64,000 nt of DNA, taken from contig NZ_JAGSYC010000017.1 in NCBI RefSeq assembly GCF_025685545.1, positions 1 to 64,000 of the forward strand, given 5' to 3'. The stretch's first letter is position 1; the number at the start of each line of letters is the position of its first letter. Of the stretch, positions 1-64,000 are shown piece after piece. The position numbers were made by a program, and so were the translations under genes. The stretch comes from Granulicella paludicola (GTDB lineage Bacteria; Acidobacteriota; Terriglobia; Terriglobales; Acidobacteriaceae). Below the pieces are notes generated by a model. It worked only from the letters and a program-made list of their open reading frames with translations, searched no databases and had not been told where the DNA came from.

Positions 1-1
1 C

Positions 2-133
2 GAAGTTGACCCGAAGAAACGTGCAGTCGTTCAAGCTCGCGGTAAGGCGAACCGCTCAGCCTCCGGCAAGCCCCTTAAGCTTCTGCATGAGTGGGCCGGT
101 CGGGAAGGATTAGACGTGGCTATTTCAAAGTGA
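2..133 (+). CDS. 3' end of an unknown gene (partial)
   Basis: The frame is open from the window edge and ends with TGA at 131-133, giving the last 43 residues of a protein that begins outside the window. The tail is basic (it starts EVDPKKRAVVQARGKANR) and ends GLDVAISK. No motif is recognisable. It is called coding because the frame is open with plausible codon use, but it is short. About 260 bases with nothing recognisable separate it from the next gene, which lies on the other strand. Confidence 0.45.
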   Translation, partial: EVDPKKRAVVQARGKANRSASGKPLKLLHEWAGREGLDVAISK

Positions 134-397
134 TGCCGGATTGGTAACGGGAAGTCGGCGTCTCGTCAGTAAACCTCGTGGAAAACTGGGCGGCACTCCT
201 TCGCTCCGATGGCGAGTTCGCACCGCTGTTCAGCAGCTAATCTTTGGATGGCAGGTTGGGGATGAGAGTCCGACATCGGACTGCCTCAGTCGGGGTCGTG
301 CGCTATCCTCCCAAACAATTTGTGAAACCCGGTTCGGCGCTGGCCTCCCCTTGTGGAGAGGCCAGATATCCGTCTCCCGCTTCACTCCCGGCCGGCT

Positions 398-1189
398 TCA
401 GTTCCAACTGAACACAATCATTCCCTGGCCGCCGTTGGCGCCGCCCGTGCCTCCGGCAGGAATTGGCGGTGCAAAATCGGCGCTGCCGCCACCCCCTCCC
501 CCCGGCATCACACCGGAGGTTGCCGGCGTTTGCTGGAGTTTGGTCCCGGCGTTCTGTGAAAACGCTGTAGGGTTGGCGATAAAGAACTCCGCTCCCCCCG
601 ACCCGTGAGTGTGAGCGGCGTGGCCTGCTTCCCCCCCGTCCCCGCCCCTGCCCGAAACGTAGATCGTCCCCGCCGTCGGCGCTGGCGTGGCAGAAAGAAT
701 CCTGGCCGACGACCCGAATTGCCCATTCGCGCCGGTCACCGAGTAGGTGCCAAGCGCCAACTGCGCCGTCGTCAACGCATCGAAGGTCCCTGCGTAATTG
801 TCGTTCACCGGCCCGTTGTTTCCCGCGCCACCATGCGCGGCGAACTGGAACAGCGTGTTGTTGTAGCTCACGCTGGTAGACGTCCCGGGCGAGCCCCCCG
901 CGGCGCCCCCCGCTCCGCCCTGCCCGATGGTGTAGTTGATCTGCCGGATCACGCCCGGTGCAGCCGCTGGCATGGGGATCGTCACGCGGAAATAGCCGCC
1001 GCCCTGCCCGCCGCCCAGGCGACTGCCCCCACCGCCGCCGCCCCACGCCTCAATCGTCATTTGCGTCACGCCGGCAGGCACCGTCCAGGCGCCCGACACC
1101 ACAAAGGTCAGATAGTTCGCGTGATCGCCCTGCGCAGACAGCGGCAGCGCGGTCAGGAAAGTAAGAACTGCAATTCGCTTCAGAGTCAT
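398..1189 (-). CDS. Secreted glycine-rich protein
   Basis: A 263-residue protein. Residues 1-20 form a classic signal peptide (MTLKRIAVLTF, then a hydrophobic core, cut near ALPLSAQ). The mature part opens with a short beta-like segment containing FVVSGAWTVPAGVTQMTIEAW and continues with clusters of Gly (GGGGGGSRLGGGQGGG). This layout matches bacterial glycine-rich exported proteins whose N-terminal motif 'tfttsGtWtvPagvt.v.ve.wGgGG' is common in phage tail and surface proteins. The C-terminus ends GMIVFSWN. It is probably exported; its role is unknown. It is 39 bp downstream of the SGNH hydrolase gene on the same strand and may be co-transcribed with it. Confidence 0.75.
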   Translation of the reverse strand: MTLKRIAVLTFLTALPLSAQGDHANYLTFVVSGAWTVPAGVTQMTIEAWGGGGGGSRLGGGQGGGYFRVTIPMPAAAPGVIRQINYTIGQGGAGGAAGGSPGTSTSVSYNNTLFQFAAHGGAGNNGPVNDNYAGTFDALTTAQLALGTYSVTGANGQFGSSARILSATPAPTAGTIYVSGRGGDGGEAGHAAHTHGSGGAEFFIANPTAFSQNAGTKLQQTPATSGVMPGGGGGGSADFAPPIPAGGTGGANGGQGMIVFSWN

Positions 1190-1228
1190 ATCGATATATC
1201 CTCCTGAGTCACTGTCAAACCCGATTCC

Positions 1229-2482
1229 CTACCTGCTCCAGGCCACCTTCATCTGCGCCAGAATGCCGTCCGCGTAATCTGCCTCGCCCTTTACGTTCGG
1301 GTGCGCGGTGGCGTCGATCCGGCACATCTCGCGCCCCTTCCAGTCCTTCGGCCACAGCGGCTTGCAATAGAGCCGGTCGCGCTCCATATACATTTCATCC
1401 TCATTCCGGTGAAACCAGAGGAAGCTCGTCGGTAGCTTCCAAAGGTGTGTCCCCCGGGTTCCGTAGGCGTTCTGCGGCAGGTCCGGAATCCCGGCCGCGA
1501 GGTAAACCCTGCTCGTCGCGGTCGCCCTTCCCGCAGGAACCGGCGTAACCTCCGGGCAGCTTTGCTCCACGCCCGGCGCAACCGGATCCAGCGGAGGCAC
1601 GAGCCGGCCGTTTGCCCCCGCCGCCGCCCACTCGAAGCAGCGGTTCGTTTGCCGCAGGAACACGTCGGACAGCTCGCCCCAGTCCCCCAGGCTCTTCGGC
1701 TGCGCCAGCAGTGGCGAAACGCCATCCGCCTTGCCGTCTTCTGCAAATTTCGCACGCTCGCGGTTCAGCGCGTCGATCGCCTTCTGCTCTGTAAGTACCT
1801 GCCCGGGATCCATCACAGCCGGAAAGTGGCTCGCCGTCGAAATAATCCGGAAGTATGGAAGCAGCACTACAGTCGCGTACGGATACCGCGCTTTGGCGTT
1901 CGCCAGCAACTGCGCCACCGGGCCCGAGCACAGGGTATAGACACGCCGTTCAATTTCTTCCCTCGACGTCCAGTTCAGCGGAAAAGGCAAAGCGACTTGT
2001 TCCCCGTTGACATCGTTGATGCAGCCGTCCACCAGCACCAGCTCGACGTCCTGACTCCCCATCCCGGCTCCGGTCGACTGCTCCAGCACGTTTGGCCGGC
2101 CCGCATTCACATCCGCGACGGGCACGTTGTTTAATAGCGGATAGAAACAGCCTCCACAGCCGCCCGAGAGCAGTGCCCCCGAGTGTGCGTACGTCGTCAG
2201 CTCGACCGCGCGTCCGGTGGCGTCCGCCAGCCGGTGTGCGACCAGCGACACGAATTTATGTTCGTTGCGGTCGCCGTTACCCCACACCACGGAATCGCCG
2301 AACGCAATAATCTTCAGCGTGCCGGCCGGCGCTGGAGCCAGCGGGTTCACTAGCGAGACAGGAGTTCCGGAGGACGGCGGGAACGGGCCCAAAATACGTG
2401 TTTGCAGCACTTGCGCTCTAATCGAGCAGCAAGCGAGCAGGCACAACGCAACCGCGGCCCATGGCGAGACTCTCATCAGCAT
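1229..2482 (-). CDS. Secreted SGNH/GDSL-family hydrolase
   Basis: A 417-residue protein with an N-terminal signal peptide (residues 1-23, ending CSIRAQ, with a CC pair that could allow lipidation). The block I motif is FGDSVVWGNG near residue 62, containing the nucleophilic Ser. An Asn-containing block follows (VDGCINDVNG near residue 152), and a C-terminal segment DATAHPNVKGEADYADG supplies the likely catalytic His. This order is that of SGNH esterases/lipases, which cleave esters or acyl groups on sugars or lipids. The substrate cannot be told. Start: ATG at 2482, with a second in-frame ATG two codons later. Confidence 0.8.
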   Translation of the reverse strand: MLMRVSPWAAVALCLLACCSIRAQVLQTRILGPFPPSSGTPVSLVNPLAPAPAGTLKIIAFGDSVVWGNGDRNEHKFVSLVAHRLADATGRAVELTTYAHSGALLSGGCGGCFYPLLNNVPVADVNAGRPNVLEQSTGAGMGSQDVELVLVDGCINDVNGEQVALPFPLNWTSREEIERRVYTLCSGPVAQLLANAKARYPYATVVLLPYFRIISTASHFPAVMDPGQVLTEQKAIDALNRERAKFAEDGKADGVSPLLAQPKSLGDWGELSDVFLRQTNRCFEWAAAGANGRLVPPLDPVAPGVEQSCPEVTPVPAGRATATSRVYLAAGIPDLPQNAYGTRGTHLWKLPTSFLWFHRNEDEMYMERDRLYCKPLWPKDWKGREMCRIDATAHPNVKGEADYADGILAQMKVAWSR

Positions 2483-2579
2483 TGCTCCGTAAGTGGAAAA
2501 TGCAGGGACCCGGGCCGGACTGTTCCTACGCTCTCACAAAAATCATGCCGTGTATTCAAGAAAAGATGGCAATTTATAT

Positions 2580-2867
2580 TTATTCTTCACGGCAAAATGC
2601 GGACGGCAACCCCGCCTCGATCACCATCCGTTCGCCACAAACGAGGTGATGAAATCCCAGCCTGTGCGCGTGCAGAAAATAACCTCCATCGCCTGGCAGC
2701 CTGGGAAGATTCTTGAGTGGCCGCCCGATTGATCCGTAGAGAGGATCCCCCACCAATGGATGGCCTATCGATGCAAGGTGAATCCTGATCTGGTGCGGTC
2801 GCCAGGAGTATAGATCAACCTCAAACGTGGTCGTGTCGGCGTTGCTTACAAGCAGTTTCGCCCACAT
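2580..2867 (-). pseudogene. C-terminal remnant of an RluA-family pseudouridine synthase
   Basis: The 95 codons carry the conserved end of RluA-type enzymes: RPHQIRIHLASIGHPLVGD, then PLYG, then LHAHRLGFHH. The catalytic-Asp motif (HRLDxxTSG) and the S4 domain, which lie upstream in complete enzymes, are absent. The frame begins at an internal ATG with unrelated sequence before it. An intact RluA protein is about 300 residues long. I read this as a 5'-truncated gene fragment, presumably inactive. Confidence 0.8.
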
Positions 2868-3654
2868 CCAAACATTTTCCTTAACATTCTCCGCTCATGA
2901 GCGGGGCGAACGGTCTGTTTACGCATAGAGCTAGAGAATGAAGTCGCTGCATTTGTCCCATAGGCCGGGTGTGCGCGTATTGCCGCCACCGGTGCGTCCC
3001 GATTCAACATGCCGTGCGAACTTGGCACCTGACCGTAACCTGAACCATTGGTCGAGTAGTGAGAAGTCGCAATAGCGGAAGTTCATATTCCGTGAGTAGG
3101 GCATGGGCATCAAGAGTTCCGCATGTCTGGTGATGAGTGCCGCGGCACATTACGATTATTATCGGACACAAAGCTTTTCTTTTGTTACAGTTAGTATAAC
3201 ACGTCCCCGCTCTATGAAAAGATCCCCTGATGTGCTGCTGGAGTGAAGAGCGTTTGGCGATACTCACTTTTCGGCGCGACCATAGGGAGTCATAAAAGAA
3301 TGATTTGGGCCATCCTGTCCCAACACCTACCTCCCCTTCTGAGGTTGTATGTGCGGGATCGCTCCCGGATAGGATATGTTGGCGAGGCGAGGTCAAAGAT
3401 TGGGAACGAATTGGATAGGTCTGGCTGCGAACGAACAACCCTGGCAAGACCATAGAAGCAGTCCCTGGTATATCCCGTTGGTATGCGTGCGGGACGATGA
3501 CAAAACACCCTTTGCGGTCACTCCATGCACATTGATTTCTCTATCTCTTTGCAATCTCGGGTTTTTCTTTGACATTGCGACAAGCATCTTTCCTTCTCTT
3601 CTTTATTACATAGATCATGCATACCGTTTGAACCGGTATGCATTTGACCATCGG
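2868..3654. other. Intergenic stretch, no supported gene
   Basis: Several overlapping short frames occur on both strands, but none has a recognisable motif or a convincing ribosome site. It separates the RluA remnant from the CHAT gene and probably holds the CHAT promoter. An in-frame upstream extension of the CHAT gene (from 3376) lies here; its hydrophobic, low-complexity translation looks less like coding sequence. Confidence 0.5.
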
Positions 3655-5808
3655 ATGTCGCATTCGTTGCAGATATTGCAGAAGAGTGCCTTTCGCGGCC
3701 AAGACTTCGGTGATTTCGCTTCCTACCCGATGAAAGTCATCGTAATTCAAGGAGACGTCGACGAGGAATGCGTGTCCACCTGCGCGCAAATGGTCGTGAA
3801 ACCGTTGGTCATCTGCGAAGCCGCTTATCAGAGTGCTGTTGAGCAAGCCGGCTGTCTCTGTCTGAACCTGGAAGGTCTTTCCGCGCCAAGCCTCAACGAG
3901 GCGATCGGACAACTTGTTAATACGGAGCCTATCAATCTGGAAGAACCGGGGGATTCAAATCCCTTTCTGCTCCCGTATCAGAGCGTGCGCAGCCACCCAG
4001 AGCGTCACCATTTTGCCTCTCAACAAGAGCCCTATCCAAGGAGCACTTTTCAAGCGGAAGAACCCAATGACAAGCTACTCAATCAGTTGGTGCGAGCTAT
4101 ACCCTCAGGGAACAAAACGCCTCATCGAGTGGAGGATAGGGTATCGCTGCTGATCTCAACGACCCAAGAGATCTTCAAGTGCAAGCTGCTAGATAGCATG
4201 TTGATGGCGGCTGAGAGCGGAAATGCGATGATTCCTGGGGAGCTACAGGAAGACTTGAACGAGCTTCTAAACACCGGTGATCGTGCGGCGCGACAGAGGC
4301 TCATGGCTGGAATCGAACCATACTTGCCATCAGCAGATCGAAGTTTAATCCTTTGCGTTCCCTGTCAGAACAAGACGATTCCTCAAGCGTATTTTGGAAA
4401 GCAATTTCCCACGAGAGTCATAGATATCCTTTACGCCGCAAAAGATAGAAACTATATCGTCCATTCCGATCCGAGACGTTGGCATGGTGAAGCCGAAACG
4501 GCGGCAGCTCTCGCTCTGACCCAGTTTCTTGCAATGGAATCGGAGTTCTTCACGAAGATGACTACTCTTTGGGGACTCGCCGAAAAGCGTCCTGTTATCC
4601 GCGTTCCGCAGATCTCTAGTGGTTTCTATGGAAAGTTGCGGGAGATTCGGCGGGTCTTCGACGGAGGAAATATCGTTGCTCTCAATAGAAGGGTGGAGGC
4701 GTTCGGCGTAGAGCTCGCCAGCGCTCTGCCGGAAGAGTTTATCGACCTTCTTCGGGACACACCAAGGGAACTCAGGATCATTTCAGACATGCCTCTGGAG
4801 TGGATGATGATCGATGGGGTGCCTTTAATGTATCGCTGTCAGGTATCACGGTTCCCCATGACACCGGGAAACTTCCTGTTGACTCATTACCTGCAGACCC
4901 AGAACGTCCTAATCCTAGATAAAAATGCAGGCAATCGCGTTCTGATTCTCAACTGCCTGGCGAAAACGGACAAACTGCACATTTACCCGCAGAAGTTGCA
5001 CGAGGTGCTGCAGGAAACAGGTATCACTCATGAGTACGCGGTGGTTTCCAACCTCGAGGAGTACAAAGCGCAGCTTCGCGAAAAAAAGCCATTCATCTTG
5101 TTGCACTGCGGGCATGGATCCTATGACAGCGCCGAAGATCTCGGCTATCTCCATTTCGGCGCAGAGAAAGCAAAGGTCTGGGACCTCACCGATACAGCTA
5201 TACCTCCTATCGTCATGCTCGGGGCTTGTGACACGGCAGCTCTAGCCGAAACACACAATACACCTTCCAACGCATTCTTGGGGCTCGGTGCACGGGCCGT
5301 TCTGGCAACATTCCTCGCTGTTCAAGCAGATCGCACGATTGAACTGTACGTCAGAGTCCTAGCCAACCTGGACGAAGCAATCTCCGGAGAGCTTGGACTG
5401 GAAAACTGGGCGCAGGTCGTTTCGAAGACGATCATCCTCAACCGTTATCTTGATTTCCTTCATGCCTTCACTCAAGATCAAATCAGACGCCGTCGGAAAG
5501 AGATCGACTCGAGGGTTTTTTTTGAATATCCACTGCGTTGGAAACGAGATGGATTCAAAGATTTTGCGGACGGATACAAACGCTGCCCTCAACTACTGGA
5601 AGACTCAATACGCCACTTCGATGCGGAGTGCGCTGATGACTTCCATCGGTTCGTGGCAACGAACAAGGTGCTGATGCACACCATGTTCTATACCCATTTG
5701 GGTTCTCCTGAAACAATACACATCGTTGGCGAAGAGGAGCGGAGAGACTCTGAAGGGGACTCAGTAGATTACTGGGAAACCCGAGAGCGAGAGCTCTCGG
5801 CATCATAG
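3655..5808 (+). CDS. CHAT-domain (caspase-like) protein
   Basis: A large protein of 717 residues from the ATG at 3655, or 810 if the upstream in-frame ATG at 3376 is used; 3655 is preferred because the first 93 codons look non-coding. The C-terminal third is a CHAT protease domain. It has a strand ending ILLHCGHGSYD (catalytic His, codon 5113) and a strand VMLGACDTAALAE (catalytic Cys, codon 5227), followed by NAFLGLGARAVLATFLAV, the usual CHAT continuation. The N-terminal ~400 residues match no family I know; they may be a sensor or effector-docking region. CHAT proteins act as caspase-fold peptidases, several of them in prokaryotic immune or death systems. No partner gene is adjacent, so it is an orphan here. 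Confidence 0.8.
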   Translation: MSHSLQILQKSAFRGQDFGDFASYPMKVIVIQGDVDEECVSTCAQMVVKPLVICEAAYQSAVEQAGCLCLNLEGLSAPSLNEAIGQLVNTEPINLEEPGDSNPFLLPYQSVRSHPERHHFASQQEPYPRSTFQAEEPNDKLLNQLVRAIPSGNKTPHRVEDRVSLLISTTQEIFKCKLLDSMLMAAESGNAMIPGELQEDLNELLNTGDRAARQRLMAGIEPYLPSADRSLILCVPCQNKTIPQAYFGKQFPTRVIDILYAAKDRNYIVHSDPRRWHGEAETAAALALTQFLAMESEFFTKMTTLWGLAEKRPVIRVPQISSGFYGKLREIRRVFDGGNIVALNRRVEAFGVELASALPEEFIDLLRDTPRELRIISDMPLEWMMIDGVPLMYRCQVSRFPMTPGNFLLTHYLQTQNVLILDKNAGNRVLILNCLAKTDKLHIYPQKLHEVLQETGITHEYAVVSNLEEYKAQLREKKPFILLHCGHGSYDSAEDLGYLHFGAEKAKVWDLTDTAIPPIVMLGACDTAALAETHNTPSNAFLGLGARAVLATFLAVQADRTIELYVRVLANLDEAISGELGLENWAQVVSKTIILNRYLDFLHAFTQDQIRRRRKEIDSRVFFEYPLRWKRDGFKDFADGYKRCPQLLEDSIRHFDAECADDFHRFVATNKVLMHTMFYTHLGSPETIHIVGEEERRDSEGDSVDYWETRERELSAS

Positions 5809-6038
5809 GTGCTCAAGATACCAGAGTGGATTGTTTCACCGCCTCCTGCTGAGTGAAGAACCACTCTGAAGCGCGGACTACTCCCGATATGTCGGCTTAT
5901 CGTCAGCAACCGCCCAACACTACTCGCTATTCAGAGGCAGCCCAGGGATCGGCGTGGAACGCACAAGGATCTCAGGGCGGTTGTTCCGTGCATTGGTGTA
6001 GCTCCTCATCCTGAGGTCGCGTCCCTGACACGACTGCT

Positions 6039-6191
6039 CTAATGATTGGGACGGGGCGGTGGTGTCCGATCCGGGATGTGGCAGACGAGGGCGCCATTTA
6101 CTCCCGGTTCATCCATCATCTTGCTAAGGTTTTTGCGGGTCCACTCGGCCATCAGTTCTCCCCGCGCATCTCTATCTGGTGTTTGATTCAT
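6039..6191 (-). CDS. Small unknown protein (50 aa)
   Basis: The start at 6191 (MNQTPDRDARGELMAEW...) is chosen because GGAGG lies about nine bases upstream on the minus strand. Its 50 residues are mostly polar and end with CHIPDRTPPPRPNH. No domain is recognised. It is last in a leftward run of four genes (from 8676 downwards), 78 bp after the previous one. Confidence 0.5.
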   Translation of the reverse strand: MNQTPDRDARGELMAEWTRKNLSKMMDEPGVNGALVCHIPDRTPPPRPNH

Positions 6192-6269
6192 CAGTAGCTT
6201 CCTCCGTGAAGCTGCATGGGAGAGTAACATAACCGGTTTCAACCCAAGGCTGAACCCCTTCTCCCAGGC

Positions 6270-6716
6270 CTAGCGGAAGAACCATTTGCTAAAGGCATGT
6301 ACGCCCCACAGAGCGCTGAAGCCGAGCGCCCCCAGAAGTAGTGGTCTAGCAACTCTAGCTAAGTCATTCTTGAGGTTAGATGAGAAGGTTGCTGGCCCAT
6401 GACTCTTTCGGGCAACCGGCAAGTCTCGTTTTTCCGTGCGGCTGCGATGCCAATCGACCAGTGAGTAAAGCGTCGGCCAAAACCCTATATACAGCGCGTT
6501 GATAATCGCGCCGAACATACACATCAAAATAAATATGACGAGTACCACGAATATCGTCTCAAGCACTTGTACCCCGGGCCATCTCGTCCTGATGTAGTGC
6601 CATGGGTCCACAAAGATCAGCGCGTTCACTGCTACAACAAGCACAAGGCCGAGGCCGAGGTCTCTTCCATCGGTCGAATGCTTCGGTATCGTTGGCTGCT
6701 CCTTGCGTCCCCACAA
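6270..6716 (-). CDS. Small membrane protein, three predicted TM segments
   Basis: A 148-residue protein. Hydrophobic stretches lie at about residues 20-40 (LGLGLVLVVAVNALIFV), 52-78 (LETIFVVLVIFILMCMFGAI) and 126-142 (LLLGALGFSALWGV), separated by a basic loop. It resembles no family I recognise. It starts 1 bp after the stop of the upstream 114-residue gene, so the two are probably translated together. Confidence 0.65.
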   Translation of the reverse strand: MWGRKEQPTIPKHSTDGRDLGLGLVLVVAVNALIFVDPWHYIRTRWPGVQVLETIFVVLVIFILMCMFGAIINALYIGFWPTLYSLVDWHRSRTEKRDLPVARKSHGPATFSSNLKNDLARVARPLLLGALGFSALWGVHAFSKWFFR

Positions 6717-6717
6717 C

Positions 6718-7062
6718 CTAGTTCACCTTGTCCTTCGCCACCTGATGAAACCCCGCCGCCAGTAATTCCTCCGGCTCGACCTCGGTAAGCCAGAACACGA
6801 GCATCCGGTCCCGCTGGTCGAAGTTGCTGGCCCGCACCTCATCGGCCTCGGTGATCGTGAGCAAGCCTAGCAGCGACAGCTCGGTGACGCACTCCTCGCG
6901 CGAGTTGTACAGGACGCTCCAGCCCTGCGCGGGCTCGATGATGAGGACCATCGCGTGATAGAAGTTGCTGGGGCGTGGCGTGATGATGAGCCGGGCGTCC
7001 ATGGGGTGATAGTACGCCCGTCTGATCAACACCTCTGCCTGATCGAGGTAGCGGGCGTCCAA
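6718..7062 (-). CDS. Unknown soluble protein (114 aa)
   Basis: Begins MDARYLDQAEVLIRRAYY and reads as a compact alpha/beta protein without signal or membrane segments. It is packed between two membrane-protein genes, 12 bp from the upstream one and 1 bp from the downstream one, which implies a shared operon and function. I recognise no family. Confidence 0.6.
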   Translation of the reverse strand: MDARYLDQAEVLIRRAYYHPMDARLIITPRPSNFYHAMVLIIEPAQGWSVLYNSREECVTELSLLGLLTITEADEVRASNFDQRDRMLVFWLTEVEPEELLAAGFHQVAKDKVN

Positions 7063-7074
7063 CGTTGCTGACCC

Positions 7075-8676
7075 TCACTGAAGTATCTCCGCATACTTTC
7101 CGCCATCAAACTCATACAACTTTCGTCCATCCGTTCTAACCAACCCTTGGGCCGCAATCGCAGTCCCGGACTCTTGCACTGCGATGTCGAAGAAGCCTTG
7201 ATGTATCGACTTCATGAAGCGAACAACCGACTTTGTCTGAGCACAGGGATCGTGTCCCACCTCAGTTTCAGTGTCCGTAGAGCCACAGCTCCCGAGATTG
7301 TCCGACTCCGTGGTGAGGGACAATACAGGCCGAAAGTGATCTGAAACAGGTGCGATGAACACCTCATTAGCATTGGTGATGCCTTGGCCTCCATCCTCAA
7401 GTGAGATTTCGAAGCCATGGACATCGGACCCATAGAGGACTGCGAGAGCCTTGCCCGCGCTCCCAAAAGCGCCGGTTTGTGCGATGTCATTGTCCACGAT
7501 CTCAGCTGTCCACCCCCTCTGGGTCTGAGAGAATACGAACGCATCTACCTGAGCACCACACGCATGGCAGTCTTCACCATCGGCAGCAGCAGAAGTCACA
7601 AGCAGATGCTTGCGGATGCTCTTTTGCACGTAGGTGCTGTCCAGAATCACGATTGCATGGCCCGGTGATGACTCTCCGGACATGTTCTTAGTGTGAACCA
7701 CCGATGATTTAGTCGCGGGGTCGTAGTTGCCATAGACGACGCTTAGGGCCTTTGACATCTTGAACTCGCCAGTGATGGCGTTAGGTGCATTTGGAGGACT
7801 CGTCAGGTAATGGCGACCGACTACAACACCGACCATGACTCCAGTGATTAGTAAACCGATGCCTGCAGCCTTCCTCATGAATGTGACGCCGCTAACCGGT
7901 GACGGCTCTTGCAGAGTTGGATGACCCGCAGGTGACAGTATTTTGGAAACAAGGATGACCGAAGCAAGCATGAGCGTTGCCGTCAGGACATAAAGACCCG
8001 CCCCCGGCTTCAGTTGCACAGCGTTCGCGGCGAGTGTTTCGAGTTGTTGAGTCAGACCAGAGAAAGGGTTGTCTGATGGCAGAGTTGCGGTAGCACTTAG
8101 TTGCTGGTGTAGCCAAGAATGCATGTCTGAGTTAGCGATGGTCAGATGCAGGGTAGCGGCTAATGCTGCTAGTCCTCCCACCACCGAGAGGACTCGGGTG
8201 GCGGCCTGAGATGGCGCAGAGACGCAGCAGATCAGAGCTAGCACTGCGCACCCGAAGGCTAGACCTATCTCGATGGCGACGAGCGAGACATAACGTATGG
8301 ACGCCGGAATCTCCAAAGATGGGTTTGCAGCTATTGCGGATTTATCCTCGGTATGTTCGAGGTCCATGACCCTGGGTGTCTCCGCATTCCCGTTACCAAA
8401 AGACGAGACCGCCTGGTTGATCTCTCGACCTTTGTTCATGAGGTCATACCCACTGAAGTCCTGACTTCCGAGGATAGGAAGTTGGAGGCTTGCCAGCGGC
8501 AGAAAGAAAGTGAGAAGTGCGATCAGGAGAAGCGTCCCAACGATCCATCGGTCTGGGGTTCGGGCGTGTTGCAGACGCGCTATTGGCGTCGAATGTGCAG
8601 CGTGTGGATCTTGACTAGGCACAGCCCAGCCGCCATCAGGTGTAATGGACACGTTTACCTCATGCAGGCGTAACAA
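7075..8676 (-). CDS. Unknown membrane protein with multi-TM region and large C-terminal domain
   Basis: A 533-residue protein. An N-terminal cytoplasmic tail of about 44 residues precedes TM1 (IVGTLLLIALLTFFLPLASL). Further hydrophobic segments follow near residues 130-150, 160-180, 225-245 and 270-290. Residues after about 300 form a soluble domain with a CHAC pair in GEDCHACGAQ and no known enzyme motif. The first soluble loop contains SGYDLMNKGREINQAV. It heads the leftward four-gene run. I cannot assign a function. Confidence 0.65.
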   Translation of the reverse strand: MLRLHEVNVSITPDGGWAVPSQDPHAAHSTPIARLQHARTPDRWIVGTLLLIALLTFFLPLASLQLPILGSQDFSGYDLMNKGREINQAVSSFGNGNAETPRVMDLEHTEDKSAIAANPSLEIPASIRYVSLVAIEIGLAFGCAVLALICCVSAPSQAATRVLSVVGGLAALAATLHLTIANSDMHSWLHQQLSATATLPSDNPFSGLTQQLETLAANAVQLKPGAGLYVLTATLMLASVILVSKILSPAGHPTLQEPSPVSGVTFMRKAAGIGLLITGVMVGVVVGRHYLTSPPNAPNAITGEFKMSKALSVVYGNYDPATKSSVVHTKNMSGESSPGHAIVILDSTYVQKSIRKHLLVTSAAADGEDCHACGAQVDAFVFSQTQRGWTAEIVDNDIAQTGAFGSAGKALAVLYGSDVHGFEISLEDGGQGITNANEVFIAPVSDHFRPVLSLTTESDNLGSCGSTDTETEVGHDPCAQTKSVVRFMKSIHQGFFDIAVQESGTAIAAQGLVRTDGRKLYEFDGGKYAEILQ

Positions 8677-8745
8677 ACTCGTTGATGCGCAATTCTACTC
8701 CGTAGTCTCAGAATTATCTTGCCGTTGTATCGCTCTGGCGAGAAC

Positions 8746-9066
8746 ATGACGTCATCTTTAGCCGGAGGGAGATTCCAAATTCAAGGCGAATGGACATGCT
8801 TGATGACGGCGATGAACCTGTATAGATTCGAAAACTACGCTGTGGTCTCTGTAATGGACTCCAGTGGCACAGAGCAATGCCACCTCATAAAGGACGATGA
8901 AGCGTGCGCAGAGGAGTGCGGCAGTCCTAACCAAATTATCCGGCTCTTATACGAACGAAAGGTCTCGTTGGACGGAGTCGAGAAGTGGTCAGCAGGACAG
9001 CGCGCTATGGCAGCCATTGTTGCCGAACGTCTTCTAGGCGACGGGACCGGGTCTGCCGCTCAATAG
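8746..9066 (+). CDS. Unknown small protein (106 aa)
   Basis: The ATG at 8746 (MTSSLAGGRFQIQGEW) is preferred over an in-frame TTG at 8719. It is divergent from the membrane-protein operon, with about 70 bp between their starts, so a shared promoter region is likely. The sequence contains two Cys close together (DDEACAEECG) and an alpha-helical C-terminus. No family is recognised. Confidence 0.5.
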   Translation: MTSSLAGGRFQIQGEWTCLMTAMNLYRFENYAVVSVMDSSGTEQCHLIKDDEACAEECGSPNQIIRLLYERKVSLDGVEKWSAGQRAMAAIVAERLLGDGTGSAAQ

Positions 9067-9537
9067 CGCCTAGGCGCCAGATTTGTAGTTGCCGAAAACG
9101 CGACCTCGCTGGAGCGTTGGTCGCCGGTGACGAGAAGGGCGTTTCTCGGTCCTTATTTCTCCATGATGAGAATCCTCCACACCGTAGCGGCGGTTGATCA
9201 TGCTTGTTTCTGGATCGACTCGAGGTCGGCAGTGGCGAGACCATGCAACACCTGTTCATAGAACGCAACGGGCGACATAGCGTCTCGGTTCAGAAGGCCG
9301 TCTGCTCACAGACAACTTTCATAACGGAACCCATGGATCATTGGCCTGAAGAGGTTTCGCAGACAAGCCGAAAGCAACACGCTGGAACTCGGCATTATCC
9401 CCTGGAGAGAAAACGGACGTAATACTTGAGGGCTTTGCTCAAAAAGAGACAGCAGCCCATCGTGCAGAACTCTTGAATGTGACCGTTACACCTGAGTTTC
9501 AATTAGTAGTGCACTTAAGATTCGCTATTGAGGTGAA
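9067..9537. other. Intergenic stretch, nothing recognised
   Basis: About 470 bases between a rightward small gene and the convergent end of the GH106 gene. Only short frames without motifs are seen, and no clear terminator. Confidence 0.4.
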
Positions 9538-12500
9538 TTACTTTCCAGCCTGCACGCGAAGCACCTGCACCGGGCCAATAAGTCCAGACGGAAACAGCGT
9601 CGAGTTGGCATTATATGGCGTGAAGTCAGTGTAGGTGTACTTAGTTGCGTTCGGCTGCTGATCGCCGATCAGCCGATTGACCCAAGAGTTAATGACCGTT
9701 ATCGTGATCGAATTTGATCCAGGTTTTAGACTGGAGGTGACGTCGAATCGATAGGGGTTGTGCCAACCAACGCCGAGTTCCTCGCCATTGACAGTGAGTG
9801 TGGCTAGGTTTTTGACCTCTCCAAGATCCATGAAGATGTGTGAGCGTTTCGAGAACCAGCCTTTTGGAGCTTGAATTGCTTTAGAGTACGTGGCGGCTCC
9901 GGAGAAATACTTCACTCCGTTCACTGAACTCGTCGACCAAGAGGTGAGTTGAGCCAGCATAATCGACGTGGGGGCTCCTCTGTGTGGCTGGAAGTTCAAC
10001 TTCCATGGACCTTCCAAGTTCGCCAACTTCGTTTGAACAGTGGAGGGTGCAGTGAAGGATTTTGCCGCCACTCGATGACGAAATACTAAGAAGACAGATT
10101 CCCACGCGCTAAGGCGCATTGGCACTGCCGTCTCGCCGTCGACCATACGGTAGGAAAGAGCTTCGGTAGAACCGCTCTCCGCGCGCCAGAGCTCAGGCTT
10201 TCGACCTGTAACGCGAAATCTAGCCTCGAAGCGTTCATCGTGATCGCTCCGATTGTCGACGAAATAAATATCTGCGTTAGACGAGGTGCGGTGTATGAAT
10301 TCAATGCGAGAGTCCGACCGCGACTTCGTATAGGTAAAGTCCGGCACCGCGTGCAAGGCTTCCAGCGCAGACGAGGCATCGGAGCCTGCATAAACTTTAC
10401 CCTTACCCACAGTGTGAACTCCGCGTCCATCACCAAAGAGGTCCGTGAGCAGGCGAGTGAATTCTGTTGAGCTATCAGCAAGGCTGGGGGTATCCACAGG
10501 CTTCGGTCCGGCCAGAATGGCGCCATCGCTGACGAGCGAGTAGATCGAGCGAAGAACAGGCAATGACATGTGACGCGTATAGGGGTCCAGAACGAGCAAC
10601 CTGTATCGCATACCGGATCGCGTGGTGATTTGCCCAGCTGTCACGCTGACATCGTGGACTAATCCATCGGCATCGATGTAATCAAATCCGTATTCGGATG
10701 GAACGTTTGGAGCCCTATCGCGGAAGATAGCTGTGATGTTGGAATCCTCGCCATAGAAATAGAGGACGTCTGCTGCAAATCTTCCTTGCTGCAGCATGAA
10801 GGAGTTCCGCGCTAGATAGTCGATCCAGGGTCGCGCCTGCTCTGCCCACGTCTCGTTGCGGTTGAACCATTGACCGTAGATCCCTAGAGTGAGACCGGGG
10901 ATTTTATCTGCGACCGGCTGGTGAGTAGACTCATGAATCACGATCCTGTTGATCCCGTTTAGAAACTCCTGGTCCACTGTAGGCTTGAGGGTTTCAGGGG
11001 AGTACGCCCAGGCTTCTACCTTCGCAGTCATCGACTCAGCAGCAGCGATATTCTGCCCGTATATGTGTGCAACCGATGCCGATTCGCGATCGTCCGCGTT
11101 ATAACGGAAGGATTCAGTGTGGACTCCGATGGGCTGCGTCCACATAGCGCCCATGGGAACATCGGCTCGCTTCTTCACCTCCATGCCGTCGCCGATGAAG
11201 GCGCGATCTCCTTCGTGCGATTCGCCATAGTGCTGCAGATTGCGCTCTTTCAGCGACGCATGGATCTGGCCGTAGTGTTCGTCTGCGGTTAGATCAGCAA
11301 TCGTCTTTCTAAAATCCCACAGGAACCGATCGCTCGCGCTCGCACTCTCCACGACGTGCCCAGCCAGGACCGGCAACCAAGGAGTCGGATCGTATCCACG
11401 AAGTTTCTGGAACTGGGTGAGCATATCGTCTGTCCAGTTTTGAGTGCCTGCCTCCCAACTGTCTGTAATCACTGCGCGAATGCCACGGCTTCCCATCTCT
11501 TGCGCGCCAACAGTATCGCGATAGCTGTTGAGATAGTTGTCCAGATAGTTCTTCACATAACGGTGATCGAGCTTATCCACTTCAAGGCCGGTGGCCTCGG
11601 CTGTTGCTGGATGGTTCGTCGTCCCAATGAGAGAGTAGCCGATGCGAAGGATAGTCCACTTGCCGGGTGGTGGTGACCAATCGAGTGTGCCATCTTCATG
11701 GAAGCGGGAAGTGAGATCGATGACTACTGATTTGGACACAGTACTGCTTAGGTCCACTGAAGGAGTGGCAAAGCTATAGAGATCAAGCATCTGCTGAAAC
11801 GCCGCTTTTTCTTCGAAGTGATGCACGCGCGCGTCTGTATGCAATCGAAATTCGTTGATCTGGACATCTTCATGCGCTCGTCCGCGCTGATCAAAAGAGA
11901 GCCGGAAGAACCTTGCTGTGGTGGGTGCAAACGTGAGCGTCTGCTCTACCGCTCCACCCGCTGGAATAGGAGTGACGAGGCGATAGCTCAAACCATCGTC
12001 GCTGGCCTCGAGTGCCGCACCTGTTGGAGCGCCTCGTGCCTCTCTACCGACTGACAAGGTGATGGAACGGATTGTGATCGGAGCGGGATACTCCGCCTGC
12101 AGCCATGGCCCGTCATCTTTATCTCCGCTTTGGATCATGACGAAGGTAGCCGCATTGTCATCAGCGAGAAGATCTGGCGTCGCTATCCGGCCTCGGCCGG
12201 TCGACATCGTGGGCATCACGAAAGCGGCTTCGTCGATAGGTCTTTTGAATGCGACGACTTTCGCGTCTGCGTAGAGTGCGGGTTCCGTTATGTGAGGGTC
12301 GAAGGCAGGCGTGTTTTGGAATTTGCCCGTAATGGTTGGGGGGTGGATTAGCTTGCCGGTGTACGGCTTCCCTCCCTCGATCGAAGTCTCGCTCCACACA
12401 TACTTCTTCATTGCCTCACTGGGAGGCACCCAAGGTCCACCTGTCTCGCTCCAACCTGGGCTCCCAGCGATCCCGAGTTCCATGCCGAAGCGATCGGTCA

Positions 12501-12810
12501 GACTTACCGCGTATCGAAAGTCGTCCTTCCATTCCGGAGTCATGTACTCGATGCGATGATCGACGATCTTCGGAGTTGCCAGTGCAGCATCAAAGACTTG
12601 CACACCACCCAAACCGATTCGATGCATCCACTCCAGGTCAGCGCGAATTCCTTCCTTTGAGATGTTGCCGTTCATCCAGTGCCACCAGACAAAGGGGCGC
12701 GCTTCAGGTGGTGGGTTCAAGAAGCCGTCGCGCAGCGGATCAGGCGGTGTTACTGCCGCCTGCTGAGCGAAAGCAGTGGCATTCAAGAGAGCAATCAGCA
12801 GCATCCTCAT
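9538..12810 (-). CDS. GH106 alpha-L-rhamnosidase
   Basis: A 1090-residue secreted protein with a short signal peptide (cut near AFAQQ). The N-terminal signature PDPLRDGFLNPPPEARPFVWWHWMNG, continuing NISKEGIRADLEWM, is typical of glycosyl hydrolase family 106, which removes terminal alpha-L-rhamnose from rhamnogalacturonan-type chains and rhamnosides. A galactose-binding-like segment (ITIRSITLSVGREARGAP...) is inserted near residue 245, and a sandwich domain typical of GH106 closes the protein (GVGWHNPYRFDVTSSLKPGSN). Length is normal for the family. It is co-directional with the GH78 gene 27 bp upstream and forms an operon-like block with it and the TonB receptor. Confidence 0.88.
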   Translation of the reverse strand: MRMLLIALLNATAFAQQAAVTPPDPLRDGFLNPPPEARPFVWWHWMNGNISKEGIRADLEWMHRIGLGGVQVFDAALATPKIVDHRIEYMTPEWKDDFRYAVSLTDRFGMELGIAGSPGWSETGGPWVPPSEAMKKYVWSETSIEGGKPYTGKLIHPPTITGKFQNTPAFDPHITEPALYADAKVVAFKRPIDEAAFVMPTMSTGRGRIATPDLLADDNAATFVMIQSGDKDDGPWLQAEYPAPITIRSITLSVGREARGAPTGAALEASDDGLSYRLVTPIPAGGAVEQTLTFAPTTARFFRLSFDQRGRAHEDVQINEFRLHTDARVHHFEEKAAFQQMLDLYSFATPSVDLSSTVSKSVVIDLTSRFHEDGTLDWSPPPGKWTILRIGYSLIGTTNHPATAEATGLEVDKLDHRYVKNYLDNYLNSYRDTVGAQEMGSRGIRAVITDSWEAGTQNWTDDMLTQFQKLRGYDPTPWLPVLAGHVVESASASDRFLWDFRKTIADLTADEHYGQIHASLKERNLQHYGESHEGDRAFIGDGMEVKKRADVPMGAMWTQPIGVHTESFRYNADDRESASVAHIYGQNIAAAESMTAKVEAWAYSPETLKPTVDQEFLNGINRIVIHESTHQPVADKIPGLTLGIYGQWFNRNETWAEQARPWIDYLARNSFMLQQGRFAADVLYFYGEDSNITAIFRDRAPNVPSEYGFDYIDADGLVHDVSVTAGQITTRSGMRYRLLVLDPYTRHMSLPVLRSIYSLVSDGAILAGPKPVDTPSLADSSTEFTRLLTDLFGDGRGVHTVGKGKVYAGSDASSALEALHAVPDFTYTKSRSDSRIEFIHRTSSNADIYFVDNRSDHDERFEARFRVTGRKPELWRAESGSTEALSYRMVDGETAVPMRLSAWESVFLVFRHRVAAKSFTAPSTVQTKLANLEGPWKLNFQPHRGAPTSIMLAQLTSWSTSSVNGVKYFSGAATYSKAIQAPKGWFSKRSHIFMDLGEVKNLATLTVNGEELGVGWHNPYRFDVTSSLKPGSNSITITVINSWVNRLIGDQQPNATKYTYTDFTPYNANSTLFPSGLIGPVQVLRVQAGK

Positions 12811-12837
12811 GGGCTCCGCCTTCCAATTCTTTCGGGA

Positions 12838-14631
12838 CTAGCGCACTTCAAGGTCAACCTTGCCAGTCACATCTTGATCGAGGATCCACCAGTCTCCTTC
12901 ATGGTGCGCCGGAACAACCTGATCACCCTTATAGACGCCGAGGGAGCCTTGTAGCATCGGGAGTTTGACTCTTGCTTTCAGTCCCAACGGAAGCTCCGCG
13001 GAGAGACTGAATGCGGAAGCACACTTCCATGCAACATGGATCGGACCTCTCGGAGTGGGCACCACACCTTCAGCAAACTTGAGGTCTCCCGTATGGGGAG
13101 CGATCTCGGCTTCTTCCCATCCAGGCTTGATTCGTTGTACACCAAGAACAAATCGAGGAAGCAGATTGGCAGGAGCTGCACCCCATGCGTGGTTCCAGTC
13201 CTGATTCGGCTTATAGCGCTGGTCCCACGCCTCCCAGGTGATTGTCGTTCCACTCTCCACCATATGTCTCCAGCTGCGATCGCCTGGTGCGATCATCTCG
13301 TCGAGAGCTGCCTGTGCTTGTCCGTTTTCGAAGAGTCCTTCCATCAAGAACTGCGCAGCATAGGGTGAGCCTCTCATGCCGCTTTGTGCAAGCCATTTCG
13401 CTATATGGGGGCGCTTCGCTGGCGGGACTAGCCCGAAGTCGAGTGGAAAGAGATTTGCGTGAAGTGCGCTGTGGCTCGTACCGATGCCATCGTGGTACAA
13501 CCCAGTCTGATCGTCGAATAAGGTTTTCTGGAATGCGGCTAGCGACTCAATTTGCTGTTGAGATAGCTCTCGTGCGTCATCCTGCTTGTTCAGCGCGAGT
13601 GCTAGCTGGCGCATCTCGTCCATCGCCCGCAAGTGGAACGCATTGACCACTGTGTTCACGGAGGTGAACACATAACCGTCGCGTTCCCCGATTGGCCAGT
13701 CGACGATATCACCGTGCGCAATCTCCGCCGCAGTGCTGTGAACCAGTCCATCGGAACCAACGCGCTCCGTCAGCAACTTGGTCTTGAGCAAATCGTAGTT
13801 CTGAGCCAGCCACGCTCTGTCGGAGGTCTGCATCCAGTCGGCGTAGGCGATGAAGATCATTTGCGGAGCCCACTCCGTCGGCCAGGTTGGATACTGAATT
13901 AGTCTCTTGAATGTATCCCGCTCCATCTGCGAGCTTGGGTCGCCGGCGTAGTAGTCCAGCTGATTTTGATACGCATCCGCTTCATACGCCAGACGCTCGC
14001 GATCCCCGTCGACAAAGATGCCTGCGAAGGTTGTCGCTTTGATGGAATAGTGACTCAGATCCCAGACTCGATCCAGCATAGGGTTTGACGAGTGAAAGCT
14101 AGCGGCACTGTCATCCCAGGTACTGTCGAAGGAAGCTCGCCGCAGGACCTGATTCGTAGTCAACTCGCCGATCCATCCAGAAAGCTCGACCCAACGGAAC
14201 GGCGTGAGTACTCCCATGGAGACTGGCGTTTGTACCGCGGGTGACTTTGTGTTGCGCGGATCGGGCCGCGGCGCAACGATCATCGCTTGTCCGTTCAAGA
14301 CGAGCTTCACCTCGGAATATCGGACCGTGCCTGGAGGTGTACGGTCCACGCGCCCGTCCCGTATTGACTCACCAAATCGAACGGTAATTTGTTCTTTGTC
14401 TGTCGGCGTTGGAGTCAGAAGTAAGTTGCCAAATGCCACGCGCCCAAAGTCCAGAAGGTAATCGCCGTCGGACAGCTTCACAATGGAGACTGGTTTCTGT
14501 TCGTAGAAAGCGACTGGGGCTGCTCCCGCTATCTTCGTAAAGATGATGCCGACTAAGGGAAGAATCCCAGTCACGAGCTTCCTAGCTAACGCTCTGCGTC
14601 GCGCGAGGCACTGTCTAGCTTGATGGATCAT
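12838..14631 (-). CDS. GH78-type alpha-L-rhamnosidase
   Basis: A 597-residue exported protein. The N-terminus is a long basic signal-like segment. A beta domain is followed by the (alpha/alpha)6 catalytic core of GH78: AGIFVDGDRERLAYEADAY carries the conserved acidic cluster, and TWPTEWAPQMIFIAY, SGTTITWEAWDQRY (Glu of the general acid/base region) and NHAWGAAPANLLPRFVLG are diagnostic. Family members release L-rhamnose from plant and microbial glycans. Shorter than many GH78 enzymes (800-1000 residues) because accessory domains are missing. Next to GH106, it should act on the same class of substrate. Confidence 0.87.
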   Translation of the reverse strand: MIHQARQCLARRRALARKLVTGILPLVGIIFTKIAGAAPVAFYEQKPVSIVKLSDGDYLLDFGRVAFGNLLLTPTPTDKEQITVRFGESIRDGRVDRTPPGTVRYSEVKLVLNGQAMIVAPRPDPRNTKSPAVQTPVSMGVLTPFRWVELSGWIGELTTNQVLRRASFDSTWDDSAASFHSSNPMLDRVWDLSHYSIKATTFAGIFVDGDRERLAYEADAYQNQLDYYAGDPSSQMERDTFKRLIQYPTWPTEWAPQMIFIAYADWMQTSDRAWLAQNYDLLKTKLLTERVGSDGLVHSTAAEIAHGDIVDWPIGERDGYVFTSVNTVVNAFHLRAMDEMRQLALALNKQDDARELSQQQIESLAAFQKTLFDDQTGLYHDGIGTSHSALHANLFPLDFGLVPPAKRPHIAKWLAQSGMRGSPYAAQFLMEGLFENGQAQAALDEMIAPGDRSWRHMVESGTTITWEAWDQRYKPNQDWNHAWGAAPANLLPRFVLGVQRIKPGWEEAEIAPHTGDLKFAEGVVPTPRGPIHVAWKCASAFSLSAELPLGLKARVKLPMLQGSLGVYKGDQVVPAHHEGDWWILDQDVTGKVDLEVR

Positions 14632-14733
14632 ATAAATTCTTTAGCACCCCGACGGTATAGCCTGCCATCTCACTTTACCTTCTACGGCGCACTCAGCCCC
14701 GCATGGGCTGCAGCGTGGCTGAGTGCAGATCCG

Positions 14734-17700
14734 TTAGAAGTTGAACCGAGCAGTCAGTTGTCCGATACGGGCATCATTCGCCTGGGTCGGAAGAGTTGTG
14801 CCTACCTTGACGGCGCCGTAGTTGGAAGCGCCGATGCTGGTTCCCGGTCCACCAAATTGTGGACGGTTGAGGACGTTGAAGAAGTCACCACGAATCTCGA
14901 AGCTCATGCTTTGGTGGAAGATAAACTTCTTGAAGACGTTCGCATCCATCGTGGGCCACAGCGTGGCGCGTGAGTCGATGTACTGCGGATTGGTGACATA
15001 GGTGTAGGAGTAGCGCTGGCGATATGCGGGATTGGTTGCTGGAGAGGTATTGTCACAACCAGCTGAAGAACTCGACGTTGCGACCGTCTGCCCCGCGTAG
15101 TTCTCATAGCAGGTGTTGAACTCTCGAGCCCAGTTGTGCGGTGCGAGTACTGGATTGCCGATTTGATAGACGTTGCCGGGTTCAGAGATGAGGCCACCGT
15201 TCTGCGCACGGAGGACAGTACTCACCTGCCATCCACCCAAAACGAGCCGTTCGGCATAGTTCAGCTTCTCGAACCTTGGCAGCTCGAGTGTACCGAAGAG
15301 GTTGCCGTTCAGGGATGCCCCCGGGTCAGTGAGGCGTGCCAAAGTCGATCCCGGTCCGAAGTTATTCAGATAGGTCGTCTGGTTGATTAGCTTGTCCCAG
15401 GTGAAGTTGCCCTGAAAGGAAACGTGATGTTTCATCGGCTTCGATACCTGAATCTGCAGGGCGTCGTAGCGTTGTCTTCCAAGAGACGAACCGAGCTCTG
15501 TAACGCCGCTGAATTCGGGATAGGGTACCAACAGTAGAGCTCGCGAGATCGTCGCCGCATTGAGTGTGTTGTTCGTTGGAACTTTGCCCGCCATCGGATT
15601 CGCTACAGCGCTGTTGAGGTACGTTTGGTTCGCGAGCGCTCCAGCGCCGTCAGTACCCGTGTAGTAGTACTGTTGCGGAAGGGCATCAAGGTTCTGCGAA
15701 ACTTCCAGCTGGCGCGCACGCTGCCCGACATACGCGATCTGTACGGAAAGATTGCCGAGGAACTGCTGCTGCAGGTTGGCTGTATATTGCATGCTGCTTG
15801 GCTGAACGTGGTTGGGGTCGTAGAAACTTACGCTTGTACCGATGCCGGTAGCGAGTCCGGCGTTCGAACCAGTGGGCAGCAGGACGCCGTTCGGAAAGGG
15901 ATTACTGGCGCTAGCCTGCGGCAAGGGAGAGCTGGTCGACGTTCCGTTGCTGGTTGTCGTTTGATTGAAACCGGCGCTGGTCGGGCTCTCCAGGGTATTA
16001 AAGTAGATGATGCCGTAGCCGCCGCGGACTACAGTAGTCGGCGTGACTTGGTAAGAGAAGCCCACTCGCGGCTGCCAGTTATTCAGATCCTTCTTATAGG
16101 GATAGGGATTGCTGCTCGAGGTATACAGCAGGCCGCCGTTTAGGGTCAGACTCGGAACGCTGCTTTGCAGAGGACTGGCGCAGGTAAGACAGAAACCCGC
16201 AACCTGCTTGTTGTAGCGTTCGCTGAACGGCGATTCATAATCCCAGCGGACGCCCAGGTTGACAGTGAGCTTGTCCGTCACACGCCAATCGTCCTGTGCG
16301 AACGGGGCGATATAGATCTGCTTGAGCGCGTAGGCGGGAGTGATGTTGTAGCCGACAGTGTTGAACGTACCAAGGAGCAGGCCAGCCATATCATCTCCAG
16401 AGTTTGCATCCGAGTTGATGTAGTTTTGCTGCGTAGAGGTCCGGTTCAGTGTGTAGCCGGTGAAGCCGCTCTGCGGGTTTTGCACGTTGTAGTGGATCAG
16501 ATTGCCTTCGAATCCGAACCGGACCGAGTGGCGGCCCCAGGTCTTGGTAAGCGTCTCTTCCAGCGAGCCGGTGAGATTTGTGCTGACCTGCCCGCTCGCT
16601 CCTGGCGCCAGGCCAGAGTAGTTGTCCGTCGTTGTCGTGATACCTGGGAAGGAAAGATAGGGCATGTTGACGGTATTGATGCCCAGCCCCCCAAGGTTGA
16701 AGTTGGAGTTGCCTGGGTACGTCAAGCCGAAGGGGTGCCAGATGACGCCTAATCGGGAGTCAAGCACCATCGTTGAGCTGAACTGGTGAACGTCATCCAG
16801 ACTGCCGCCACGGTTGTTGCGATACACGGAGTATCCGTAACCGCCGAGCGATGCACCGCTCGCGCTTGCCGAGAGATAGGGAGGAATGCCATTGGTGTAA
16901 CCCTGGAAAGGATAGGATTGCGTGAGTCCACTGCGGAACAAAGTGATGTTCAATTTGTTCCTCGATCCGATTGCCTGGTCGAAGCGACCGATGATCGAGG
17001 GATAGCTGGAACGGTACGATGTCTGATTCGACGTGTAGTTCGTGATCGCAGTCGCACCTGCGCCAGCGATATTGGGCTGCGGATAGTAGTTCATCAGTGC
17101 AGCTCCCGTCGCGTTGATGCGCGCAGTGGGAATCTGATTGTTGGCGAAGTAAGCAGTACGAACGTTGCCGACCACCGGTGAGTTTGGATCGTAGATCTGG
17201 ATGCCGTTGGTGCAGAGTCCTTGTGGGTTGAAGACCGAGCACAGGCCCGAGAAGTCGCCCATACGTTCTGCCGCCGTAGGTACCCGCGAGCTGAAGTTGA
17301 GAGCAGTATGAGTCTGGTAGAACTCGTAGGAGAGCATGAAGAAGCTCTTATTCTGGCCGTTGTAGAGTTTCGGAATCCAAACAGGGCCATCCACTACAAA
17401 TCCTGTCTGGGCCACCTGATTGTTGTTGCGGTGGGTTGGTGCAGTTGGGTTGAGCGCACCGTTCTGGTTAGGCACGCGCTCGTAGTTGTTGGCATCCAGA
17501 TAGGTATTCTGGAAGATATAGTAAGCCGCACCATGTAGCTGATTGGTGCCACCGCGTACAACGGTGTTGGTGACGGTTCCGTTACCGTGACCCACCTGGG
17601 CGTCGAAGATCGACGTCTGGACCTTGACCTCCTGGACAGCTTCAGGTGAAGGCACGAATCCAGTGTAGCTAGCGCCTGAGAACCGCTCCGCCGGATCATC

Positions 17701-18336
17701 GGGAATGCCGTTAAGCGTGAGCCGGTTATGGCCGCCATTACCGAGTGATGATATCTGCACGGCAACACCCGAATAAGGGTTGGTGTATTGGCTGGCTTTT
17801 ACCTGAAAGTATTCGTTCGTCGAAATGCCTGCCGCCAACGTGGCCATCACGAAGGGATTTCGCCCGACATTGGGCAAGTCAGTCACTTCTTGCTGGCCGA
17901 GGGTTGTGGCGATGTTAGCTGAGCCTGTATCGATGAGAACGTTGGAATCGGCGCTGACTTCAACGCTTTCAGTACCTCCGCCGGCATTCAGGGTGATGTT
18001 CACTACCTGGAGTTCACCAGCCGTGAGAACGATGCCCATCCGTGATTCCACCTTGAAGGTGGGCGCGGTGGCTGTCACGGTGTAGGTGGACGGGTTTAGA
18101 TTTTGAAGCACAAAAGCTCCATCAGCACTCGAGGAGACTGTTGTCTTGAAGTGAGTGGTGACGTCCTCAGCGGTCACGTGAACCCCCGGGATCTTTGCGC
18201 CGCTCGGATCGGAGATTTCACCTTGAATGCTGCCAAGATATTTTTGTGCCGTAGCGCGGGGCGTGAGGGCGGTCAGTGCCGCCGCAGTCGTGAATAGGAG
18301 TACGGCCGCTTTCCAGGCTCGTGGAACTAAGTTCAT
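14734..18336 (-). CDS. Oar-type TonB-dependent outer-membrane receptor
   Basis: 1200 residues from ATG 18336, chosen because GGAGG lies seven bases upstream; an in-frame ATG at 18426 lacks this. A signal peptide (ending PRATAQ) is followed by a carboxypeptidase-regulatory-like domain (GSIQGEISDPSGAKIPGV), a plug region (VTDLPNVGRNPFVMATL) and a large beta barrel that ends in the aromatic DARIGQLTARFNF. Such acidobacterial receptors import oligosaccharides or siderophores using TonB energy. Its place upstream of two rhamnosidases suggests uptake of rhamnose-containing oligomers. It is divergent from a membrane-bound regulator at 18626. Confidence 0.9.
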   Translation of the reverse strand: MNLVPRAWKAAVLLFTTAAALTALTPRATAQKYLGSIQGEISDPSGAKIPGVHVTAEDVTTHFKTTVSSSADGAFVLQNLNPSTYTVTATAPTFKVESRMGIVLTAGELQVVNITLNAGGGTESVEVSADSNVLIDTGSANIATTLGQQEVTDLPNVGRNPFVMATLAAGISTNEYFQVKASQYTNPYSGVAVQISSLGNGGHNRLTLNGIPDDPAERFSGASYTGFVPSPEAVQEVKVQTSIFDAQVGHGNGTVTNTVVRGGTNQLHGAAYYIFQNTYLDANNYERVPNQNGALNPTAPTHRNNNQVAQTGFVVDGPVWIPKLYNGQNKSFFMLSYEFYQTHTALNFSSRVPTAAERMGDFSGLCSVFNPQGLCTNGIQIYDPNSPVVGNVRTAYFANNQIPTARINATGAALMNYYPQPNIAGAGATAITNYTSNQTSYRSSYPSIIGRFDQAIGSRNKLNITLFRSGLTQSYPFQGYTNGIPPYLSASASGASLGGYGYSVYRNNRGGSLDDVHQFSSTMVLDSRLGVIWHPFGLTYPGNSNFNLGGLGINTVNMPYLSFPGITTTTDNYSGLAPGASGQVSTNLTGSLEETLTKTWGRHSVRFGFEGNLIHYNVQNPQSGFTGYTLNRTSTQQNYINSDANSGDDMAGLLLGTFNTVGYNITPAYALKQIYIAPFAQDDWRVTDKLTVNLGVRWDYESPFSERYNKQVAGFCLTCASPLQSSVPSLTLNGGLLYTSSSNPYPYKKDLNNWQPRVGFSYQVTPTTVVRGGYGIIYFNTLESPTSAGFNQTTTSNGTSTSSPLPQASASNPFPNGVLLPTGSNAGLATGIGTSVSFYDPNHVQPSSMQYTANLQQQFLGNLSVQIAYVGQRARQLEVSQNLDALPQQYYYTGTDGAGALANQTYLNSAVANPMAGKVPTNNTLNAATISRALLLVPYPEFSGVTELGSSLGRQRYDALQIQVSKPMKHHVSFQGNFTWDKLINQTTYLNNFGPGSTLARLTDPGASLNGNLFGTLELPRFEKLNYAERLVLGGWQVSTVLRAQNGGLISEPGNVYQIGNPVLAPHNWAREFNTCYENYAGQTVATSSSSAGCDNTSPATNPAYRQRYSYTYVTNPQYIDSRATLWPTMDANVFKKFIFHQSMSFEIRGDFFNVLNRPQFGGPGTSIGASNYGAVKVGTTLPTQANDARIGQLTARFNF

Positions 18337-18482
18337 TTTGCGCCTCCAGTGGCGTTGGATCTGCTTCGGCCTGCCAAAGAGTCTGGTTTGGGACCCGGTT
18401 TCGGCGTGATAGTGAAGCGGGGCCATCCTCCTAGCTGCACATAACGATCGCCAAGTTAATTCACCGGAAGAAAACCGCTAGG

Positions 18483-18495
18483 CTTAACTGTTAAG
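18483..18495. promoter_or_regulatory. Perfect palindrome CTTAAC-T-GTTAAG between divergent genes
   Basis: Six-base arms with a single central base, lying in the roughly 290-bp gap between the TonB receptor start and the regulator start. A good candidate operator for control of one or both genes. No factor can be named from sequence alone. Confidence 0.4.
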
Positions 18496-18625
18496 GGGGA
18501 TTAGGTCTTTTACTTGCAGCTAGTTAGTGCTTTGCGCATGGTCAAATGATTCGCGCTAAGCTCTCAGAGTTCATGACTTCTGCATGCCTTGCTTCGGCAG
18601 TGGTAGACTGTCGAACTGATCTGCA

Positions 18626-19951
18626 ATGGCGTTAGAATCACTCACCCCCGAAGCTTCTGAAGTCATGACGTCGGTTCAGAAGGACGACCTGATCGCGCGT
18701 GTTGCTGCATCTGCAACCTTCCGCCGCGCTCTCCGGCTGCGCGAGTTTCTTCTCTATGTGGGTAAGGCTTCGATTCGGGATGGAGTATTGGAGCTTCGCG
18801 AGCAGGATATTGGCGTCAAGGTATTTGGTCGGTCACCGGACTACGATCGTAGTGCTGACAACATCGTGCGCGTAAACGCGACAGAACTGCGGAAGCGCAT
18901 TGATCTCTACTTCACCGGAGAAGGCTCGGGCGAACCTTTTGTTTTTCAGATTCCGCGCGGCGCTTATAAGTTGGTCTTCAGCCGACGGCTCCTAAGGGAG
19001 CCAGCGCTTCCAACTGGAAATCAAATCGAACCGGAGGCCGTGCCGTCTCCAGTTCTCATTGCAGAGCCTGCGGCTTCCCCGGCGACCCGTGGCTGGATGT
19101 GGCTTTCGGTTGCTCTCGGTTTGCTTTCCTTGATCTTGGCCGTTGCGCTCATCCGTGTTCACCAGAGCTCGGTAATGGATGCAGATCGGCGGCCCGCCGT
19201 CATGCAATTCTGGCGGTCCTTCACGCGGGACAAGGAGCCTGGAACGCAGACTGACCTCGTTCTCTCCGATGAAAGCTTGAGCTTGATGCAGGATATCCTG
19301 CGGCGGCCTATTAGCTTGTCAGAATATGTGGACCGCAGGTACGCTGACACCATCGATGCCTCTGCGGTGAGCGAAGAGCGCAAGGCAGATGTTCGTGAAC
19401 TCCTAGGCCATAATCTGGTCACCTTGGGGGAAGTTTTAGCGGCACGCCAGATCATAGTGCTTCCCGGACTTGCTCAGCACTTCCACGTCACGGTGCCCCG
19501 ACTGTATCCGCCGGATCTCATGAAGCGCAATAATCTGTTGATTATTGGAGGAAAGAAGTCCAACCCCTGGGCTGGGTTCTTCGAAGATCAACTGAATTTC
19601 ACCTTGGAATACAATCCGAAGACCGGCCAAAACTTCGTCCTCAACCGCCATCCGGCCAATGGTGAGGCAGCCAACTACTACGCAGACGGTAGTTCTGTCC
19701 TTCCAGGCGGGATCGCCGTTTTGTCCTACATCCCCAATCCGACGAATACGGGGGAAGTCCTGCTGCTTACGGGAAGTGATTCTGACGCTACCGCGGCCGC
19801 TGCGGAGTTCATCACATCAGAGAGTTCTATTCAGAATTTCCTAAAACGAATCGGACGTACGCAGCTCCCTCACTTCGAGTTGGTTCTTCGCACAACTCGA
19901 TTGAATGGAACATCGTTCTCTTCGGAGATTGTCGCAGACCGAGTACGCTGA
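18626..19951 (+). CDS. Membrane-anchored regulator-like protein typical of Acidobacteria
   Basis: A 441-residue protein. Residues 20-125 form a domain often seen in acidobacterial genomes (FRRALRLREFLLYVGKASI, LREQDIGVKVFGRSPDYD, NIVRVNATELRKRIDLYF, IPRGAYKLVF), which resembles a winged-helix fold. A single TM segment follows at about 158-178 (GWMWLSVALGLLSLILAVALI). A C-terminal ~240-residue domain has a periplasmic-binding-like look (LNFTLEYNPKTGQNF, PNPTNTGEVLLLTGSDSDAT). The layout suggests cytoplasmic DNA binding and periplasmic sensing. It is divergent from the TonB receptor and so is a likely regulator of the rhamnoside locus; this is inferred from position. Confidence 0.65.
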   Translation: MALESLTPEASEVMTSVQKDDLIARVAASATFRRALRLREFLLYVGKASIRDGVLELREQDIGVKVFGRSPDYDRSADNIVRVNATELRKRIDLYFTGEGSGEPFVFQIPRGAYKLVFSRRLLREPALPTGNQIEPEAVPSPVLIAEPAASPATRGWMWLSVALGLLSLILAVALIRVHQSSVMDADRRPAVMQFWRSFTRDKEPGTQTDLVLSDESLSLMQDILRRPISLSEYVDRRYADTIDASAVSEERKADVRELLGHNLVTLGEVLAARQIIVLPGLAQHFHVTVPRLYPPDLMKRNNLLIIGGKKSNPWAGFFEDQLNFTLEYNPKTGQNFVLNRHPANGEAANYYADGSSVLPGGIAVLSYIPNPTNTGEVLLLTGSDSDATAAAAEFITSESSIQNFLKRIGRTQLPHFELVLRTTRLNGTSFSSEIVADRVR

Positions 19952-20030
19952 GACTATCTTTGCGGTTTTGATAGCGCATCGCTCTATGCAAGCTTCGCCA
20001 CGGACATGGACAAACACGTAGTTACTGCGC

Positions 20031-20144
20031 ATGATCGACAGCTCTAACATGGGTCTGAAGGAGATCGCTGATGGATGCGGGTCGCAGACCGCCGATGCGA
20101 TGCGGCGCAGGTTCTTACGCGTCCTCTGGATCACACCTCGTTAA
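20031..20144 (+). pseudogene. Remnant of an AraC/GlxA-type HTH
   Basis: A 37-codon frame reads MGLKEIADGCGSQTADAMRR followed by RFLRVLWITPR and a stop. This matches the second helix-turn-helix of AraC-family regulators (consensus LeeIAaacGFgSaetmRRaFrrrlGvsPr). Nothing upstream in frame continues the domain, so only the tail of a former regulator remains. Confidence 0.6.
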
Positions 20145-20528
20145 TATCTGCAGCGGTTCAAGAGGGGAAGTGAGCCTTTGGAAGTTGTCGATGGTGTGGC
20201 ACCCGAGAAAATTGAGAACAACAAGACCCCGATGATCAGTACAGATCGATTGGCATCTGTTTCCTGCCGCTCAACGAGCCAGAACAGGCCGATACGCGTT
20301 TCCAGCCGGAAGCGGCTCGAACGGATACTCGGCGATGATTCACTTGTTATGAATCATCCCTAACGGGATGCGAATCAAGAGATGCCCTTGTAAAGCGCTT
20401 CCCCCCGTGAGATGGACACTACGGATTCCGCTCCTCCAGCATCTGGATTCCACGCTTGATCATGCAGGCGCATCTCCAGCGCGCACCTCTTTTATCCGGC
20501 TTGCCTATTTCGTTGCACCTCGTCATCG
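20145..20528. other. Intergenic stretch holding one copy of a dispersed repeat
   Basis: No gene is supported here. It contains the 54-bp repeat copy at 20283-20336; otherwise nothing is recognised. Confidence 0.5.
20283..20336 (+). repeat. 54-bp dispersed repeat, copy A
   Basis: Starts AACAGGCCGATACGCGTTTC. About 90% identical by eye (five differences) to 25986-26039, in the same orientation and 5.7 kb away. Both copies are intergenic. A weaker relative is seen near 59772. Confidence 0.7.
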
Positions 20529-21164
20529 TCATAGGAATTCCGACCACTTCAACGTTCGGTTAGTGCCATTGCGCTCGGTTGTAATCTTCGGTGGCGGCAG
20601 CCGCACAGGCCCAACCCCTTTCTTATTAGGTGGCGGGAAGCGAATTAGGTGGAAGATGATCTCCTGAGGTGACTCGCTTATTTCCGGTGATTGCTCCTTC
20701 AGCCTTGTGTAGAACGCGTGAAGCAGATTGAGGCGATTCAACTTTCTTGCGTATTGTTTGTGGTCGTCAGGGCTGTAGGCTTTCGCTTCTAGCAAAATAA
20801 GATGGGACGTTCTTTCTTCACGATCGTACGCAACTATAACCAGATCAACGTCCTGTTGGTTCCCCATGACGAGCCAAACTTCCGTTGCACCGTCGTTGGT
20901 CATGGGCATATTGCATTGGACCGGCTCACCCCCTACAAAGTCCAACAGCGCCCCGGCCAGCCAGTCGAAATGAAAGTCCGTAGCCCACCAAGCATCATAT
21001 AGAGACTCCCTGCGAATATCAGCATGTTCGGCCAGCCAAGCACAAAAGTTTTCCCCTAAACTGGGAGATTTCTCGTAACAGTCGAGGATGTGGCGAATCA
21101 GGAGGTTGCGCTCTTTCCGATTGAACCTCTCAAGTGTGTCCACGAGCGTTTTCTTATCTTCCAT
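20529..21164 (-). CDS. PD-(D/E)XK-like nuclease-fold protein
   Basis: A 211-residue soluble protein. The central segment QQDVDLVIVAYDREERTSHL, then ILLEAKAYSPDD, gives the D...ExK pattern of the PD-(D/E)XK phosphodiesterase fold (Asp in DVDLVIV, Glu-Ala-Lys in the next strand). The N-terminal half is helical (LIRHILDCYEKSP, FCAWLAEHADI). Standalone proteins of this kind occur in restriction, defence and mobile DNA. Its 5' end overlaps by 67 bp the 3' end of the siderophore-interacting protein gene, which is truncated there, so this gene appears to have been inserted. Specificity is unknown. Confidence 0.6.
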   Translation of the reverse strand: MEDKKTLVDTLERFNRKERNLLIRHILDCYEKSPSLGENFCAWLAEHADIRRESLYDAWWATDFHFDWLAGALLDFVGGEPVQCNMPMTNDGATEVWLVMGNQQDVDLVIVAYDREERTSHLILLEAKAYSPDDHKQYARKLNRLNLLHAFYTRLKEQSPEISESPQEIIFHLIRFPPPNKKGVGPVRLPPPKITTERNGTNRTLKWSEFL

Positions 21165-21508
21165 GGATCAGAGCTTAAATCATGGATCAGACCACCGATC
21201 GCCCGGTCTTCGTCGGACACCTTGACTGAAAACGCCCATGCCGAGCCGGGGCCTTTGCCGTGCAGATGAATGCCAAGACTGATGCGCGACGTATCACCTT
21301 CCACTGCCAAGGGTGTATAGCAACGTTGCTTTCCATCTGCGGTGATACTGATCTTATCGCCCGGCAAGACTGCGGTTTTGAAAGGTGTATCGCACACAAG
21401 TTCAATGACACGAAAATGCTGCGACACCTGCTCCACCTTCACTACGGTCGCCTGGGTCACGGGCCTCTTGGTGACATATTTCTTCAGTATCGTCAGAACG
21501 GTCGACAT
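21098..21508 (-). pseudogene. Truncated siderophore-interacting (FAD-binding) protein
   Basis: 136 codons. Residues 20-110 match the FAD-binding domain of siderophore-interacting ferric reductases: FRVIELVCDT, LPGDKISI, RCYTPLAV, GIHLHGKGPGSAWAFSVKV. In complete proteins (about 230-280 residues) this continues with GPRGS and a NAD-binding domain. Here the family match ends after DEDRAIG and unrelated sequence leads to a stop inside the neighbouring nuclease-like gene. The reductase half is lost, so function is doubtful. It lies 12 bp after the amidohydrolase gene and was probably third in a TetR-amidohydrolase-reductase operon. Confidence 0.7.
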
Positions 21509-21520
21509 AATCTGCTCCCC

Positions 21521-22504
21521 TTAGCGAACGACTGATTGCATGAGACGTTCCCAGTTTCCATGAGCGAAGAGTTCCTGATCCTGCGAAGAGAGGCTGGATT
21601 GCTCTAGGAAGGCACGTCCTTCTCCACCGGGCCGATATTGATAGGGGTAGTCGCTCGAAAACAGGATGCGTTCAGGCCCTACAGCAGTTATGGCGCGGTG
21701 CAGATAGTCGTGGCTCCACATGCCGCTCGGGGTGACGTACAGATTCTGTTTGAAGTAATCCTCGATGGGGCGTTCCAGCTTCGTCACACGCGCAAGCGAC
21801 TTGAGTCGTTCGAGGTAGAAGAGGACGACCTCTCCCCAGTGGCCCAGGATCACCTGCAGATGGGGAAAGCGGTCGAAAGTGCCGGAGAGGATCAGCCGAA
21901 CGAACTGGATGCCGGCTTCATAGTGCCAGCCGATGCCGAAGGTCGCGAAAGACATATCAACCCGCTCGTTAAAGCCTGAGTAGAGGGCCTCCCGAACAGA
22001 AGCCTGCGGAATCTGCGGATGGATGAACAGTGGTACACGAAGCTCCGCTGCGGTTTCGACCAAGGGAAGGAAGTCGGGATGATCCAGATTCTTGTCGCGC
22101 GTCCGGCCACACAGCATGGAGCCACAGAAACCCAACTGTTTTACACAGCGTTCCAACTCCCGTGCCGCTTCCTGCGGTGCGGCCATGGGAAGCACGGCAA
22201 AGCCCTGGAATCGGGTGGGATGCTTAGCGATTGTGGCCGCTACAAGATTGTTGGTTTCCTGTGCCAGTCCAACGCTCTCCTCTGGCTCAAGGTTGTGGAG
22301 AGCGGGTGTAGTGAGGGAGAGGACCTGCACATCGATCCCGCTCTCATCCATCAGAGCCAAACGTCCTTCGCCCAGATCCTTAATTCGTTCTCCTATTTTA
22401 CCCTGCTCGAAGACCGCCGTTCCTTCCGAACCGATGGTCGATGCATCCCACGCAGCGATTATCTCTGGAGTTAGGAAATGTTCCTCAATGCTGACGATCT
22501 TCAT
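21521..22504 (-). CDS. Amidohydrolase-2 family protein (ACMSD/gamma-resorcylate decarboxylase type)
   Basis: A 327-residue TIM-barrel metal enzyme. The N-terminal IEEHFLTP supplies the E-x-H metal motif. The following landmarks fit the family: PTRFQGFAVLPM, PLFIHPQIPQ (metal His), VILGHWGEVV and RILFSSDYPYQY (catalytic/metal Asp). Relatives remove carboxyl groups from aromatic acids or hydrolyse related substrates; the exact substrate cannot be chosen. It is 34 bp downstream of the TetR gene on the same strand. Confidence 0.82.
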   Translation of the reverse strand: MKIVSIEEHFLTPEIIAAWDASTIGSEGTAVFEQGKIGERIKDLGEGRLALMDESGIDVQVLSLTTPALHNLEPEESVGLAQETNNLVAATIAKHPTRFQGFAVLPMAAPQEAARELERCVKQLGFCGSMLCGRTRDKNLDHPDFLPLVETAAELRVPLFIHPQIPQASVREALYSGFNERVDMSFATFGIGWHYEAGIQFVRLILSGTFDRFPHLQVILGHWGEVVLFYLERLKSLARVTKLERPIEDYFKQNLYVTPSGMWSHDYLHRAITAVGPERILFSSDYPYQYRPGGEGRAFLEQSSLSSQDQELFAHGNWERLMQSVVR

Positions 22505-22538
22505 AGAACCTCATTTCCGCGTAGCAGGGATCACTCGC

Positions 22539-23141
22539 TCATTTAGTCTTGCGAGAACCTTTCATACTGTTTGGGCTACTCACGTCTGAACTGTGGGTTT
22601 CGGCTAGGAGAAGCCAGGCGCTAAGCCCAAACTCGAAGCCGCTGGCTGGTTTGTTCTGGCCGTGCACCTTACCTGCCTCCAACGTCGCTGCTCCATGCAG
22701 TAGGGCCCAGAGTGCGACCGCGGCCTCTCCCGCATGTGTCTCTCCCGTGATGCGCTGCACTTGTTCGACAGTAAAGGTCCACAGGCTCTGGCGAGGCGAA
22801 CCGACATGATCAGGCGTATGAAAACTCATGAAAACTTCGTAGAGATTACGATCGTTCTTTGCGAAATGCAGATAGGCGTCAGCCATCCTGCGGATGCTCT
22901 TGGCCGCATCCGCAGGGTGCGTCGCTTTTCGCAAAACCAACTCTAATCGGCGGGCGCATTCGTCCGCGAGAGCTCCCTCAAGTGCTGCCCGGTCGGAAAA
23001 GTAGCGGTAGATTGCGTTCGGCGCGAGGCCGAGAGTAGCCGCTATCTTTCGCAGAGACAGATTGCGAATGCCGTCGCTCGACAGCTCATCAAGGGCGGCT
23101 GAGAGGATGGCGTTTCGGTTTGTCTTGGAAGGAAACGGCAT
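22539..23141 (-). CDS. TetR-family repressor
   Basis: A 200-residue protein with the TetR HTH at residues 8-55: AILSAALDELSSDGIRNLSL, RKIAATLGLAPNAIYRYF, SDRAALEGALADE. The C-terminal ligand domain includes VALWALLHGAATLEAG. It starts at 23141, divergent from the SDR gene at 23240, and two inverted repeats lie between them. It probably represses both itself with the amidohydrolase and the SDR. Confidence 0.88.
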   Translation of the reverse strand: MPFPSKTNRNAILSAALDELSSDGIRNLSLRKIAATLGLAPNAIYRYFSDRAALEGALADECARRLELVLRKATHPADAAKSIRRMADAYLHFAKNDRNLYEVFMSFHTPDHVGSPRQSLWTFTVEQVQRITGETHAGEAAVALWALLHGAATLEAGKVHGQNKPASGFEFGLSAWLLLAETHSSDVSSPNSMKGSRKTK

Positions 23142-23150
23142 TGTGAGCAG

Positions 23151-23185
23151 TGTACACCTTTACCGGGAAGCGGATGAGGTGTACA
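23151..23185. promoter_or_regulatory. Inverted repeat TGTACACC...GGTGTACA
   Basis: Perfect 8-bp arms (23151-23158 and 23178-23185) with a 19-bp spacer, beginning ten bases upstream of the TetR start. A likely TetR binding element in the TetR/SDR intergenic region. Confidence 0.5.
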
Positions 23186-23186
23186 G

Positions 23187-23214
23187 TGAACACCATGAAG
23201 ATGGATGGTGTTCA
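23187..23214. promoter_or_regulatory. Inverted repeat TGAACACCAT...ATGGTGTTCA
   Basis: Perfect 10-bp arms around the 8-bp spacer 23197-23204. It sits 26 bp before the SDR start and is the best candidate TetR operator here. Length and symmetry fit TetR-family sites. Confidence 0.6.
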
Positions 23215-23239
23215 TCTTCGGCACGCGAATGGAGCAAGC

Positions 23240-24100
23240 ATGGACAAGTCTAAGGATGTCGTGATTACAGGCGTATCAACCGGTATAGGCCGGGAGACAA
23301 CAAGGTTGTTCCTTTCGAAGGGGTATCGAGTTTTCGGCACGGTGCGAAAGCAAACTGATGCTGACCGTCTTCAAAAGGAAATGGGGGATCGCTATGTGCC
23401 CCTCATCATGGATGTCACGGACGCGGATGCGATTCAACGAGCGAGGGAGAAAGTAGAAGCCATGCTCGGGTCCAACAGGTTGGCAGGACTGGTCAACAAT
23501 GCCGGAATTGTTGTGAGCGGACCGCTTTTGTATCTGCGGCCAAGCGAGTTCAGACGCCAGCTTGAGGCCAACATGGTGGGCCCGCTGATGGTGACGCAAG
23601 CCTTTGCTCCGTTGCTTGGTACAGACGACAAGAAAACGGGGCCGGTAGGACGCATCGTAAATATCAGTTCGACGGTAGCGAAGGTTGTACCGCCTTTCCT
23701 AGGTGCGTATGCCGCCTCAAAATGGGGACTTGAGGGAATGTCGGAGGCTTTGCGCCGTGAACTTATGTTGTTCGGTATCGATCTTGTAATCATTGAACCT
23801 GGTGCGGTGAATACCGCGATGTATGACAAGGGTGAAACCGACGATCTTAGCGAGTTCAAGACGACACCTTATTGGGGAGCAATCGAGAACTTTCAGAAGT
23901 ACATTGTGGCAGAGGGACGCAAAGGGCTCTCCCCCGAACGGCTGGCCAAGGCGGTGTATGTAGCACTGACCGCAGCAAAGCCAAAGACCAGATATGCGGT
24001 TGTGCCGCAACGCTTGAAGAACTGGACGCTGCCGAGGCTGCTTCCAGACCGGGCGGTCGATAAGGCAATCGCAAAGCAGATGGGATTCGTCAAAAAGTAA
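23240..24100 (+). CDS. Short-chain dehydrogenase/reductase
   Basis: 286 residues from ATG 23240; an in-frame ATG at 23150 would place the start across the operator repeats, so 23240 (GGAG upstream) is preferred. It has the Rossmann motif VVITGVSTGIGRET (TGxxxGIG), then LVNNAG, NISSTVAK (catalytic Ser) and YAASKWGLEG (YxxxK). This is a classical NAD(P)-dependent oxidoreductase; the substrate is unknown. It is divergent from and probably controlled by the TetR protein at 22539. Confidence 0.88.
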   Translation: MDKSKDVVITGVSTGIGRETTRLFLSKGYRVFGTVRKQTDADRLQKEMGDRYVPLIMDVTDADAIQRAREKVEAMLGSNRLAGLVNNAGIVVSGPLLYLRPSEFRRQLEANMVGPLMVTQAFAPLLGTDDKKTGPVGRIVNISSTVAKVVPPFLGAYAASKWGLEGMSEALRRELMLFGIDLVIIEPGAVNTAMYDKGETDDLSEFKTTPYWGAIENFQKYIVAEGRKGLSPERLAKAVYVALTAAKPKTRYAVVPQRLKNWTLPRLLPDRAVDKAIAKQMGFVKK

Positions 24101-24291
24101 GCGCAGGCAAGTTGCCCACCACAACGGGGGAGATCAGTCAGCGTGGAGTATCCAAGATTCGGAAGATCTGCTACGGCGAGAACAGGCCAACGCACTCAAT
24201 AATGCCGGTTGGCGATGAGCGCATTGGCGATAATGCGTTGACTGAAGATCATTTGAGCCGACCTGAGTATTCAGCCGGACCGAACCGCAAA

Positions 24292-25824
24292 TCAACTTCG
24301 AGACAATGTGAGCACGAAAGGCAGCCTAACATTCTTGATGTTGGGGTCACCCGCAATGGCAAACACTCTGCCTAGCAGCCAATTCTCAACCGGAAGCAGT
24401 TTGACCTGAAGTGTCCTGGCCGCGGTTCTCACCGCATCCGGCGAATCGATATTCCCGGTACACAAGCCTGTAAACGCTTCACCCTCCGACCTCAACTCTG
24501 TGACTACCTCCGCCCGGCTGCTCCCTATTGCCAGAGTGGCCGCATTGTCCGACTGGATTCTCAGTTCTACCGGCATATTGGCACCACCGCCTTCGAGCGT
24601 TCCTTGCCAGCGTCCTCTCCATGCCATAGTCGCAACGAAGGGTCTGCTCGGATAGCCGCAGTCTTCTATAGGTCGACGCCAGTCCGGCAGGTAGTTCGTT
24701 AGCACTTCGTCGCACACGCTGCTGGCTAGCTCCCACCCGTTGGACCGATTCGTGACGACGACGCAGGCCAAGTCCTTCGATGGGACAAAGCACATCCTAT
24801 TGGCGACTCCCGGATCCCCGCCGCTCTTGAAGAAGAAGGGAACGCCGGAGGTGGTGCGGCTCCTGAACCAGCCAAATGTTGTCGCTACACCCGAAGGCCC
24901 CGTGAAGACGGGCCGATGCAGTTCCTCGATGTTCTTCTCGCTGAGAATCCCCGCTTGTCCCATCGAACCTCGTCGCATATTGAATACAGCGAAACGGGCA
25001 AGATCGTGAGCGCTTGCATACAACTCGCCCGAAGCAGGCGTGGATGTGTTGTAGTGGGGAATAAGACGGCCATGCGCATCGTAACGTGCCGCACCACTCT
25101 TAACTCGGACCGTATCAGTTCCGAAAAAGCTGTTGTTTAGACCAAGGGGCGCCAGGACTCTTCGCTGCATAAGGGGACCCAACTCGGTCTGCGTGAGGGC
25201 CAAAATAATTGCATTGAGGGCCGCAAATCCGAGATTGCTGTACTCATAGCAGATTCCCGGAGGGTACGCGAGTCGGCCGTATGTTCGAAGAAGCGTCCTG
25301 GAACTGGGGACGAGTCTCTGTTCTTCCGGTCCGTAGCACTCAAAAATACCAGGCAAACCACTAGCGTGCGCACCGAGCAACCGCACATTCACCGCTTCCG
25401 CGTTGCGAGCGGTGCCGACGAGTTGGCATCCAGCGAGATATTTATTCGCGGGCTGGTCCAACGCTAGTTTGCCCTCAGCCACCAGCGTCATCATCGTGGT
25501 CGCCGTGAACGGCTTGGTGATGGAGGCCAGGCTGAACGGGGTATGAGGTGTCGCCTTGACGCCCGCTTCCCGATTCGCCCAACCAAAACCTTCCTCCCAA
25601 ACGACCCGGCCGCCCTGTACCACTGAGACAGCAACTCCAGTCGCGGCCTCGTGGCTGATTGCCTCCTGAATCCGACTGCGTATCGGATCGAAACTTACCT
25701 CGCCAGCCTCATCATGGAAGATCGTTGTACCGGCGTTCTGCTTCTCTGCCGTCAGGGTCCCGAGCGACGCCGAAAGCATCCATCTCAATGCTTCGCGACG
25801 GCTTGGGTGCATGTTCATGCGCAT
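24292..25824 (-). CDS. Serine hydrolase, beta-lactamase (class C-like) family
   Basis: A 510-residue exported protein; the N-terminus (SRREALRWMLSASLGTL) is a Tat-like signal. The active-site SxxK is in FSLASITKPFTATTM and the YxN is in YEYSNLGF. A C-terminal beta domain of about 130 residues follows (WQGTLEGGGANMPVELRIQS). Relatives are esterases, D-aminopeptidases or DD-peptidases; true beta-lactam resistance should not be assumed. No operon partner is evident. Confidence 0.85.
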   Translation of the reverse strand: MRMNMHPSRREALRWMLSASLGTLTAEKQNAGTTIFHDEAGEVSFDPIRSRIQEAISHEAATGVAVSVVQGGRVVWEEGFGWANREAGVKATPHTPFSLASITKPFTATTMMTLVAEGKLALDQPANKYLAGCQLVGTARNAEAVNVRLLGAHASGLPGIFECYGPEEQRLVPSSRTLLRTYGRLAYPPGICYEYSNLGFAALNAIILALTQTELGPLMQRRVLAPLGLNNSFFGTDTVRVKSGAARYDAHGRLIPHYNTSTPASGELYASAHDLARFAVFNMRRGSMGQAGILSEKNIEELHRPVFTGPSGVATTFGWFRSRTTSGVPFFFKSGGDPGVANRMCFVPSKDLACVVVTNRSNGWELASSVCDEVLTNYLPDWRRPIEDCGYPSRPFVATMAWRGRWQGTLEGGGANMPVELRIQSDNAATLAIGSSRAEVVTELRSEGEAFTGLCTGNIDSPDAVRTAARTLQVKLLPVENWLLGRVFAIAGDPNIKNVRLPFVLTLSRS

Positions 25825-25985
25825 CCTCTTCTGCGCATAGCTCGCTTCTGCGCAGGATCTTCTAGTTATATCTGGTTGAGTGTCAATCTGTTGCCTCGGG
25901 CTGCACTGGCGACCATACTTAGATTGGCAGCGCTACGCTGGCTAGGGTCTGTCAATCTGCCCTCGATTAACCTTCAGTTGGTGCC

Positions 25986-26039
25986 AACAGGCCGACACAC
26001 GTTTCCAGCCGGAAGCAGCTCGAATGGATACTCGGCAAT
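25986..26039 (+). repeat. 54-bp dispersed repeat, copy B
   Basis: Starts AACAGGCCGACACACGTTTC and matches copy A at 20283-20336 with five substitutions. It lies between the serine hydrolase and the TPR regulator genes. Confidence 0.7.
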
Positions 26040-26121
26040 TTAGCGTGAATTGACTATGACAAGTTGGGATTTTCTAGTTGTTTCAAGATAGGAACCGTAT
26101 CGGCTTTGTCTCCTGGCCCAT

Positions 26122-28494
26122 CTATCGGGCCAATGTACCTGTTTGCAAAGTAGCAAACTCTTGTTTGGCCTGCTTGAGGTACGTTGCATAGGGATCGGCG
26201 TGGGCCCATAGAGCAAAGAAGTGTTGGTAAGCATCGATTGCCGCCGCGCGATCGCCTTCGGAGGCAAGAGTCTCGCCAAGGCCGAGCCACGAGAGCGTGT
26301 AGTCCACTGATTCTGATTCGATCTCGCGATGAGCGATGACCGCGCGATATTCCTTTTCTGCCAAAGAGAACTGGCCGGTGGATCGATACAGATCGCCGCG
26401 AAACTTACGTGTGTAAAGATCGCGGTCATCAAGCGGACGCGTTGCTTCCATGAGGGCAATTGCTTGCTGGGCATGATGATTAGCGAGTGCGCTGTTCGCC
26501 TCCACGAGTGGTCCAAAGTAATGCCGGGATAGTGTTCCTTGAGGATACTTAGAGCGCAACGCCTGCAGATCCGCCTCCGCGGTCTTGAAGTCGCCCGCCT
26601 CTGCCAACCCCACCAGATCGTCGCCGTCCTCGGGGTCGAGGGGCACGCTGCGAAAGACGCGGATGCCATTCTCTCTGTCGCCAGCCTCGATAAGATTCAT
26701 GCCAATGCTTTTCGTGACAGCGTCCGCAAGTCCAGAAAGACCCTGCTGACGAAGTAGAGCTGTCAATTCTTCAAGCTGGCGACGGGCATCGTCGAAGCGG
26801 CCTTCTTCGATAGCCATGTAGGCCTGTTCCATGCGGCAATACGCAGCCTCCGGGTGGGCCTCGATCCACGTTTGCTGCGTACGTAGAAGTTCAGGATCCT
26901 GGAGCAAAACAGCGATCTTAAAATAGCCAGAGCGGATACGATCTCCATCCAGCTTGTGCGCAATGGCGCTGTCGAGCGTAGCGCGCGCGCCTTGTAAATC
27001 TCCAGAGGTCATCTGTCCGAAGGCAGCATCCTCATAAAGGGCCTGGTTTATCGGCATGAGCGCCAAAGCCTTCAGTCCAGAGGCCGCTGCATCGGCGTGG
27101 TGGCCAAGGTCCCGCTGCACAATATAGAGCCCATTCCATGCCTGGACGGAGTGAGGATAAAGCTCGGTCCAACTGCGGAAGTTTCTTGCAGCTGCGAAGA
27201 GATCCTGGGTGGAGTAGGTTTCGTAAAACGCGGTAATAGCCAAACGAACGGGCTCGCTCGCAGTGTCTTTTACCTCGTAGGCCTTCATGACCGCTTCACG
27301 ACCGTTTACAAAGTCATTGGTGGAGAGGTAGTAGACGGCGAGACTGTAGCGCGCTGCGGCAAAGTTCGGATCGAGTTGGAGAGCGCTTTTCAGCAGCGTA
27401 ATGGCGTCGGCAAACTTACCCTGGTTCGCAAGAAGAAGTGCCTGGGTATAGTCCTTGAGCGCCTCCAGAGACGCGGTGTTTCCTGGGAGGAGCGGCGTGT
27501 CGAAACGGGCGATGCTGCGGCGCGATTCACCCAGCTTTCGGCGGAGACTCGCAGCAATTCTGTCGATGCTGCGAGGCAAATCTTCCGGCTTGTCCGCTTC
27601 GTATTTGGCTGAGGCTACCGCTAAGCCATCGACGCAGTTACTGGCTTCCTCCGTGATAAGGAAGTGTTGCCCAACCTTCGCGATATTGCCTGACAACACA
27701 CCCTGACTGTTCGTGCGCTCGCAGAGCTCGCGAGCCATCGCCGGCGTCATGACGTCACCAGGTTTGTGCATCATCTGCGTCAAGGTTGCTTGAACGGTTG
27801 AGTCCGGAACCACCGATACATAAGGACTCTGTGCCAGATCCATGCGGAGAGCCTGGGTCAAAGACTTATCGAGGATGGCGTCGCCTGTTGTGCCCTCTAT
27901 GGGGACGAGTACGACCTGCACCGGCGCACCGCCCGACCGGTCGAGCCAATGTTCCCAGCCCAGCCAGCCAGCCGCGCAAACCGACAAGACGACGATCGAT
28001 GCACCAGCGATCCAATAGATACGCCTCTTTACGGAAAGAGGGGCTAGCGGCGGTTGGGTGACGTTGCCGAACAGGAAAGCCGACTCCGGCGTGTCCATCT
28101 CTTCTTCGATGGTGATCCGGGTAACGGATTGCGTGGCTGTGACGACCGTCTGATTCGGAGTCGGCAGCTGCTCCTGAATCGCAGCTGCAAAGCGATAGCC
28201 GCGTCCAGCGACCGTCTCGATGATCTTTGTTCCGGATGTGTGCCGCGAGAGGGCTTTTCGCAACAGGAAGATGTGTTGGGTCAGGTTGCTCTCTTCGACG
28301 AACGACTCAGCCCAAAGCGTGCGCAGCAATTCGTCCTTCGACACTACCCGATCGGCATGATCTACCAGATACAGGAGCACGTCGAAGGTTTTCCGATTGA
28401 GCGGTATGGGCTCGTCACGCCAACTTAGCTGCCAGCGGGCGCGATCGATTTCATACCCCTCAAACTGGACTGAATTATTCCCTAAACGAGTCAT
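26122..28494 (-). CDS. Winged-helix (OmpR/CadC-type) DNA-binding protein with TPR repeats
   Basis: 790 residues. Residues 8-105 are a Trans_reg_C winged helix (PLNRKTFDVLLYLVDHADRV, VSKDELLRTLWAESFVEESN, ETVAGRGYRFAA). One TM segment follows near 160-180 (IYWIAGASIVVLSVCAAGWL), then an adenylate-cyclase-associated-type region and a long array of TPR units (DPNFAAARYSLAVYYLSTND and similar) to the C-terminus. This architecture is common in Acidobacteria for membrane-bound transcription factors. Its target is not evident from neighbours. Confidence 0.85.
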   Translation of the reverse strand: MTRLGNNSVQFEGYEIDRARWQLSWRDEPIPLNRKTFDVLLYLVDHADRVVSKDELLRTLWAESFVEESNLTQHIFLLRKALSRHTSGTKIIETVAGRGYRFAAAIQEQLPTPNQTVVTATQSVTRITIEEEMDTPESAFLFGNVTQPPLAPLSVKRRIYWIAGASIVVLSVCAAGWLGWEHWLDRSGGAPVQVVLVPIEGTTGDAILDKSLTQALRMDLAQSPYVSVVPDSTVQATLTQMMHKPGDVMTPAMARELCERTNSQGVLSGNIAKVGQHFLITEEASNCVDGLAVASAKYEADKPEDLPRSIDRIAASLRRKLGESRRSIARFDTPLLPGNTASLEALKDYTQALLLANQGKFADAITLLKSALQLDPNFAAARYSLAVYYLSTNDFVNGREAVMKAYEVKDTASEPVRLAITAFYETYSTQDLFAAARNFRSWTELYPHSVQAWNGLYIVQRDLGHHADAAASGLKALALMPINQALYEDAAFGQMTSGDLQGARATLDSAIAHKLDGDRIRSGYFKIAVLLQDPELLRTQQTWIEAHPEAAYCRMEQAYMAIEEGRFDDARRQLEELTALLRQQGLSGLADAVTKSIGMNLIEAGDRENGIRVFRSVPLDPEDGDDLVGLAEAGDFKTAEADLQALRSKYPQGTLSRHYFGPLVEANSALANHHAQQAIALMEATRPLDDRDLYTRKFRGDLYRSTGQFSLAEKEYRAVIAHREIESESVDYTLSWLGLGETLASEGDRAAAIDAYQHFFALWAHADPYATYLKQAKQEFATLQTGTLAR

Positions 28495-28799
28495 GAGCAG
28501 ACTGAGCGTTCACAGTGTGGCGATGATCCGGAGTTTCAAGGCGCCGTGGTGGACGCCTTGGAAAATTCGCCGAACTGAGCGAAGCGTATTTATATCGTTC
28601 GTGGAACCCGACACAGCCAGTATAGCAATGCCAAATCTGCACGATCGAAACCCGGATTCCTGCTTGACCAATCGATACTCTCTGCTGGGTTGTGTGTAGA
28701 AGCGAGGTCTACGTTGACCTTGACAGGCCAAGCCACTCTTCCGGCGTTATTCGGAAGGCTTATATCAGGTGGGTACTCATAAATGGGATGGGAGCTGGA
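28495..28799. other. Intergenic stretch, nothing recognised
   Basis: About 300 bases upstream of the TPR regulator start. It presumably holds its promoter, but no clear motif was identified. Confidence 0.35.
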
Positions 28800-29111
28800 C
28801 TAACGAGTCTCTCCCTTTTTGCCAGCAGATATTGAAGTCACTGGTTTCGCAGTGCACCTGCAACCGGGCTCGGACCCAGGCCAGGATCTCTTGGCGTCGA
28901 CCAGCAGACCTAGCCTGATGTCGTATTGCCTTCCACTGGCCAAGCGATGAGCCGCGTCGCGCCTCCGATCTGCCGTGGAGGCATGCTGCGGATCTTCCAT
29001 GCAGGGGGCGTCGCCATGCATCCAGATAGCGTGGTTCGTGCCAACAAGCGACTGCTTACCCTGTGACTCTAGGATCTCTTTTGTTTTCGGTGTGCGTTGA
29101 AACCAAGCCAT
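28800..29111 (-). CDS. Small protein resembling part of a phage head-morphogenesis protein
   Basis: 103 residues from the ATG at 29111 (MAWFQRTPKTKEILE). The region NHAIWMHGDAPCMEDPQHAS, then YDIRLGLLVDAKRSWPGSEPGCRC, recalls the Cys/His-rich end of SPP1 gp7/Mu F-like minor head proteins, in which a PGCRC-type motif is typical. This is recognition from memory and is weak. It may be a small domesticated protein. It follows the histidine kinase gene on the same strand by 65 bp. Confidence 0.45.
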   Translation of the reverse strand: MAWFQRTPKTKEILESQGKQSLVGTNHAIWMHGDAPCMEDPQHASTADRRRDAAHRLASGRQYDIRLGLLVDAKRSWPGSEPGCRCTAKPVTSISAGKKGETR

Positions 29112-29176
29112 GGTGTTTCCCTGAATCTCTCTTCTGTTCATTCTTTCACTGCAAGCCGTAATGACCTAACCGCCGT

Positions 29177-30373
29177 TCATGCTCGTCTCCTGGTTTGGCC
29201 TGAGGGTGCCCGTACGGCTTTGTCTTCACTGAGTAGCCCCGCATGCCGCCCCATGGGGACCGAACCTTCACCTTCGACGCCGGGGTTCACCATATCCGGG
29301 TCAGAGAAGCAAACCCTGAAGACCGTGCCGTTAGAGCGTGACCGTATGGAGCTATAAACCTTTACGGAGCCGCCGTACTTCGCGACAAGCTGATATGTGA
29401 CCCATAAACCAAGCCCGGTGCCGGCCTCTCCCTTGGTGGTGAAAAGCAGTTCTCCAAGGCGACCGATGGCCTCGCGAGAGATGCCGTTCCCGCGATCGGC
29501 CACAGTGACGGTGATCTTGCACCTTTTTGCATCACGGATACGGACGATGAGCTGTCCACCGCTCGGCATGGCGTCGATGGCATTGGCGATCAGGTTGGAG
29601 AAAGCCTGGCGCACTTCGCCTGGGTAAGCGAGAAGGGTTTGTGAGGATCGATACTGCCGAATCACCTCAATATGCCGCATGAGGAGGCGAGTCTTATACA
29701 GAACCAGAATGTTTTCCATCACCTCGGAGGGAAGAACCTCCCGTACGGTCTTCGAGTCCCGGTGATAGTGCAGCATCTGCTTGGTGATCTCACCGACGTG
29801 ATGCAACTCTTCCTCCGCCATGCGGAAGCATTTGCGCGTCTCCTCTTCATCCGAAAGGTTGCGTTGACCGATATAGAGAAGGTTCGAGATTGCCTCTAAA
29901 GGATTGTTGATCTCATGGGCAATTGATCCCAGCAACCGCCCCACCGCGATGCTCTTCTGGCACGAGAGCAAGAGCCCTCTGGCCTGGGCCAGTTCGTCTT
30001 GAAGCCCCTTACGCTCCCGTGCGGTCTGCACGGCTCGCATCGAGGAGATTGGCAGCCGGTTCATCTCCTCCGGAGTAATCACATCCCAGACAGCCAAACC
30101 ATGGTCCCGAACGAGACTCGCCCTTTCGCCTTCCGAGGCGAGAAGAATGATTTGAACCTCGGGATGGGTATCGCCAAGGATGCAGAGTGTGTCTTGGGAC
30201 AGATCCGAGGCTGAACAAAGAAGCAGGTCTACATCCCCGCTCTCGATCTCCCGGAGCATGTCCTCGAAGGTTGCGATGTGAACGAGAGTGATATCGGCAT
30301 ATCGCCCGAGGGCGTTCTTGGCGGAGAGCGATCGCTCACTCTGAGCTTCGAGTTGAACGATCTTCATCTTCAT
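29177..30373 (-). CDS. Sensor histidine kinase with N-terminal receiver-like domain
   Basis: 398 residues, no membrane segment. Residues 1-110 look like a degenerate response-regulator fold. HisKA follows, with the phospho-acceptor His153 in GSIAHEINNPLEAISNL. The HATPase region has the N box NLIANAIDAMPSGG, the G1 box VADRGNGIS and the G2 box GEAGTGLGLWVTYQL. The C-terminal 45 residues are not conserved. It is cytoplasmic, so the signal is likely internal or delivered by the receiver gene, whose end overlaps this start by 38 bp. Confidence 0.85.
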   Translation of the reverse strand: MKMKIVQLEAQSERSLSAKNALGRYADITLVHIATFEDMLREIESGDVDLLLCSASDLSQDTLCILGDTHPEVQIILLASEGERASLVRDHGLAVWDVITPEEMNRLPISSMRAVQTARERKGLQDELAQARGLLLSCQKSIAVGRLLGSIAHEINNPLEAISNLLYIGQRNLSDEEETRKCFRMAEEELHHVGEITKQMLHYHRDSKTVREVLPSEVMENILVLYKTRLLMRHIEVIRQYRSSQTLLAYPGEVRQAFSNLIANAIDAMPSGGQLIVRIRDAKRCKITVTVADRGNGISREAIGRLGELLFTTKGEAGTGLGLWVTYQLVAKYGGSVKVYSSIRSRSNGTVFRVCFSDPDMVNPGVEGEGSVPMGRHAGLLSEDKAVRAPSGQTRRRA

Positions 30374-30761
30374 GGAGCTGTTTCCCTTCCCAAAGATCTA
30401 CGTCTAAGCGTCCATCCAGGAATTCGTTCAATTCCACCAAAATCCTGCGCGGCCCGGATCGATAGATCACCCGGTCCGCGAGCGTATGAGATGGGATGTC
30501 AAGTTCAGGGCTGACGAGCATCGCAACGCACTCGGAAGGGCGGAGGGTTTTCACAATACCGCAAAGCTTTTCGCCTTGTGCCAAGCCTACGTTGGTCGCA
30601 TCGATCAAGACCAGATCTGCGGGATCCTTCAGCGTCTCGCGTACGGCCTCTTCCGAGCCACATGCAGTGAAGACAATGGCTCCGCTATCTTCGAGGAGCA
30701 TGCGGCGCGTTTCGATCAAAACCCTGTCGTCATTGATGACCAGAATGCGAGGTTTGTTCAT
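30336..30761 (-). CDS. Single-domain response regulator (receiver)
   Basis: A 141-residue receiver domain: acidic pair D11-D12 in VINDDRVL and phospho-acceptor D54 in LVLIDATN. The switch Ser is in AMLVSPEL. The usual KP motif is not obvious; a Ser-Gly-Pro-Arg-Arg stretch stands there, so activity may be altered. No output domain. It overlaps the downstream histidine kinase gene by 38 bp, so the two form a pair, probably translated together. Confidence 0.75.
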   Translation of the reverse strand: MNKPRILVINDDRVLIETRRMLLEDSGAIVFTACGSEEAVRETLKDPADLVLIDATNVGLAQGEKLCGIVKTLRPSECVAMLVSPELDIPSHTLADRVIYRSGPRRILVELNEFLDGRLDVDLWEGKQLHEDEDRSTRSSE

Positions 30762-30890
30762 GAGTGTCTCAAGCGTTTGGATGCAAGACCGGACGACGAA
30801 GCTGCATGACGATGAGGTCGAAACCGACGGGGTATCTCAATCGAATACGTTGCGCGAACTTTCTTCTCCTTTCCCTGCTTAACGCCGTAC

Positions 30891-31055
30891 CTAGCGGGCA
30901 GGGATCGCCAGACGCCCTTCGTCGATCAATACGACGAGATGTTCGGCCACGAAGAGCAGATCGCGTTTCATCAGCCTCACCGGAACGGCCTCACCGATGG
31001 CGGAGAGGACGCGGATACCGGTAGCATCCAGGGCGACTCTCGGCTGTGAAAGCAT
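30891..31055 (-). pseudogene. Remnant of a longer coding sequence (54 codons)
   Basis: The frame reads MLSQPRVALDATGIRVLSAI, then GEAVPVRLMKRDLLFVAEHL, and ends LAIPAR. The same open frame extends about 40 bases upstream without a start (DPLRVETRIRAIRS) to a TAA, so it looks like the 3' end of a truncated gene. It faintly recalls the C-terminal part of acidobacterial plasmid-type ParB proteins; this is memory-based and uncertain. Confidence 0.4.
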
Positions 31056-31360
31056 GGACCGGATGGCCCGGATGCGTGTTTCTACCCGGAGCGGATCTTA
31101 GACAGGTGGGCGTCTCCACAGTGACTTCCCACAAAACAGAAGATTGGGAATACGACGTCGACAGACGGCATGCGAGATGCAGGCACCGTCCGCATAGCGC
31201 TTGATACCTCTGATATGAACGCCGGTTGACCCGGGAAGGCAGGCGATGTAGCTCGTGTTCTCCGGCCCCGGGCAAAATCAGACAATGGAAATGACAGAGT
31301 GTGGAAAGCATGAAAAACCATGATTGGTCTCTCCTTGGCGGCAAGTCTGGACAGTTGCTC
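31056..31360. other. Intergenic stretch, nothing firm
   Basis: Only the non-start extension of the remnant at 30891 and unrelated short frames are seen here. Confidence 0.35.
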
Positions 31361-32525
31361 TCAATAAGCCGCTTTCAGAGAGAACTGTATCTGCCGTGAA
31401 CTTCCTGCGGTGCGGTTGATAAGACCAAAGCCAGAACCTAGGATCGTGTTCGAAGGAAGCCCCATATTCACTACGTTAAAGATGTTGAAGAATTCAGCGC
31501 GAAACTGCACGTTCATCAGTTCGCTGACGGATCTACGTTTACCAAAAGGAGTATCTTTCACAAGCGATAGGTCGAAGTCGTAAAAGGCGGCCCCGCGGAA
31601 GGTGTTACGACCGAGAGTACCAAAGCGACCTTGGTTTGGGCCCGTTCCACCCGGAATGTTAACGGGGATCGAGAAAAAGGAAGCATTGCTATCGCCTCGG
31701 CCAAAGTAATCTTCACGCCTTTTGCGAGCCGTAGAGAGAGAGAGGGCGCTGAAATCTGGTCAGGCCGGTCGGCATTTGAAGAACCCGCCCCGGTCTGCTG
31801 GATGCCAGAGTAAACCGTGAACGGGGGGCCGCTACTAATAGTTGAAACGTTGACTAACTGCCACCCATCTGTGACCTTGCGGTTGAACCACCTGAGAGAC
31901 TTCATGCGCCCAAAGGGAGCTCTTGCGCAAGACTCACCGTGAAGGTGTGCGTAATGTCAAAGGTCGAAGGTCCCCGCTCCGGATGGGTGTCGAACGGGTT
32001 CTGCGGCGCAGCCTGTGAGATGGCTCCAACACTGCTAGTCGCCGACGTTCCCGCAACGGTGCTCGTGTCGTCAATGGATTTGGACCAGGTATAGCTGGCC
32101 TGGATGCCTGGTCCCCCATGACCGGTTTGCCCGGCTGCCGAACGCTGTAGGGAGTGGTAGCTGGAGTGGGAGTTCGCGGTAATCTCTGTCTCGGTGCCAA
32201 AACCACCAATGGCTGTGCCCGCCGCGTTGAAGCGTGTGAAGTTTGCGAAAGCGGGGGTTGCCCCCGGGTAAGCGTTCGGAAAGCTTACTCTCGAGAGTTT
32301 GTAGGCGGATGTTCCAACGTAACCGACTGAGGTGGTGAGGCCGCCCAGTGTGCGTTCGAGACCTAAGCTCCAAGTTCCCAGCATCGCGTTTCCGAAGTTG
32401 CGATCGATGGCCTGAACGTTCTGAGGAGCCGACTGGCCGGAAAGCGTGTCCAGATCTCGCTCCAGTCGATCGATATCGAGGACAGTATTGGCGGGCACGT
32501 CCTTCGTCTTGCCGGAAGCGAAGAA
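31361..32525 (-). pseudogene. Broken Oar-type TonB-dependent receptor (C-terminal third)
   Basis: Three consecutive frames together give the end of an Oar-like barrel: a frame at 31902-32498 (MLGTWSLGLERTLGGLTTSV, ASYTWSKSIDDTS, FDITHTFTVSLAQELPLG), one at 31558-31905 (SLRWFNRKVTDGWQLVNVST), and one at 31361-31561 (FRAEFFNIFNVVNMGLP, ending SRQIQFSLKAAY). The frame changes at about 31904 and again near 31725, where the protein alignment jumps frames without loss of the motif order. The N-terminal signal, carboxypeptidase-like and plug domains are missing. Non-functional. Confidence 0.82.
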
Positions 32526-32849
32526 TTATCGCCTAGAAATCGATTCCATGGTTGATGGTCAGGTCCGTCGAACAATCCTGGGGAGTGTAACGACATTCAT
32601 CTAGCGTCTCCCATCCTGGATGGGCGGTTTGCACACGGTTTGGCTTGATCGCAGCTCCCGAGACAACGGCCTTATCGGAAGGTTCGCTGCGTAGTTGCCG
32701 AAAATGCGGTCGGTGTTTCCCTGCCAGATTGAGTGTCCCATCGGCCAAAGCACCTGAGAATTGGTTTCGGTTCAGGGAGGGGTGCAGGGGGAGGAACGGC
32801 CTCTGCCGCTCCCGGGACAGCGGTACGGTAACCATCCAATACGGAAAAT
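32526..32849. other. Degraded sequence upstream of the broken receptor
   Basis: No intact gene. Scrambled minus-strand frames (for example LADGTLNLAGKHRPHFRQL) may be further decayed parts of the same receptor, but this cannot be shown. Confidence 0.3.
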
Positions 32850-32871
32850 GCGGGAGCCTTCGGGCTCCCGC
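32850..32871 (-). terminator. Hairpin GCGGGAGCC-cgaa-GGCTCCCGC
   Basis: A perfect 9-bp GC-rich stem with a tetraloop (TTCG on the plus strand, CGAA on the minus), eight bases after the stop of the 32879-33283 gene. On the minus strand it is followed by ATTTTCC. A convincing intrinsic terminator for that gene; it may also work on the plus strand (tail TCTTCTGTT). Confidence 0.75.
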
Positions 32872-32878
32872 TCTTCTG

Positions 32879-33283
32879 TTAAGCAGCAACGTTCTTCTTA
32901 GTAGCCGTCTTCGCCGTTGCCGACTTGATGGGCGTATGTGGTTTGCGAGTCGACTTCGCGGACTTGCTGGCTGCTTTCTTGCTCGTCTTCTTCTTATCTG
33001 TCGGAGGGAAAAAGACTTTCTCCGCCTCGGTGAGCAGGGCAATTTCGTTCTCGCGAGGGATAGATGCATGCCCTGTGAAGGCGAGCCGAAGAGCGAAGCC
33101 TGTCAGCTTGTCGTCTGCGAGACTGGCGATGGTTGCCGCCAGAACTTCCTCATCGGTTCGCTGGTCATTCTCGTCCTCATCACGGTAGAACTCCGCGATG
33201 GCATCCAGCAGATCGTATGGATCGAGAGGGATGAGAGCGAGAAGGAAGGAACGCCACTGTGCAGCGGTGAAGCTAGATGGCAT
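32879..33283 (-). CDS. Unknown acidobacterial protein with Lys/Ala-rich tail
   Basis: 134 residues. Residues 1-95 form a helical domain (WRSFLLALIPLDPYDLLDAI, DDKLTGFALRLAFTGHASIP), and residues 96-134 are a basic KKTSKKAASKSAK-type tail, as in nucleoid-binding proteins. The body recalls the C-terminal region of some acidobacterial ParB-like proteins, from memory only. It is 19 bp downstream of the XRE regulator gene, and a terminator follows directly. Confidence 0.6.
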   Translation of the reverse strand: MPSSFTAAQWRSFLLALIPLDPYDLLDAIAEFYRDEDENDQRTDEEVLAATIASLADDKLTGFALRLAFTGHASIPRENEIALLTEAEKVFFPPTDKKKTSKKAASKSAKSTRKPHTPIKSATAKTATKKNVAA

Positions 33284-33302
33284 CTTTCGGCGCCGCGTTT
33301 GG

Positions 33303-33572
33303 TTACAGTCCGCTAAACAAGTCTGCGAGACTTACCTTCATTCCAAGCGCAATCACTTCAAGCATGTGAAGTGAGATCGACTTTTTACCACGTTCGACGT
33401 CAGATATGAAACTGCGATCGATGCCGAAATCTACAGCCATACGTAGTTGAGTCATATTGTGAGCTCGCCTGAGTTCACGAAGTCGCAAACCGAATCGTGA
33501 GCTAATGTCACGCGGGAGAGTGTCGACTTGGGCAGCTACGGGAACCAAAGGTAAAGACTGCGTTGACGCCAT
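33303..33572 (-). CDS. XRE-family HTH regulator
   Basis: 89 residues from ATG 33572. The HTH covers residues 25-85: FGLRLRELRRAHNMTQLRMA, VDFGIDRSFISDVERGKKSI, LHMLEVIALGMKVSLADLF. This is a standard Cro/CI-type DNA-binding protein with no extra domain. It sits upstream of the 134-residue gene in the same direction and may autoregulate the pair. Confidence 0.85.
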   Translation of the reverse strand: MASTQSLPLVPVAAQVDTLPRDISSRFGLRLRELRRAHNMTQLRMAVDFGIDRSFISDVERGKKSISLHMLEVIALGMKVSLADLFSGL

Positions 33573-34037
33573 TGTGAAACTAGTGCGGTGCTCCACTGAG
33601 TTGAACCGGCGAGTGAATGACGGGGCAGAGTGGCGAAAATTTGTTACGTGAGTTGGCGCGAGAGCACCATAACAGTTGTGCATTTGGACGAACTCCGGGT
33701 GGGTTGTGGTTTGATCAAGCTCGACAATCTACCTTGCCATCCGGCAATGGTCGCTGCCACCTTTACTACTTTGGTACCTGATCTACTGATTGATACGTCA
33801 GGTAATGATCAGAAGATTGCAAAAACACGCTCGTCTTTGAATATCCTACATATACAACTAATTAACTGCGGATGTTGCGAAGCAACTAGCGTTCAAAGTC
33901 TCCAAGCACCGATTACGAAGGCATTAAGTCGGGTCGGTAGAACGGCAAGCGTAAGACCCGTTAAACAGAATATTCGCTTTCTCTTTGCTTACACTTCTCA
34001 CAGGGGTAGCGAGCGATCCTACACACGCTAGCAGAGG
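33573..34037. other. Intergenic stretch, no gene supported
   Basis: AT-richer than its surroundings. It holds short frames without motifs and the presumed XRE promoter. Confidence 0.4.
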
Positions 34038-34193
34038 ATGGCAGGAAAGATCTGCTACTGGTGCAAGCGTCCGTTTGACAACGCACCGTGGCAGTGTGGG
34101 GGACCAGCCGGTGAAAACTGCCATCCTCGCCCGATCACAAGGTGTACGTGGCGTTCTTCCAGCGCTCAGAGGGCTGGGTCTATCACTTCCTAA
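34038..34193 (+). CDS. Possible small Cys-rich (zinc-ribbon-like) peptide
   Basis: A 51-codon frame starting MAGKICYWCKRPFDNAPWQC with further Cys in GENCHP and RCTW. The CxxC...C...C spacing suggests zinc binding. The AGAGG motif is immediately next to the ATG, which is too close for a good start, and the 3' end overlaps the next gene in another frame. It may be a real small gene or a remnant. Confidence 0.4.
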   Translation: MAGKICYWCKRPFDNAPWQCGGPAGENCHPRPITRCTWRSSSAQRAGSITS

Positions 34194-34384
34194 AGGCAAA
34201 CGTTCAGACATCCGTCGGTCGGATTCGCGCCTGCAGTAGCGCAGACCTGCTTAGGGACCTCATCGACCGAACACCAACGAAGCTGGGCCTCTCAGCTAAG
34301 CAATCGGTAGAGAGTGCTTTCAGGAATGGACGTGATGGACTCTGGCTGGAGTTGACCCAGGAACGATATGGCAAACTGAAATGA
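34142..34384 (+). CDS. Small unknown protein (80 aa)
   Basis: Starts at GTG 34142. The body (VAFFQRSEGWVYHFLKANVQ, SAKQSVESAFRNGRDGLWLE, LTQERYGKLK) has the feel of a conserved acidobacterial small protein, with aromatic-rich N-terminal strands and a helical C-terminus. No function is known. It overlaps the Cys-rich frame upstream by 52 bp. Confidence 0.5.
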   Translation: MYVAFFQRSEGWVYHFLKANVQTSVGRIRACSSADLLRDLIDRTPTKLGLSAKQSVESAFRNGRDGLWLELTQERYGKLK

Positions 34385-34569
34385 GCTCAGGCCTGATCCG
34401 TCGGGGGCGCAACCATCACATCCAAGGGGTTGCAGCGGTGGTTAGATTGAGCTTGTTCTAGCGTTTGCGTGAGATCAGATGTGATGCGGATCTTGCAGAC
34501 TTTGCAGATCGACTCGTCAATTCGACCTACCACACGTTCAACTCTCGACATGTTCGAATCATAGACTCT

Positions 34570-34749
34570 TTATTCGGTACCTTTGTCGTCTGTCGAAGGC
34601 ACCTTAGGAGCTGGACGCCTTTGACCTGCGAAGGTCGTGAGAAGATCGTCGGCGGAGATGAGCAGATAACTGCCATCAGAAAAGTGCACGACAAACTCGT
34701 GCCCAGACAGCGTCTCCAACCGCGTAATTGTTAGGTGTCGGTGGGGCAT
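34570..34749 (-). CDS. Small unknown protein (59 aa)
   Basis: ATG 34749 to TAA 34570. The translation HLTITRLETLSGHEFVVHFS, then DGSYLLISADDLL, is a plausible compact beta protein of a kind often annotated as hypothetical in Acidobacteria. The C-terminus is polar and ends DDKGTE. Coding character is better than in the competing plus-strand frame. Confidence 0.55.
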   Translation of the reverse strand: MPHRHLTITRLETLSGHEFVVHFSDGSYLLISADDLLTTFAGQRRPAPKVPSTDDKGTE

Positions 34750-34860
34750 ACGATAAAAGACGACGTGCCGTCCAGGGAAGACTCAGAAACGCGGCTTACA
34801 TAGTGAGATGATCAGATCCCGCAGAATGAAGAGTCCATCTTGTGCGATAGACTTCTACCC

Positions 34861-34932
34861 ATGTGCGGACGGTACGCCACCGGACGACAGAAGCAGCAGA
34901 TAGCTGAGGCCTTCCAGGCTGGGAAGATCTCT
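34861..34932 (+). pseudogene. N-terminal remnant of an SRAP (YedK/HMCES) gene
   Basis: The first 24 codons read MCGRYATGRQKQQIAEAFQA, then GKIS, nearly the same as the start of the intact SRAP gene at 36868-37620 (MCGRYATRRHKQEIAEVFHV). The match then stops and the frame runs into unrelated sequence. Only the catalytic-Cys2 end of a second copy remains. Confidence 0.75.
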
Positions 34933-35340
34933 ATGGTCACGGGATACTGGCGCGGTCATTGGAGTGATAGCGAAGTGCGACGGCAGCTACAGGGCAGATG
35001 GCCTCACACCAGGGCGTTCCGCGATCGTAGAAGGCGGTCCGCATCATGCCACTCGCAAACTCGGGGTGGAAGCAGGAAAAGAAGCGCACGTAGACCTCGG
35101 AGCACCCACAACTGAGTCAATCCAGGCTTGCGAAGCGAAAATGATTCTGGCAATAGGCTCGTGGAGGGAGATGAATGTGTCTCCCTCCTCGGTTGCTTAC
35201 GAGATCAAGACATGGCTTCGTAACGAAAGTTGGCTTCTCGGAAGTAATCCCTAGTGTTTCTCAACTGTGGTGAGATCAAGCCAATGCACTCACTAGGTGT
35301 CCCGGATCTTCTTGACAATCGAAACTCCTTGAAAACGGCG

Positions 35341-35700
35341 TTATCGGCAACTAAGCTCAACAGCCTCCTTACCCTTCAGTGGGAGCCAAAGGAGTTCGCC
35401 GTCAAACACCATCGGGTCTGCACCACCCTCGCCACAATCAGCACATCCCATCACATACTTAACGTAAGCCTTCCAGCCCATAGACCGCACAACGGTCGGA
35501 GGCGGGTCGATGAAGCGTCGCTGCCTCGCGATCTCGTAGGCTCACGGATACCGCCGAGCGAACTCAAACAGCACCTTTTTGTCGACCGAGCAGGCATCTC
35601 GTCTGGCAGCGGGAATTGGTCGAGGAAGTCGCGCAGGAATCCGGCATTTGCTGCCTTTTGGGGACTCTTCAGCCGGGTTTGCTACCGGGATGATCTCGCG
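35341..35700 (-). pseudogene. Decayed unknown gene
   Basis: Minus-strand coding-like segments are split by shifts and one TGA. In order they read REIIPVANPAEESPK, then NAGFLRDFLDQFPLPDEMPA in another frame, then DKKVLFEFARRYP, a stop, AYEIARQRRFIDPPPTVV, MGWKAYVKYVMGCADCGEGG, and ELLWLPLKGKEAVELSCR before TAA. A CADC pair suggests a zinc site. The family is not recognised. Confidence 0.5.
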
Positions 35701-36017
35701 GTCGCTCCTTGCCTATGATATGCGGCTGAAAATACTTGCGAGTCGTAGGCGGCACGGACAGCAGTCTGCGGTGAGTCAACCGGAGGAAGATGAAGAATCG
35801 TGATGTGCTTTTTGGAGCCGTCATTCCCACCGGGGGCGTGTGTCCACGCATAAGCTGTCTTCGCCTTCGTGTGGTTCGTGAGCATAAATACCTCAACGAC
35901 CCCATCCCATACTTGCCCCTGCCCATACTTTTGTCTCACGGGAATACTCGACATGTGTATAGAACCCACGCCGTGCGATTCTAGGATTGCTTTACTCAGA
36001 TCTTGAATGGAGTTCAT
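35682..36017 (-). CDS. Unknown small protein (111 aa)
   Basis: The ATG at 36017 (with another at 36020) is supported by AGGAGG just upstream. The body VWDGVVEVFMLTNHTKAKTA, then YAWTHAPGG, looks like a small compact enzyme or binding domain of acidobacterial type. The last residues overlap the decayed gene at 35341-35700. No family assigned. Confidence 0.6.
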   Translation of the reverse strand: MNSIQDLSKAILESHGVGSIHMSSIPVRQKYGQGQVWDGVVEVFMLTNHTKAKTAYAWTHAPGGNDGSKKHITILHLPPVDSPQTAVRAAYDSQVFSAAYHRQGATARSSR

Positions 36018-36187
36018 CATCAGCCTCCTGCGCGATACGATGCAAACTCGAACGCGACAGTTGAACGTCGATTCTGAGGATGCTTTCGTATTACCGTAAG
36101 CGGTCGATTGGAGTCGATTCGTGTCCGGGGTCGATCCTTCCGATGCACTCTCAGGTACGTCTGTCGCCTTGCGGATGGTGGACCGAG

Positions 36188-36367
36188 TCATAAAGCTCTG
36201 CGTGTCTCGACATCCAAGCTAGATAGGTAGCAAGAATGTGCGTTCTCAGCTTGGGCGAGATCGGCCTCGTTGTGAATGATTTCAACGGAGGCAACCGTTA
36301 GGAAGCAGGAATTACAGATGGATATCCATGATCGATCAGGCATCTGTCTATGAAAGAACGAGCGCAT
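36188..36367 (-). CDS. Small Cys-containing protein (59 aa)
   Basis: MRSFFHRQMPDRSWISICNS, then CFLTVASVEII, then LAQAENAHSCYLSS. The pattern W-I-S-I-C-x-x-C ... H-x-C looks like a small zinc-binding fold seen in acidobacterial hypotheticals. An in-frame start eight codons earlier (36391) is possible. Confidence 0.6.
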   Translation of the reverse strand: MRSFFHRQMPDRSWISICNSCFLTVASVEIIHNEADLAQAENAHSCYLSSLDVETRRAL

Positions 36368-36513
36368 TGTTCGGTCGTAGTGAAGGAGCATGTGGGACGT
36401 GCCGCTGTTGGGAGCCTCAGTTCAATGGTCATGACGAACGCTTGCGCAGTGCTTGCGCTTCGGGAAGAGTGGGGCTTCCGCCGGTCGCAGTCAGTTGCTT
36501 AGTGGTGAAACAC

Positions 36514-36735
36514 CTAGCTTACCTCGCACGCGGTCAACCTGAGGCCAACCCAGTTCTTCTCCGCAACCACACTTTGAAGTTGCTGGATGATTCCTTGAAC
36601 CTCCGTGACGATGGCTGCGTACTCTGCTCCACCTAGTCCCTTGACGAGATGTGACCGCCGCGATGCATTTTCGAGCAAGAAAATCAGATCCTCAACCCTG
36701 GAGAGCTGTTGCAACTGCGTACGAATGACGGGCAT
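36514..36735 (-). CDS. Small helical unknown protein (73 aa)
   Basis: From ATG 36735: MPVIRTQLQQLSRVEDLIFL, followed by GLGGAEYAAIVTEVQGIIQQ. Mainly amphipathic helix; coiled-coil association is possible. No family recognised. It lies 132 bp before the SRAP gene's stop on the same strand. Confidence 0.5.
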   Translation of the reverse strand: MPVIRTQLQQLSRVEDLIFLLENASRRSHLVKGLGGAEYAAIVTEVQGIIQQLQSVVAEKNWVGLRLTACEVS

Positions 36736-36867
36736 CAGGTGGCCTTTCGTGGTGCGATGGGCGGAGCCGAAAAATTGGTGTGGGTTGACACTAGCCCTTA
36801 TTGGCAAAATCGTCTATCGGGTAGCCGACACTGTCCCTACACGTTCGTCTTTGCGAGCAGTACCCGG

Positions 36868-37620
36868 TCAGAGGCTATTAAGGGGAAGCCCGGGAATCGG
36901 CTGCGGACACTCCAGCATCTCCGGCCCGTTGTTCTTGACGTTCCCGACCAGTGGATTGCAGGGGTGCATCTCCATAAGGTCTGACTCGCAGGGTCGCAGC
37001 AGGTCGATGGGCGGCTGGTCTGTGATGGTTCGATCTAGCCACCTTGCCCAGTCCCTCTCGTGAAGGATGACCGGCATACGGGTATGAATCTCGCTCATAA
37101 GCTCGTTGGCTTCGGTGGTGACGATGCTGAAGGATTGCAGCCATGTATCGGGCGTGTGGATGGACTCGCTAGCTGGTTTCGGTTCCTTCCAAGCGTCCCA
37201 GAGGCCAGCGAAGGCGAACGGTTCGCCACTCCTGAGGCTTATTGCGTAAGGCTGCTTCACTGGCTTCTTCGCACCGGTATCGAGGGTCTTCCATTCATAG
37301 AACAGATCAGCGGGGACGATGCAACGGCGAGACTTGAATGGGCCTTTCCATGTGCCACTGCTGGTGATCGTTTCGGCTTTGGCATTGATCGTTGAGAAGC
37401 CCTTCCACTCCGCTAGCGACTTAGCGAAGAACGGAACCAAGCCCCAACGCAGCTTCACCATCTCCCGCTCGGTAGAGTCCCGCTCCTCACGGATGATGGG
37501 CTGGAACGTGGACGGGGCTATGTTGTAGTTCGGCGCGAACGGCTCCTCGAAGATCTTCCCTACGTGGAAGACCTCGGCTATTTCCTGCTTATGTCGTCGA
37601 GTTGCGTAGCGTCCGCACAT
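36868..37620 (-). CDS. SRAP-domain protein (YedK/HMCES family)
   Basis: 250 residues. It begins MCGRY, so Cys2 becomes the N-terminal catalytic residue that forms a thiazolidine link to abasic sites in single-stranded DNA. Other family marks are present: FAPNYNIAPS (Asn of NYNIAP), TINAKAET, RRCIVPADLFYEW (catalytic Glu region), AGLWDAW and EIHTRMPVIL (His). Length is typical. A second, truncated copy of its start lies at 34861. The product protects genomes at abasic sites and is often carried near mobile DNA. Confidence 0.9.
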   Translation of the reverse strand: MCGRYATRRHKQEIAEVFHVGKIFEEPFAPNYNIAPSTFQPIIREERDSTEREMVKLRWGLVPFFAKSLAEWKGFSTINAKAETITSSGTWKGPFKSRRCIVPADLFYEWKTLDTGAKKPVKQPYAISLRSGEPFAFAGLWDAWKEPKPASESIHTPDTWLQSFSIVTTEANELMSEIHTRMPVILHERDWARWLDRTITDQPPIDLLRPCESDLMEMHPCNPLVGNVKNNGPEMLECPQPIPGLPLNSL

Positions 37621-37646
37621 GGAACCACCTCATAACGGGTCGGAGT

Positions 37647-37814
37647 TCAGTCCTGCTTCTCCGGGAACGATGCAACGACCGCGACTACTGGAAGGAATGC
37701 CATAAATAATCCGATCATCCAGCGAATCGGGGGAGTTGACCAAAACAGGGCGTAGAATTCGATGGATAGCACGATAAAGCCCAGAATCTCTGCACGTCTT
37801 CTCACGCGAACCAT
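37647..37814 (-). CDS. Small two-TM membrane protein (55 aa)
   Basis: ATG 37814 to TGA 37647. MVRVRRRAEILGFIVLSIEF leads into two hydrophobic segments (ILGFIVLSIEFYALFW and WMIGLFMAFLPVVAVVASF). The basic N-terminus fits inside-positive topology. It is upstream of the SRAP gene by 26 bp on the same strand. Confidence 0.55.
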   Translation of the reverse strand: MVRVRRRAEILGFIVLSIEFYALFWSTPPIRWMIGLFMAFLPVVAVVASFPEKQD

Positions 37815-38014
37815 GATAGCGAACTAGCTGCGGAGCGTCTTCATAGACTGCTCCTCCTGAGCCTCGGTCAGCAGTGTCGGAGGATGTGGTCCCACACGTC
37901 CCTTCATGTGCGATACTCCGGCAAGTCGGATTCTCGGCGACTGCGACCAAACCTTAGGACAGTGCCGCTTTTTGGAAGCAACTGCATCGCTGCTTGTGAG
38001 CGACTCCGCGCCCC

Positions 38015-38875
38015 CTAGTTGGGAGTGGGCTCATGGAGACTATCGACGACAACAACCAGGACAGGGCCCTTCGACGACGTCAATCTTAAACCGAGTTGTT
38101 CGCGAACGGCTGTCAACAGGTCTGGGTCGTTACTATCCGTATTTGGAGGCGTGTTGGCTGGAAGGAAGTGCAGCTCAAAATCGAAATGACCATCCAAGCC
38201 AGTGTGATCGAGTACGCTACGCTGAAGTGGCACGCTTAGCACCATCGCTAGGAATGGTATCGGTATGCCGTCACCCTTCATCAGGCCGGCGTTCCAGTTG
38301 ATGTTTCCATGTTTAGGGTCCGCCGCAGGCTTAAGCTTTGAGCCGCCTTTATCGATCACCAGTTCGTAGATCGGTTCCGTTCTTGTCTCATAGTGAACCT
38401 TCAGGCCGAAGCGCTCTTCGAGAAGGCTTCGCATCATCAGCATGTCGGGAGTCGGGTCATGACTCAGCAGATGCTGGATGGTTTCTTCCATGCTCATGTC
38501 GTCAATCTTTTTCCAGGCCGGAGCGTCTTCGTAACTTACCTTGGCCGCAACATCGTAGCGTGCGTCCTTTGCCCATCCGGGTAAGCCGATCAACTCGTCA
38601 TCGCGCAGTTCCGGTGCGGTGAAGCCATAAGCCTGACTTATCAGTGTTCGGAGTGTAACCCCGGTGCCACCGAAGCCATCAGGGTTTGAACCCCAACGCA
38701 TGTTCGTGTCATTCGGATCGTGCTTGTGGATCGAGATCGTGTCCCATTCCATAGGCGGCTTCGTTGGGACGGCCGAAGGTAAAAGGGCGAAGGTGTGCCC
38801 GGTTTGCGCTTGCACGTTCGACGTCGAGACCACCGTTGTCAGGAGCAGACCTGCAAAGCAAAGAAGCCGAATCAT
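38015..38875 (-). CDS. TIGR03435/DUF3738 soil-associated secreted protein
   Basis: 286 residues with a signal peptide (ending NVQAQ). It shows the family pattern: WDTISIHKHDP, GVTLRTLISQAYGF, GLPGWAKDARYDVAAKV, MMRSLLEERFGLKVHYETRT, YELVIDKGGSKLKP, DHTGLDGHFDFELHF and LTSSKGPVLVVVVDSLHEPT. This family is expanded in Acidobacteria and is of unknown function. Length is normal. Confidence 0.88.
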   Translation of the reverse strand: MIRLLCFAGLLLTTVVSTSNVQAQTGHTFALLPSAVPTKPPMEWDTISIHKHDPNDTNMRWGSNPDGFGGTGVTLRTLISQAYGFTAPELRDDELIGLPGWAKDARYDVAAKVSYEDAPAWKKIDDMSMEETIQHLLSHDPTPDMLMMRSLLEERFGLKVHYETRTEPIYELVIDKGGSKLKPAADPKHGNINWNAGLMKGDGIPIPFLAMVLSVPLQRSVLDHTGLDGHFDFELHFLPANTPPNTDSNDPDLLTAVREQLGLRLTSSKGPVLVVVVDSLHEPTPN

Positions 38876-39023
38876 GCCGTTAGTCTACATTCTGAAAACC
38901 GCTCGACACATGGCCTGTTCATCTTCCATGAGTGTTCTTGGGGCTAGGATAGGCCGAAGTCCCGCGAAGTCGCATTTTCAACGTCAATGCCAACGAAGCC
39001 TGAACGGCGGCGGTTCCTAAAAT

Positions 39024-39461
39024 TCAGATGTGTCTCAAACGAACGATCGCGTACCCAGTGAAAAGAACTGAGCCGCCATAAAAAGCGATCAGCATAGTTC
39101 CGTAGACATATCCAGGCTGTAGCCAATCCCATGTTTCGTCATGACCCCAGTTGAGGTAAGCATCAAGTATCTTGGTCGCCAAGAACTGGTAAAACGCTCC
39201 GGTTATGACGGCGAGAAGGAAACATATCCATACCGCAATCATCCAGTAGTTTGCTATGTTCTCAGTGGCGGGGAGATGCAAGATCTTATCGGTAAAAGTA
39301 AGCGTCAAGGCCAACGCCGCTCCGCTCAACTGAATGTATGTTTTCGCATTATCGCTGTACATCAACAAGACCTTCTGCTGACGGTCAAAGGTCGCGTTAA
39401 TGTCTTCTGAGCTTGCGCTCTGGATTGGATTACCACGGATCTTTTCGCTCATGTGCGGCAT
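39024..39461 (-). CDS. Small membrane protein (145 aa)
   Basis: From ATG 39461 (or 39452). Residues 20-40 form a helix (FDRQQKVLLMYSDNAKTYIQ), and three hydrophobic segments follow (LSGAALALTLTF, MIAVWICFLLAVITGAFYQF, YGTMLIAFYGGSVLFTGYAI). The function is not recognised. Confidence 0.6.
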   Translation of the reverse strand: MPHMSEKIRGNPIQSASSEDINATFDRQQKVLLMYSDNAKTYIQLSGAALALTLTFTDKILHLPATENIANYWMIAVWICFLLAVITGAFYQFLATKILDAYLNWGHDETWDWLQPGYVYGTMLIAFYGGSVLFTGYAIVRLRHI

Positions 39462-39631
39462 GATAGCAGTTGGATATACTGAGGCTCTCGCAAGGCTGGT
39501 GAACGATGTGTTTTGTTCCCAAAGGTCGAAGCATCGGCAACATCGCTGAACCTTCCGATAATTCCGTTTCCAGGGCACCACCCCAACCCAGATTTTCCGG
39601 GATGAAAGATGCTCCTTATCTCTCAACCAAA

Positions 39632-40010
39632 TCAAAAGATCACGGACTCAGCATCTGTCGCCTCATGCACGATCACCGGAAATCCTAAAGATGTTGACGT
39701 AATTACCAGCTTTCGCTTGCCATTGATCGTCCCGTTGCTCTTTGTCTTCAGGGCGAATACCTCGATGCGTAGGGAGGTCCACGACGGCCTGAAGCTGCCT
39801 TCGGGTTTTGGCCATCGAGACGGTGACGGCGCCATTAGCTGTGGCGCTGCATGTGAGGTGGTGGTGGAAGAAGCTGCCCTTGCGGAAGTCGTAGCTCAGT
39901 CCGTCGGCCTGGGAGAGGGGTGACTTCGCAGTGGTCGGCGGGGAAAACGCGGAGGGTGAGCGGGCCGACGGGGCTGCTTCACTTCTTGCGTGAGGTCGCC
40001 GAAGAAGCCA
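39632..40010 (-). pseudogene. C-terminal remnant of a GH31-type alpha-glucosidase
   Basis: Two minus-strand frames together read GPLTLRVFPADHCEVTPLSQ, ADGLSYDFRKGSFF, LTCSATANGAVTVSM (frame 1), then PEGSFRPSWTSLRIEVFALK, SNGTINGKRKLVI (frame 2, to 39632). This is the C-terminal beta domain of GH31 enzymes. The frames change near 39790-39810, and the catalytic barrel is absent. Confidence 0.6.
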
Positions 40011-40544
40011 ACGGGTCCCTCTGCTGACTTATGGGGAATCGGTCGAATCAGTTAGACGTACCTCGCCTAGATGGACTTGAGCAGAACGAGCTAACACATG
40101 CCACGCGGGAATGACGCTGCGAGGAACTTGTTGCTCGGCTTCGGGTCAATTGTGATCGGGCAGTCTTCCGAGTGCGACTTCTCTGGCATGCACATGTGTA
40201 AAGCGCCGCAATCCGAGCGCGATGAGGTCGTGGGGATAAATCGAACCCGACGTCGATCATACCGATCTTTAGCTAAAGACCGCAGGTACATCGGGCCGCT
40301 GACGCCTGAGCGGAATGCCTAGACGACTCACGCTTTACGGTCTAGCAATGGGGCGTTCCACGCGCTAGTACTCCCATTGAGAGGATATGCCATTTATGGA
40401 GCCGAGTAGAGGACTCGGATCCCACAGCTGGTCTTGCATGGAGTTGAAATATGGCATAGGCCAATTCCATTGTGGCTCGTCGTCTTTCTTGTCCGTGCTA
40501 AGCTGGCGTCACCTTAGAGCCGAGAATTCACCGAGGTGAACGAC
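40011..40544. other. Intergenic stretch, nothing recognised
   Basis: Overlapping short frames on both strands without motifs. The last 20 bases contain the ribosome site of the next gene. Confidence 0.4.
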
Positions 40545-40727
40545 ATGTCTAATGCACCACGCCCTTGTCAATTCTGGCGTCAGCCCGATCATCTCGAGGA
40601 AGCGAAGTTCACGTTCATTGCTCCCGATGGCACGCTGACGTACATTTGCGAGGAACACTCGGTGGAATACGCAACCAAATTTCCCGATTCAATCGTGAGA
40701 CCGTTTATAGCGCGAGAGCAAACCTAA
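40545..40727 (+). CDS. Small unknown protein (60 aa)
   Basis: The ATG at 40545 has GAGG about ten bases upstream. MSNAPRPCQFWRQPDHLEEA, then DGTLTYICEEHSVEYA, holds Cys and His residues that could bind metal. No family recognised. Confidence 0.5.
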   Translation: MSNAPRPCQFWRQPDHLEEAKFTFIAPDGTLTYICEEHSVEYATKFPDSIVRPFIAREQT

Positions 40728-40789
40728 GCCGGGTGCTGCCAGCCCTCTTGGCGCATATGGGACGAACGGCGTTCGGTGCGACTTAGAAT

Positions 40790-41117
40790 CTACCTTGTCA
40801 CTAAATCTCCGACGAGATCGAGCAGGAACTTCAGGCCTTTTGCTCGGGAAACTAAGGACAAGATCATTCGCAACGACACCACGGTCCGGCCGCTTTGACC
40901 GATGAGCTTGCCAATATCTATTCGCGCCACTTCGACAGAAAAGACAGTTGTATCAATTCCTTCTAAGGTCTCCACAGCAATATTCTCGGCTCTTCGACCG
41001 GAGAGCGAACGAGCATATCAAAATGCAGGCAAACTTCTGCGGAAGATTTTGCGGCCAGACGGGTGTCGAAGTGAAAGTGGATGACACCGCTAATATATTC
41101 AGGTAGCTTGTTTGGAT
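40790..41117 (-). pseudogene. Frameshifted KH-domain (KhpA-like) gene
   Basis: Two frames join into one protein like the intact one at 42666-42995. Upstream frame: LAAKSSAEVCLHFDMLVRSP, VEEP. Downstream frame: ENIAVETLEGIDTTVFSVEV, ARIDIGKLIGQSGRTVVSLR, MILSLVSRAKG. The join needs one extra base near 40990 (a CC-GAG where CCN-GAG is expected), so a single-base deletion broke the gene. The GKLIGQSGR loop is the RNA-binding GxxG motif of KH domains. No clear start codon is left at the 5' end. Confidence 0.7.
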
Positions 41118-41130
41118 CGAGAGGGCACCG

Positions 41131-41427
41131 ATGCGAATGAAAGTAATCACCTTACTCGGGCTTATCCTTCCTTTTCTCGTCGCGGCGCAGCAGCCGACGC
41201 CTCGCTCGTCGGGTTCGACGTCACCCCCGAGTGCTCCCTCGGTCGGCCCTTCCAATGGTCGTCATTACACAAACAGCTCAGGACAGCTTGTTCATTCTCC
41301 AATGGGGGCGCCCTCCGCTCCAGCTGGGGCAACTGCCAAGTGCGGCGATGGGACTTACAGCTTTAGCCAGCACGCTCGCGGGACATGCTCACATCACGGC
41401 AGCGTCGCCTTCTGGCTTATCCACTAG
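41131..41427 (+). CDS. Secreted DUF3761-type protein
   Basis: 98 residues. A signal peptide (MKVITLLGLILPFLVAAQ) is followed by a Ser/Pro-rich linker and the short domain HYTNSSGQLVHSPMGAP, ATAKCGDGTYSFSQHARGTC, SHHGSVAFWL, which matches DUF3761 (two Cys that may pair). Function unknown. It is convergent with the PhyH gene (stops about 5 bp apart). Confidence 0.75.
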   Translation: MRMKVITLLGLILPFLVAAQQPTPRSSGSTSPPSAPSVGPSNGRHYTNSSGQLVHSPMGAPSAPAGATAKCGDGTYSFSQHARGTCSHHGSVAFWLIH

Positions 41428-41432
41428 CGCGG

Positions 41433-42401
41433 TCAAACCCACTCTTCAAGATACGGCCAGCGAGTCGGGCGGAATGACAGGTATTGCGCCACACGCGGTC
41501 GAGCGGAAGTGTTCGGGCTGGCTCCATGAGGTAACGACTGGTGCCAGATCACCATGTCGCCACGCTGCGCTGCAATGGGCTTCATGCACAACGTAGCCAA
41601 CGCATGCTTCCGCGCATCGACACCCTCGGGCAGTTCTTTCAGCCACGACTCCAACCGCTTGTGAAACCCCGGCACACAACTGAACGCGCCCTGGTTCTCG
41701 GCCACATCCGCAAGATACAGAATCCCCTGAACGCCGAAGTGATGCGGCGGTGCGAGCGTTGTGTCCCAATGCAGATGCGGTCCAGGAAACGGCCAGCCCG
41801 GTCGCACTGGCGGATTCAACCCACCTTGATCGACTGTCGCCCACAGATCCTCGCACCCCCACAGCTGTGCAAATGCCTTCACTATGCGTGGTGCATAGCG
41901 GTTCGCTACCAGCGCGGGATGCCGCAGCAACGGCACCCATATGCTGTGCCCAAGCTTTTCTGTGTACCAACTCTCGGAATCGTGCGCACTCATGCCGAGA
42001 TATTCGTAGATCGCCAGTTCCGCGGCTTCTGCAGCCTGCGCAGTCACCGCGTTCTTCAGTACCACATAGCCATGCTCATCCCATTGCTCTAGGTCCGACT
42101 CGCTTAGCCCTTCCACCCCTTCGAGAAGGCCCACCTCGGATCCAATCGCCATACCCGCCATTGCACGTTGCAACCGTTCAAGCCGCGCCTCTTCTATTAC
42201 CCCGCCGTTGCATTCGAGCACCCAGGCTTCGAACTGGTGCAGCGTCGGCCGCGATCCGTGCAGGTAGCGATTGACCTCCAGCACGTTCAGTCTCAGCCCA
42301 GCTAGAAGCGTCTGCTGGAGGTCCCATGGCATCGCGGCACCACGCTCCGATTGAAGTACCTGCTCCCAATACTGCGCAATTTCGCGGATGCATGAGAGCA
42401 T
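41433..42401 (-). CDS. Phytanoyl-CoA dioxygenase (PhyH) family protein
   Basis: 322 residues from ATG 42401; an in-frame TTG nine bases upstream sits better behind AGGAGG, and a longer start at 42449 is also open. The C-terminal ~220 residues are a PhyH Fe(II)/2-oxoglutarate domain: WDEHGYVVLKNAV, PHLHWDTTLAPP (HxD iron ligands), NQGAFSCVPGFHKR, GDMVIWHQSLPHGASPN (distal His) and RPRVAQYLSF (2-oxoglutarate-binding Arg). Family members hydroxylate small molecules or peptides. The N-terminal ~100 helical residues are unassigned. Confidence 0.82.
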   Translation of the reverse strand: MLSCIREIAQYWEQVLQSERGAAMPWDLQQTLLAGLRLNVLEVNRYLHGSRPTLHQFEAWVLECNGGVIEEARLERLQRAMAGMAIGSEVGLLEGVEGLSESDLEQWDEHGYVVLKNAVTAQAAEAAELAIYEYLGMSAHDSESWYTEKLGHSIWVPLLRHPALVANRYAPRIVKAFAQLWGCEDLWATVDQGGLNPPVRPGWPFPGPHLHWDTTLAPPHHFGVQGILYLADVAENQGAFSCVPGFHKRLESWLKELPEGVDARKHALATLCMKPIAAQRGDMVIWHQSLPHGASPNTSARPRVAQYLSFRPTRWPYLEEWV

Positions 42402-42665
42402 ATGAGTCAAACGCCACCTCCTCTGAACTAGTGCGGGGCAAGCCCACATCGGTTGGTCGCAGAGTTACACGCCCATCATAAGTACCCGCTCAGCGCCTTA
42501 CCTCACCTGCCAGCCTTCGGATTTTGAGCTACCTCCTGGTTCGCCGCTCCCCATCTCCTACAAGCGCTCTGGATGATGATTGTCGGCAAAAGACCCCGAA
42601 CTTGTGCGCTTCTTGGGAAAAATCTACCGAAAAAGGTCGAGCAACAAGAGACCCAGCTAGCAAAG

Positions 42666-42995
42666 CTAAGTAATATCTTCCCCGATATCGAGCGAGTACC
42701 GTTGTCTCTGGGTCTTCGAGATTGCGGACAAGATCGTTCTAAATGAACGCGAAGTGCGGCCACCAAGTCCAATCAGCTTACCTAACTCTTCGGGTGCGGC
42801 CCCGACCTTTAACACGACACTACCGTTCGGCATGGAGACTGATTTCACCGAGACGCACTCCGGCTTGTCCACCATTGCTCGAACCATCATGTCAAAAAGC
42901 AAGCATACTTGGGCGGAAGACTCTGCGGCCATAAGCTCAAACCTCTTCTTGAAGAATAGTGGATCTATCGTAAACGAGCCCCAGTCCAATGCCAT
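42666..42995 (-). CDS. KH-domain RNA-binding protein (KhpA-like)
   Basis: 109 residues from ATG 42995 (MALDWGSFTID). The C-terminal half is a KH fold: VLKVGAAPEELGKLIGLGGR, TSRSFRTILSAISKTQRQRY, with the GLGG RNA-binding loop. KhpA proteins are usually about 80 residues; this one carries an extra N-terminal helix pair (FDMMVRAMVDKPE). A broken paralogue lies at 40790-41117, on the other side of the PhyH gene. Confidence 0.75.
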   Translation of the reverse strand: MALDWGSFTIDPLFFKKRFELMAAESSAQVCLLFDMMVRAMVDKPECVSVKSVSMPNGSVVLKVGAAPEELGKLIGLGGRTSRSFRTILSAISKTQRQRYSLDIGEDIT

Positions 42996-43296
42996 ATCCG
43001 GTAAGACTTCGATGTGGGCTTTTCTGCAGCGACCGGTTCCACTATGGGCTACGCAGCAACAACTAGCCTTACGCTGGGCATTCAAGCATCGCAGCCGATT
43101 CAATCTCTAATACTGGCGTTTCCAAAACCATTGGCGCCAGCACTCGTCGTCACACAAGACATCGAAGTCGTCTTGAACCATCTCCGCACGAACGCCAATT
43201 CTGCCACAGTTGCTGCACTCCGCCAATTCACGCCGCCGCGCCCACCAGTCTTTGAACAGAGACCACATGTACCTAATCGTATGCACTTCAGTCCTT

Positions 43297-44250
43297 TCAT
43301 TTAGACGGGGTATCGGGGTTGCATAGCCAGTTCACATCCTTGGGGCTCAAAATAGCAATGTGATCACTGAATCGCTCTGGAGTGAGGTCAAGGTACTTGT
43401 CGGTAGCACCTAGACCGGATTGCCCCAAATACGTCGCCAAAGCCGGGAGCATTCGGTTCAAGCTCGCTCCCTCCAAAATCCAAGCGCGGATGCGATGAAC
43501 AGCGAACGTTGGCTTGAAATCGAGCAAACGTGGTTGAGTTGCGTTCTTGTCCAGTGTTCCCACGTTAGCGATTTTTCGTAGTCTACCGAAGCTATAGGTC
43601 AATTGCGATGGCTCAATGAACTTGCCAGCCTTATCCGCAAAGAAGGGGTGGTCTTGCGCCTCGCCTGTCGACTTGTCATCGACAAAGTTGCTCAAGAGCG
43701 TGCGAAGCTCATCGCCAATCGGGACCTCTCTCGATCGGGAGAATCGACGATTCGAGATGGTGAGCAGACTCCTCTTCAGATCGACATCACCTTTCCTCAG
43801 ATCGAGTACCTCACACGGTCTCGCCCCTGTGGCATAGAGAAGAATCAAATACGTCCGTAGCGTCCGTGCATCGACAAGACAGTTCGCCCTTGCCTGACTA
43901 CTTTCGGTCGCCTCCAAGATCCGATGAATCTCATTCAGACTGTAGATGTAGGGGCAATAGGTAAGCCGACTGCGCTTCGGCCGTGGAGGCATCAGAAGAG
44001 ACATCATTTCTCCCCGGCATGTCCAGTAGAAGAAGAACTTTTGTAGTCGCAAATAGTTCGCATGCCAGTTTGCTGAATTGTTTACAGGGTCTCGTAGATA
44101 GGAGGCGACCTGCTGAGTGGTGATCTCAGAAATCGTCGTATCTCCCACATGTTTGCTGAATCTCCAGAAGTGTCGCTCCGCTTGGTTATATCGGAGTCCG
44201 CCTGACTGCTTGTAAAGGACGTAAGCCGCGATGCTCTCCGCCAGTTTCAT
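43297..44250 (-). CDS. Tyrosine recombinase (smaller partner of pair 1)
   Basis: 317 residues. Core residues: Arg144 in YATGARPCEVLDL, His252-x-x-Arg255 in FAVHRIRAW and nucleophile Tyr286 in TDKYLDLTPERF; the usual second His is Gln in YLGQSGL. A SAM-like arm domain precedes it. Its ATG overlaps the stop of the larger recombinase gene (ATGA), so the two are translationally coupled. The arrangement recalls multi-recombinase elements (RIT type), in which adjacent tyrosine recombinases move as a unit, though only two genes are present per set here. Confidence 0.85.
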   Translation of the reverse strand: MKLAESIAAYVLYKQSGGLRYNQAERHFWRFSKHVGDTTISEITTQQVASYLRDPVNNSANWHANYLRLQKFFFYWTCRGEMMSLLMPPRPKRSRLTYCPYIYSLNEIHRILEATESSQARANCLVDARTLRTYLILLYATGARPCEVLDLRKGDVDLKRSLLTISNRRFSRSREVPIGDELRTLLSNFVDDKSTGEAQDHPFFADKAGKFIEPSQLTYSFGRLRKIANVGTLDKNATQPRLLDFKPTFAVHRIRAWILEGASLNRMLPALATYLGQSGLGATDKYLDLTPERFSDHIAILSPKDVNWLCNPDTPSK

Positions 44251-45560
44251 CGAAGACCACTTAGGCTAAAGTCAGCAACTTGGCGTAAGGAGGCTTTCGA
44301 AGACTTCGCGTAGATTCCGACGGATCTATTGTTCTGGTGCCCCAGAAAGTGAGCGATCTCATTCATCGGAACGTCTTTGTCGAGAAGCTCGGTGGCGCAA
44401 GAGTGCCTCAATGCGTGAGTACTGTACAGGGGTGACTTAATACGCAAGCGCCTCATACGATTCGCAACGATGCACCGCAGGGAAGCGTGCGCGGTAGAAC
44501 GAAACGGCGGCCTCAAGGTGACGAAAAAATTGGGGCACTCGGACTTAGGCCTTCCTGTGACCAAGTAGTTATTCAGAGCAAAGGCTACTTCTGAGGAAAT
44601 CGGAAATCGCTGTGTACGACCACCCTTTGCACGCCTGACTGTGAACGTTTCTTCGGTCCAATCGATGTCACTCAGCAAGAGCGATGAGACTTCTACGCTT
44701 CTCAAACCGTAAATCGCAAAGAAGAGAAGAACAGCATTTGCTCGCAGATCAGATGGCTTGTTTGATGTTCGAGCTGAGAGCATCCTTCTCACCTCACTCC
44801 AGGCCGGCCCCTTGGGATTCGGATCGGATCTTGGTGGATTCCGAAAGTGAATACCCGTTGAAATCAGCGATGGTGTCCATCCTCTTGACTCAGTAAAGCC
44901 AAATAAGCTTCGAAGAGTCCGACATACCGAAGTGATATATCCCGGCTTCATCCCAGCAAGACTGAGCGAAGCGATGTAGTCCAAAATGTCAGTTGAGCCG
45001 AGGTTTTCGAAGTACTCATGGCGATTAATTGCCCATCGTAGGAACCTCGAGGCTATGGATGTGTAGCCTCGAACAGTCGCCGGAGTCATTGATTTCGCAT
45101 CAGCGACGAATCGAATGTATTCCGGAAGAACGTTACCATAGGGAGGAATCGGCGGCGCGTCTATAGCCAGCGCATGGTGGAAACGCAACCAAGCAATCGC
45201 AGTACTGGTAAATGCGGTTGATATTCCAGCCACGCTCGCCTTTCGATGACAACCAGGAACCTTTACCCATCGTTTACTAGCTTCTTGGACCGCAAGTCGA
45301 TTCATCGGAGTGAGAGAGGAAATCTCAAGACACCCGACAACATTCAACAACATACCAGCGACCACGCGGACTCTGGCTAAGCTAGTTCCCTGCTTGTGAA
45401 GGTGTATGAGGTATTGTTCTCTTTCCTTGAAACAGACAGCGTTGCGATGACGAGCACGCGCAACCTGTTGCTTAAATAAGTCTTCGATCAATGGGCACCA
45501 TTTTCCTAAGACGAGTCGAGAGACACAAGAGTACCGGTTCCGGTTCCCATTACGTCCCAC
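44247..45560 (-). CDS. Tyrosine recombinase (larger partner of pair 1)
   Basis: 437 residues. It carries a complete set of active-site residues: Arg in IYGLRSVEVSSLLLSDIDW, Lys in RRAKGGRTQRFPIS, His-x-x-Arg in THALRHSCATELL, His in FLGHQNNRSVG and Tyr in IYAKSS. The N-terminal ~220 residues include an extra helical domain before the SAM-like arm-binding domain. It overlaps the 317-residue recombinase by 4 bp. Confidence 0.87.
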   Translation of the reverse strand: MGRNGNRNRYSCVSRLVLGKWCPLIEDLFKQQVARARHRNAVCFKEREQYLIHLHKQGTSLARVRVVAGMLLNVVGCLEISSLTPMNRLAVQEASKRWVKVPGCHRKASVAGISTAFTSTAIAWLRFHHALAIDAPPIPPYGNVLPEYIRFVADAKSMTPATVRGYTSIASRFLRWAINRHEYFENLGSTDILDYIASLSLAGMKPGYITSVCRTLRSLFGFTESRGWTPSLISTGIHFRNPPRSDPNPKGPAWSEVRRMLSARTSNKPSDLRANAVLLFFAIYGLRSVEVSSLLLSDIDWTEETFTVRRAKGGRTQRFPISSEVAFALNNYLVTGRPKSECPNFFVTLRPPFRSTAHASLRCIVANRMRRLRIKSPLYSTHALRHSCATELLDKDVPMNEIAHFLGHQNNRSVGIYAKSSKASLRQVADFSLSGLR

Positions 45561-45669
45561 ACCGCGTCCCAGGACTACGGTGCCACGAAGTTGAGCAGAG
45601 GATGGAGGGCGAGCTTGTCATTCGAATCCAATGCCGTCCTTGCTCCGGCCAGCCACTATTCAAGAAGAC

Positions 45670-46410
45670 TCAAATGGTTCGTACAAAGCTCATGACATCG
45701 TGCTCATCTTTCCAGTGCGTGCCCCCTTTGTTGGGGCAAAGCACATCGAGGTATTTCTTATATCGACTCGGCGTCAAGCGGAGGTAGTACTCGCTCGATA
45801 ACAGATTAAGCGAACCCATATACGCAGACAGCAGAGGCAGCATAGAATTCAGATCCGCATCGTCTTGTATCCAGCCGGCGATGCGATGGACGGCAAAGGT
45901 ATGACGGATATCGGTAAGCCTCAACGCCGAATCATATCCGTCCGAACGTACCAATGGGATCGTCTCGCAGAGGGCTTTGAATCGCAACCTCAAGGTTGAT
46001 TGACGGATCGGTGCTCCCTTGACATCGACGAAGACATGCGCGTCAACTTCCTTTGGACATCGTTTGATGAAGCAGTTCAGGGCGGCCATGACTTGATCGT
46101 TTAGAGGAATGCTTCTGCTCCGCTTGTACTGGCTGTTGTAGAGGCACAGGAGCTTCTTTCGCAGGTCGACGTCTTTGTAACGCAAGGCAAGAACTTCCGC
46201 TGACGTGGCCCCAGTCCCATAGAGGACCAGAAAAATCATTTGAAGGGTATTCGGTGCGATCTTCGACCCGGCACGACGGGTAGGCTGTGCGGCGTGGGTG
46301 TAGATCGATGCGATTTCAGTATGGGTATACACGTAAGATATAAATCCATGTACGCCAGAGGCGTCTTTGCGACTCGGGCGCCCATTGACACTCCGAAGTC
46401 TTAGCTTCAT
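45670..46410 (-). CDS. Degenerate tyrosine recombinase (smaller partner of pair 2)
   Basis: 246 residues from ATG 46410, which overlaps the stop of the upstream recombinase (ATGA). It aligns with the 317-residue recombinase of pair 1 but is shorter: the N-terminal arm domain is mostly lost. The catalytic Arg I is replaced (YGTGATSAEVLALRYKDVDL, Thr for Arg) and His-x-x-Arg is His-Arg-Ile-Ala in FAVHRIAGW, so Arg II is also missing. A Tyr is kept (SEYYLRLTPSRY). It is therefore probably inactive as a recombinase, though it may still bind its partner. Confidence 0.75.
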   Translation of the reverse strand: MKLRLRSVNGRPSRKDASGVHGFISYVYTHTEIASIYTHAAQPTRRAGSKIAPNTLQMIFLVLYGTGATSAEVLALRYKDVDLRKKLLCLYNSQYKRSRSIPLNDQVMAALNCFIKRCPKEVDAHVFVDVKGAPIRQSTLRLRFKALCETIPLVRSDGYDSALRLTDIRHTFAVHRIAGWIQDDADLNSMLPLLSAYMGSLNLLSSEYYLRLTPSRYKKYLDVLCPNKGGTHWKDEHDVMSFVRTI

Positions 46411-47870
46411 GGCAGAAACTCTAGACTGAAAGCGGCCACCTGCCGCAGGGCTTTTGGGGAGCACTTCGCGTACGCGCTTACCGACTCAACGTCGCGATGT
46501 CCGAGGAAATCGGCGATCTCCCGTAGGGATGCTCCGATCCGTAGGAGTTGTGTGGCGCAAGAGTGGCGGAGTGCATGCGAGCCCGTTGTTTTTGAAGCAA
46601 TTGACAGCTCTGACATTCGCCGCCGCACCATCATCCCTACAGTATTCGTCAAGATGGGACGGTAGGGTGGATAGAGAGTTACGAAGAGGCGTCTTTCGCT
46701 ACACTTCGGGCGACCGAAGCGGAGGTACTGCAAGATCGCTCGCCCCACTTCAGACTGTAGTGGAAACCTCTGCACGGGGCCCCCTTTGCATCGGCGGAGT
46801 GTAAAAACCTCGCCCTTCCAGTCGAAATCGGTCAGCAGAAGCGTCGTAACCTCAGATCCCCGAAGGGCATAGACCGAGCATAGGTACAGTACAGCACGGG
46901 CCCTCAAATCCGGGTAACTCAATTTCGCTGGGTAGTTGAGCAGTTTTTTTACATCCTTCCAGGACGGCCCGCGAGGTTCGGGGTCATATCTGCGCGTTCG
47001 CGGGCTACGAACCTTCTCCGATAATCTAGTGGCAATGAGGCCCTCTCGTTCGCAATAGCGAAAAAATGAACGCAAACCTTGGCACTTCGAAGCGATAGTT
47101 CCGTTCACACATCCGGCCTGCCGATGTCGGTCTAGGAAGCGGCTAACGTCCTCAACATCAATCGATTCCAGAGAAGGATGCCGCGACTCGGTTGCGTTCA
47201 AGAAGTCTCGTACGATTTGCAGATAGTTCACAACAGTACCAGCCGCATATCGTTCTTTTATGAACATGCCGAACCGCAAGAAACCTTCGTCATAAGGCCC
47301 TAAGGCTGGGGGTGTAGTGCAGATCATGTTGCTAAATCGCAACCACCGAAACGCGGCCCGTTCGAACTTGACGGCGGATGCGTTCGTCACACCTGCATAT
47401 CGACAAGCTATAGCTGCTTGCCATTGTTTGGCCGCAAGCTTGATCTCGGATGCGTCTACCAGTCTCAACTCCTTGAGCTTTAAAAACTCTATAACGTGCA
47501 GGGTCTCGCGGGCGACGATTTGAACGTTGGAAACGGAGGTTCCTTGCTGCAGGAGGTGCCAGAGGAAGAGTTCACGTTCTTTGAGCAAAGGCGCATTCAG
47601 ATGAGCCTCAAGTCGGTGTGGGCGTCGCACGAGCATTTCAAGAGCTGATCGAGAACATTCAAAGCCATCGCCAGCAGAATGGGCGGCGTGCCGCGTAGGT
47701 TTCGCCATGCGAGCATGGTACGCCCCCGGACGGACTGCGCCTGCGTTCATGTGCGGATTCGTCAAAGCAGCTCCCGGTTGCGCAAAAGACGAGATTTTAG
47801 GCAACGTAGCGCACTTGCCGAAAATCCGCCTCTTACTGGAGCGGTGGCACTTGAAGCGCCAAAGGAACAC
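46407..47870 (-). CDS. Tyrosine recombinase (larger partner of pair 2)
   Basis: 487 residues. Core motifs: Arg in VYALRGSEVTTLLLTDFDW, Lys in RRCKGGPVQRFPLQ, His-x-x-Arg in SHALRHSCATQLL, His in FLGHRDVESVS and Tyr in AYAKCSP. It is a diverged relative of the 437-residue recombinase with the same layout; the true start may be an internal ATG (for example MAKPTRHAAHS), because the first ~54 residues look less conserved. It is the first gene of the second pair. Confidence 0.85.
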   Translation of the reverse strand: MFLWRFKCHRSSKRRIFGKCATLPKISSFAQPGAALTNPHMNAGAVRPGAYHARMAKPTRHAAHSAGDGFECSRSALEMLVRRPHRLEAHLNAPLLKERELFLWHLLQQGTSVSNVQIVARETLHVIEFLKLKELRLVDASEIKLAAKQWQAAIACRYAGVTNASAVKFERAAFRWLRFSNMICTTPPALGPYDEGFLRFGMFIKERYAAGTVVNYLQIVRDFLNATESRHPSLESIDVEDVSRFLDRHRQAGCVNGTIASKCQGLRSFFRYCEREGLIATRLSEKVRSPRTRRYDPEPRGPSWKDVKKLLNYPAKLSYPDLRARAVLYLCSVYALRGSEVTTLLLTDFDWKGEVFTLRRCKGGPVQRFPLQSEVGRAILQYLRFGRPKCSERRLFVTLYPPYRPILTNTVGMMVRRRMSELSIASKTTGSHALRHSCATQLLRIGASLREIADFLGHRDVESVSAYAKCSPKALRQVAAFSLEFLP

Positions 47871-48133
47871 GTAGCCGCTAACGCGCCAGCAGATCCCTAC
47901 GTTTTAAACGTGGATCGCAATAAAGAGCGATGGCCTCCCTAGTGGCGAGGCTACTCAGGCAGTGCGTATGTGCTGGTCACGCTGAACTTGCCGGCTGCGC
48001 GAGGGCTCCCAGTTCCAGGCTGTCCGCCTCCTACGCTCACGCTGTAGTCCCCTCGGGCACTCCAGTAAAAATGCGCTCTTTTCGCTGCATCGTGGCAAGA
48101 ATGACGTCATTTGGCAACTGGAAGTGACGCGTG

Positions 48134-48146
48134 TGGCCAAACTTAA
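48134..48146 (-). promoter_or_regulatory. Motif TTAAGTTTGGCCA (site 1)
   Basis: Reverse-strand copy (plus strand TGGCCAAACTTAA) of a motif found four times around the lasso locus. It lies 67 bp from site 2, in opposite orientation. Confidence 0.5.
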
Positions 48147-48212
48147 TCTTCAACGAATGAGCAAAACGGGAATCGCAACGATCCAGGCCTGCAGTCGCAA
48201 CGCTCAACAAAA

Positions 48213-48224
48213 TAAGTTTGGCCA
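48213..48224 (+). promoter_or_regulatory. Motif TAAGTTTGGCCA (site 2)
   Basis: The context AATAAGTTTGGCCAA contains the palindrome TTGGCCAA. It faces site 1 and lies 285 bp before the GTG start of the first regulator gene. Confidence 0.5.
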
Positions 48225-48508
48225 ACAGTCGCCAGAATCAACGTTATGTGCGTCTATGCGAGTAAACGTCACGGTCTGTCCGTGTGTCACGGCCACCAAC
48301 AGCGCAGCTGTGGCTGGTAGATCTTCAGGTTGGAAACACCGTGCTCCACAACGGGGGATGGACAGCCTGCCATCGCTGGAATCATCATGGATTAGTTAAT
48401 CATCAACTACTTCTTGCTCGTTTTGACACTTCGCGAGCTCAACGTTGTCTCTGTATGCGTCGCTCGCACCTCCGCTAGTCGAGTTCTATTGAGGAGATTG
48501 ACTTCGCC

Positions 48509-49252
48509 GTGTATCGCCATGTACCTCGAGAACAAATCATTGCTGCGATTAATCATCTCAACGATCTCCGTAGGCAGATGCCGCGCACGAATGAGCGAGA
48601 AGCGCTTGCACACGAACGGCGAGAGGCTGCCACAAAAACGCTACTCACAAACATCACACGAACCAAGGCTCATCCCACGCTTCGAGCTCTTCGCGAAATC
48701 GCGGACATCTTTTCACTGACGATAGAGGGGGCACACCGACTCTTCGGCTACGATTTGTCCAAGATTCGCGAGCTGGACCGCCGCCTAAATGGCGGTCGAA
48801 CTCACATCATCGAATCTTATGGGTTCGAACGCGATCTCTTGATAGAGCTCCCTTCGAGACTCGCTTCCGAAGATCTATATGCAGCGAATGGTATGTTGCG
48901 AAACCTTGTCGAAGACTGGCAGCGCGACATACCCTTTAGAGCTCTTGCTGATGGCACTTGGCAGCGGCCCGGAACTTTTTACGTGCATGTGGGTACCAAG
49001 GATAGCCTAGGCTCCAGCCTTCCTGCGGGCGCAACCGCTTTGGTCGAGCCAATATCTCCATCTGAACAAGCGAGACCGAACCCGAGCAAGATCTACCTTT
49101 TGCAGTTCGCCAATGGATATCGATGCAGCTATTGCGTGGTTTCACGCGGCAAGCTTCACCTCCTCAGTGGAGTCTGGCCGAATCGTGTCACGGAAGAAAT
49201 CGATTATCCACGGGCCGTTCGCATCGCCGGCCACGTCAGGGCTTTCTCGTGA
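48509..49252 (+). CDS. Putative HTH / S24-like regulator, lasso locus
   Basis: 247 residues from GTG 48509, with GAGGAG twelve bases upstream. Residues 50-80 look like an HTH (PTLRALREIADIFSLTIEGA, HRLFGYDL). The C-terminal ~100 residues follow the outline of S24 (LexA/CI) domains: a possible nucleophile Ser in KDSLGSSLPAGATALVEP, then IYLLQFANGYRCSYCVVS, GKLHLLSG and RIAGHVRAFS. The usual catalytic Lys is not evident, so self-cleavage is doubtful. Its stop overlaps the GTG of the next gene (GTGA). This assignment is inference from pattern, not an exact family match. Confidence 0.6.
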   Translation: MYRHVPREQIIAAINHLNDLRRQMPRTNEREALAHERREAATKTLLTNITRTKAHPTLRALREIADIFSLTIEGAHRLFGYDLSKIRELDRRLNGGRTHIIESYGFERDLLIELPSRLASEDLYAANGMLRNLVEDWQRDIPFRALADGTWQRPGTFYVHVGTKDSLGSSLPAGATALVEPISPSEQARPNPSKIYLLQFANGYRCSYCVVSRGKLHLLSGVWPNRVTEEIDYPRAVRIAGHVRAFS

Positions 49253-50067
49253 ACCTGCCCTCACCCGAATACCCAGATCTATTTCAACTACCCTATAGGG
49301 ACCGGGGAGCTGAACTGATTCTTCCCTGGGAACATAGAACACGGGACCGCTTGTTTGCCACTGGATACAGACGATTCGAGCGATCCACAGAGGAGCTGCG
49401 CACAGTTCGCGAGACACTCGAAGCTCAGCTAAACACGAAATTCAGTAAGCGAACCGAGCGGCGTTATAGATCTTCGACCTCATCGCAGCCGCACATCGAT
49501 GCGCTGATCTATCTGACGGTGACGCACATGGCTCGGTATTCAGATGCGCTGACAACGAGTGGAGTCAGACTGGTCGATTCAAACCGCCATAGTTTGCAGA
49601 CACTTCTTCAGGTCCAGCAACTATCACAGCTGCCGAAGTCGACAACTAGAGTTGCAACGCCGGAGCCCACAGACGTCTGGCAGCAAAGGCATAGAGAATT
49701 TCTGGAATGGCCTACTCTCTTATCTCTCAAACATCCTCAGTTGCAGTTGTTGCAGGATAGGGTTTTGCGGGTATCATCTGCAAATCCACTCCAAGGTCTC
49801 GCTCCTCCGATTGCTCCTGGCTCGTGGATGCTTCTAGAAGGACTCTCGGCTATACCCGACATAAAGGGCGATTGGAGCAAGCAGGGATGGTCTCGGCCGA
49901 TTTATGTGCTGCGTCGACAGTTCGAGGCGACCTGGGGCCATCTCGACCGGATCGATAATCAATACGTCATCGTGTCGGATCGCCTTGAACGGCCTGCAAG
50001 GGCCACTTTCGGTGCCGAGGAACTCTCTTCTCTGAGTCGGGTGACCGCCATCGCAGTTCCAACCTAA
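49249..50067 (+). CDS. Second S24-like protein coupled to the first
   Basis: 272 residues from GTG 49249, which overlaps the previous stop (GTGA). The N-terminal half is helical (STEELRTVRETLEAQLNTKF, HIDALIYLTVTHMARYSDAL). The C-terminal ~110 residues again outline an S24-like fold: NPLQGLAPPIAPGSWMLLEG, GWSRPIYVLRRQFEATWGHL, YVIVSD, and a final LSRVTAIAVPT. No catalytic Ser-Lys pair is clear. The two proteins could form a complex that controls the lasso operon starting at 50245. I know of no such pair in described lasso clusters; function is inferred from position. Confidence 0.55.
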   Translation: MNLPSPEYPDLFQLPYRDRGAELILPWEHRTRDRLFATGYRRFERSTEELRTVRETLEAQLNTKFSKRTERRYRSSTSSQPHIDALIYLTVTHMARYSDALTTSGVRLVDSNRHSLQTLLQVQQLSQLPKSTTRVATPEPTDVWQQRHREFLEWPTLLSLKHPQLQLLQDRVLRVSSANPLQGLAPPIAPGSWMLLEGLSAIPDIKGDWSKQGWSRPIYVLRRQFEATWGHLDRIDNQYVIVSDRLERPARATFGAEELSSLSRVTAIAVPT

Positions 50068-50087
50068 GACCTCAGCGCACAATTGAG

Positions 50088-50098
50088 TAAATTTGGCC
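50088..50098 (+). promoter_or_regulatory. Motif TAAATTTGGCC (site 3)
   Basis: A one-base variant of the locus motif, 21 bp after the stop of the second regulator. A direct repeat with site 4, 81 bp start to start. Confidence 0.45.
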
Positions 50099-50118
50099 GC
50101 TTTGCGAGATCGGCCCAT

Positions 50119-50137
50119 ACAAATCTTGGCGATTTGT
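50119..50137. promoter_or_regulatory. Inverted repeat ACAAATC-ttggc-GATTTGT
   Basis: Perfect 7-bp arms with a 5-bp spacer between motif sites 3 and 4, about 108 bp before the B1 start. A candidate operator or transcript hairpin. Confidence 0.45.
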
Positions 50138-50168
50138 GCCGTAAACAGAAGGAATTTAGGGTACGGAG

Positions 50169-50180
50169 TAAGTTTGGCCA
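50169..50180 (+). promoter_or_regulatory. Motif TAAGTTTGGCCA (site 4)
   Basis: The context includes the perfect 10-bp palindrome TTTGGCCAAA and is framed by GGTACG...CGTACC arms (50159-50188 area). It is 65 bp before the B1 start. Confidence 0.5.
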
Positions 50181-50244
50181 AATCGTACCTTTCTCCACCA
50201 TCGGTCGACTTCTGAGGCTAATCTCTTTCTCACAAGAGGCGTCT

Positions 50245-50529
50245 ATGACGCATTCGGAGAGGGACAAGCCCATGCCCAACATTCCAAGTCACCTGCGATC
50301 CATGGTTGACCAAGATGGCGCAGCCATCTTGGATGCCGCGCGCGGTTCCATTACGACTCTCAACCCAACGGGGGCATTTATCTGGAGTGGCCTGGAACAG
50401 GCGAAGCATCCCGACGTGATTGCAACGGAGCTAGCGGAGGCAACTGGCGAGTCGCTTGAAGTTGTCCAGCTCGAGGTCAACTCCTTCATCGAATCCTTAC
50501 GGCAGCAGCAACTGGTTTCCCAAGGATAA
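50245..50529 (+). CDS. Lasso peptide B1 protein (PqqD-like RRE)
   Basis: 94 residues from ATG 50245, with AAGAGG about seven bases upstream. The sequence MVDQDGAAILDAARGSITTL, NPTGAFIWSGLEQAKHPDVI, ATELAEAT, VNSFIESLRQQQLV is a PqqD-type RiPP recognition element: a three-stranded sheet followed by a three-helix bundle. In split lasso systems B1 binds the leader of the precursor and brings it to B2 and C. It stands first in the biosynthetic run, 12 bp before the kinase-like gene. Confidence 0.9.
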   Translation: MTHSERDKPMPNIPSHLRSMVDQDGAAILDAARGSITTLNPTGAFIWSGLEQAKHPDVIATELAEATGESLEVVQLEVNSFIESLRQQQLVSQG

Positions 50530-50541
50530 AGAGGAGACCAC

Positions 50542-51903
50542 ATGACCCTTCATCTTGAGTCGATGACTTTCCGAGTCTTGATCGTGGAGAGCGATTCGCT
50601 GCGAGTATCTGCTGTCCGCACTGCAGCGGGCTATCAAATTCCACGCGTGGAGATCGCTCTGGGTCAGAGGAAGGTTCGACAGGCACAAGCTGCGGTTTTC
50701 TCAACTTGGGGGGCGAATGTCGTAGTTCTCGAGTTTGTGGGCAGGGATGATCCCTCCAGCGACCTTGTTTTGGCCGAACTACTTAGCCATGAGCGCTCCT
50801 CTTGCTTGGAGAGCGTTCCCATGCAACAGATCGCTCAAAATGAACTGTCAGAACGGGAGAAAGATCGCGTGATGCACCTCGGCACCGACCGGGACAAAGC
50901 CACCTTCTCCCGGATGGGTTGGTATCGCGAGGCGGCTGAATGGATTCGCTCGGCTACGGGCGATAGCGTCAGCCTCGACGAGAGGGTTGAGCAGTACAAC
51001 GCGGCAGGACCTTTCGCTCTGATTAGATTCGGTACGAGTGATGGACGGCGCTATTGGCTCAAAGCGGTTGGTGAGCCAAACCTTCACGAGTTCCCTCTCA
51101 CCTATCTGCTCAGCAGGGTCGCGGGTGTGCATGCGCCTACCATCGTATCGACGAAGCCTGAATGAAATGCATGGCTCATGTCGGAAGATGGGCATCCAGT
51201 CGGGGAGAGTGAACACGCGCCTCTCCCACTAAGTTTTCTTCAGTCGGCTGTGCGATCGTTGGCCGCTCTGCAAATCAGCACGATGGCAAGGCAACGGGAG
51301 TTTTTTCAAGCAGGCGTCTCGGACCACACTTCGAATGTTCTCGCAGCGCACGGCCGCGAACTCTTCGATTTTCTCGAAATGGCAATGGCTCTGCAAACGT
51401 CCGTGCGCGTGCCACGTGTCGACGTCTCGCGTCTTCGAGAAATACTCGAGATCCTGGGGAGGGTGAGTGACTATGCGGCGCGTATGCCAATCCCAGATAG
51501 TGTCTTGCACGGTGATCTTAATCTCGGGAATATTTTGCAGTGTGCAAGCCACTGCCAGTTCATTGACTGGAGTGATGCGTTCTTCGGCAACCCACTCATC
51601 ACATTCGAACACTTGTTGCTTCTAAACAGGACCGCAAGTCCTGACGAACTCCGGCATCGCGAGCGGTCCCTTCGGGACTTATACGTGTCAACAATGTCCA
51701 CAGTCTGTGATCCCGAGAGGATCCGCAAGGCTTTCGCCCTGTCACCGCTCCTCGCTGCGGCTTCGACGCTTTATGGACGAGGTAAATGGCTGTCGACTCC
51801 AGAGCGCAACGATCCCAGACGTCAAGCCTTCGGGAGAACCCTTGCACGGCACATGGATCGAGCTGCGAACGATCCTAGACTTTTGGCCCAGATCGCAAGC
51901 TAA
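50542..51903 (+). pseudogene. Phosphotransferase (APH/kinase-family) gene interrupted by one in-frame TGA
   Basis: Both parts are in the same frame: 50542-51165 (207 codons, then TGA) and 51166-51903. Read through, the protein is about 453 residues. The N-terminal domain (MTFRVLIVESDSLRVSAVRT, LPrV-like IPRVEIALGQRKV) is followed by an aminoglycoside-phosphotransferase kinase fold: SVLHGDLNLGNILQ (catalytic HGD..N at 51508) and FIDWSDAFFGNPL (metal Asp). At the stop, the context PE-TGA-NAWLMSEDGHP suggests an original TGG (Trp). Possible readings: a recent mutation, a base-call error or readthrough. In this operon it could phosphorylate the lasso peptide or a substrate, as kinases do in some other lasso clusters. 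Confidence 0.75.
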
Positions 51904-51955
51904 GTATCAGCACGAGGTTTGAGCTGAGAGAGCACAAAGCAGAGAAGGAGAGTTT

Positions 51956-52327
51956 ATGTTGCAGATCATCGAAAGCTGGTTCCTGTTGCTCTACTTCGAT
52001 TACCTTATGCACTTTCATGATTTTCGAGCCATACAGTCCCGGCTCTCGGCGTCGCAATCTCGCACAGATGTTCAGAATCCATTGAGAGTGGAAACACTCT
52101 GCCACGCCATGGATTTGGCTTCTGTCTTCTACATCAAGCGCGTGCTTTGTCTCCAGCGCTCGGCAGCCACGGCAATTCTCCTTCGTCGCCATGGCTGGAT
52201 GGCCGAGATGGTCATCGGGGCGCAGGTTTTGCCTCTTCAATCGCACGCATGGGTTGAAGTCGAGGGACGTGTCGTAAACGACAAGCCCTATGTCACAGAT
52301 ATTTATCGTGTATTGGATCGCTGCTAG
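51956..52327 (+). CDS. Lasso peptide B2 protein (transglutaminase-like leader protease)
   Basis: 123 residues. The family Cys-His-Asp triad is clear: Cys65 in RVLCLQRSAATAILLRR, His97 in LQSHAWVEVEG and Asp109 in VVNDKPYV. The domain is the usual B2 size. B2 cuts the leader after the Thr-x position so that the core's N-terminal amine is free for cyclisation. Start: ATG 51956 with AGAAGGAGAG just upstream. It ends 11 bp before the cyclase gene. Confidence 0.93.
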   Translation: MLQIIESWFLLLYFDYLMHFHDFRAIQSRLSASQSRTDVQNPLRVETLCHAMDLASVFYIKRVLCLQRSAATAILLRRHGWMAEMVIGAQVLPLQSHAWVEVEGRVVNDKPYVTDIYRVLDRC

Positions 52328-52338
52328 CGAGGTTCATC

Positions 52339-54243
52339 ATGAGCATCATTTGCGGAGTATTGAAAACGAACAGAACGAGCGCTTCTGAGAAAGACCTACA
52401 CCATCTCACTCAAGCGACAAAACGATACGGACTGGGTGAGATTTCAATCAAAGTCCTGGGGCATGTCGCCATGGGCTTTCAGCCCTTCGAGACCCATGAG
52501 CGCTCGCATCTCGAAGTTGGGCCAACGTTGGGGCCAGCTGGAGATCTCGTATGTTTCGATGGAAGGCTGGACAATCATCATGAGCTTGCTCGCAAGCTTG
52601 ACCTAACCAACCCGACGGTGTCCGATTCCGAGATCGTACTCGCGGCTTTTGCCCGGTGGGGAGCGGAATGCTTCTCCCGTTTCACCGGAGATTGGGCCGT
52701 CGCTCTCTGGTCGGAATTGGACGATCGTCTCTACCTTGCGCGCGATCACGCCGGTTCGAGAACACTCTACCTGGAACGCGCATCAGACGGCTTTCGCTGG
52801 TCCACCTATCTGGACAGCTTTGAGGGACAAGGACTCGATCACCTTTCCAAAGACTATGCGGCAAGTTATCTATCCTGCCTACCCGTTCAGGAGCGGACGC
52901 CGTACGAGAGCATCTCAAGCGTCCGCCCCGGTCACTACATTGCGATATGCGACCGCTTCGCTGTGCAGAGTAGCCATTGGAGTCCACTCATTCAGACATC
53001 GATCCAGTACGGATCCGATGCTGAATACGATGAGCATTTTCTTGATCTATTCGGACGATCGGTCGCACGACGCACTGGACCGGGAGCAAAGGTATTGGCG
53101 CAACTCAGCGGCGGTATGGATTCCACCGCGATCGTCTGCATGTCTGACCATCTTCGACTATCTCAAGATCCCGGTGCCGAACTCTTGGACACAATTTCCT
53201 ACTACGACGACTCTGAATCGTCTCTCGATGAACGGTCATACTTCGAGATCACGGAAGCCCGGCGCGGCAAGGTTGGCATTCATCTGAACACAGCCATCTC
53301 TCAACGAGCGTTTGATCCTCCACAGGTAAAGGAGGGGATCTACCGTCTTCCCGGTGCCGACAGCTTTTCAATTTCTCAGGAGCGCCTGCTCAAGACGAAT
53401 GCCTGGGACAGAGGCTATAGGGTCGTCTTATCTGGCATCGGTGGCGACGAGGTGCTGGGCGGGATTCCCGATCCACTTCCAGAGTTGGCAGGATACCTCG
53501 TCACCGGGAACGTATCAGGGCTCCTGAGTCGTAGTTTGGCTTGGTGCCTGACCGATCGCACGCCTTTGATCTTCTGCCTTCGCGACACACTCGGATTCGC
53601 GTTCCGACTCTACGGCCGTGGGAGATTGAGAACCCGAAAGGGTCCACCATGGCTATCTCCCGAGCTGCGTCGGTTGAGCGAGCACGCGGAACGGGCTTAT
53701 GTGAAATTCCCCGAACGACTTGCGGCATTGCCTCACCAGTTAGACAACGCGCTGTCATGGTGGCAGGTCATGGAGACGCTTCCACACACAAGACCCCAGC
53801 TTTTGTTCAGGCCCGAATATCGATATCCAATGCTGGACAAGGATTTGGTGACCTACCTGTTCAGCATTCCTCGGGATCAGCTACTCAGACCGGGCCGACG
53901 CCGCACGCTCATGCGTCGAGCACTGCAAGGAATTGTGCCTCTAGAGATTTTGGAGCGGCGACGAAAGGCGTTCCAGCTTAGAGCTCCGCTGAATGCGATG
54001 CAGAGAGCACAGGAAAAACTTGACCGACTATGGGACGACTCTCACCTCGCCGAGGAAGGTTTTGTCGATATCGACAGATTACGGCACGAGCAGAAGCGCT
54101 GCTCCAATGGTGCTCCGGAGTGGAGTCAGGCACTGATGAAAACGATCGCATACGAGTTGTGGTTGAGAGCTAGCCACACGACTACTAGTGGTAGTGAAGT
54201 TTCCATGCATGGAAGCGCTGCATTCGAAAAACATTCGGCCTGA
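52339..54243 (+). CDS. Lasso cyclase C (asparagine-synthetase-like)
   Basis: 634 residues. The N-terminal ~200 residues are a class-II glutaminase-like domain (VCFDGRLDNHHELARKLDL, GDWAVALWSELDDRLYLARD), but it starts MSIICG, so the catalytic Cys at position 2 is missing, as is usual in lasso cyclases. The ATP-pyrophosphatase domain has AQLSGGMDSTAIVC (SGGxDS loop) and SGIGGDEVLGG. The enzyme activates the Asp/Glu side chain of the core and forms the isopeptide ring. It ends 82 bp before the precursor gene. Confidence 0.93.
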   Translation: MSIICGVLKTNRTSASEKDLHHLTQATKRYGLGEISIKVLGHVAMGFQPFETHERSHLEVGPTLGPAGDLVCFDGRLDNHHELARKLDLTNPTVSDSEIVLAAFARWGAECFSRFTGDWAVALWSELDDRLYLARDHAGSRTLYLERASDGFRWSTYLDSFEGQGLDHLSKDYAASYLSCLPVQERTPYESISSVRPGHYIAICDRFAVQSSHWSPLIQTSIQYGSDAEYDEHFLDLFGRSVARRTGPGAKVLAQLSGGMDSTAIVCMSDHLRLSQDPGAELLDTISYYDDSESSLDERSYFEITEARRGKVGIHLNTAISQRAFDPPQVKEGIYRLPGADSFSISQERLLKTNAWDRGYRVVLSGIGGDEVLGGIPDPLPELAGYLVTGNVSGLLSRSLAWCLTDRTPLIFCLRDTLGFAFRLYGRGRLRTRKGPPWLSPELRRLSEHAERAYVKFPERLAALPHQLDNALSWWQVMETLPHTRPQLLFRPEYRYPMLDKDLVTYLFSIPRDQLLRPGRRRTLMRRALQGIVPLEILERRRKAFQLRAPLNAMQRAQEKLDRLWDDSHLAEEGFVDIDRLRHEQKRCSNGAPEWSQALMKTIAYELWLRASHTTTSGSEVSMHGSAAFEKHSA

Positions 54244-54325
54244 ATCTAGCGGCCATCAAGCTCCGTGTGGAAAGGCTTCTAGCTTGCACCGCACGGAAAT
54301 CCGAAACACAGAGAGGAACCACAAT

Positions 54326-54463
54326 ATGCGATACACACGTCCCCAAATCACTGGCAGCTTTCCCGCTGTCTCAACCATCAAGCTAACCAAAGGTCTCCCT
54401 CCCGTCGAAACTCAAGACCCGACCGAGATCTCCAGCAACGCTGCATACCAGGCTGACGAATAG
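54326..54463 (+). CDS. Lasso precursor peptide (A)
   Basis: 45 residues, ATG 54326, with GAGAGG about nine bases upstream. The leader (residues 1-22) has Y3-x-x-P6-x-I8, the motif that the B1 RRE binds, and Thr21 at position -2. The predicted core starts at Gly23 (GLPPVETQD...) and has Asp31 as its ninth residue, giving a Gly1-Asp9 macrolactam. The tail is 14 residues (PTEISSNAAYQADE) with Tyr as a possible steric plug. Glu28 (position 6) and Glu34 (position 12) fit less well. It stands last in the operon, which is unusual because precursors are mostly first. Confidence 0.85.
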   Translation: MRYTRPQITGSFPAVSTIKLTKGLPPVETQDPTEISSNAAYQADE

Positions 54464-54491
54464 TCCAGGCTGCCGTAATGCGATTACAATC

Positions 54492-54527
54492 AAGTCCAGT
54501 CTCTGCTCTAGAGCAGAGGCTGGACTT
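54492..54527 (+). terminator. Strong hairpin after the precursor gene
   Basis: Arms AAGTCCAG...CTGGACTT and TCTGCTC...GAGCAGA join into a stem of about 17 bp with one G-T pair and a very short loop (TA, effectively CTAG). It starts 29 bp after the precursor stop. No clear U-run follows, so it may terminate, protect the transcript's 3' end, or separate it from the convergent peptidase gene at 54761. Confidence 0.6.
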
Positions 54528-54760
54528 AGTCTTAGGTCTCTTGGAGAACCTGCACACTTCGCTTCACGTCGGATAGTAGTTTGCCCCCACCACTTGCCAA
54601 TAAAACGAGTTTTTGTGAGCCCGCTGGAGGCTCTGTCCTTGTCAATGAGTGCCTTGGCGATTTAGCGCTCGTCGAGATCACCATTGAAGAGAAGAGCGTT
54701 AACGAGGAACGGACTGCCATCACGAGAGTCGCCCATTATGATGCGAGTGCGTACGCTATC

Positions 54761-56665
54761 CTACTTGGGCAAAAGGATCTTCGTAGTCAGGAGATCCGGC
54801 TTTCCGTTCCTTACCAGCGCAGCATACCTCTCCCCTCCATGGTAGGAAATCTTGTAAACATGTGTTTCATCATCCCTAGATGCCTCCAAAACAATGAAGT
54901 CATTATTTGTCAGCGAAGCGTGCACTGCTGCAGTAAGACTTTCTGCGCTATAAGGTTTGGCATTTACCTGGATCAGCTTGTCGCCTGGACCGAGCCCAGC
55001 CGCGTAGGCGGGGCTGTCGATCCAAACGTCTAGCAGAGTGCCGTCCGCCATGGCCTGCAGGCCAAGTGAGTGGTACATCTCAGCCATATGCGACGCCTTG
55101 ATGAAGTCCGCTTCGGCCGGAATCATCGTGCTCTGATAGACGTAGCTGTAGCCGGCGGCTTCTAGTCCTCCGGTAAGTGACCTCAAATTAAGTGCGTTCA
55201 GGCGCTCTTGCCAAAATCCCTGCCAGTCAAAGGGAGCAATGGTATTCAGAGCCTGAAGAAGGTCTGCCAACGTGTACGGAAAAACCCCTGCCGCAGTGTC
55301 TCGTGAGGACAAATTCGCCACTGGCGGAGCAAAAAAGAGCGCTGCAAAATCATCCAGAGATTTTTTACCCCGTGTAACTTCCCGAATCTTTACGTCCGCT
55401 TCCAGCCAGAGAAGTGTTCCGGCGTAGTAGTAGTCTTGGCTGAGGCGCCAGCTTGCCCAGGCGGAATCGTTACCGCGGAGGATCGCAGAGGCATCGGCTG
55501 TGTCCTGGACAGAGCGCCATCGACGCCCCGGCTTATCGACCTGAAATGCTTCATAGTCGAATGCACCTACGGTTTGGTCAGGCGTACGGAAACCAGCGCG
55601 AGCGGCCAGCACGTTGCCGTAATATTGAGTGAAACCTTCATAAACCCAGATCAGGTCGTTTTGCATTGGCGTGTTGTCGTCCGCAGTCGCTTCGCCAGCC
55701 GGACGGCGATATTTTCCGCACCATGAGTGCGTGAACTCGTGCGGCAGCAGGGAGCCAACAACGCCAGCGTTTGCGATATCAGACATGTCAAGGCTACTCA
55801 CAATGTAATCGGCTGACTGCGTGTGTTCCGCACTATCACCATGCAGGTGTGGCGACGCACCTACAAGGAAGTCGTAGTGCTCGTAATGATGACCTACGAA
55901 CAGCTTCGTGGCCTGCTGAACCAAAGCTGTCATCCTGGCTAGAAAGGCAGGTTGTAGCTCCAGATCAGCGTCTTTGTCTGAGCAAACGTCAAGCGTATGG
56001 ACCGGATGGATCTCGGGTGCCAGAGGGTATTGACGGCAGTGATCCCCGGCGAGGATGGGCGAATCGATCAGCTGTTCAATCGACACGGTCTGGAACGTGG
56101 TGTCTGGCCCATTGAGCGAAGGCGCGGTCGATCCACCGGTACGCAAAGCTGTTGCGGCCTTCCAACCGGCCGGCAAGTGAATCTCGGTCATGACGGGCGT
56201 GTCATGTAGCGATTTATCGGTGGGATACAGCACCACTTCGCTCGGCTCGATCATGACGACGTGAGAGCTCGTGTGATTGGTGCCGATAGTGTTTGCACGG
56301 CTGGAAACCTCAAGGATGTCGTAAGACGCGACAAGCGAAGAAGTGTTTTGGGGAACAACGACATGAAACTTGTAGGGGTCTGAAAGGTCGCGACGCCAAG
56401 GCACCAAATCGCCGCCCGCAAAACCAGAGCGAAAGACGATACCCACCAGATTATCGATTGGCCCTCCGGGGAGCTCCTGACTAGGAATCCATTCCGGATA
56501 GGCAAAAGTGTTCGGTCCAGGATGCACCGGAATCTGCTCTGTGACATGGATGATTCGGCGCGAAGCGTCGGTCAAGTCGATGCGGATATGCATCGGCGTT
56601 TGCGCCAAGCCGGCGAGGGGGATCGAGAAAAGAAGCTTTATAGCTAGGACAGAGCGTGCAGACAT
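54761..56665 (-). CDS. M61-family peptidase with PDZ domain
   Basis: 634 residues, signal peptide at 1-23 (ending LAQTP). The N-terminal beta domain (FAYPEWIPSQELPGGPIDNL) is followed by the zinc site LLPHEFTHSWCGKYRRPAGE (HExxH) and the distal Glu region LIWVYEGFTQYYGNVL, and a C-terminal PDZ (LDVWIDSPAYAAGLGPGDKL). This is the glycyl-aminopeptidase-type M61 family. It is convergent with the lasso operon; a link is not shown. Confidence 0.87.
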   Translation of the reverse strand: MSARSVLAIKLLFSIPLAGLAQTPMHIRIDLTDASRRIIHVTEQIPVHPGPNTFAYPEWIPSQELPGGPIDNLVGIVFRSGFAGGDLVPWRRDLSDPYKFHVVVPQNTSSLVASYDILEVSSRANTIGTNHTSSHVVMIEPSEVVLYPTDKSLHDTPVMTEIHLPAGWKAATALRTGGSTAPSLNGPDTTFQTVSIEQLIDSPILAGDHCRQYPLAPEIHPVHTLDVCSDKDADLELQPAFLARMTALVQQATKLFVGHHYEHYDFLVGASPHLHGDSAEHTQSADYIVSSLDMSDIANAGVVGSLLPHEFTHSWCGKYRRPAGEATADDNTPMQNDLIWVYEGFTQYYGNVLAARAGFRTPDQTVGAFDYEAFQVDKPGRRWRSVQDTADASAILRGNDSAWASWRLSQDYYYAGTLLWLEADVKIREVTRGKKSLDDFAALFFAPPVANLSSRDTAAGVFPYTLADLLQALNTIAPFDWQGFWQERLNALNLRSLTGGLEAAGYSYVYQSTMIPAEADFIKASHMAEMYHSLGLQAMADGTLLDVWIDSPAYAAGLGPGDKLIQVNAKPYSAESLTAAVHASLTNNDFIVLEASRDDETHVYKISYHGGERYAALVRNGKPDLLTTKILLPK

Positions 56666-56971
56666 CTACATCCTCCTCATCTGGGCTACTAGTGAGAAGA
56701 AAAGTATATAAGCCGTCAAATGACGTACAGGCAGAAGCTTCTGCTGGTAAGCGGATCGGCTTGTGTCGCTAATGCCGATCTCAACTGACGATAAAAGGCC
56801 AATGCGCGTTTCTAACGCCCGCAACCTCGAAGAGCGCATGACGATTTGAGTACGCAAGCGGCTCACCTAAGAGAAGCGCGCGCATCTGGACCAAAGCCTT
56901 GCTTGCCCGCCAAATTTTCCTGGAGAATTCCTTTGCACATACCGCTGACGCTATAAGCATTGCGATTCAAC
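56666..56971. other. Intergenic stretch, nothing recognised
   Basis: Promoter side of the M61 peptidase. A loose relative of the dispersed repeat (GGCCAATGCGCGTTTCTAAC near 56798) occurs here. No gene is supported. Confidence 0.35.
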
Positions 56972-57718
56972 TCATGAACGATATAGTCGCTCACGAATCG
57001 GCCACCTATGAGCTGACTGCTGTAGGGAGAAAACCGTTATCACAGGGGACAGAACATACTTGGAGAATGCAGAGAGCCAATGAGACGCGCTACCGTAATT
57101 GCGGATGCCAGAACCTCCAAAGAACACGAAGATGAGGTCGGTCGTCAATAGGATGAGAACTCCTTGCGAGACTGGCTCTTGTTGAAATAGAAACACCTTC
57201 GCGTCGGGCAGCATTCTGGTCAAGAAGTGCCAGATTGCTATAGCAAACGGTACCCCGAGCACGACCGCAATCATCCAGGCAGACACGCCAAATCCCTGAA
57301 CCGTCGTCGCCAGGTCTGCGTGCGTCGCAAAGGTATGCACCGGCACATAGGACAGAAAGTTTCCCACACTCATTACACAAATCCAGAAGAAGAACATAGC
57401 CCACACGCGCGACTCCTTCATCTGTGCCCTTGCGTACAGCAAGCGGCTCAAAAGATACGAGAGTCCATTTCCGATGAGCACGCCAGCAACCGCTATCAGC
57501 GCCGCCAGATAGCCATGACCAGCTGCGAAAATCGGCCCGTAATCGACATTTTCATCAATATCCTCTTGAAAGAGAATGTTATCGAGGGTTATGTGACCGT
57601 AGTCGAGAGCGAGCGGATTGGCTTTGAAATGGAGAAGCCACGCCGTAAAACTATGCGCGTACTCATGCACCATATAGCCGAGCGCATGGGCTAACCAGTG
57701 CTGAAGGATGGCCAGCAA
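56972..57718 (-). CDS. Membrane zinc metallopeptidase-like protein (HExxH), 5' end uncertain
   Basis: About 248 residues from a TTG at 57718. The frame is open for roughly 100 bases upstream but has no ATG, so the start is uncertain or the gene is 5'-truncated. Near the N-terminus it has HALGYMVHEYAHSFTAWLL (HEYAH, possible zinc site) and later six or so TM segments (YLAALIAVAGVLIGNGLSYL, VWAMFFFWICVMSVGNFLSY, GVLILLTTDLIFVFFGG). The outline fits M50-like intramembrane proteases or related integral-membrane M-type proteins; substrate unknown. Confidence 0.6.
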   Translation of the reverse strand: MLAILQHWLAHALGYMVHEYAHSFTAWLLHFKANPLALDYGHITLDNILFQEDIDENVDYGPIFAAGHGYLAALIAVAGVLIGNGLSYLLSRLLYARAQMKESRVWAMFFFWICVMSVGNFLSYVPVHTFATHADLATTVQGFGVSAWMIAVVLGVPFAIAIWHFLTRMLPDAKVFLFQQEPVSQGVLILLTTDLIFVFFGGSGIRNYGSASHWLSAFSKYVLSPVITVFSLQQSAHRWPIRERLYRS

Positions 57719-57919
57719 CCAGATACGAACAGTTCGCGGACGCGGAATCGATACCTGAGAGTGAATGTCTGGTGAAATATGTCGCTTGGTTTCGAGTTCA
57801 ACGAGATCGAAAGCTGGTCATTTGTCGAAATAGTTGAAATGTTTGGCCGTGAAGGCACCAGAGCTTCCACACGCAGAATCTTCGTTTACCTTCTCTCCCA
57901 TCATAGTTGGCTGAAAGCT

Positions 57920-59710
57920 CTACCTGCCAGCGTAAAGAACTTGTAGTTCATTCGTTTTCTCTTCAAAGAGTTTCGCGGCAGCTTCGACGAGATGCGGGTC
58001 GTCGAGATGGATGTCCAACGTGGCTAGCAGCGCTTGCGGATCTGCGTCGAAGCCGCGACGCAAGAGGGCATCGTACTTCTCCGCGAAGGCCGGATCGGAG
58101 TGAGCTTTGTCAAAGAGAGCGACCGCGATCACGGAAGCATAGAGGTAGTTCACGAGATAGAGTGGGTCTTCAAAGACGAGCGATTTGCGCATCCAGTTTC
58201 GGGACACTCCCACGTCGGACATGGGCCAGAATTCATAGGGTTGGAGGGAAGCCTGAAAGATGGTGTCAACCTTTTCGCGATCAAGCATGGCGGCACCTGC
58301 GGCCTGTGTATAGAGATTTTTCTCGAAGGTTGTTTCTTCCGCTGAGACATAGAGCTCCAATGCGATCTTGGAGAGCAAACGCTCAAGAGCGTATTCTCGG
58401 GCGGCTGGCGTGGTGGCGGACTTGGTGGCCTGGTCGAGCAGCAGCAGTTCATTGAATATCGCGAAGCTCTCAAAGAGGTAGTGAGGCCCCTCCCTTTGGT
58501 ATACGGGGATGGAGTTGCTGTTGATCAGCTCTCGATGGATGGCGTGCCCGCCTTCATGGGCGATTTTGCTTACGTCGCGGAGGGAACCACGATAGCCTTC
58601 GTCGTAGAGGCCGGTAGGGGCGTCATAGGCACTGATAGAAGTTCCTGTATCGGCGCGGTGGGTGCCACCAACCAGGTCGAGCCGACCGTTTGCGGGGTCG
58701 AGGAGTGCGGCGAAACGCCTGGTGTAGTCCGGGCCTAAAGGTTGAAGGGCGGCAAGGATCATGTCGCGAGCTTGAGCGAGAGAGATTTGGTTCGCGGGAG
58801 CAACGACCATGTCCTGCTCCTCGGCGAGAGCGGCGGCAACGCCGAGGACCTTTGCCGTATGTGCGGCGCGTACCTGCTCATAATGGCGGTACGCAGCGGC
58901 CTGCGACTGCACGGCGGCGAGCATATCGTCTACGAGTGCAGAATTGAGACCGAGAGATTGATACTTGCGTTCAGCGGCGTTACTGTAGCCCTGAGCGATG
59001 GCATCCCGATTTTCGAGTTCGACAAGCGACCCGAGTAAGGTTGCCGTTGCGGGAGCCGCTTGATCGTAGGAGGCGTTGCGCATAGCGACCGCGGTTCGAC
59101 GCTTTGTGACATCGAGCGAGGAAATGTCTTTGCTGCCTTTTCCGAGAGAGTCGATGAGGCGGTCGTAGGTGTCAGAGAGGCTAGCTTCCAGCGGTGTCGT
59201 GACAGCACCACGATAAACCTGCGCATCTGGCGAAAATACATGTGAGACGTCGCTCTGGAGTTGCTGGGCAAGATAGGCGTACCTTCCCAGTGAGGGGATG
59301 TCTGCTGGAGCTATCTGGCGCAGGCGTTGTGTGATGGCCGCTTCGAGCTCCGCTTGCGCAGCGGCGATTTGATCGCCAGCCTCGCGGAAGGTGTGATCTT
59401 CGATGTTCTCCAAAGCGAGAACCTTGATGTAGGCAAGATGACGCTGTAGCGCGATAGACAGTTCGTCCGCGCCGTCAAGGTTGTTGGCGAGATCGTTGAC
59501 GGTGGCTTTGGGAAGCGCTTTGATCTTTTCGGCCACGTCCGCTTGCAAAGTCTTCCGTGCGGAAAATTCTGCCGATGCGCTAGGGAAATAAAGCTTCAGC
59601 GAAATGCGGGCATTGTCGAGCGCTGGTGCTGGAGTGATGGTCTGGGCGGACAGCAGGATTGAGCAAAACGTAAAGACAAAGAGTAGGCCGGATGGCCGAA
59701 ATATCTGCAT
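57920..59710 (-). CDS. M3-family oligopeptidase (secreted)
   Basis: 596 residues from ATG 59710 (signal peptide MQIFRPSGLLFVFTFCSILL, then SAQ); an upstream in-frame ATG at 59812 would put 34 poorly fitting residues before it. The active site is ISKIAHEGGHAIHRELIN (HExGH zinc motif) near residue 384, with SFAIFNELLLLDQ downstream as the distal Glu helix. Length and helix-rich body (TVNDLANNLDGADELSIALQ) suit PepF/M3 oligoendopeptidases. Confidence 0.82.
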   Translation of the reverse strand: MQIFRPSGLLFVFTFCSILLSAQTITPAPALDNARISLKLYFPSASAEFSARKTLQADVAEKIKALPKATVNDLANNLDGADELSIALQRHLAYIKVLALENIEDHTFREAGDQIAAAQAELEAAITQRLRQIAPADIPSLGRYAYLAQQLQSDVSHVFSPDAQVYRGAVTTPLEASLSDTYDRLIDSLGKGSKDISSLDVTKRRTAVAMRNASYDQAAPATATLLGSLVELENRDAIAQGYSNAAERKYQSLGLNSALVDDMLAAVQSQAAAYRHYEQVRAAHTAKVLGVAAALAEEQDMVVAPANQISLAQARDMILAALQPLGPDYTRRFAALLDPANGRLDLVGGTHRADTGTSISAYDAPTGLYDEGYRGSLRDVSKIAHEGGHAIHRELINSNSIPVYQREGPHYLFESFAIFNELLLLDQATKSATTPAAREYALERLLSKIALELYVSAEETTFEKNLYTQAAGAAMLDREKVDTIFQASLQPYEFWPMSDVGVSRNWMRKSLVFEDPLYLVNYLYASVIAVALFDKAHSDPAFAEKYDALLRRGFDADPQALLATLDIHLDDPHLVEAAAKLFEEKTNELQVLYAGR

Positions 59711-59859
59711 AGTCGAGTTTACGCAAGGATGGCCGTTACGGTTCCCATGTGTAAACTCGCCATCGGGTGATGTGAACAGGCCGATGCATGTTGCCAGACT
59801 CGGCTCCCTCAAGGGTTGACTCGGCGATTATGTGCTCCTTCTTACCGAAAGCAAGACTC

Positions 59860-61458
59860 TTATCGGGCACTGGGTCGCGCAGACAAGTCATGACGGTAGT
59901 ATGCGAGCGAGTTGCCGCTTGTCACGCTGACAGCCTGCACTTTCCCATGTGCGTCGCGGTGAAATTCGAATTGCGTCAGGGGCACGGTATCCGAATCCGG
60001 GTCCACAAACTGTGTGGGAGATAGGGCCATCAGCGGATGGGCATGATCCTCGCCGGGAACACGCAGGGAAGCTTTACTTCCGGATATATCGACTTCGAAC
60101 GTATCGGTGTCAAAGTCGTCAGCAAGTCTTCCTCGGATGTTCATCGGTACGCTGTTATCAAGGCGATAAGTTCCTTTGTAGTCCGCATAGGCCGGATCCT
60201 TCGCATCCAAAGTAACCGTTCGCAGAACGGGATCGACACCGCGACCGATCATATCCGAAAGCGCGTGTCGGATCTCGAGGCGCAAGAGTGAACCATTGCT
60301 GCTGTTGGTGAGAATGACGAAGCCATCACCGGATTGCAGATAGCCCTCGATCCAGGCGCGATAGTTGTCATTGGAGCCGCTATGAAAGAAAACTCTTGCG
60401 TCGCCGGAACCGAGTAATTCGGGGCCCAATCCTTGGGGGCTCGGTGAGACCGGGGTCATCATCTGCGTTGCCAATCCACGCGGAAGAAAGTTGCTCTGTC
60501 CGCGATAGCTCTCGATGAGCGCCGCAACCCAGCTTCCTAGTTCCGGAGCATTGCTCCATAGGCCGGAGGCTGCTTGTTCAGGAAATGTCTGCCATCCGCG
60601 TGGCAGGGCGACGAGGTGGCCGTCGTTGTCATGCGCCTTGGCAACGTTGATCGTCGATGCAGGCAGAGGGCTGACGAATGTGCTGCGATTCATATGCAGC
60701 GGATCGAGCAACCACGTCTTCGCTATATCCGCGAAGTTTGTCTTCGTCACATCCTCAAGCAGCTGCTGCTCTACCATGATTCCCCCACCCGAGTAGCTAT
60801 AACGCGTACCGGGAACCGAGGTCAGGCGAACGGCATGATGTTTGGCTGGCGGTTTGCCATCCAGTGTCTCGATAAGGGTGGGAACATGCTCATCTGGCAT
60901 GAAGTCGGGAAAGCCACCGACGTTGAAACCTGATGTGTGTGACATCAGCATTCGCAGCGTGACGTCGGGATCGGGGACGTCCCTCGTTGGGGGTACGTGC
61001 CAACTCGTGAGGTAACGATCTACATTGCTATCGAGATTCAATTTACCCGCGGCCACCATGCGCAGGATGATGGATGCTGTGGCCACCTTGCTGACTGATC
61101 CGACCGAAAACAACGTATCGGCATTCACCTTCTGGCTACTGCCTTCCGCCAGTACGCCATAGCCAGCGGTTTGTACGACTCTCCCGTCCCTTATCACCGC
61201 AACGGCCACTCCAGGAACGTGGTAGTACGCCATACGTTCACATAATGACCAATGAGGCAGCGGCTCGCCGGATTTGAGAACAGCGGGACGAAGAAGGTTC
61301 GTCCATGAAATGGTGATGGGAGCATCGGACCTCTGGCCTTTGCCTACCCGTGTGGGATTTGCGGTCGCAGCATCACATGGACTGAGCACGGCTGCGCGAG
61401 AAACGGCGGCACTACATATAAGCAGAAGAGCAGAAATCAGAGCGGATCGAATCATCAC
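59860..61458 (-). CDS. Serine hydrolase, beta-lactamase family (class C-like)
   Basis: 532 residues with signal peptide (ending AVSRA). SxxK is in FSVGSVSKVATAS. The YxN position reads Tyr-Ser-Gly (RYSYSGGGIMVEQQ), a variant of the usual YSN. The C-terminal ~130 residues form a beta domain (GTYRLDNSVPMNIRGRLADD). Its relatives are esterases or peptidases. A second family member lies at 24292-25824. Confidence 0.83.
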   Translation of the reverse strand: MMIRSALISALLLICSAAVSRAAVLSPCDAATANPTRVGKGQRSDAPITISWTNLLRPAVLKSGEPLPHWSLCERMAYYHVPGVAVAVIRDGRVVQTAGYGVLAEGSSQKVNADTLFSVGSVSKVATASIILRMVAAGKLNLDSNVDRYLTSWHVPPTRDVPDPDVTLRMLMSHTSGFNVGGFPDFMPDEHVPTLIETLDGKPPAKHHAVRLTSVPGTRYSYSGGGIMVEQQLLEDVTKTNFADIAKTWLLDPLHMNRSTFVSPLPASTINVAKAHDNDGHLVALPRGWQTFPEQAASGLWSNAPELGSWVAALIESYRGQSNFLPRGLATQMMTPVSPSPQGLGPELLGSGDARVFFHSGSNDNYRAWIEGYLQSGDGFVILTNSSNGSLLRLEIRHALSDMIGRGVDPVLRTVTLDAKDPAYADYKGTYRLDNSVPMNIRGRLADDFDTDTFEVDISGSKASLRVPGEDHAHPLMALSPTQFVDPDSDTVPLTQFEFHRDAHGKVQAVSVTSGNSLAYYRHDLSARPSAR

Positions 61459-61478
61459 CTCAATATCTTAGCTTGACG

Positions 61479-61499
61479 CCCCAAAGTAATCCTTTGGGG
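61479..61499. terminator. Hairpin CCCCAAAG-taatc-CTTTGGGG
   Basis: A perfect 8-bp stem between the end of the hydrolase/TPR gene and the start of the beta-lactamase-family gene. TTTT follows on the plus strand, so as an intrinsic terminator it reads best rightward; on the minus strand there is no U-run. Its role is uncertain. Confidence 0.45.
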
Positions 61500-61549
61500 T
61501 TTTCGCACCCATTCTAATTACGGTTGATGATAGGCGCGTTTATAAAGAT

Positions 61550-63099
61550 CTACATGACAGCTTTTCCTTCCGCGACATCGAGATCTCCTTTGGCGATGAT
61601 GTTTCCGGGATCGAGTGCGAGCGCTTTTTTGAAGTTCTCGATCGCCGCGGTCTTCCGGCCTGCTTTCATGTAGATCTCCCCAAGGTTGCCGTAGGCACGG
61701 CTTGAAGGCTGTAGCTGAATCGCAAACTGCATCACGTTGATAGCCTCAGCGAAGTGGTGTTGTCCAAGCAAACGGAAAGCCCAGTCTGTGACCACATCAG
61801 CACTGAGTGATACTCCGGTGTTTTCAGCCGTGTCGATGCGTACTCTTCAGCTACGTGTTCGAATGCTGCTAGCCCGACCTTGACCCGGAAGTCCGCAAAG
61901 GAAGGCAACGTAAAGGGCTTAGCTGCTCGAAAGGAGGCATTCAGTGCATGTTTCGGCACACCGTTCTGGTCGGGTGAACTTTTGAGAAACGCTGTTGCTT
62001 TTGGGTCGTGTTTCAGGTACGCATCCAAGAACTCAAGGGTGTATCGAACGACCCACTGGTATCCAACGAGGCCATCCTCGCGAGTAATGTCAGTTTCTGC
62101 TATGTTTGGAAATTCCGCTCGCCAATACCGTTCTGTCCGCTGGGTAAGCGTATTGAACTCGGGGTGAATCATCTCCTGCATGTGAACCGTCATGAGGTCC
62201 CCATGCGTCCACGCATCAAGCACACTGGGACCCGCAGCATTCTTGAATCTGGCATTCAGTTGAGCTTGATCTTCAAGCGAATACCTTCCCGTGAAAAATA
62301 AGAGTGGAATCGTAATGGTGTCCGGGTGCACGTCCCCTGATTGTTCAACAATTCCCGGATAGTACCTCATGCTGCCGTCAATTGCCACGAGCCCCCTGAT
62401 ACGGTTATCCCGAGCCGCCGCAAAGAGGTTCGAGAGTCCTCCCCAACTGAAACCCACGACTCCGACTGAAGTCACATCCGCATCAGGCAGAGATTCGGCC
62501 CAGCCAATAAGAAAAGAGATGTCCTCGGCCTGGGCGTTCACCCCGGCAAGATCGTGCGTGGATTCACGCTCCACGCCCATACCAGGGCTGGCAATGACAA
62601 CATAACCATAGCTCGCAAGCAGTTCGCAGAGGTCCAGATTCTCCCATGAGAAAGAGGAGAAGCTTGGCGCATAGACAACAAGCGGAAAGTGACCTGCTAG
62701 AGGCTTCGCATTTCGGACAGCTAGCGTGTTGTCTTGGTGTGGGTGAGGAATGCCTTCGATAAACCATTCGTCCACACCCGCTGAAATAGCGGGGTCGGCA
62801 AAGTTTGTTTCCGTGCTTCGAAGAGCAAGATAGTCTGCCACTGACATGTGTTTCTGCTTTGTAGCTTCAGCAGGAAACCAGACTAGAGTCTGCAAGGGGC
62901 GGCCTATCTCACCGAAGGTCGGCTTCCCCAAGTCGTCTACTAGCGGTTGGAAAGATCGGGAGCGATCGTACTGGTCCACCAAGCGCAAACCAACCGCATG
63001 GGGGCCTGCCGGAATCTTAAGAGAAAATGTTTCCGGCTGCTGACTGGTGAGTCTGAACGGCAAGGATAAAACAACGAGTACAAGAACCAACGAGCGCAT
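61550..63099 (-). pseudogene. Alpha/beta hydrolase with C-terminal TPR, split by a one-base frameshift
   Basis: The first frame (61732-63099) gives a secreted alpha/beta hydrolase: signal peptide (VLVLVVLSLPFRLTS), nucleophile in VGVVGFSWGGLSNLF (GxSxG) and a catalytic-Asp region AIDGSMRYY. It then runs out of frame after KTPEYHS. The second frame (61550-61795) carries on with SADVVTDWAFRLLGQHHFAE, INVMQFAIQLQPSSRAYGNL, a TPR pair. The join lacks one base near 61803 (CACTCAGT where CACCTCAGT would keep the frame). Read as one gene it is about 515 residues. It may be a real mutation or a base-call error. Confidence 0.75.
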
Positions 63100-63238
63100 A
63101 CGCCTCCAGAATGAATCGGATTCTCAGCTTGCGACAATAGACAGATGCGCTCGTCGAAAACCATTTCAAGCAGTCCAGAATCGTCTCCGGACGCTCAACA
63201 CGAAAAGGACAGAGATGAACGTCACTGACGTGTCAATG

Positions 63239-64000
63239 TCACTCATGCTCTGGGTCCCCGAAACTGACGACGCTCTTACCGAGCGGTAACTCGTTCACAT
63301 GAATCACTGGTTGACCTCCGCCTCCGCCCTGTGTGCGGAAGTGGTCAATCAGGTATGGCACTCCCTCCCCGAAAAGGAGAGTCGAAGAAGTGGTGACCTC
63401 GAAATGAAGATGAGGCTCACGCGCGTCTCCAGAGGCACCAATACGCGCCAACATCTGACCTTTTCGAACAAAGTCTCCCGACCTCACGAGCACGCTTCCC
63501 GGCTTCAGATGCATGTAGTAAACAAACTGGCCGCTACCGAGATCGAGTACGATCGTATTGCCTGAAACGGTGTCGAGCGTGAGAGGCACGGCAGGATGGA
63601 ATGCTTCGTTGTGTCCCGGGATATTGTTCGGGAGACCGTCTCGCGCCATAAAGACACGTCCGTTCGCGACTGCCAGCACCGCTTGACCGTAGGAAAAATA
63701 AGAGGTTACATCTCGCGAATCTCCGGCAAACGAGACCTCGTTCTTGACCCTCTTCCAGTCGATTGCATAACGCCTCGAATCGACCGTCCTTCCATCTAGA
63801 ACAATGATTCCGCGGCGATGATGGTTGTCTTCATCGTTGCTGGGGCCATCTGCCGCAAGCCAGTCTGTACCTTCCACTGGAGGGCTGAGCACGTGCAACG
63901 CGTTGTGTCGGGTGGAAATCTCCGCGCCCTGAACCATCGAGTCGGCAGCAATCACCCGATGGATTAATTTGCTCGGCATAGGTGCTTTGCGATTGACGAC
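63239..64000 (-). CDS. M23-family (LytM-like) peptidase, 5' end outside the window
   Basis: The frame is open to the window edge; an ATG at 63979 exists, but the residues before it (VVNRKAP) look like part of the protein, so it is partial. The C-terminal domain has the M23 pattern: NNIPGHNEAFHPAVPL, YYMHLKPGSVLVRSGDFVRK, GQMLARIGASGDAREPHLHF (HLH zinc ligands). Enzymes of this fold cut Gly-containing peptide cross-links. The first zinc-ligand His and Asp motif is not clear, so it may be inactive or specialised. Confidence 0.72.
   Translation of the reverse strand, partial: VVNRKAPMPSKLIHRVIAADSMVQGAEISTRHNALHVLSPPVEGTDWLAADGPSNDEDNHHRRGIIVLDGRTVDSRRYAIDWKRVKNEVSFAGDSRDVTSYFSYGQAVLAVANGRVFMARDGLPNNIPGHNEAFHPAVPLTLDTVSGNTIVLDLGSGQFVYYMHLKPGSVLVRSGDFVRKGQMLARIGASGDAREPHLHFEVTTSSTLLFGEGVPYLIDHFRTQGGGGGQPVIHVNELPLGKSVVSFGDPEHE

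Follow-up and report, generated by a model that had tools for sequence, protein, structure and literature searches.

The window, by which we mean the whole stretch of 64,000 nucleotides of Granulicella paludicola DNA that was analysed, carries genes for B1, a kinase, B2, C and a precursor A in that order on its forward strand (Table 1). This is almost certainly a cluster of the lasso family in an acidobacterium, as the earlier note had proposed: B2 and C both group among lasso proteins, close relatives have precursor-like peptides at their loci, and the order and strand of the genes are as that note gave them. Gene order and precursor both recur in relatives, so the arrangement in the window is not due to chance.

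Table 1. Features of the locus, in window coordinates
Feature	Position	Strand	Remarks
Two operator-like sites, upstream of regulator	48135-48146 (-), 48212-48223 (+)	-, +	each 1 mismatch from GTAA[AG]TTTGGCC
Regulator, N-terminal half	48509..49252	+	without Pfam match; broken by 1-bp deletion
Regulator, C-terminal half	49249..50067	+	other frame; one fused protein in relatives
Two exact operator-like sites, before B1	50087-50098, 50168-50179	+	81 bp apart
B1, PqqD-like RiPP recognition element	50245..50529	+	start ATG 50245 or 50272
APH-fold kinase	50542..51903	+	in-frame TGA at 51163-51165
B2, leader peptidase	51956..52327	+	Cys65, His97, Asp109
C, asparagine-synthetase-like lasso cyclase	52339..54243	+	SGGMDS at 257-262
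Precursor A	54326..54463	+	45 aa; follows C
Leader of A	54326-54382	+	Tyr3 = -17, Ile18 = -2
Core of A	54383-54460	+	C-terminal AYQADE
Rule residues in A	Lys22 54389-54391; Glu28 54407-54409	+	
Inverted repeat, 36 bp	54492..54527		terminator-like; 3' of precursor

The individual assignments held up as well. B1 matches Pfam PqqD (48.1 bits, cut-off 23.4) and lies below the cut-off of the NCBIfam lasso PqqD model (35.2 bits, cut-off 70). B2 passes NCBIfam lasso_biosyn_B2 (77.1 bits, cut-off 33) with its three catalytic residues invariant in six aligned sequences; a PDB sequence search with the B2 profile returned 0 matches. C has the SGGMDS motif and, in line with the claimed lack of Cys2, Ser at residue 2. 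Its top NCBIfam match is lass_lactam_cya (221 bits, below the cut-off of 525), and in a tree it groups with the cyclases of ordinary lasso precursors.

It is important to recognize that the window's copy of the cluster is very probably damaged, which the earlier note overlooked, as it did the lysine rule described below. We base this on a 1-bp deletion in the regulator gene, an in-frame TGA in the kinase gene, and the location of the isopeptidase and TonB-receptor genes on another contig. What had been taken for two regulator genes is one gene split by the deletion: the 11 other loci that gave a strong match each encode the regulator as one protein (about 517-600 aa), and the window's version is one base short against four aligned relatives. 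One relative's fused regulator gave an S24-like match below threshold (E 0.02), and the predicted regulator structure has a mean pLDDT of 49.4. The kinase stop is codon 208, which is TGG (Trp) in the five relatives compared, and both catalytic motifs (HGDLNLGN and IDWSDA) lie downstream of it. These disruptions could be sequencing errors.

The absence of an isopeptidase, which the earlier note had also reported, stands for the window, where an isopeptidase profile search found no match, but not for the genome: contig C13 carries an isopeptidase-like gene (54% identity to a relative's) that adjoins a TonB-receptor gene. As a family trait, absence is ruled out, with the gene lying beside 38 of the 42 loci that have at least 7 kb of downstream sequence; its absence from the locus is a peculiarity of this genome. 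The isopeptidase and TonB-receptor genes of relatives usually face the precursor, and a receptor gene is present at 41 of 42 loci (42 of 42 if an unrelated window gene is not subtracted). The family resembles AtxE2-type systems in having a TonB receptor and an AtxE2-related S9 peptidase (5txc, E 1.5e-27), with the catalytic Ser of AtxE2 kept in the one family peptidase aligned, and differs from them in that its isopeptidase falls below the NCBIfam cut-off (187 of 400 bits). Of the 44 loci whose upstream sequence spans at least 4 kb, 29 gave a match to an oligopeptidase-B-like gene (POP).

The layout had been regarded as uncommon and unlike described clusters. It is in fact common in Acidobacteria and, judging from the accessible text of two papers, partly published (Negri 2022, PMC9064862; Duan 2023, PMC10368454); a terminal precursor, claimed as an unusual trait, is the usual order among the relatives' loci examined. 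BGC 482.1, from a metagenomic acidobacterial fosmid, is described in the accessible sections of Negri 2022 (PMC9064862) as B1, an aminoglycoside-phosphotransferase-like (APH-like) kinase, B2, C, A1, A2, and then a 2118-bp gene, and so shares the order B1, APH-like kinase, B2, C, A with the window. Its authors start the core at a Gly and assign Leu or Ser to -2, which differs from the Ile(-2) cut discussed here, and its expression in E. coli yielded no product. The bsf cluster of Bradymonas sediminis, as far as the accessible text of Duan 2023 (PMC10368454) describes it, shares the split B1/B2, a kinase, C, and Ile at -2, and cleavage after Ile-X has been demonstrated there; however, its kinase is HPr-kinase-like where the window's is APH-fold, and its core is assigned Gly1-Asp8, whereas acidobacterial family cores have the acid at 8-16 together with the lysine rule. 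According to the same text, Acidobacteriaceae too have Ile/Val(-2) precursors accompanied by kinase or phosphotransferase genes, and the window has both traits, namely Ile18 and an APH-fold kinase gene, albeit an interrupted one. Group II soil BGCs, in the accessible portion of Negri 2025 (PMC12670498), likewise have a split B1/B2 and tailoring genes, and in three of them POP genes are placed between the core genes; the constructs in that study omitted the peptidase genes, and product was not found.

The precursor reported after C is present. Its leader contains the YxxPx[LI] motif (YTRPQI in the window), and Ile or Val occupies -2 in 67 of 70 relatives' cores; this fixed leader (Tyr-17, Ile/Val-2) places the cut before Leu20. 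The earlier note had instead placed Thr at -2 and Lys at -1, followed by Gly1 to Asp9. That reading fits in the window alone (TKGLPPVETQD): in its nearest relatives Thr, Gly, or the acid is missing from these positions (SVKGAPLQEIG, SAKIAPQSEVG, SEKNSPSLEGN), 7 of the 82 cores have Thr immediately before the putative ring Lys, and the leader would have to be 22 residues long, whereas Ile/Val or Thr sits 15 residues past Tyr in the family and in the controls. We consider it very improbable and, given its non-conservation in relatives, have ruled it out.

What the relatives do share, besides gene content and order, Ile/Val at -2, and an AY[EQ]ADE-type tail, is the spacing between a lysine and an acid. 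All 82 distinct family cores, which collapse to 65 clusters at roughly 45% identity, have an Asp or Glu 6, 7, or 8 residues C-terminal to a Lys. Counted from the cut, the acid of this pair is at positions 8-16, and at 7-9 in 12 of the 82; any Asp or Glu at 7-9 is found in 27, and Glu9 of the window fits. Counted simply from the first Lys, with no pair selected, an acid follows at +6 in 48 cores and at +7 in 28, with every other offset up to +14 reaching at most 14. The first Lys has an acid at +6/+7 in 75 of 82 cores, against 18.5 +/- 3.6 (maximum 31) when the residues after Lys were shuffled in 2000 runs; please note that the cores share ancestry, so the shuffles overstate independence. A holdout of further cores found only through an AY[EQ]ADE-stop DNA pattern obeyed the rule in 12 of 12 cases, as did two loci found through the B2 family (L161 and L172). 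Ordinary lasso precursors of the same phylum behave differently, with an acid at 7-9 in 14 of 14 (counted from Tyr-17) and the lysine rule in 0 of 14. A rule of this kind for lasso peptides was not found in the published literature, and the accessible text of Negri 2025 (PMC12670498) holds no such rule and 0 occurrences of "lysine."

Several choices define these counts. Of 64 loci, 11 (L090-L100, 22-28% identity) were excluded, and L022-L024 were uncounted as duplicates of L037, L054, and L041. Precursor ORFs with a loose leader motif were excluded unless they had an ADE/SDE/GDE/VDE/DEE/DEQ/DWE-type end. Four loci have no listed precursor: L061 and L089 end early, L081 has a core identical to that of L074, and L051, which has YxxA and fits Lys to +6, was uncounted. 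For the DNA pattern, 30 of 33 places were examined, and L118, without YxxP, was uncounted (its Lys and Glu fit). The B2-family search covered 40 regions, roughly half of all places matched, and 12 of them gave clear precursors; six ORFs were set aside as lying within B2 genes or at a distance from C.

Lasso peptides by definition form their ring from the new N-terminal amine. That relatives share the lysine rule suggests an unusual ring closure. On this pattern the Lys is probably part of the ring, and we give somewhat less than an even chance to its side chain being the amine donor, in which case ring formation would no longer depend on the new N-terminus; no such lasso variant turned up in the literature consulted. 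A little more tentatively, acidobacterial asparagine-synthetase-type cyclases may have switched donor, joining a core Lys side chain to the Asp/Glu 6-8 residues on and leaving a free N-terminal tail of 1-8 residues. B1 would bind the leader via Tyr-17 to Ile-12, the kinase may phosphorylate the precursor or product, B2 would cleave after Ile(-2)-Lys(-1), and C would use ATP to activate the side chain of the Asp/Glu and couple it to the conserved Lys side-chain amine. The predicted result is a ring of 7-9 residues that is preceded by a short unbound N-terminal tail and may be threaded by the C-terminal one; relatives would export this product, take it up via their TonB receptor, and open it with the AtxE2-like isopeptidase. 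For the window, the predicted ring runs from core Lys3 to Glu9 (precursor Lys22-Glu28). Taken as a whole, the reading of the window's locus as one in decay, from an acidobacterial lasso-type RiPP family whose ring closes from Lys side chain to Asp/Glu, has about even odds in our estimate.

Ordinary chemistry with widened rings is the alternative to which we give most weight, although we think it rather unlikely. Here the residue 1 amine freed by the Ile(-2)-X(-1) cut joins the acid, and Lys does no more than let C, the kinase, or the receptor recognize the peptide. Gly or Ser at residue 1 in 51 of 70 cores is what an ordinary donor would lead one to expect, the sister Ile(-2) clusters L164 and L137 have Gly1-Asp/Glu8 spacing, and an ordinary ring also suits the window core (9 residues, Leu1 to Glu9), as it does the 12 of 82 cores whose rule acid is at 7-9. 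The AtxE2-like family isopeptidase, an enzyme of ordinary lassos, and the scores of C and B1 below NCBIfam cut-offs likewise count against our main reading. However, rings of 8 to 16 residues would be needed, with the acid at 7-9 in so few family cores against all 14 controls, and the acid holds its distance to Lys (SD 0.61) rather than to residue 1 (SD 1.77), for pairs that were chosen by the rule.

Could a second cut instead trim the core to Lys, so that the Lys alpha-amine closes an ordinary ring of 7-9 residues? Rings counted from Lys as residue 1 would measure 7 (49), 8 (28), or 9 (5) residues in the 82 cores, and many loci add the POP gene. Yet oligopeptidase B is expected to cut after Lys, not before it; no residue beside Lys is conserved, so such a cut would have no visible signature; and loci without a POP gene also have Lys after 1-7 residues. 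POP presence showed no clear relation to Lys position across loci. We regard trimming as improbable, even with 7-9 being the known lasso ring range in the accessible text of PMC10368454. More doubtful still is that no lasso is made, with C giving a branched ring that is not threaded, or some different product. Threading is unreadable from sequence, and C is far from curated cyclases, but the AtxE2-like gene beside most loci, with its catalytic Ser kept where aligned, counts against a non-lasso product; isopeptidase acts on threaded lassos only, according to the accessible part of a 2026 review (PMC13352647).

If a lysine does mark the ring in this family, the definition of lasso peptides would be extended, and it would become clear why rules that expect Thr(-2) and place the acid 7-9 residues from the cut misplace these cores. 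It may also explain the failed expression attempts, in which, by the accessible accounts (Negri 2022, 2025), predicted masses were sought and none found. The rule predicts which lysine and which acid join. If the Lys side chain is indeed the donor, side-chain-to-side-chain macrolactams would be a likeness to graspetides, as these are characterized in the accessible sources, although graspetides use an ATP-grasp ring enzyme and the window family an asparagine-synthetase-like one.

Two further observations concern the enzymes. Only 1 of 82 cores lacks both Ser and Thr, so composition is uninformative on the kinase target; 81 of 82 have a conserved Tyr close to their end, including cores from loci in which a kinase was not found. 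The cyclases of lysine-rule loci form a single clade (SH-aLRT 99) beside ordinary ring-8 cyclases, in favour of our main reading. As a lead only, some cyclase residues are specific to this clade, for example Glu382, present in 62 of 62 clade rows and in 0 of 10 control rows.

Every one of the 82 distinct precursor cores in this family carries a Lys followed by Asp or Glu six (49 cores), seven (28), or eight (5) residues later, a spacing that we call the lysine rule. The distance from this acid to residue 1 is not kept among the cores; its distance to the lysine is. An unchosen count from the first Lys places D/E at +6 in 48/82 and at +7 in 28/82 (next highest offset 14), and 75/82 cores have an acid at one or other position, against 18.5 ± 3.6 expected when the residues after Lys are shuffled. 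Clustering at about 45% identity leaves 65 groups of cores, and all 65 representatives obey. We derived the rule from the first 70 cores, all from C-based loci; 65 of these cores contain K-x5/6-[DE] (11.7 ± 3.0 in shuffled cores). A further 12 distinct cores, found by a tail DNA pattern alone (33 places in 16 of 399 genomes of the class; 3 places for the backward pattern), obey it in 12/12. Our search of the open-access literature, judged mostly by titles and the opening of abstracts, turned up neither a lysine-donor lasso nor a rule of this kind.

The core itself was placed with a published ruler. Duan 2023 (PMC10368454) showed that the Bradymonas cut follows Ile(-2) and keeps a constant distance to the YxxPxL motif, and already reports Ile/Val(-2) for Acidobacteriaceae. 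By this ruler Ile18-Lys19 closes the window leader, leaving LTKGLPPVETQDPTEISSNAAYQADE as the core. The -2 residue is Ile or Val in 67/70 cores, and the tail is AYEADE or AYQADE in 59/82, with near variants in the remainder. Four loci that carry a second C gene and lack a kinase match (L068, L074, L075, and L081) have tails ending DWE, not ADE; being close kin, they perhaps reflect one event.

As controls, the NCBIfam lasso B2 model matches 67 of 297 genomes of the phylum, and 40 of these regions were examined. Ordinary precursors were clear in eight of them: 10 carry Thr(-2), and the other 4 carry Ile(-2), with no kinase matched nearby. The same ruler puts D/E at 7-9 in all 14, and none of the 14 follows the lysine rule; the ruler therefore holds good in this phylum, and it is the lysine-rule family that departs from it. 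Four further regions among the 40 proved to be family members, and obey the rule.

How, then, might the ring be closed? We propose that the core Lys would itself be a ring member, donating its side-chain amine across a Lys-to-acid span of 7-9 residues, with no second cut needed. This would explain why the Lys never fails and why the span is held, as well as the varying number (1-8) and kind of residues before it; we give side-chain donation slightly less than an even chance. Its chief rival is ordinary donation by residue 1, which suits the window itself (Leu1-Glu9) and the preference for Gly or Ser at residue 1 (51/70 cores), but requires rings of up to 16. Alternatively, the core could be trimmed so that Lys becomes residue 1; the ring sizes agree, but a cutting signature is lacking, and among the cores no conserved residue flanks the Lys. 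Glu382 of the window cyclase, which all 62 cyclase rows from Lys-rule loci keep and none of the 10 control rows has, is a lead for the amine site.

Those 62 rows, which include second C genes and loci with no precursor seen, all lie on one side of a branch (SH-aLRT 99) in a tree of 89 cyclases, built by quick search with SH-aLRT support only and with several long branches. Cyclases of two ordinary loci (L164 and L137) adjoin the clade; the rule thus seems to have arisen once, from within the ordinary lasso cyclases, and the earlier note's lasso assignment of C holds in this phylogeny.

A profile-guided search gave 64 loci, of which the 53 best, all labelled as Acidobacteriota groups, were kept; adding the window and another two loci from its genus brought the set of loci with C to 56. 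Where 4 kb or more lies upstream (44 loci), B1 is found in 43, B2 in 41, the kinase in 40, and a prolyl-oligopeptidase (POP)-like gene in 29. Where 7 kb or more lies downstream (42 loci), a TonB receptor is found in 41 (an unrelated window gene removed from the count), an isopeptidase-like gene in 38, and an anti-sigma gene in 32. The relatives' isopeptidase aligns with AtxE2 (5txc) and keeps its catalytic serine. The 1141-aa gene of locus L084 matches the POP profile where other loci have separate kinase and POP genes, and its start resembles a kinase N-terminus; it is possibly a fusion of the two. In genome G001, where C has no match, B2 of two lasso loci breaks off at one shared point immediately ahead of the catalytic His and runs on into related DNA (66% over 1.7 kb).

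Features of the window and of individual loci
Feature	Location	Coordinates	Strand	Basis
Four consecutive tyrosine-recombinase (phage integrase family) genes, just upstream of cluster	window	43297-47870	-	
Regulator, B1, kinase, B2, C, 45-aa precursor	window	48509-54463	+	gene reading
Cyclase C	window	52339-54243	+	
Two exact GTAA[AG]TTTGGCC sites before B1, 81 bp apart	window	within 48135-50179		pattern search
Two further GTAA[AG]TTTGGCC-like sites before regulator	window	within 48135-50179		pattern search
1141-aa gene	L084	5914-9339		
Cut B2	L102 (G001)	9008-9397		
Cut B2	L103 (G001)	9413-9763		
Second, different lasso-like cluster	L134 (window's genome, contig C22)	4609-8861		

Family scans of the window match B1 to PqqD, the kinase to APH, and B2 to lasso_biosyn_B2 (above the model's cut-off); C carries asparagine synthase and glutamine amidotransferase domains, its nearest curated NCBIfam model being the lasso cyclase, below cut-off. 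It is 38-56% identical to cyclases of five other genomes of the genus, and the cluster's named relatives are Granulicella, Edaphobacter, Silvibacterium, Acidicapsa, and other Acidobacteriota. The kinase model (mean pLDDT 93.0) resembles macrolide and corramycin phosphotransferases, so peptide phosphorylation and self-protection are both possible roles. Although the earlier note did not recognise the layout from described clusters, Negri 2022 (PMC9064862) gives the same order with an APH-like kinase for acidobacterial BGC 482.1, with the core placed elsewhere than here and the product not seen; POP-bearing clusters, likewise without product, appear in Negri 2025 (PMC12670498).

The window copy appears damaged. 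What had been read as two separate regulators is a single protein in all 11 of the other loci that match the regulator strongly; the window gene is one base short of four aligned relatives, which breaks the frame and leaves halves overlapping by GTGA. Kinase codon 208 is TGA, against TGG in five relatives, and at least 90% of the 36 kinases in an alignment have Trp here. These disruptions may be sequencing or assembly errors. The loci of relatives have an AtxE2-like S9 peptidase, a TonB receptor, and an anti-sigma gene facing the precursor; the gene that follows the window precursor encodes an M61 aminopeptidase on the opposite strand. As the earlier note said, the window has no isopeptidase; the genome's single match to the relatives' S9 peptidase (54% identity) lies on contig C13, adjoining a TonB receptor close to the contig end and, by eye, an AraC-like gene. 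No lasso genes were found beside it, and the putative producing and uptake halves are therefore unlinked in this genome.

Within one mismatch, GTAA[AG]TTTGGCC precedes B1 in 12/12 loci with a strong regulator match and in 0/36 without; we infer that it is an operator of this regulator. In the second lasso-like cluster of the window's genome, C is accompanied by a candidate 55-aa precursor, B1, a gene that by eye resembles an HPr-type kinase, and B2.
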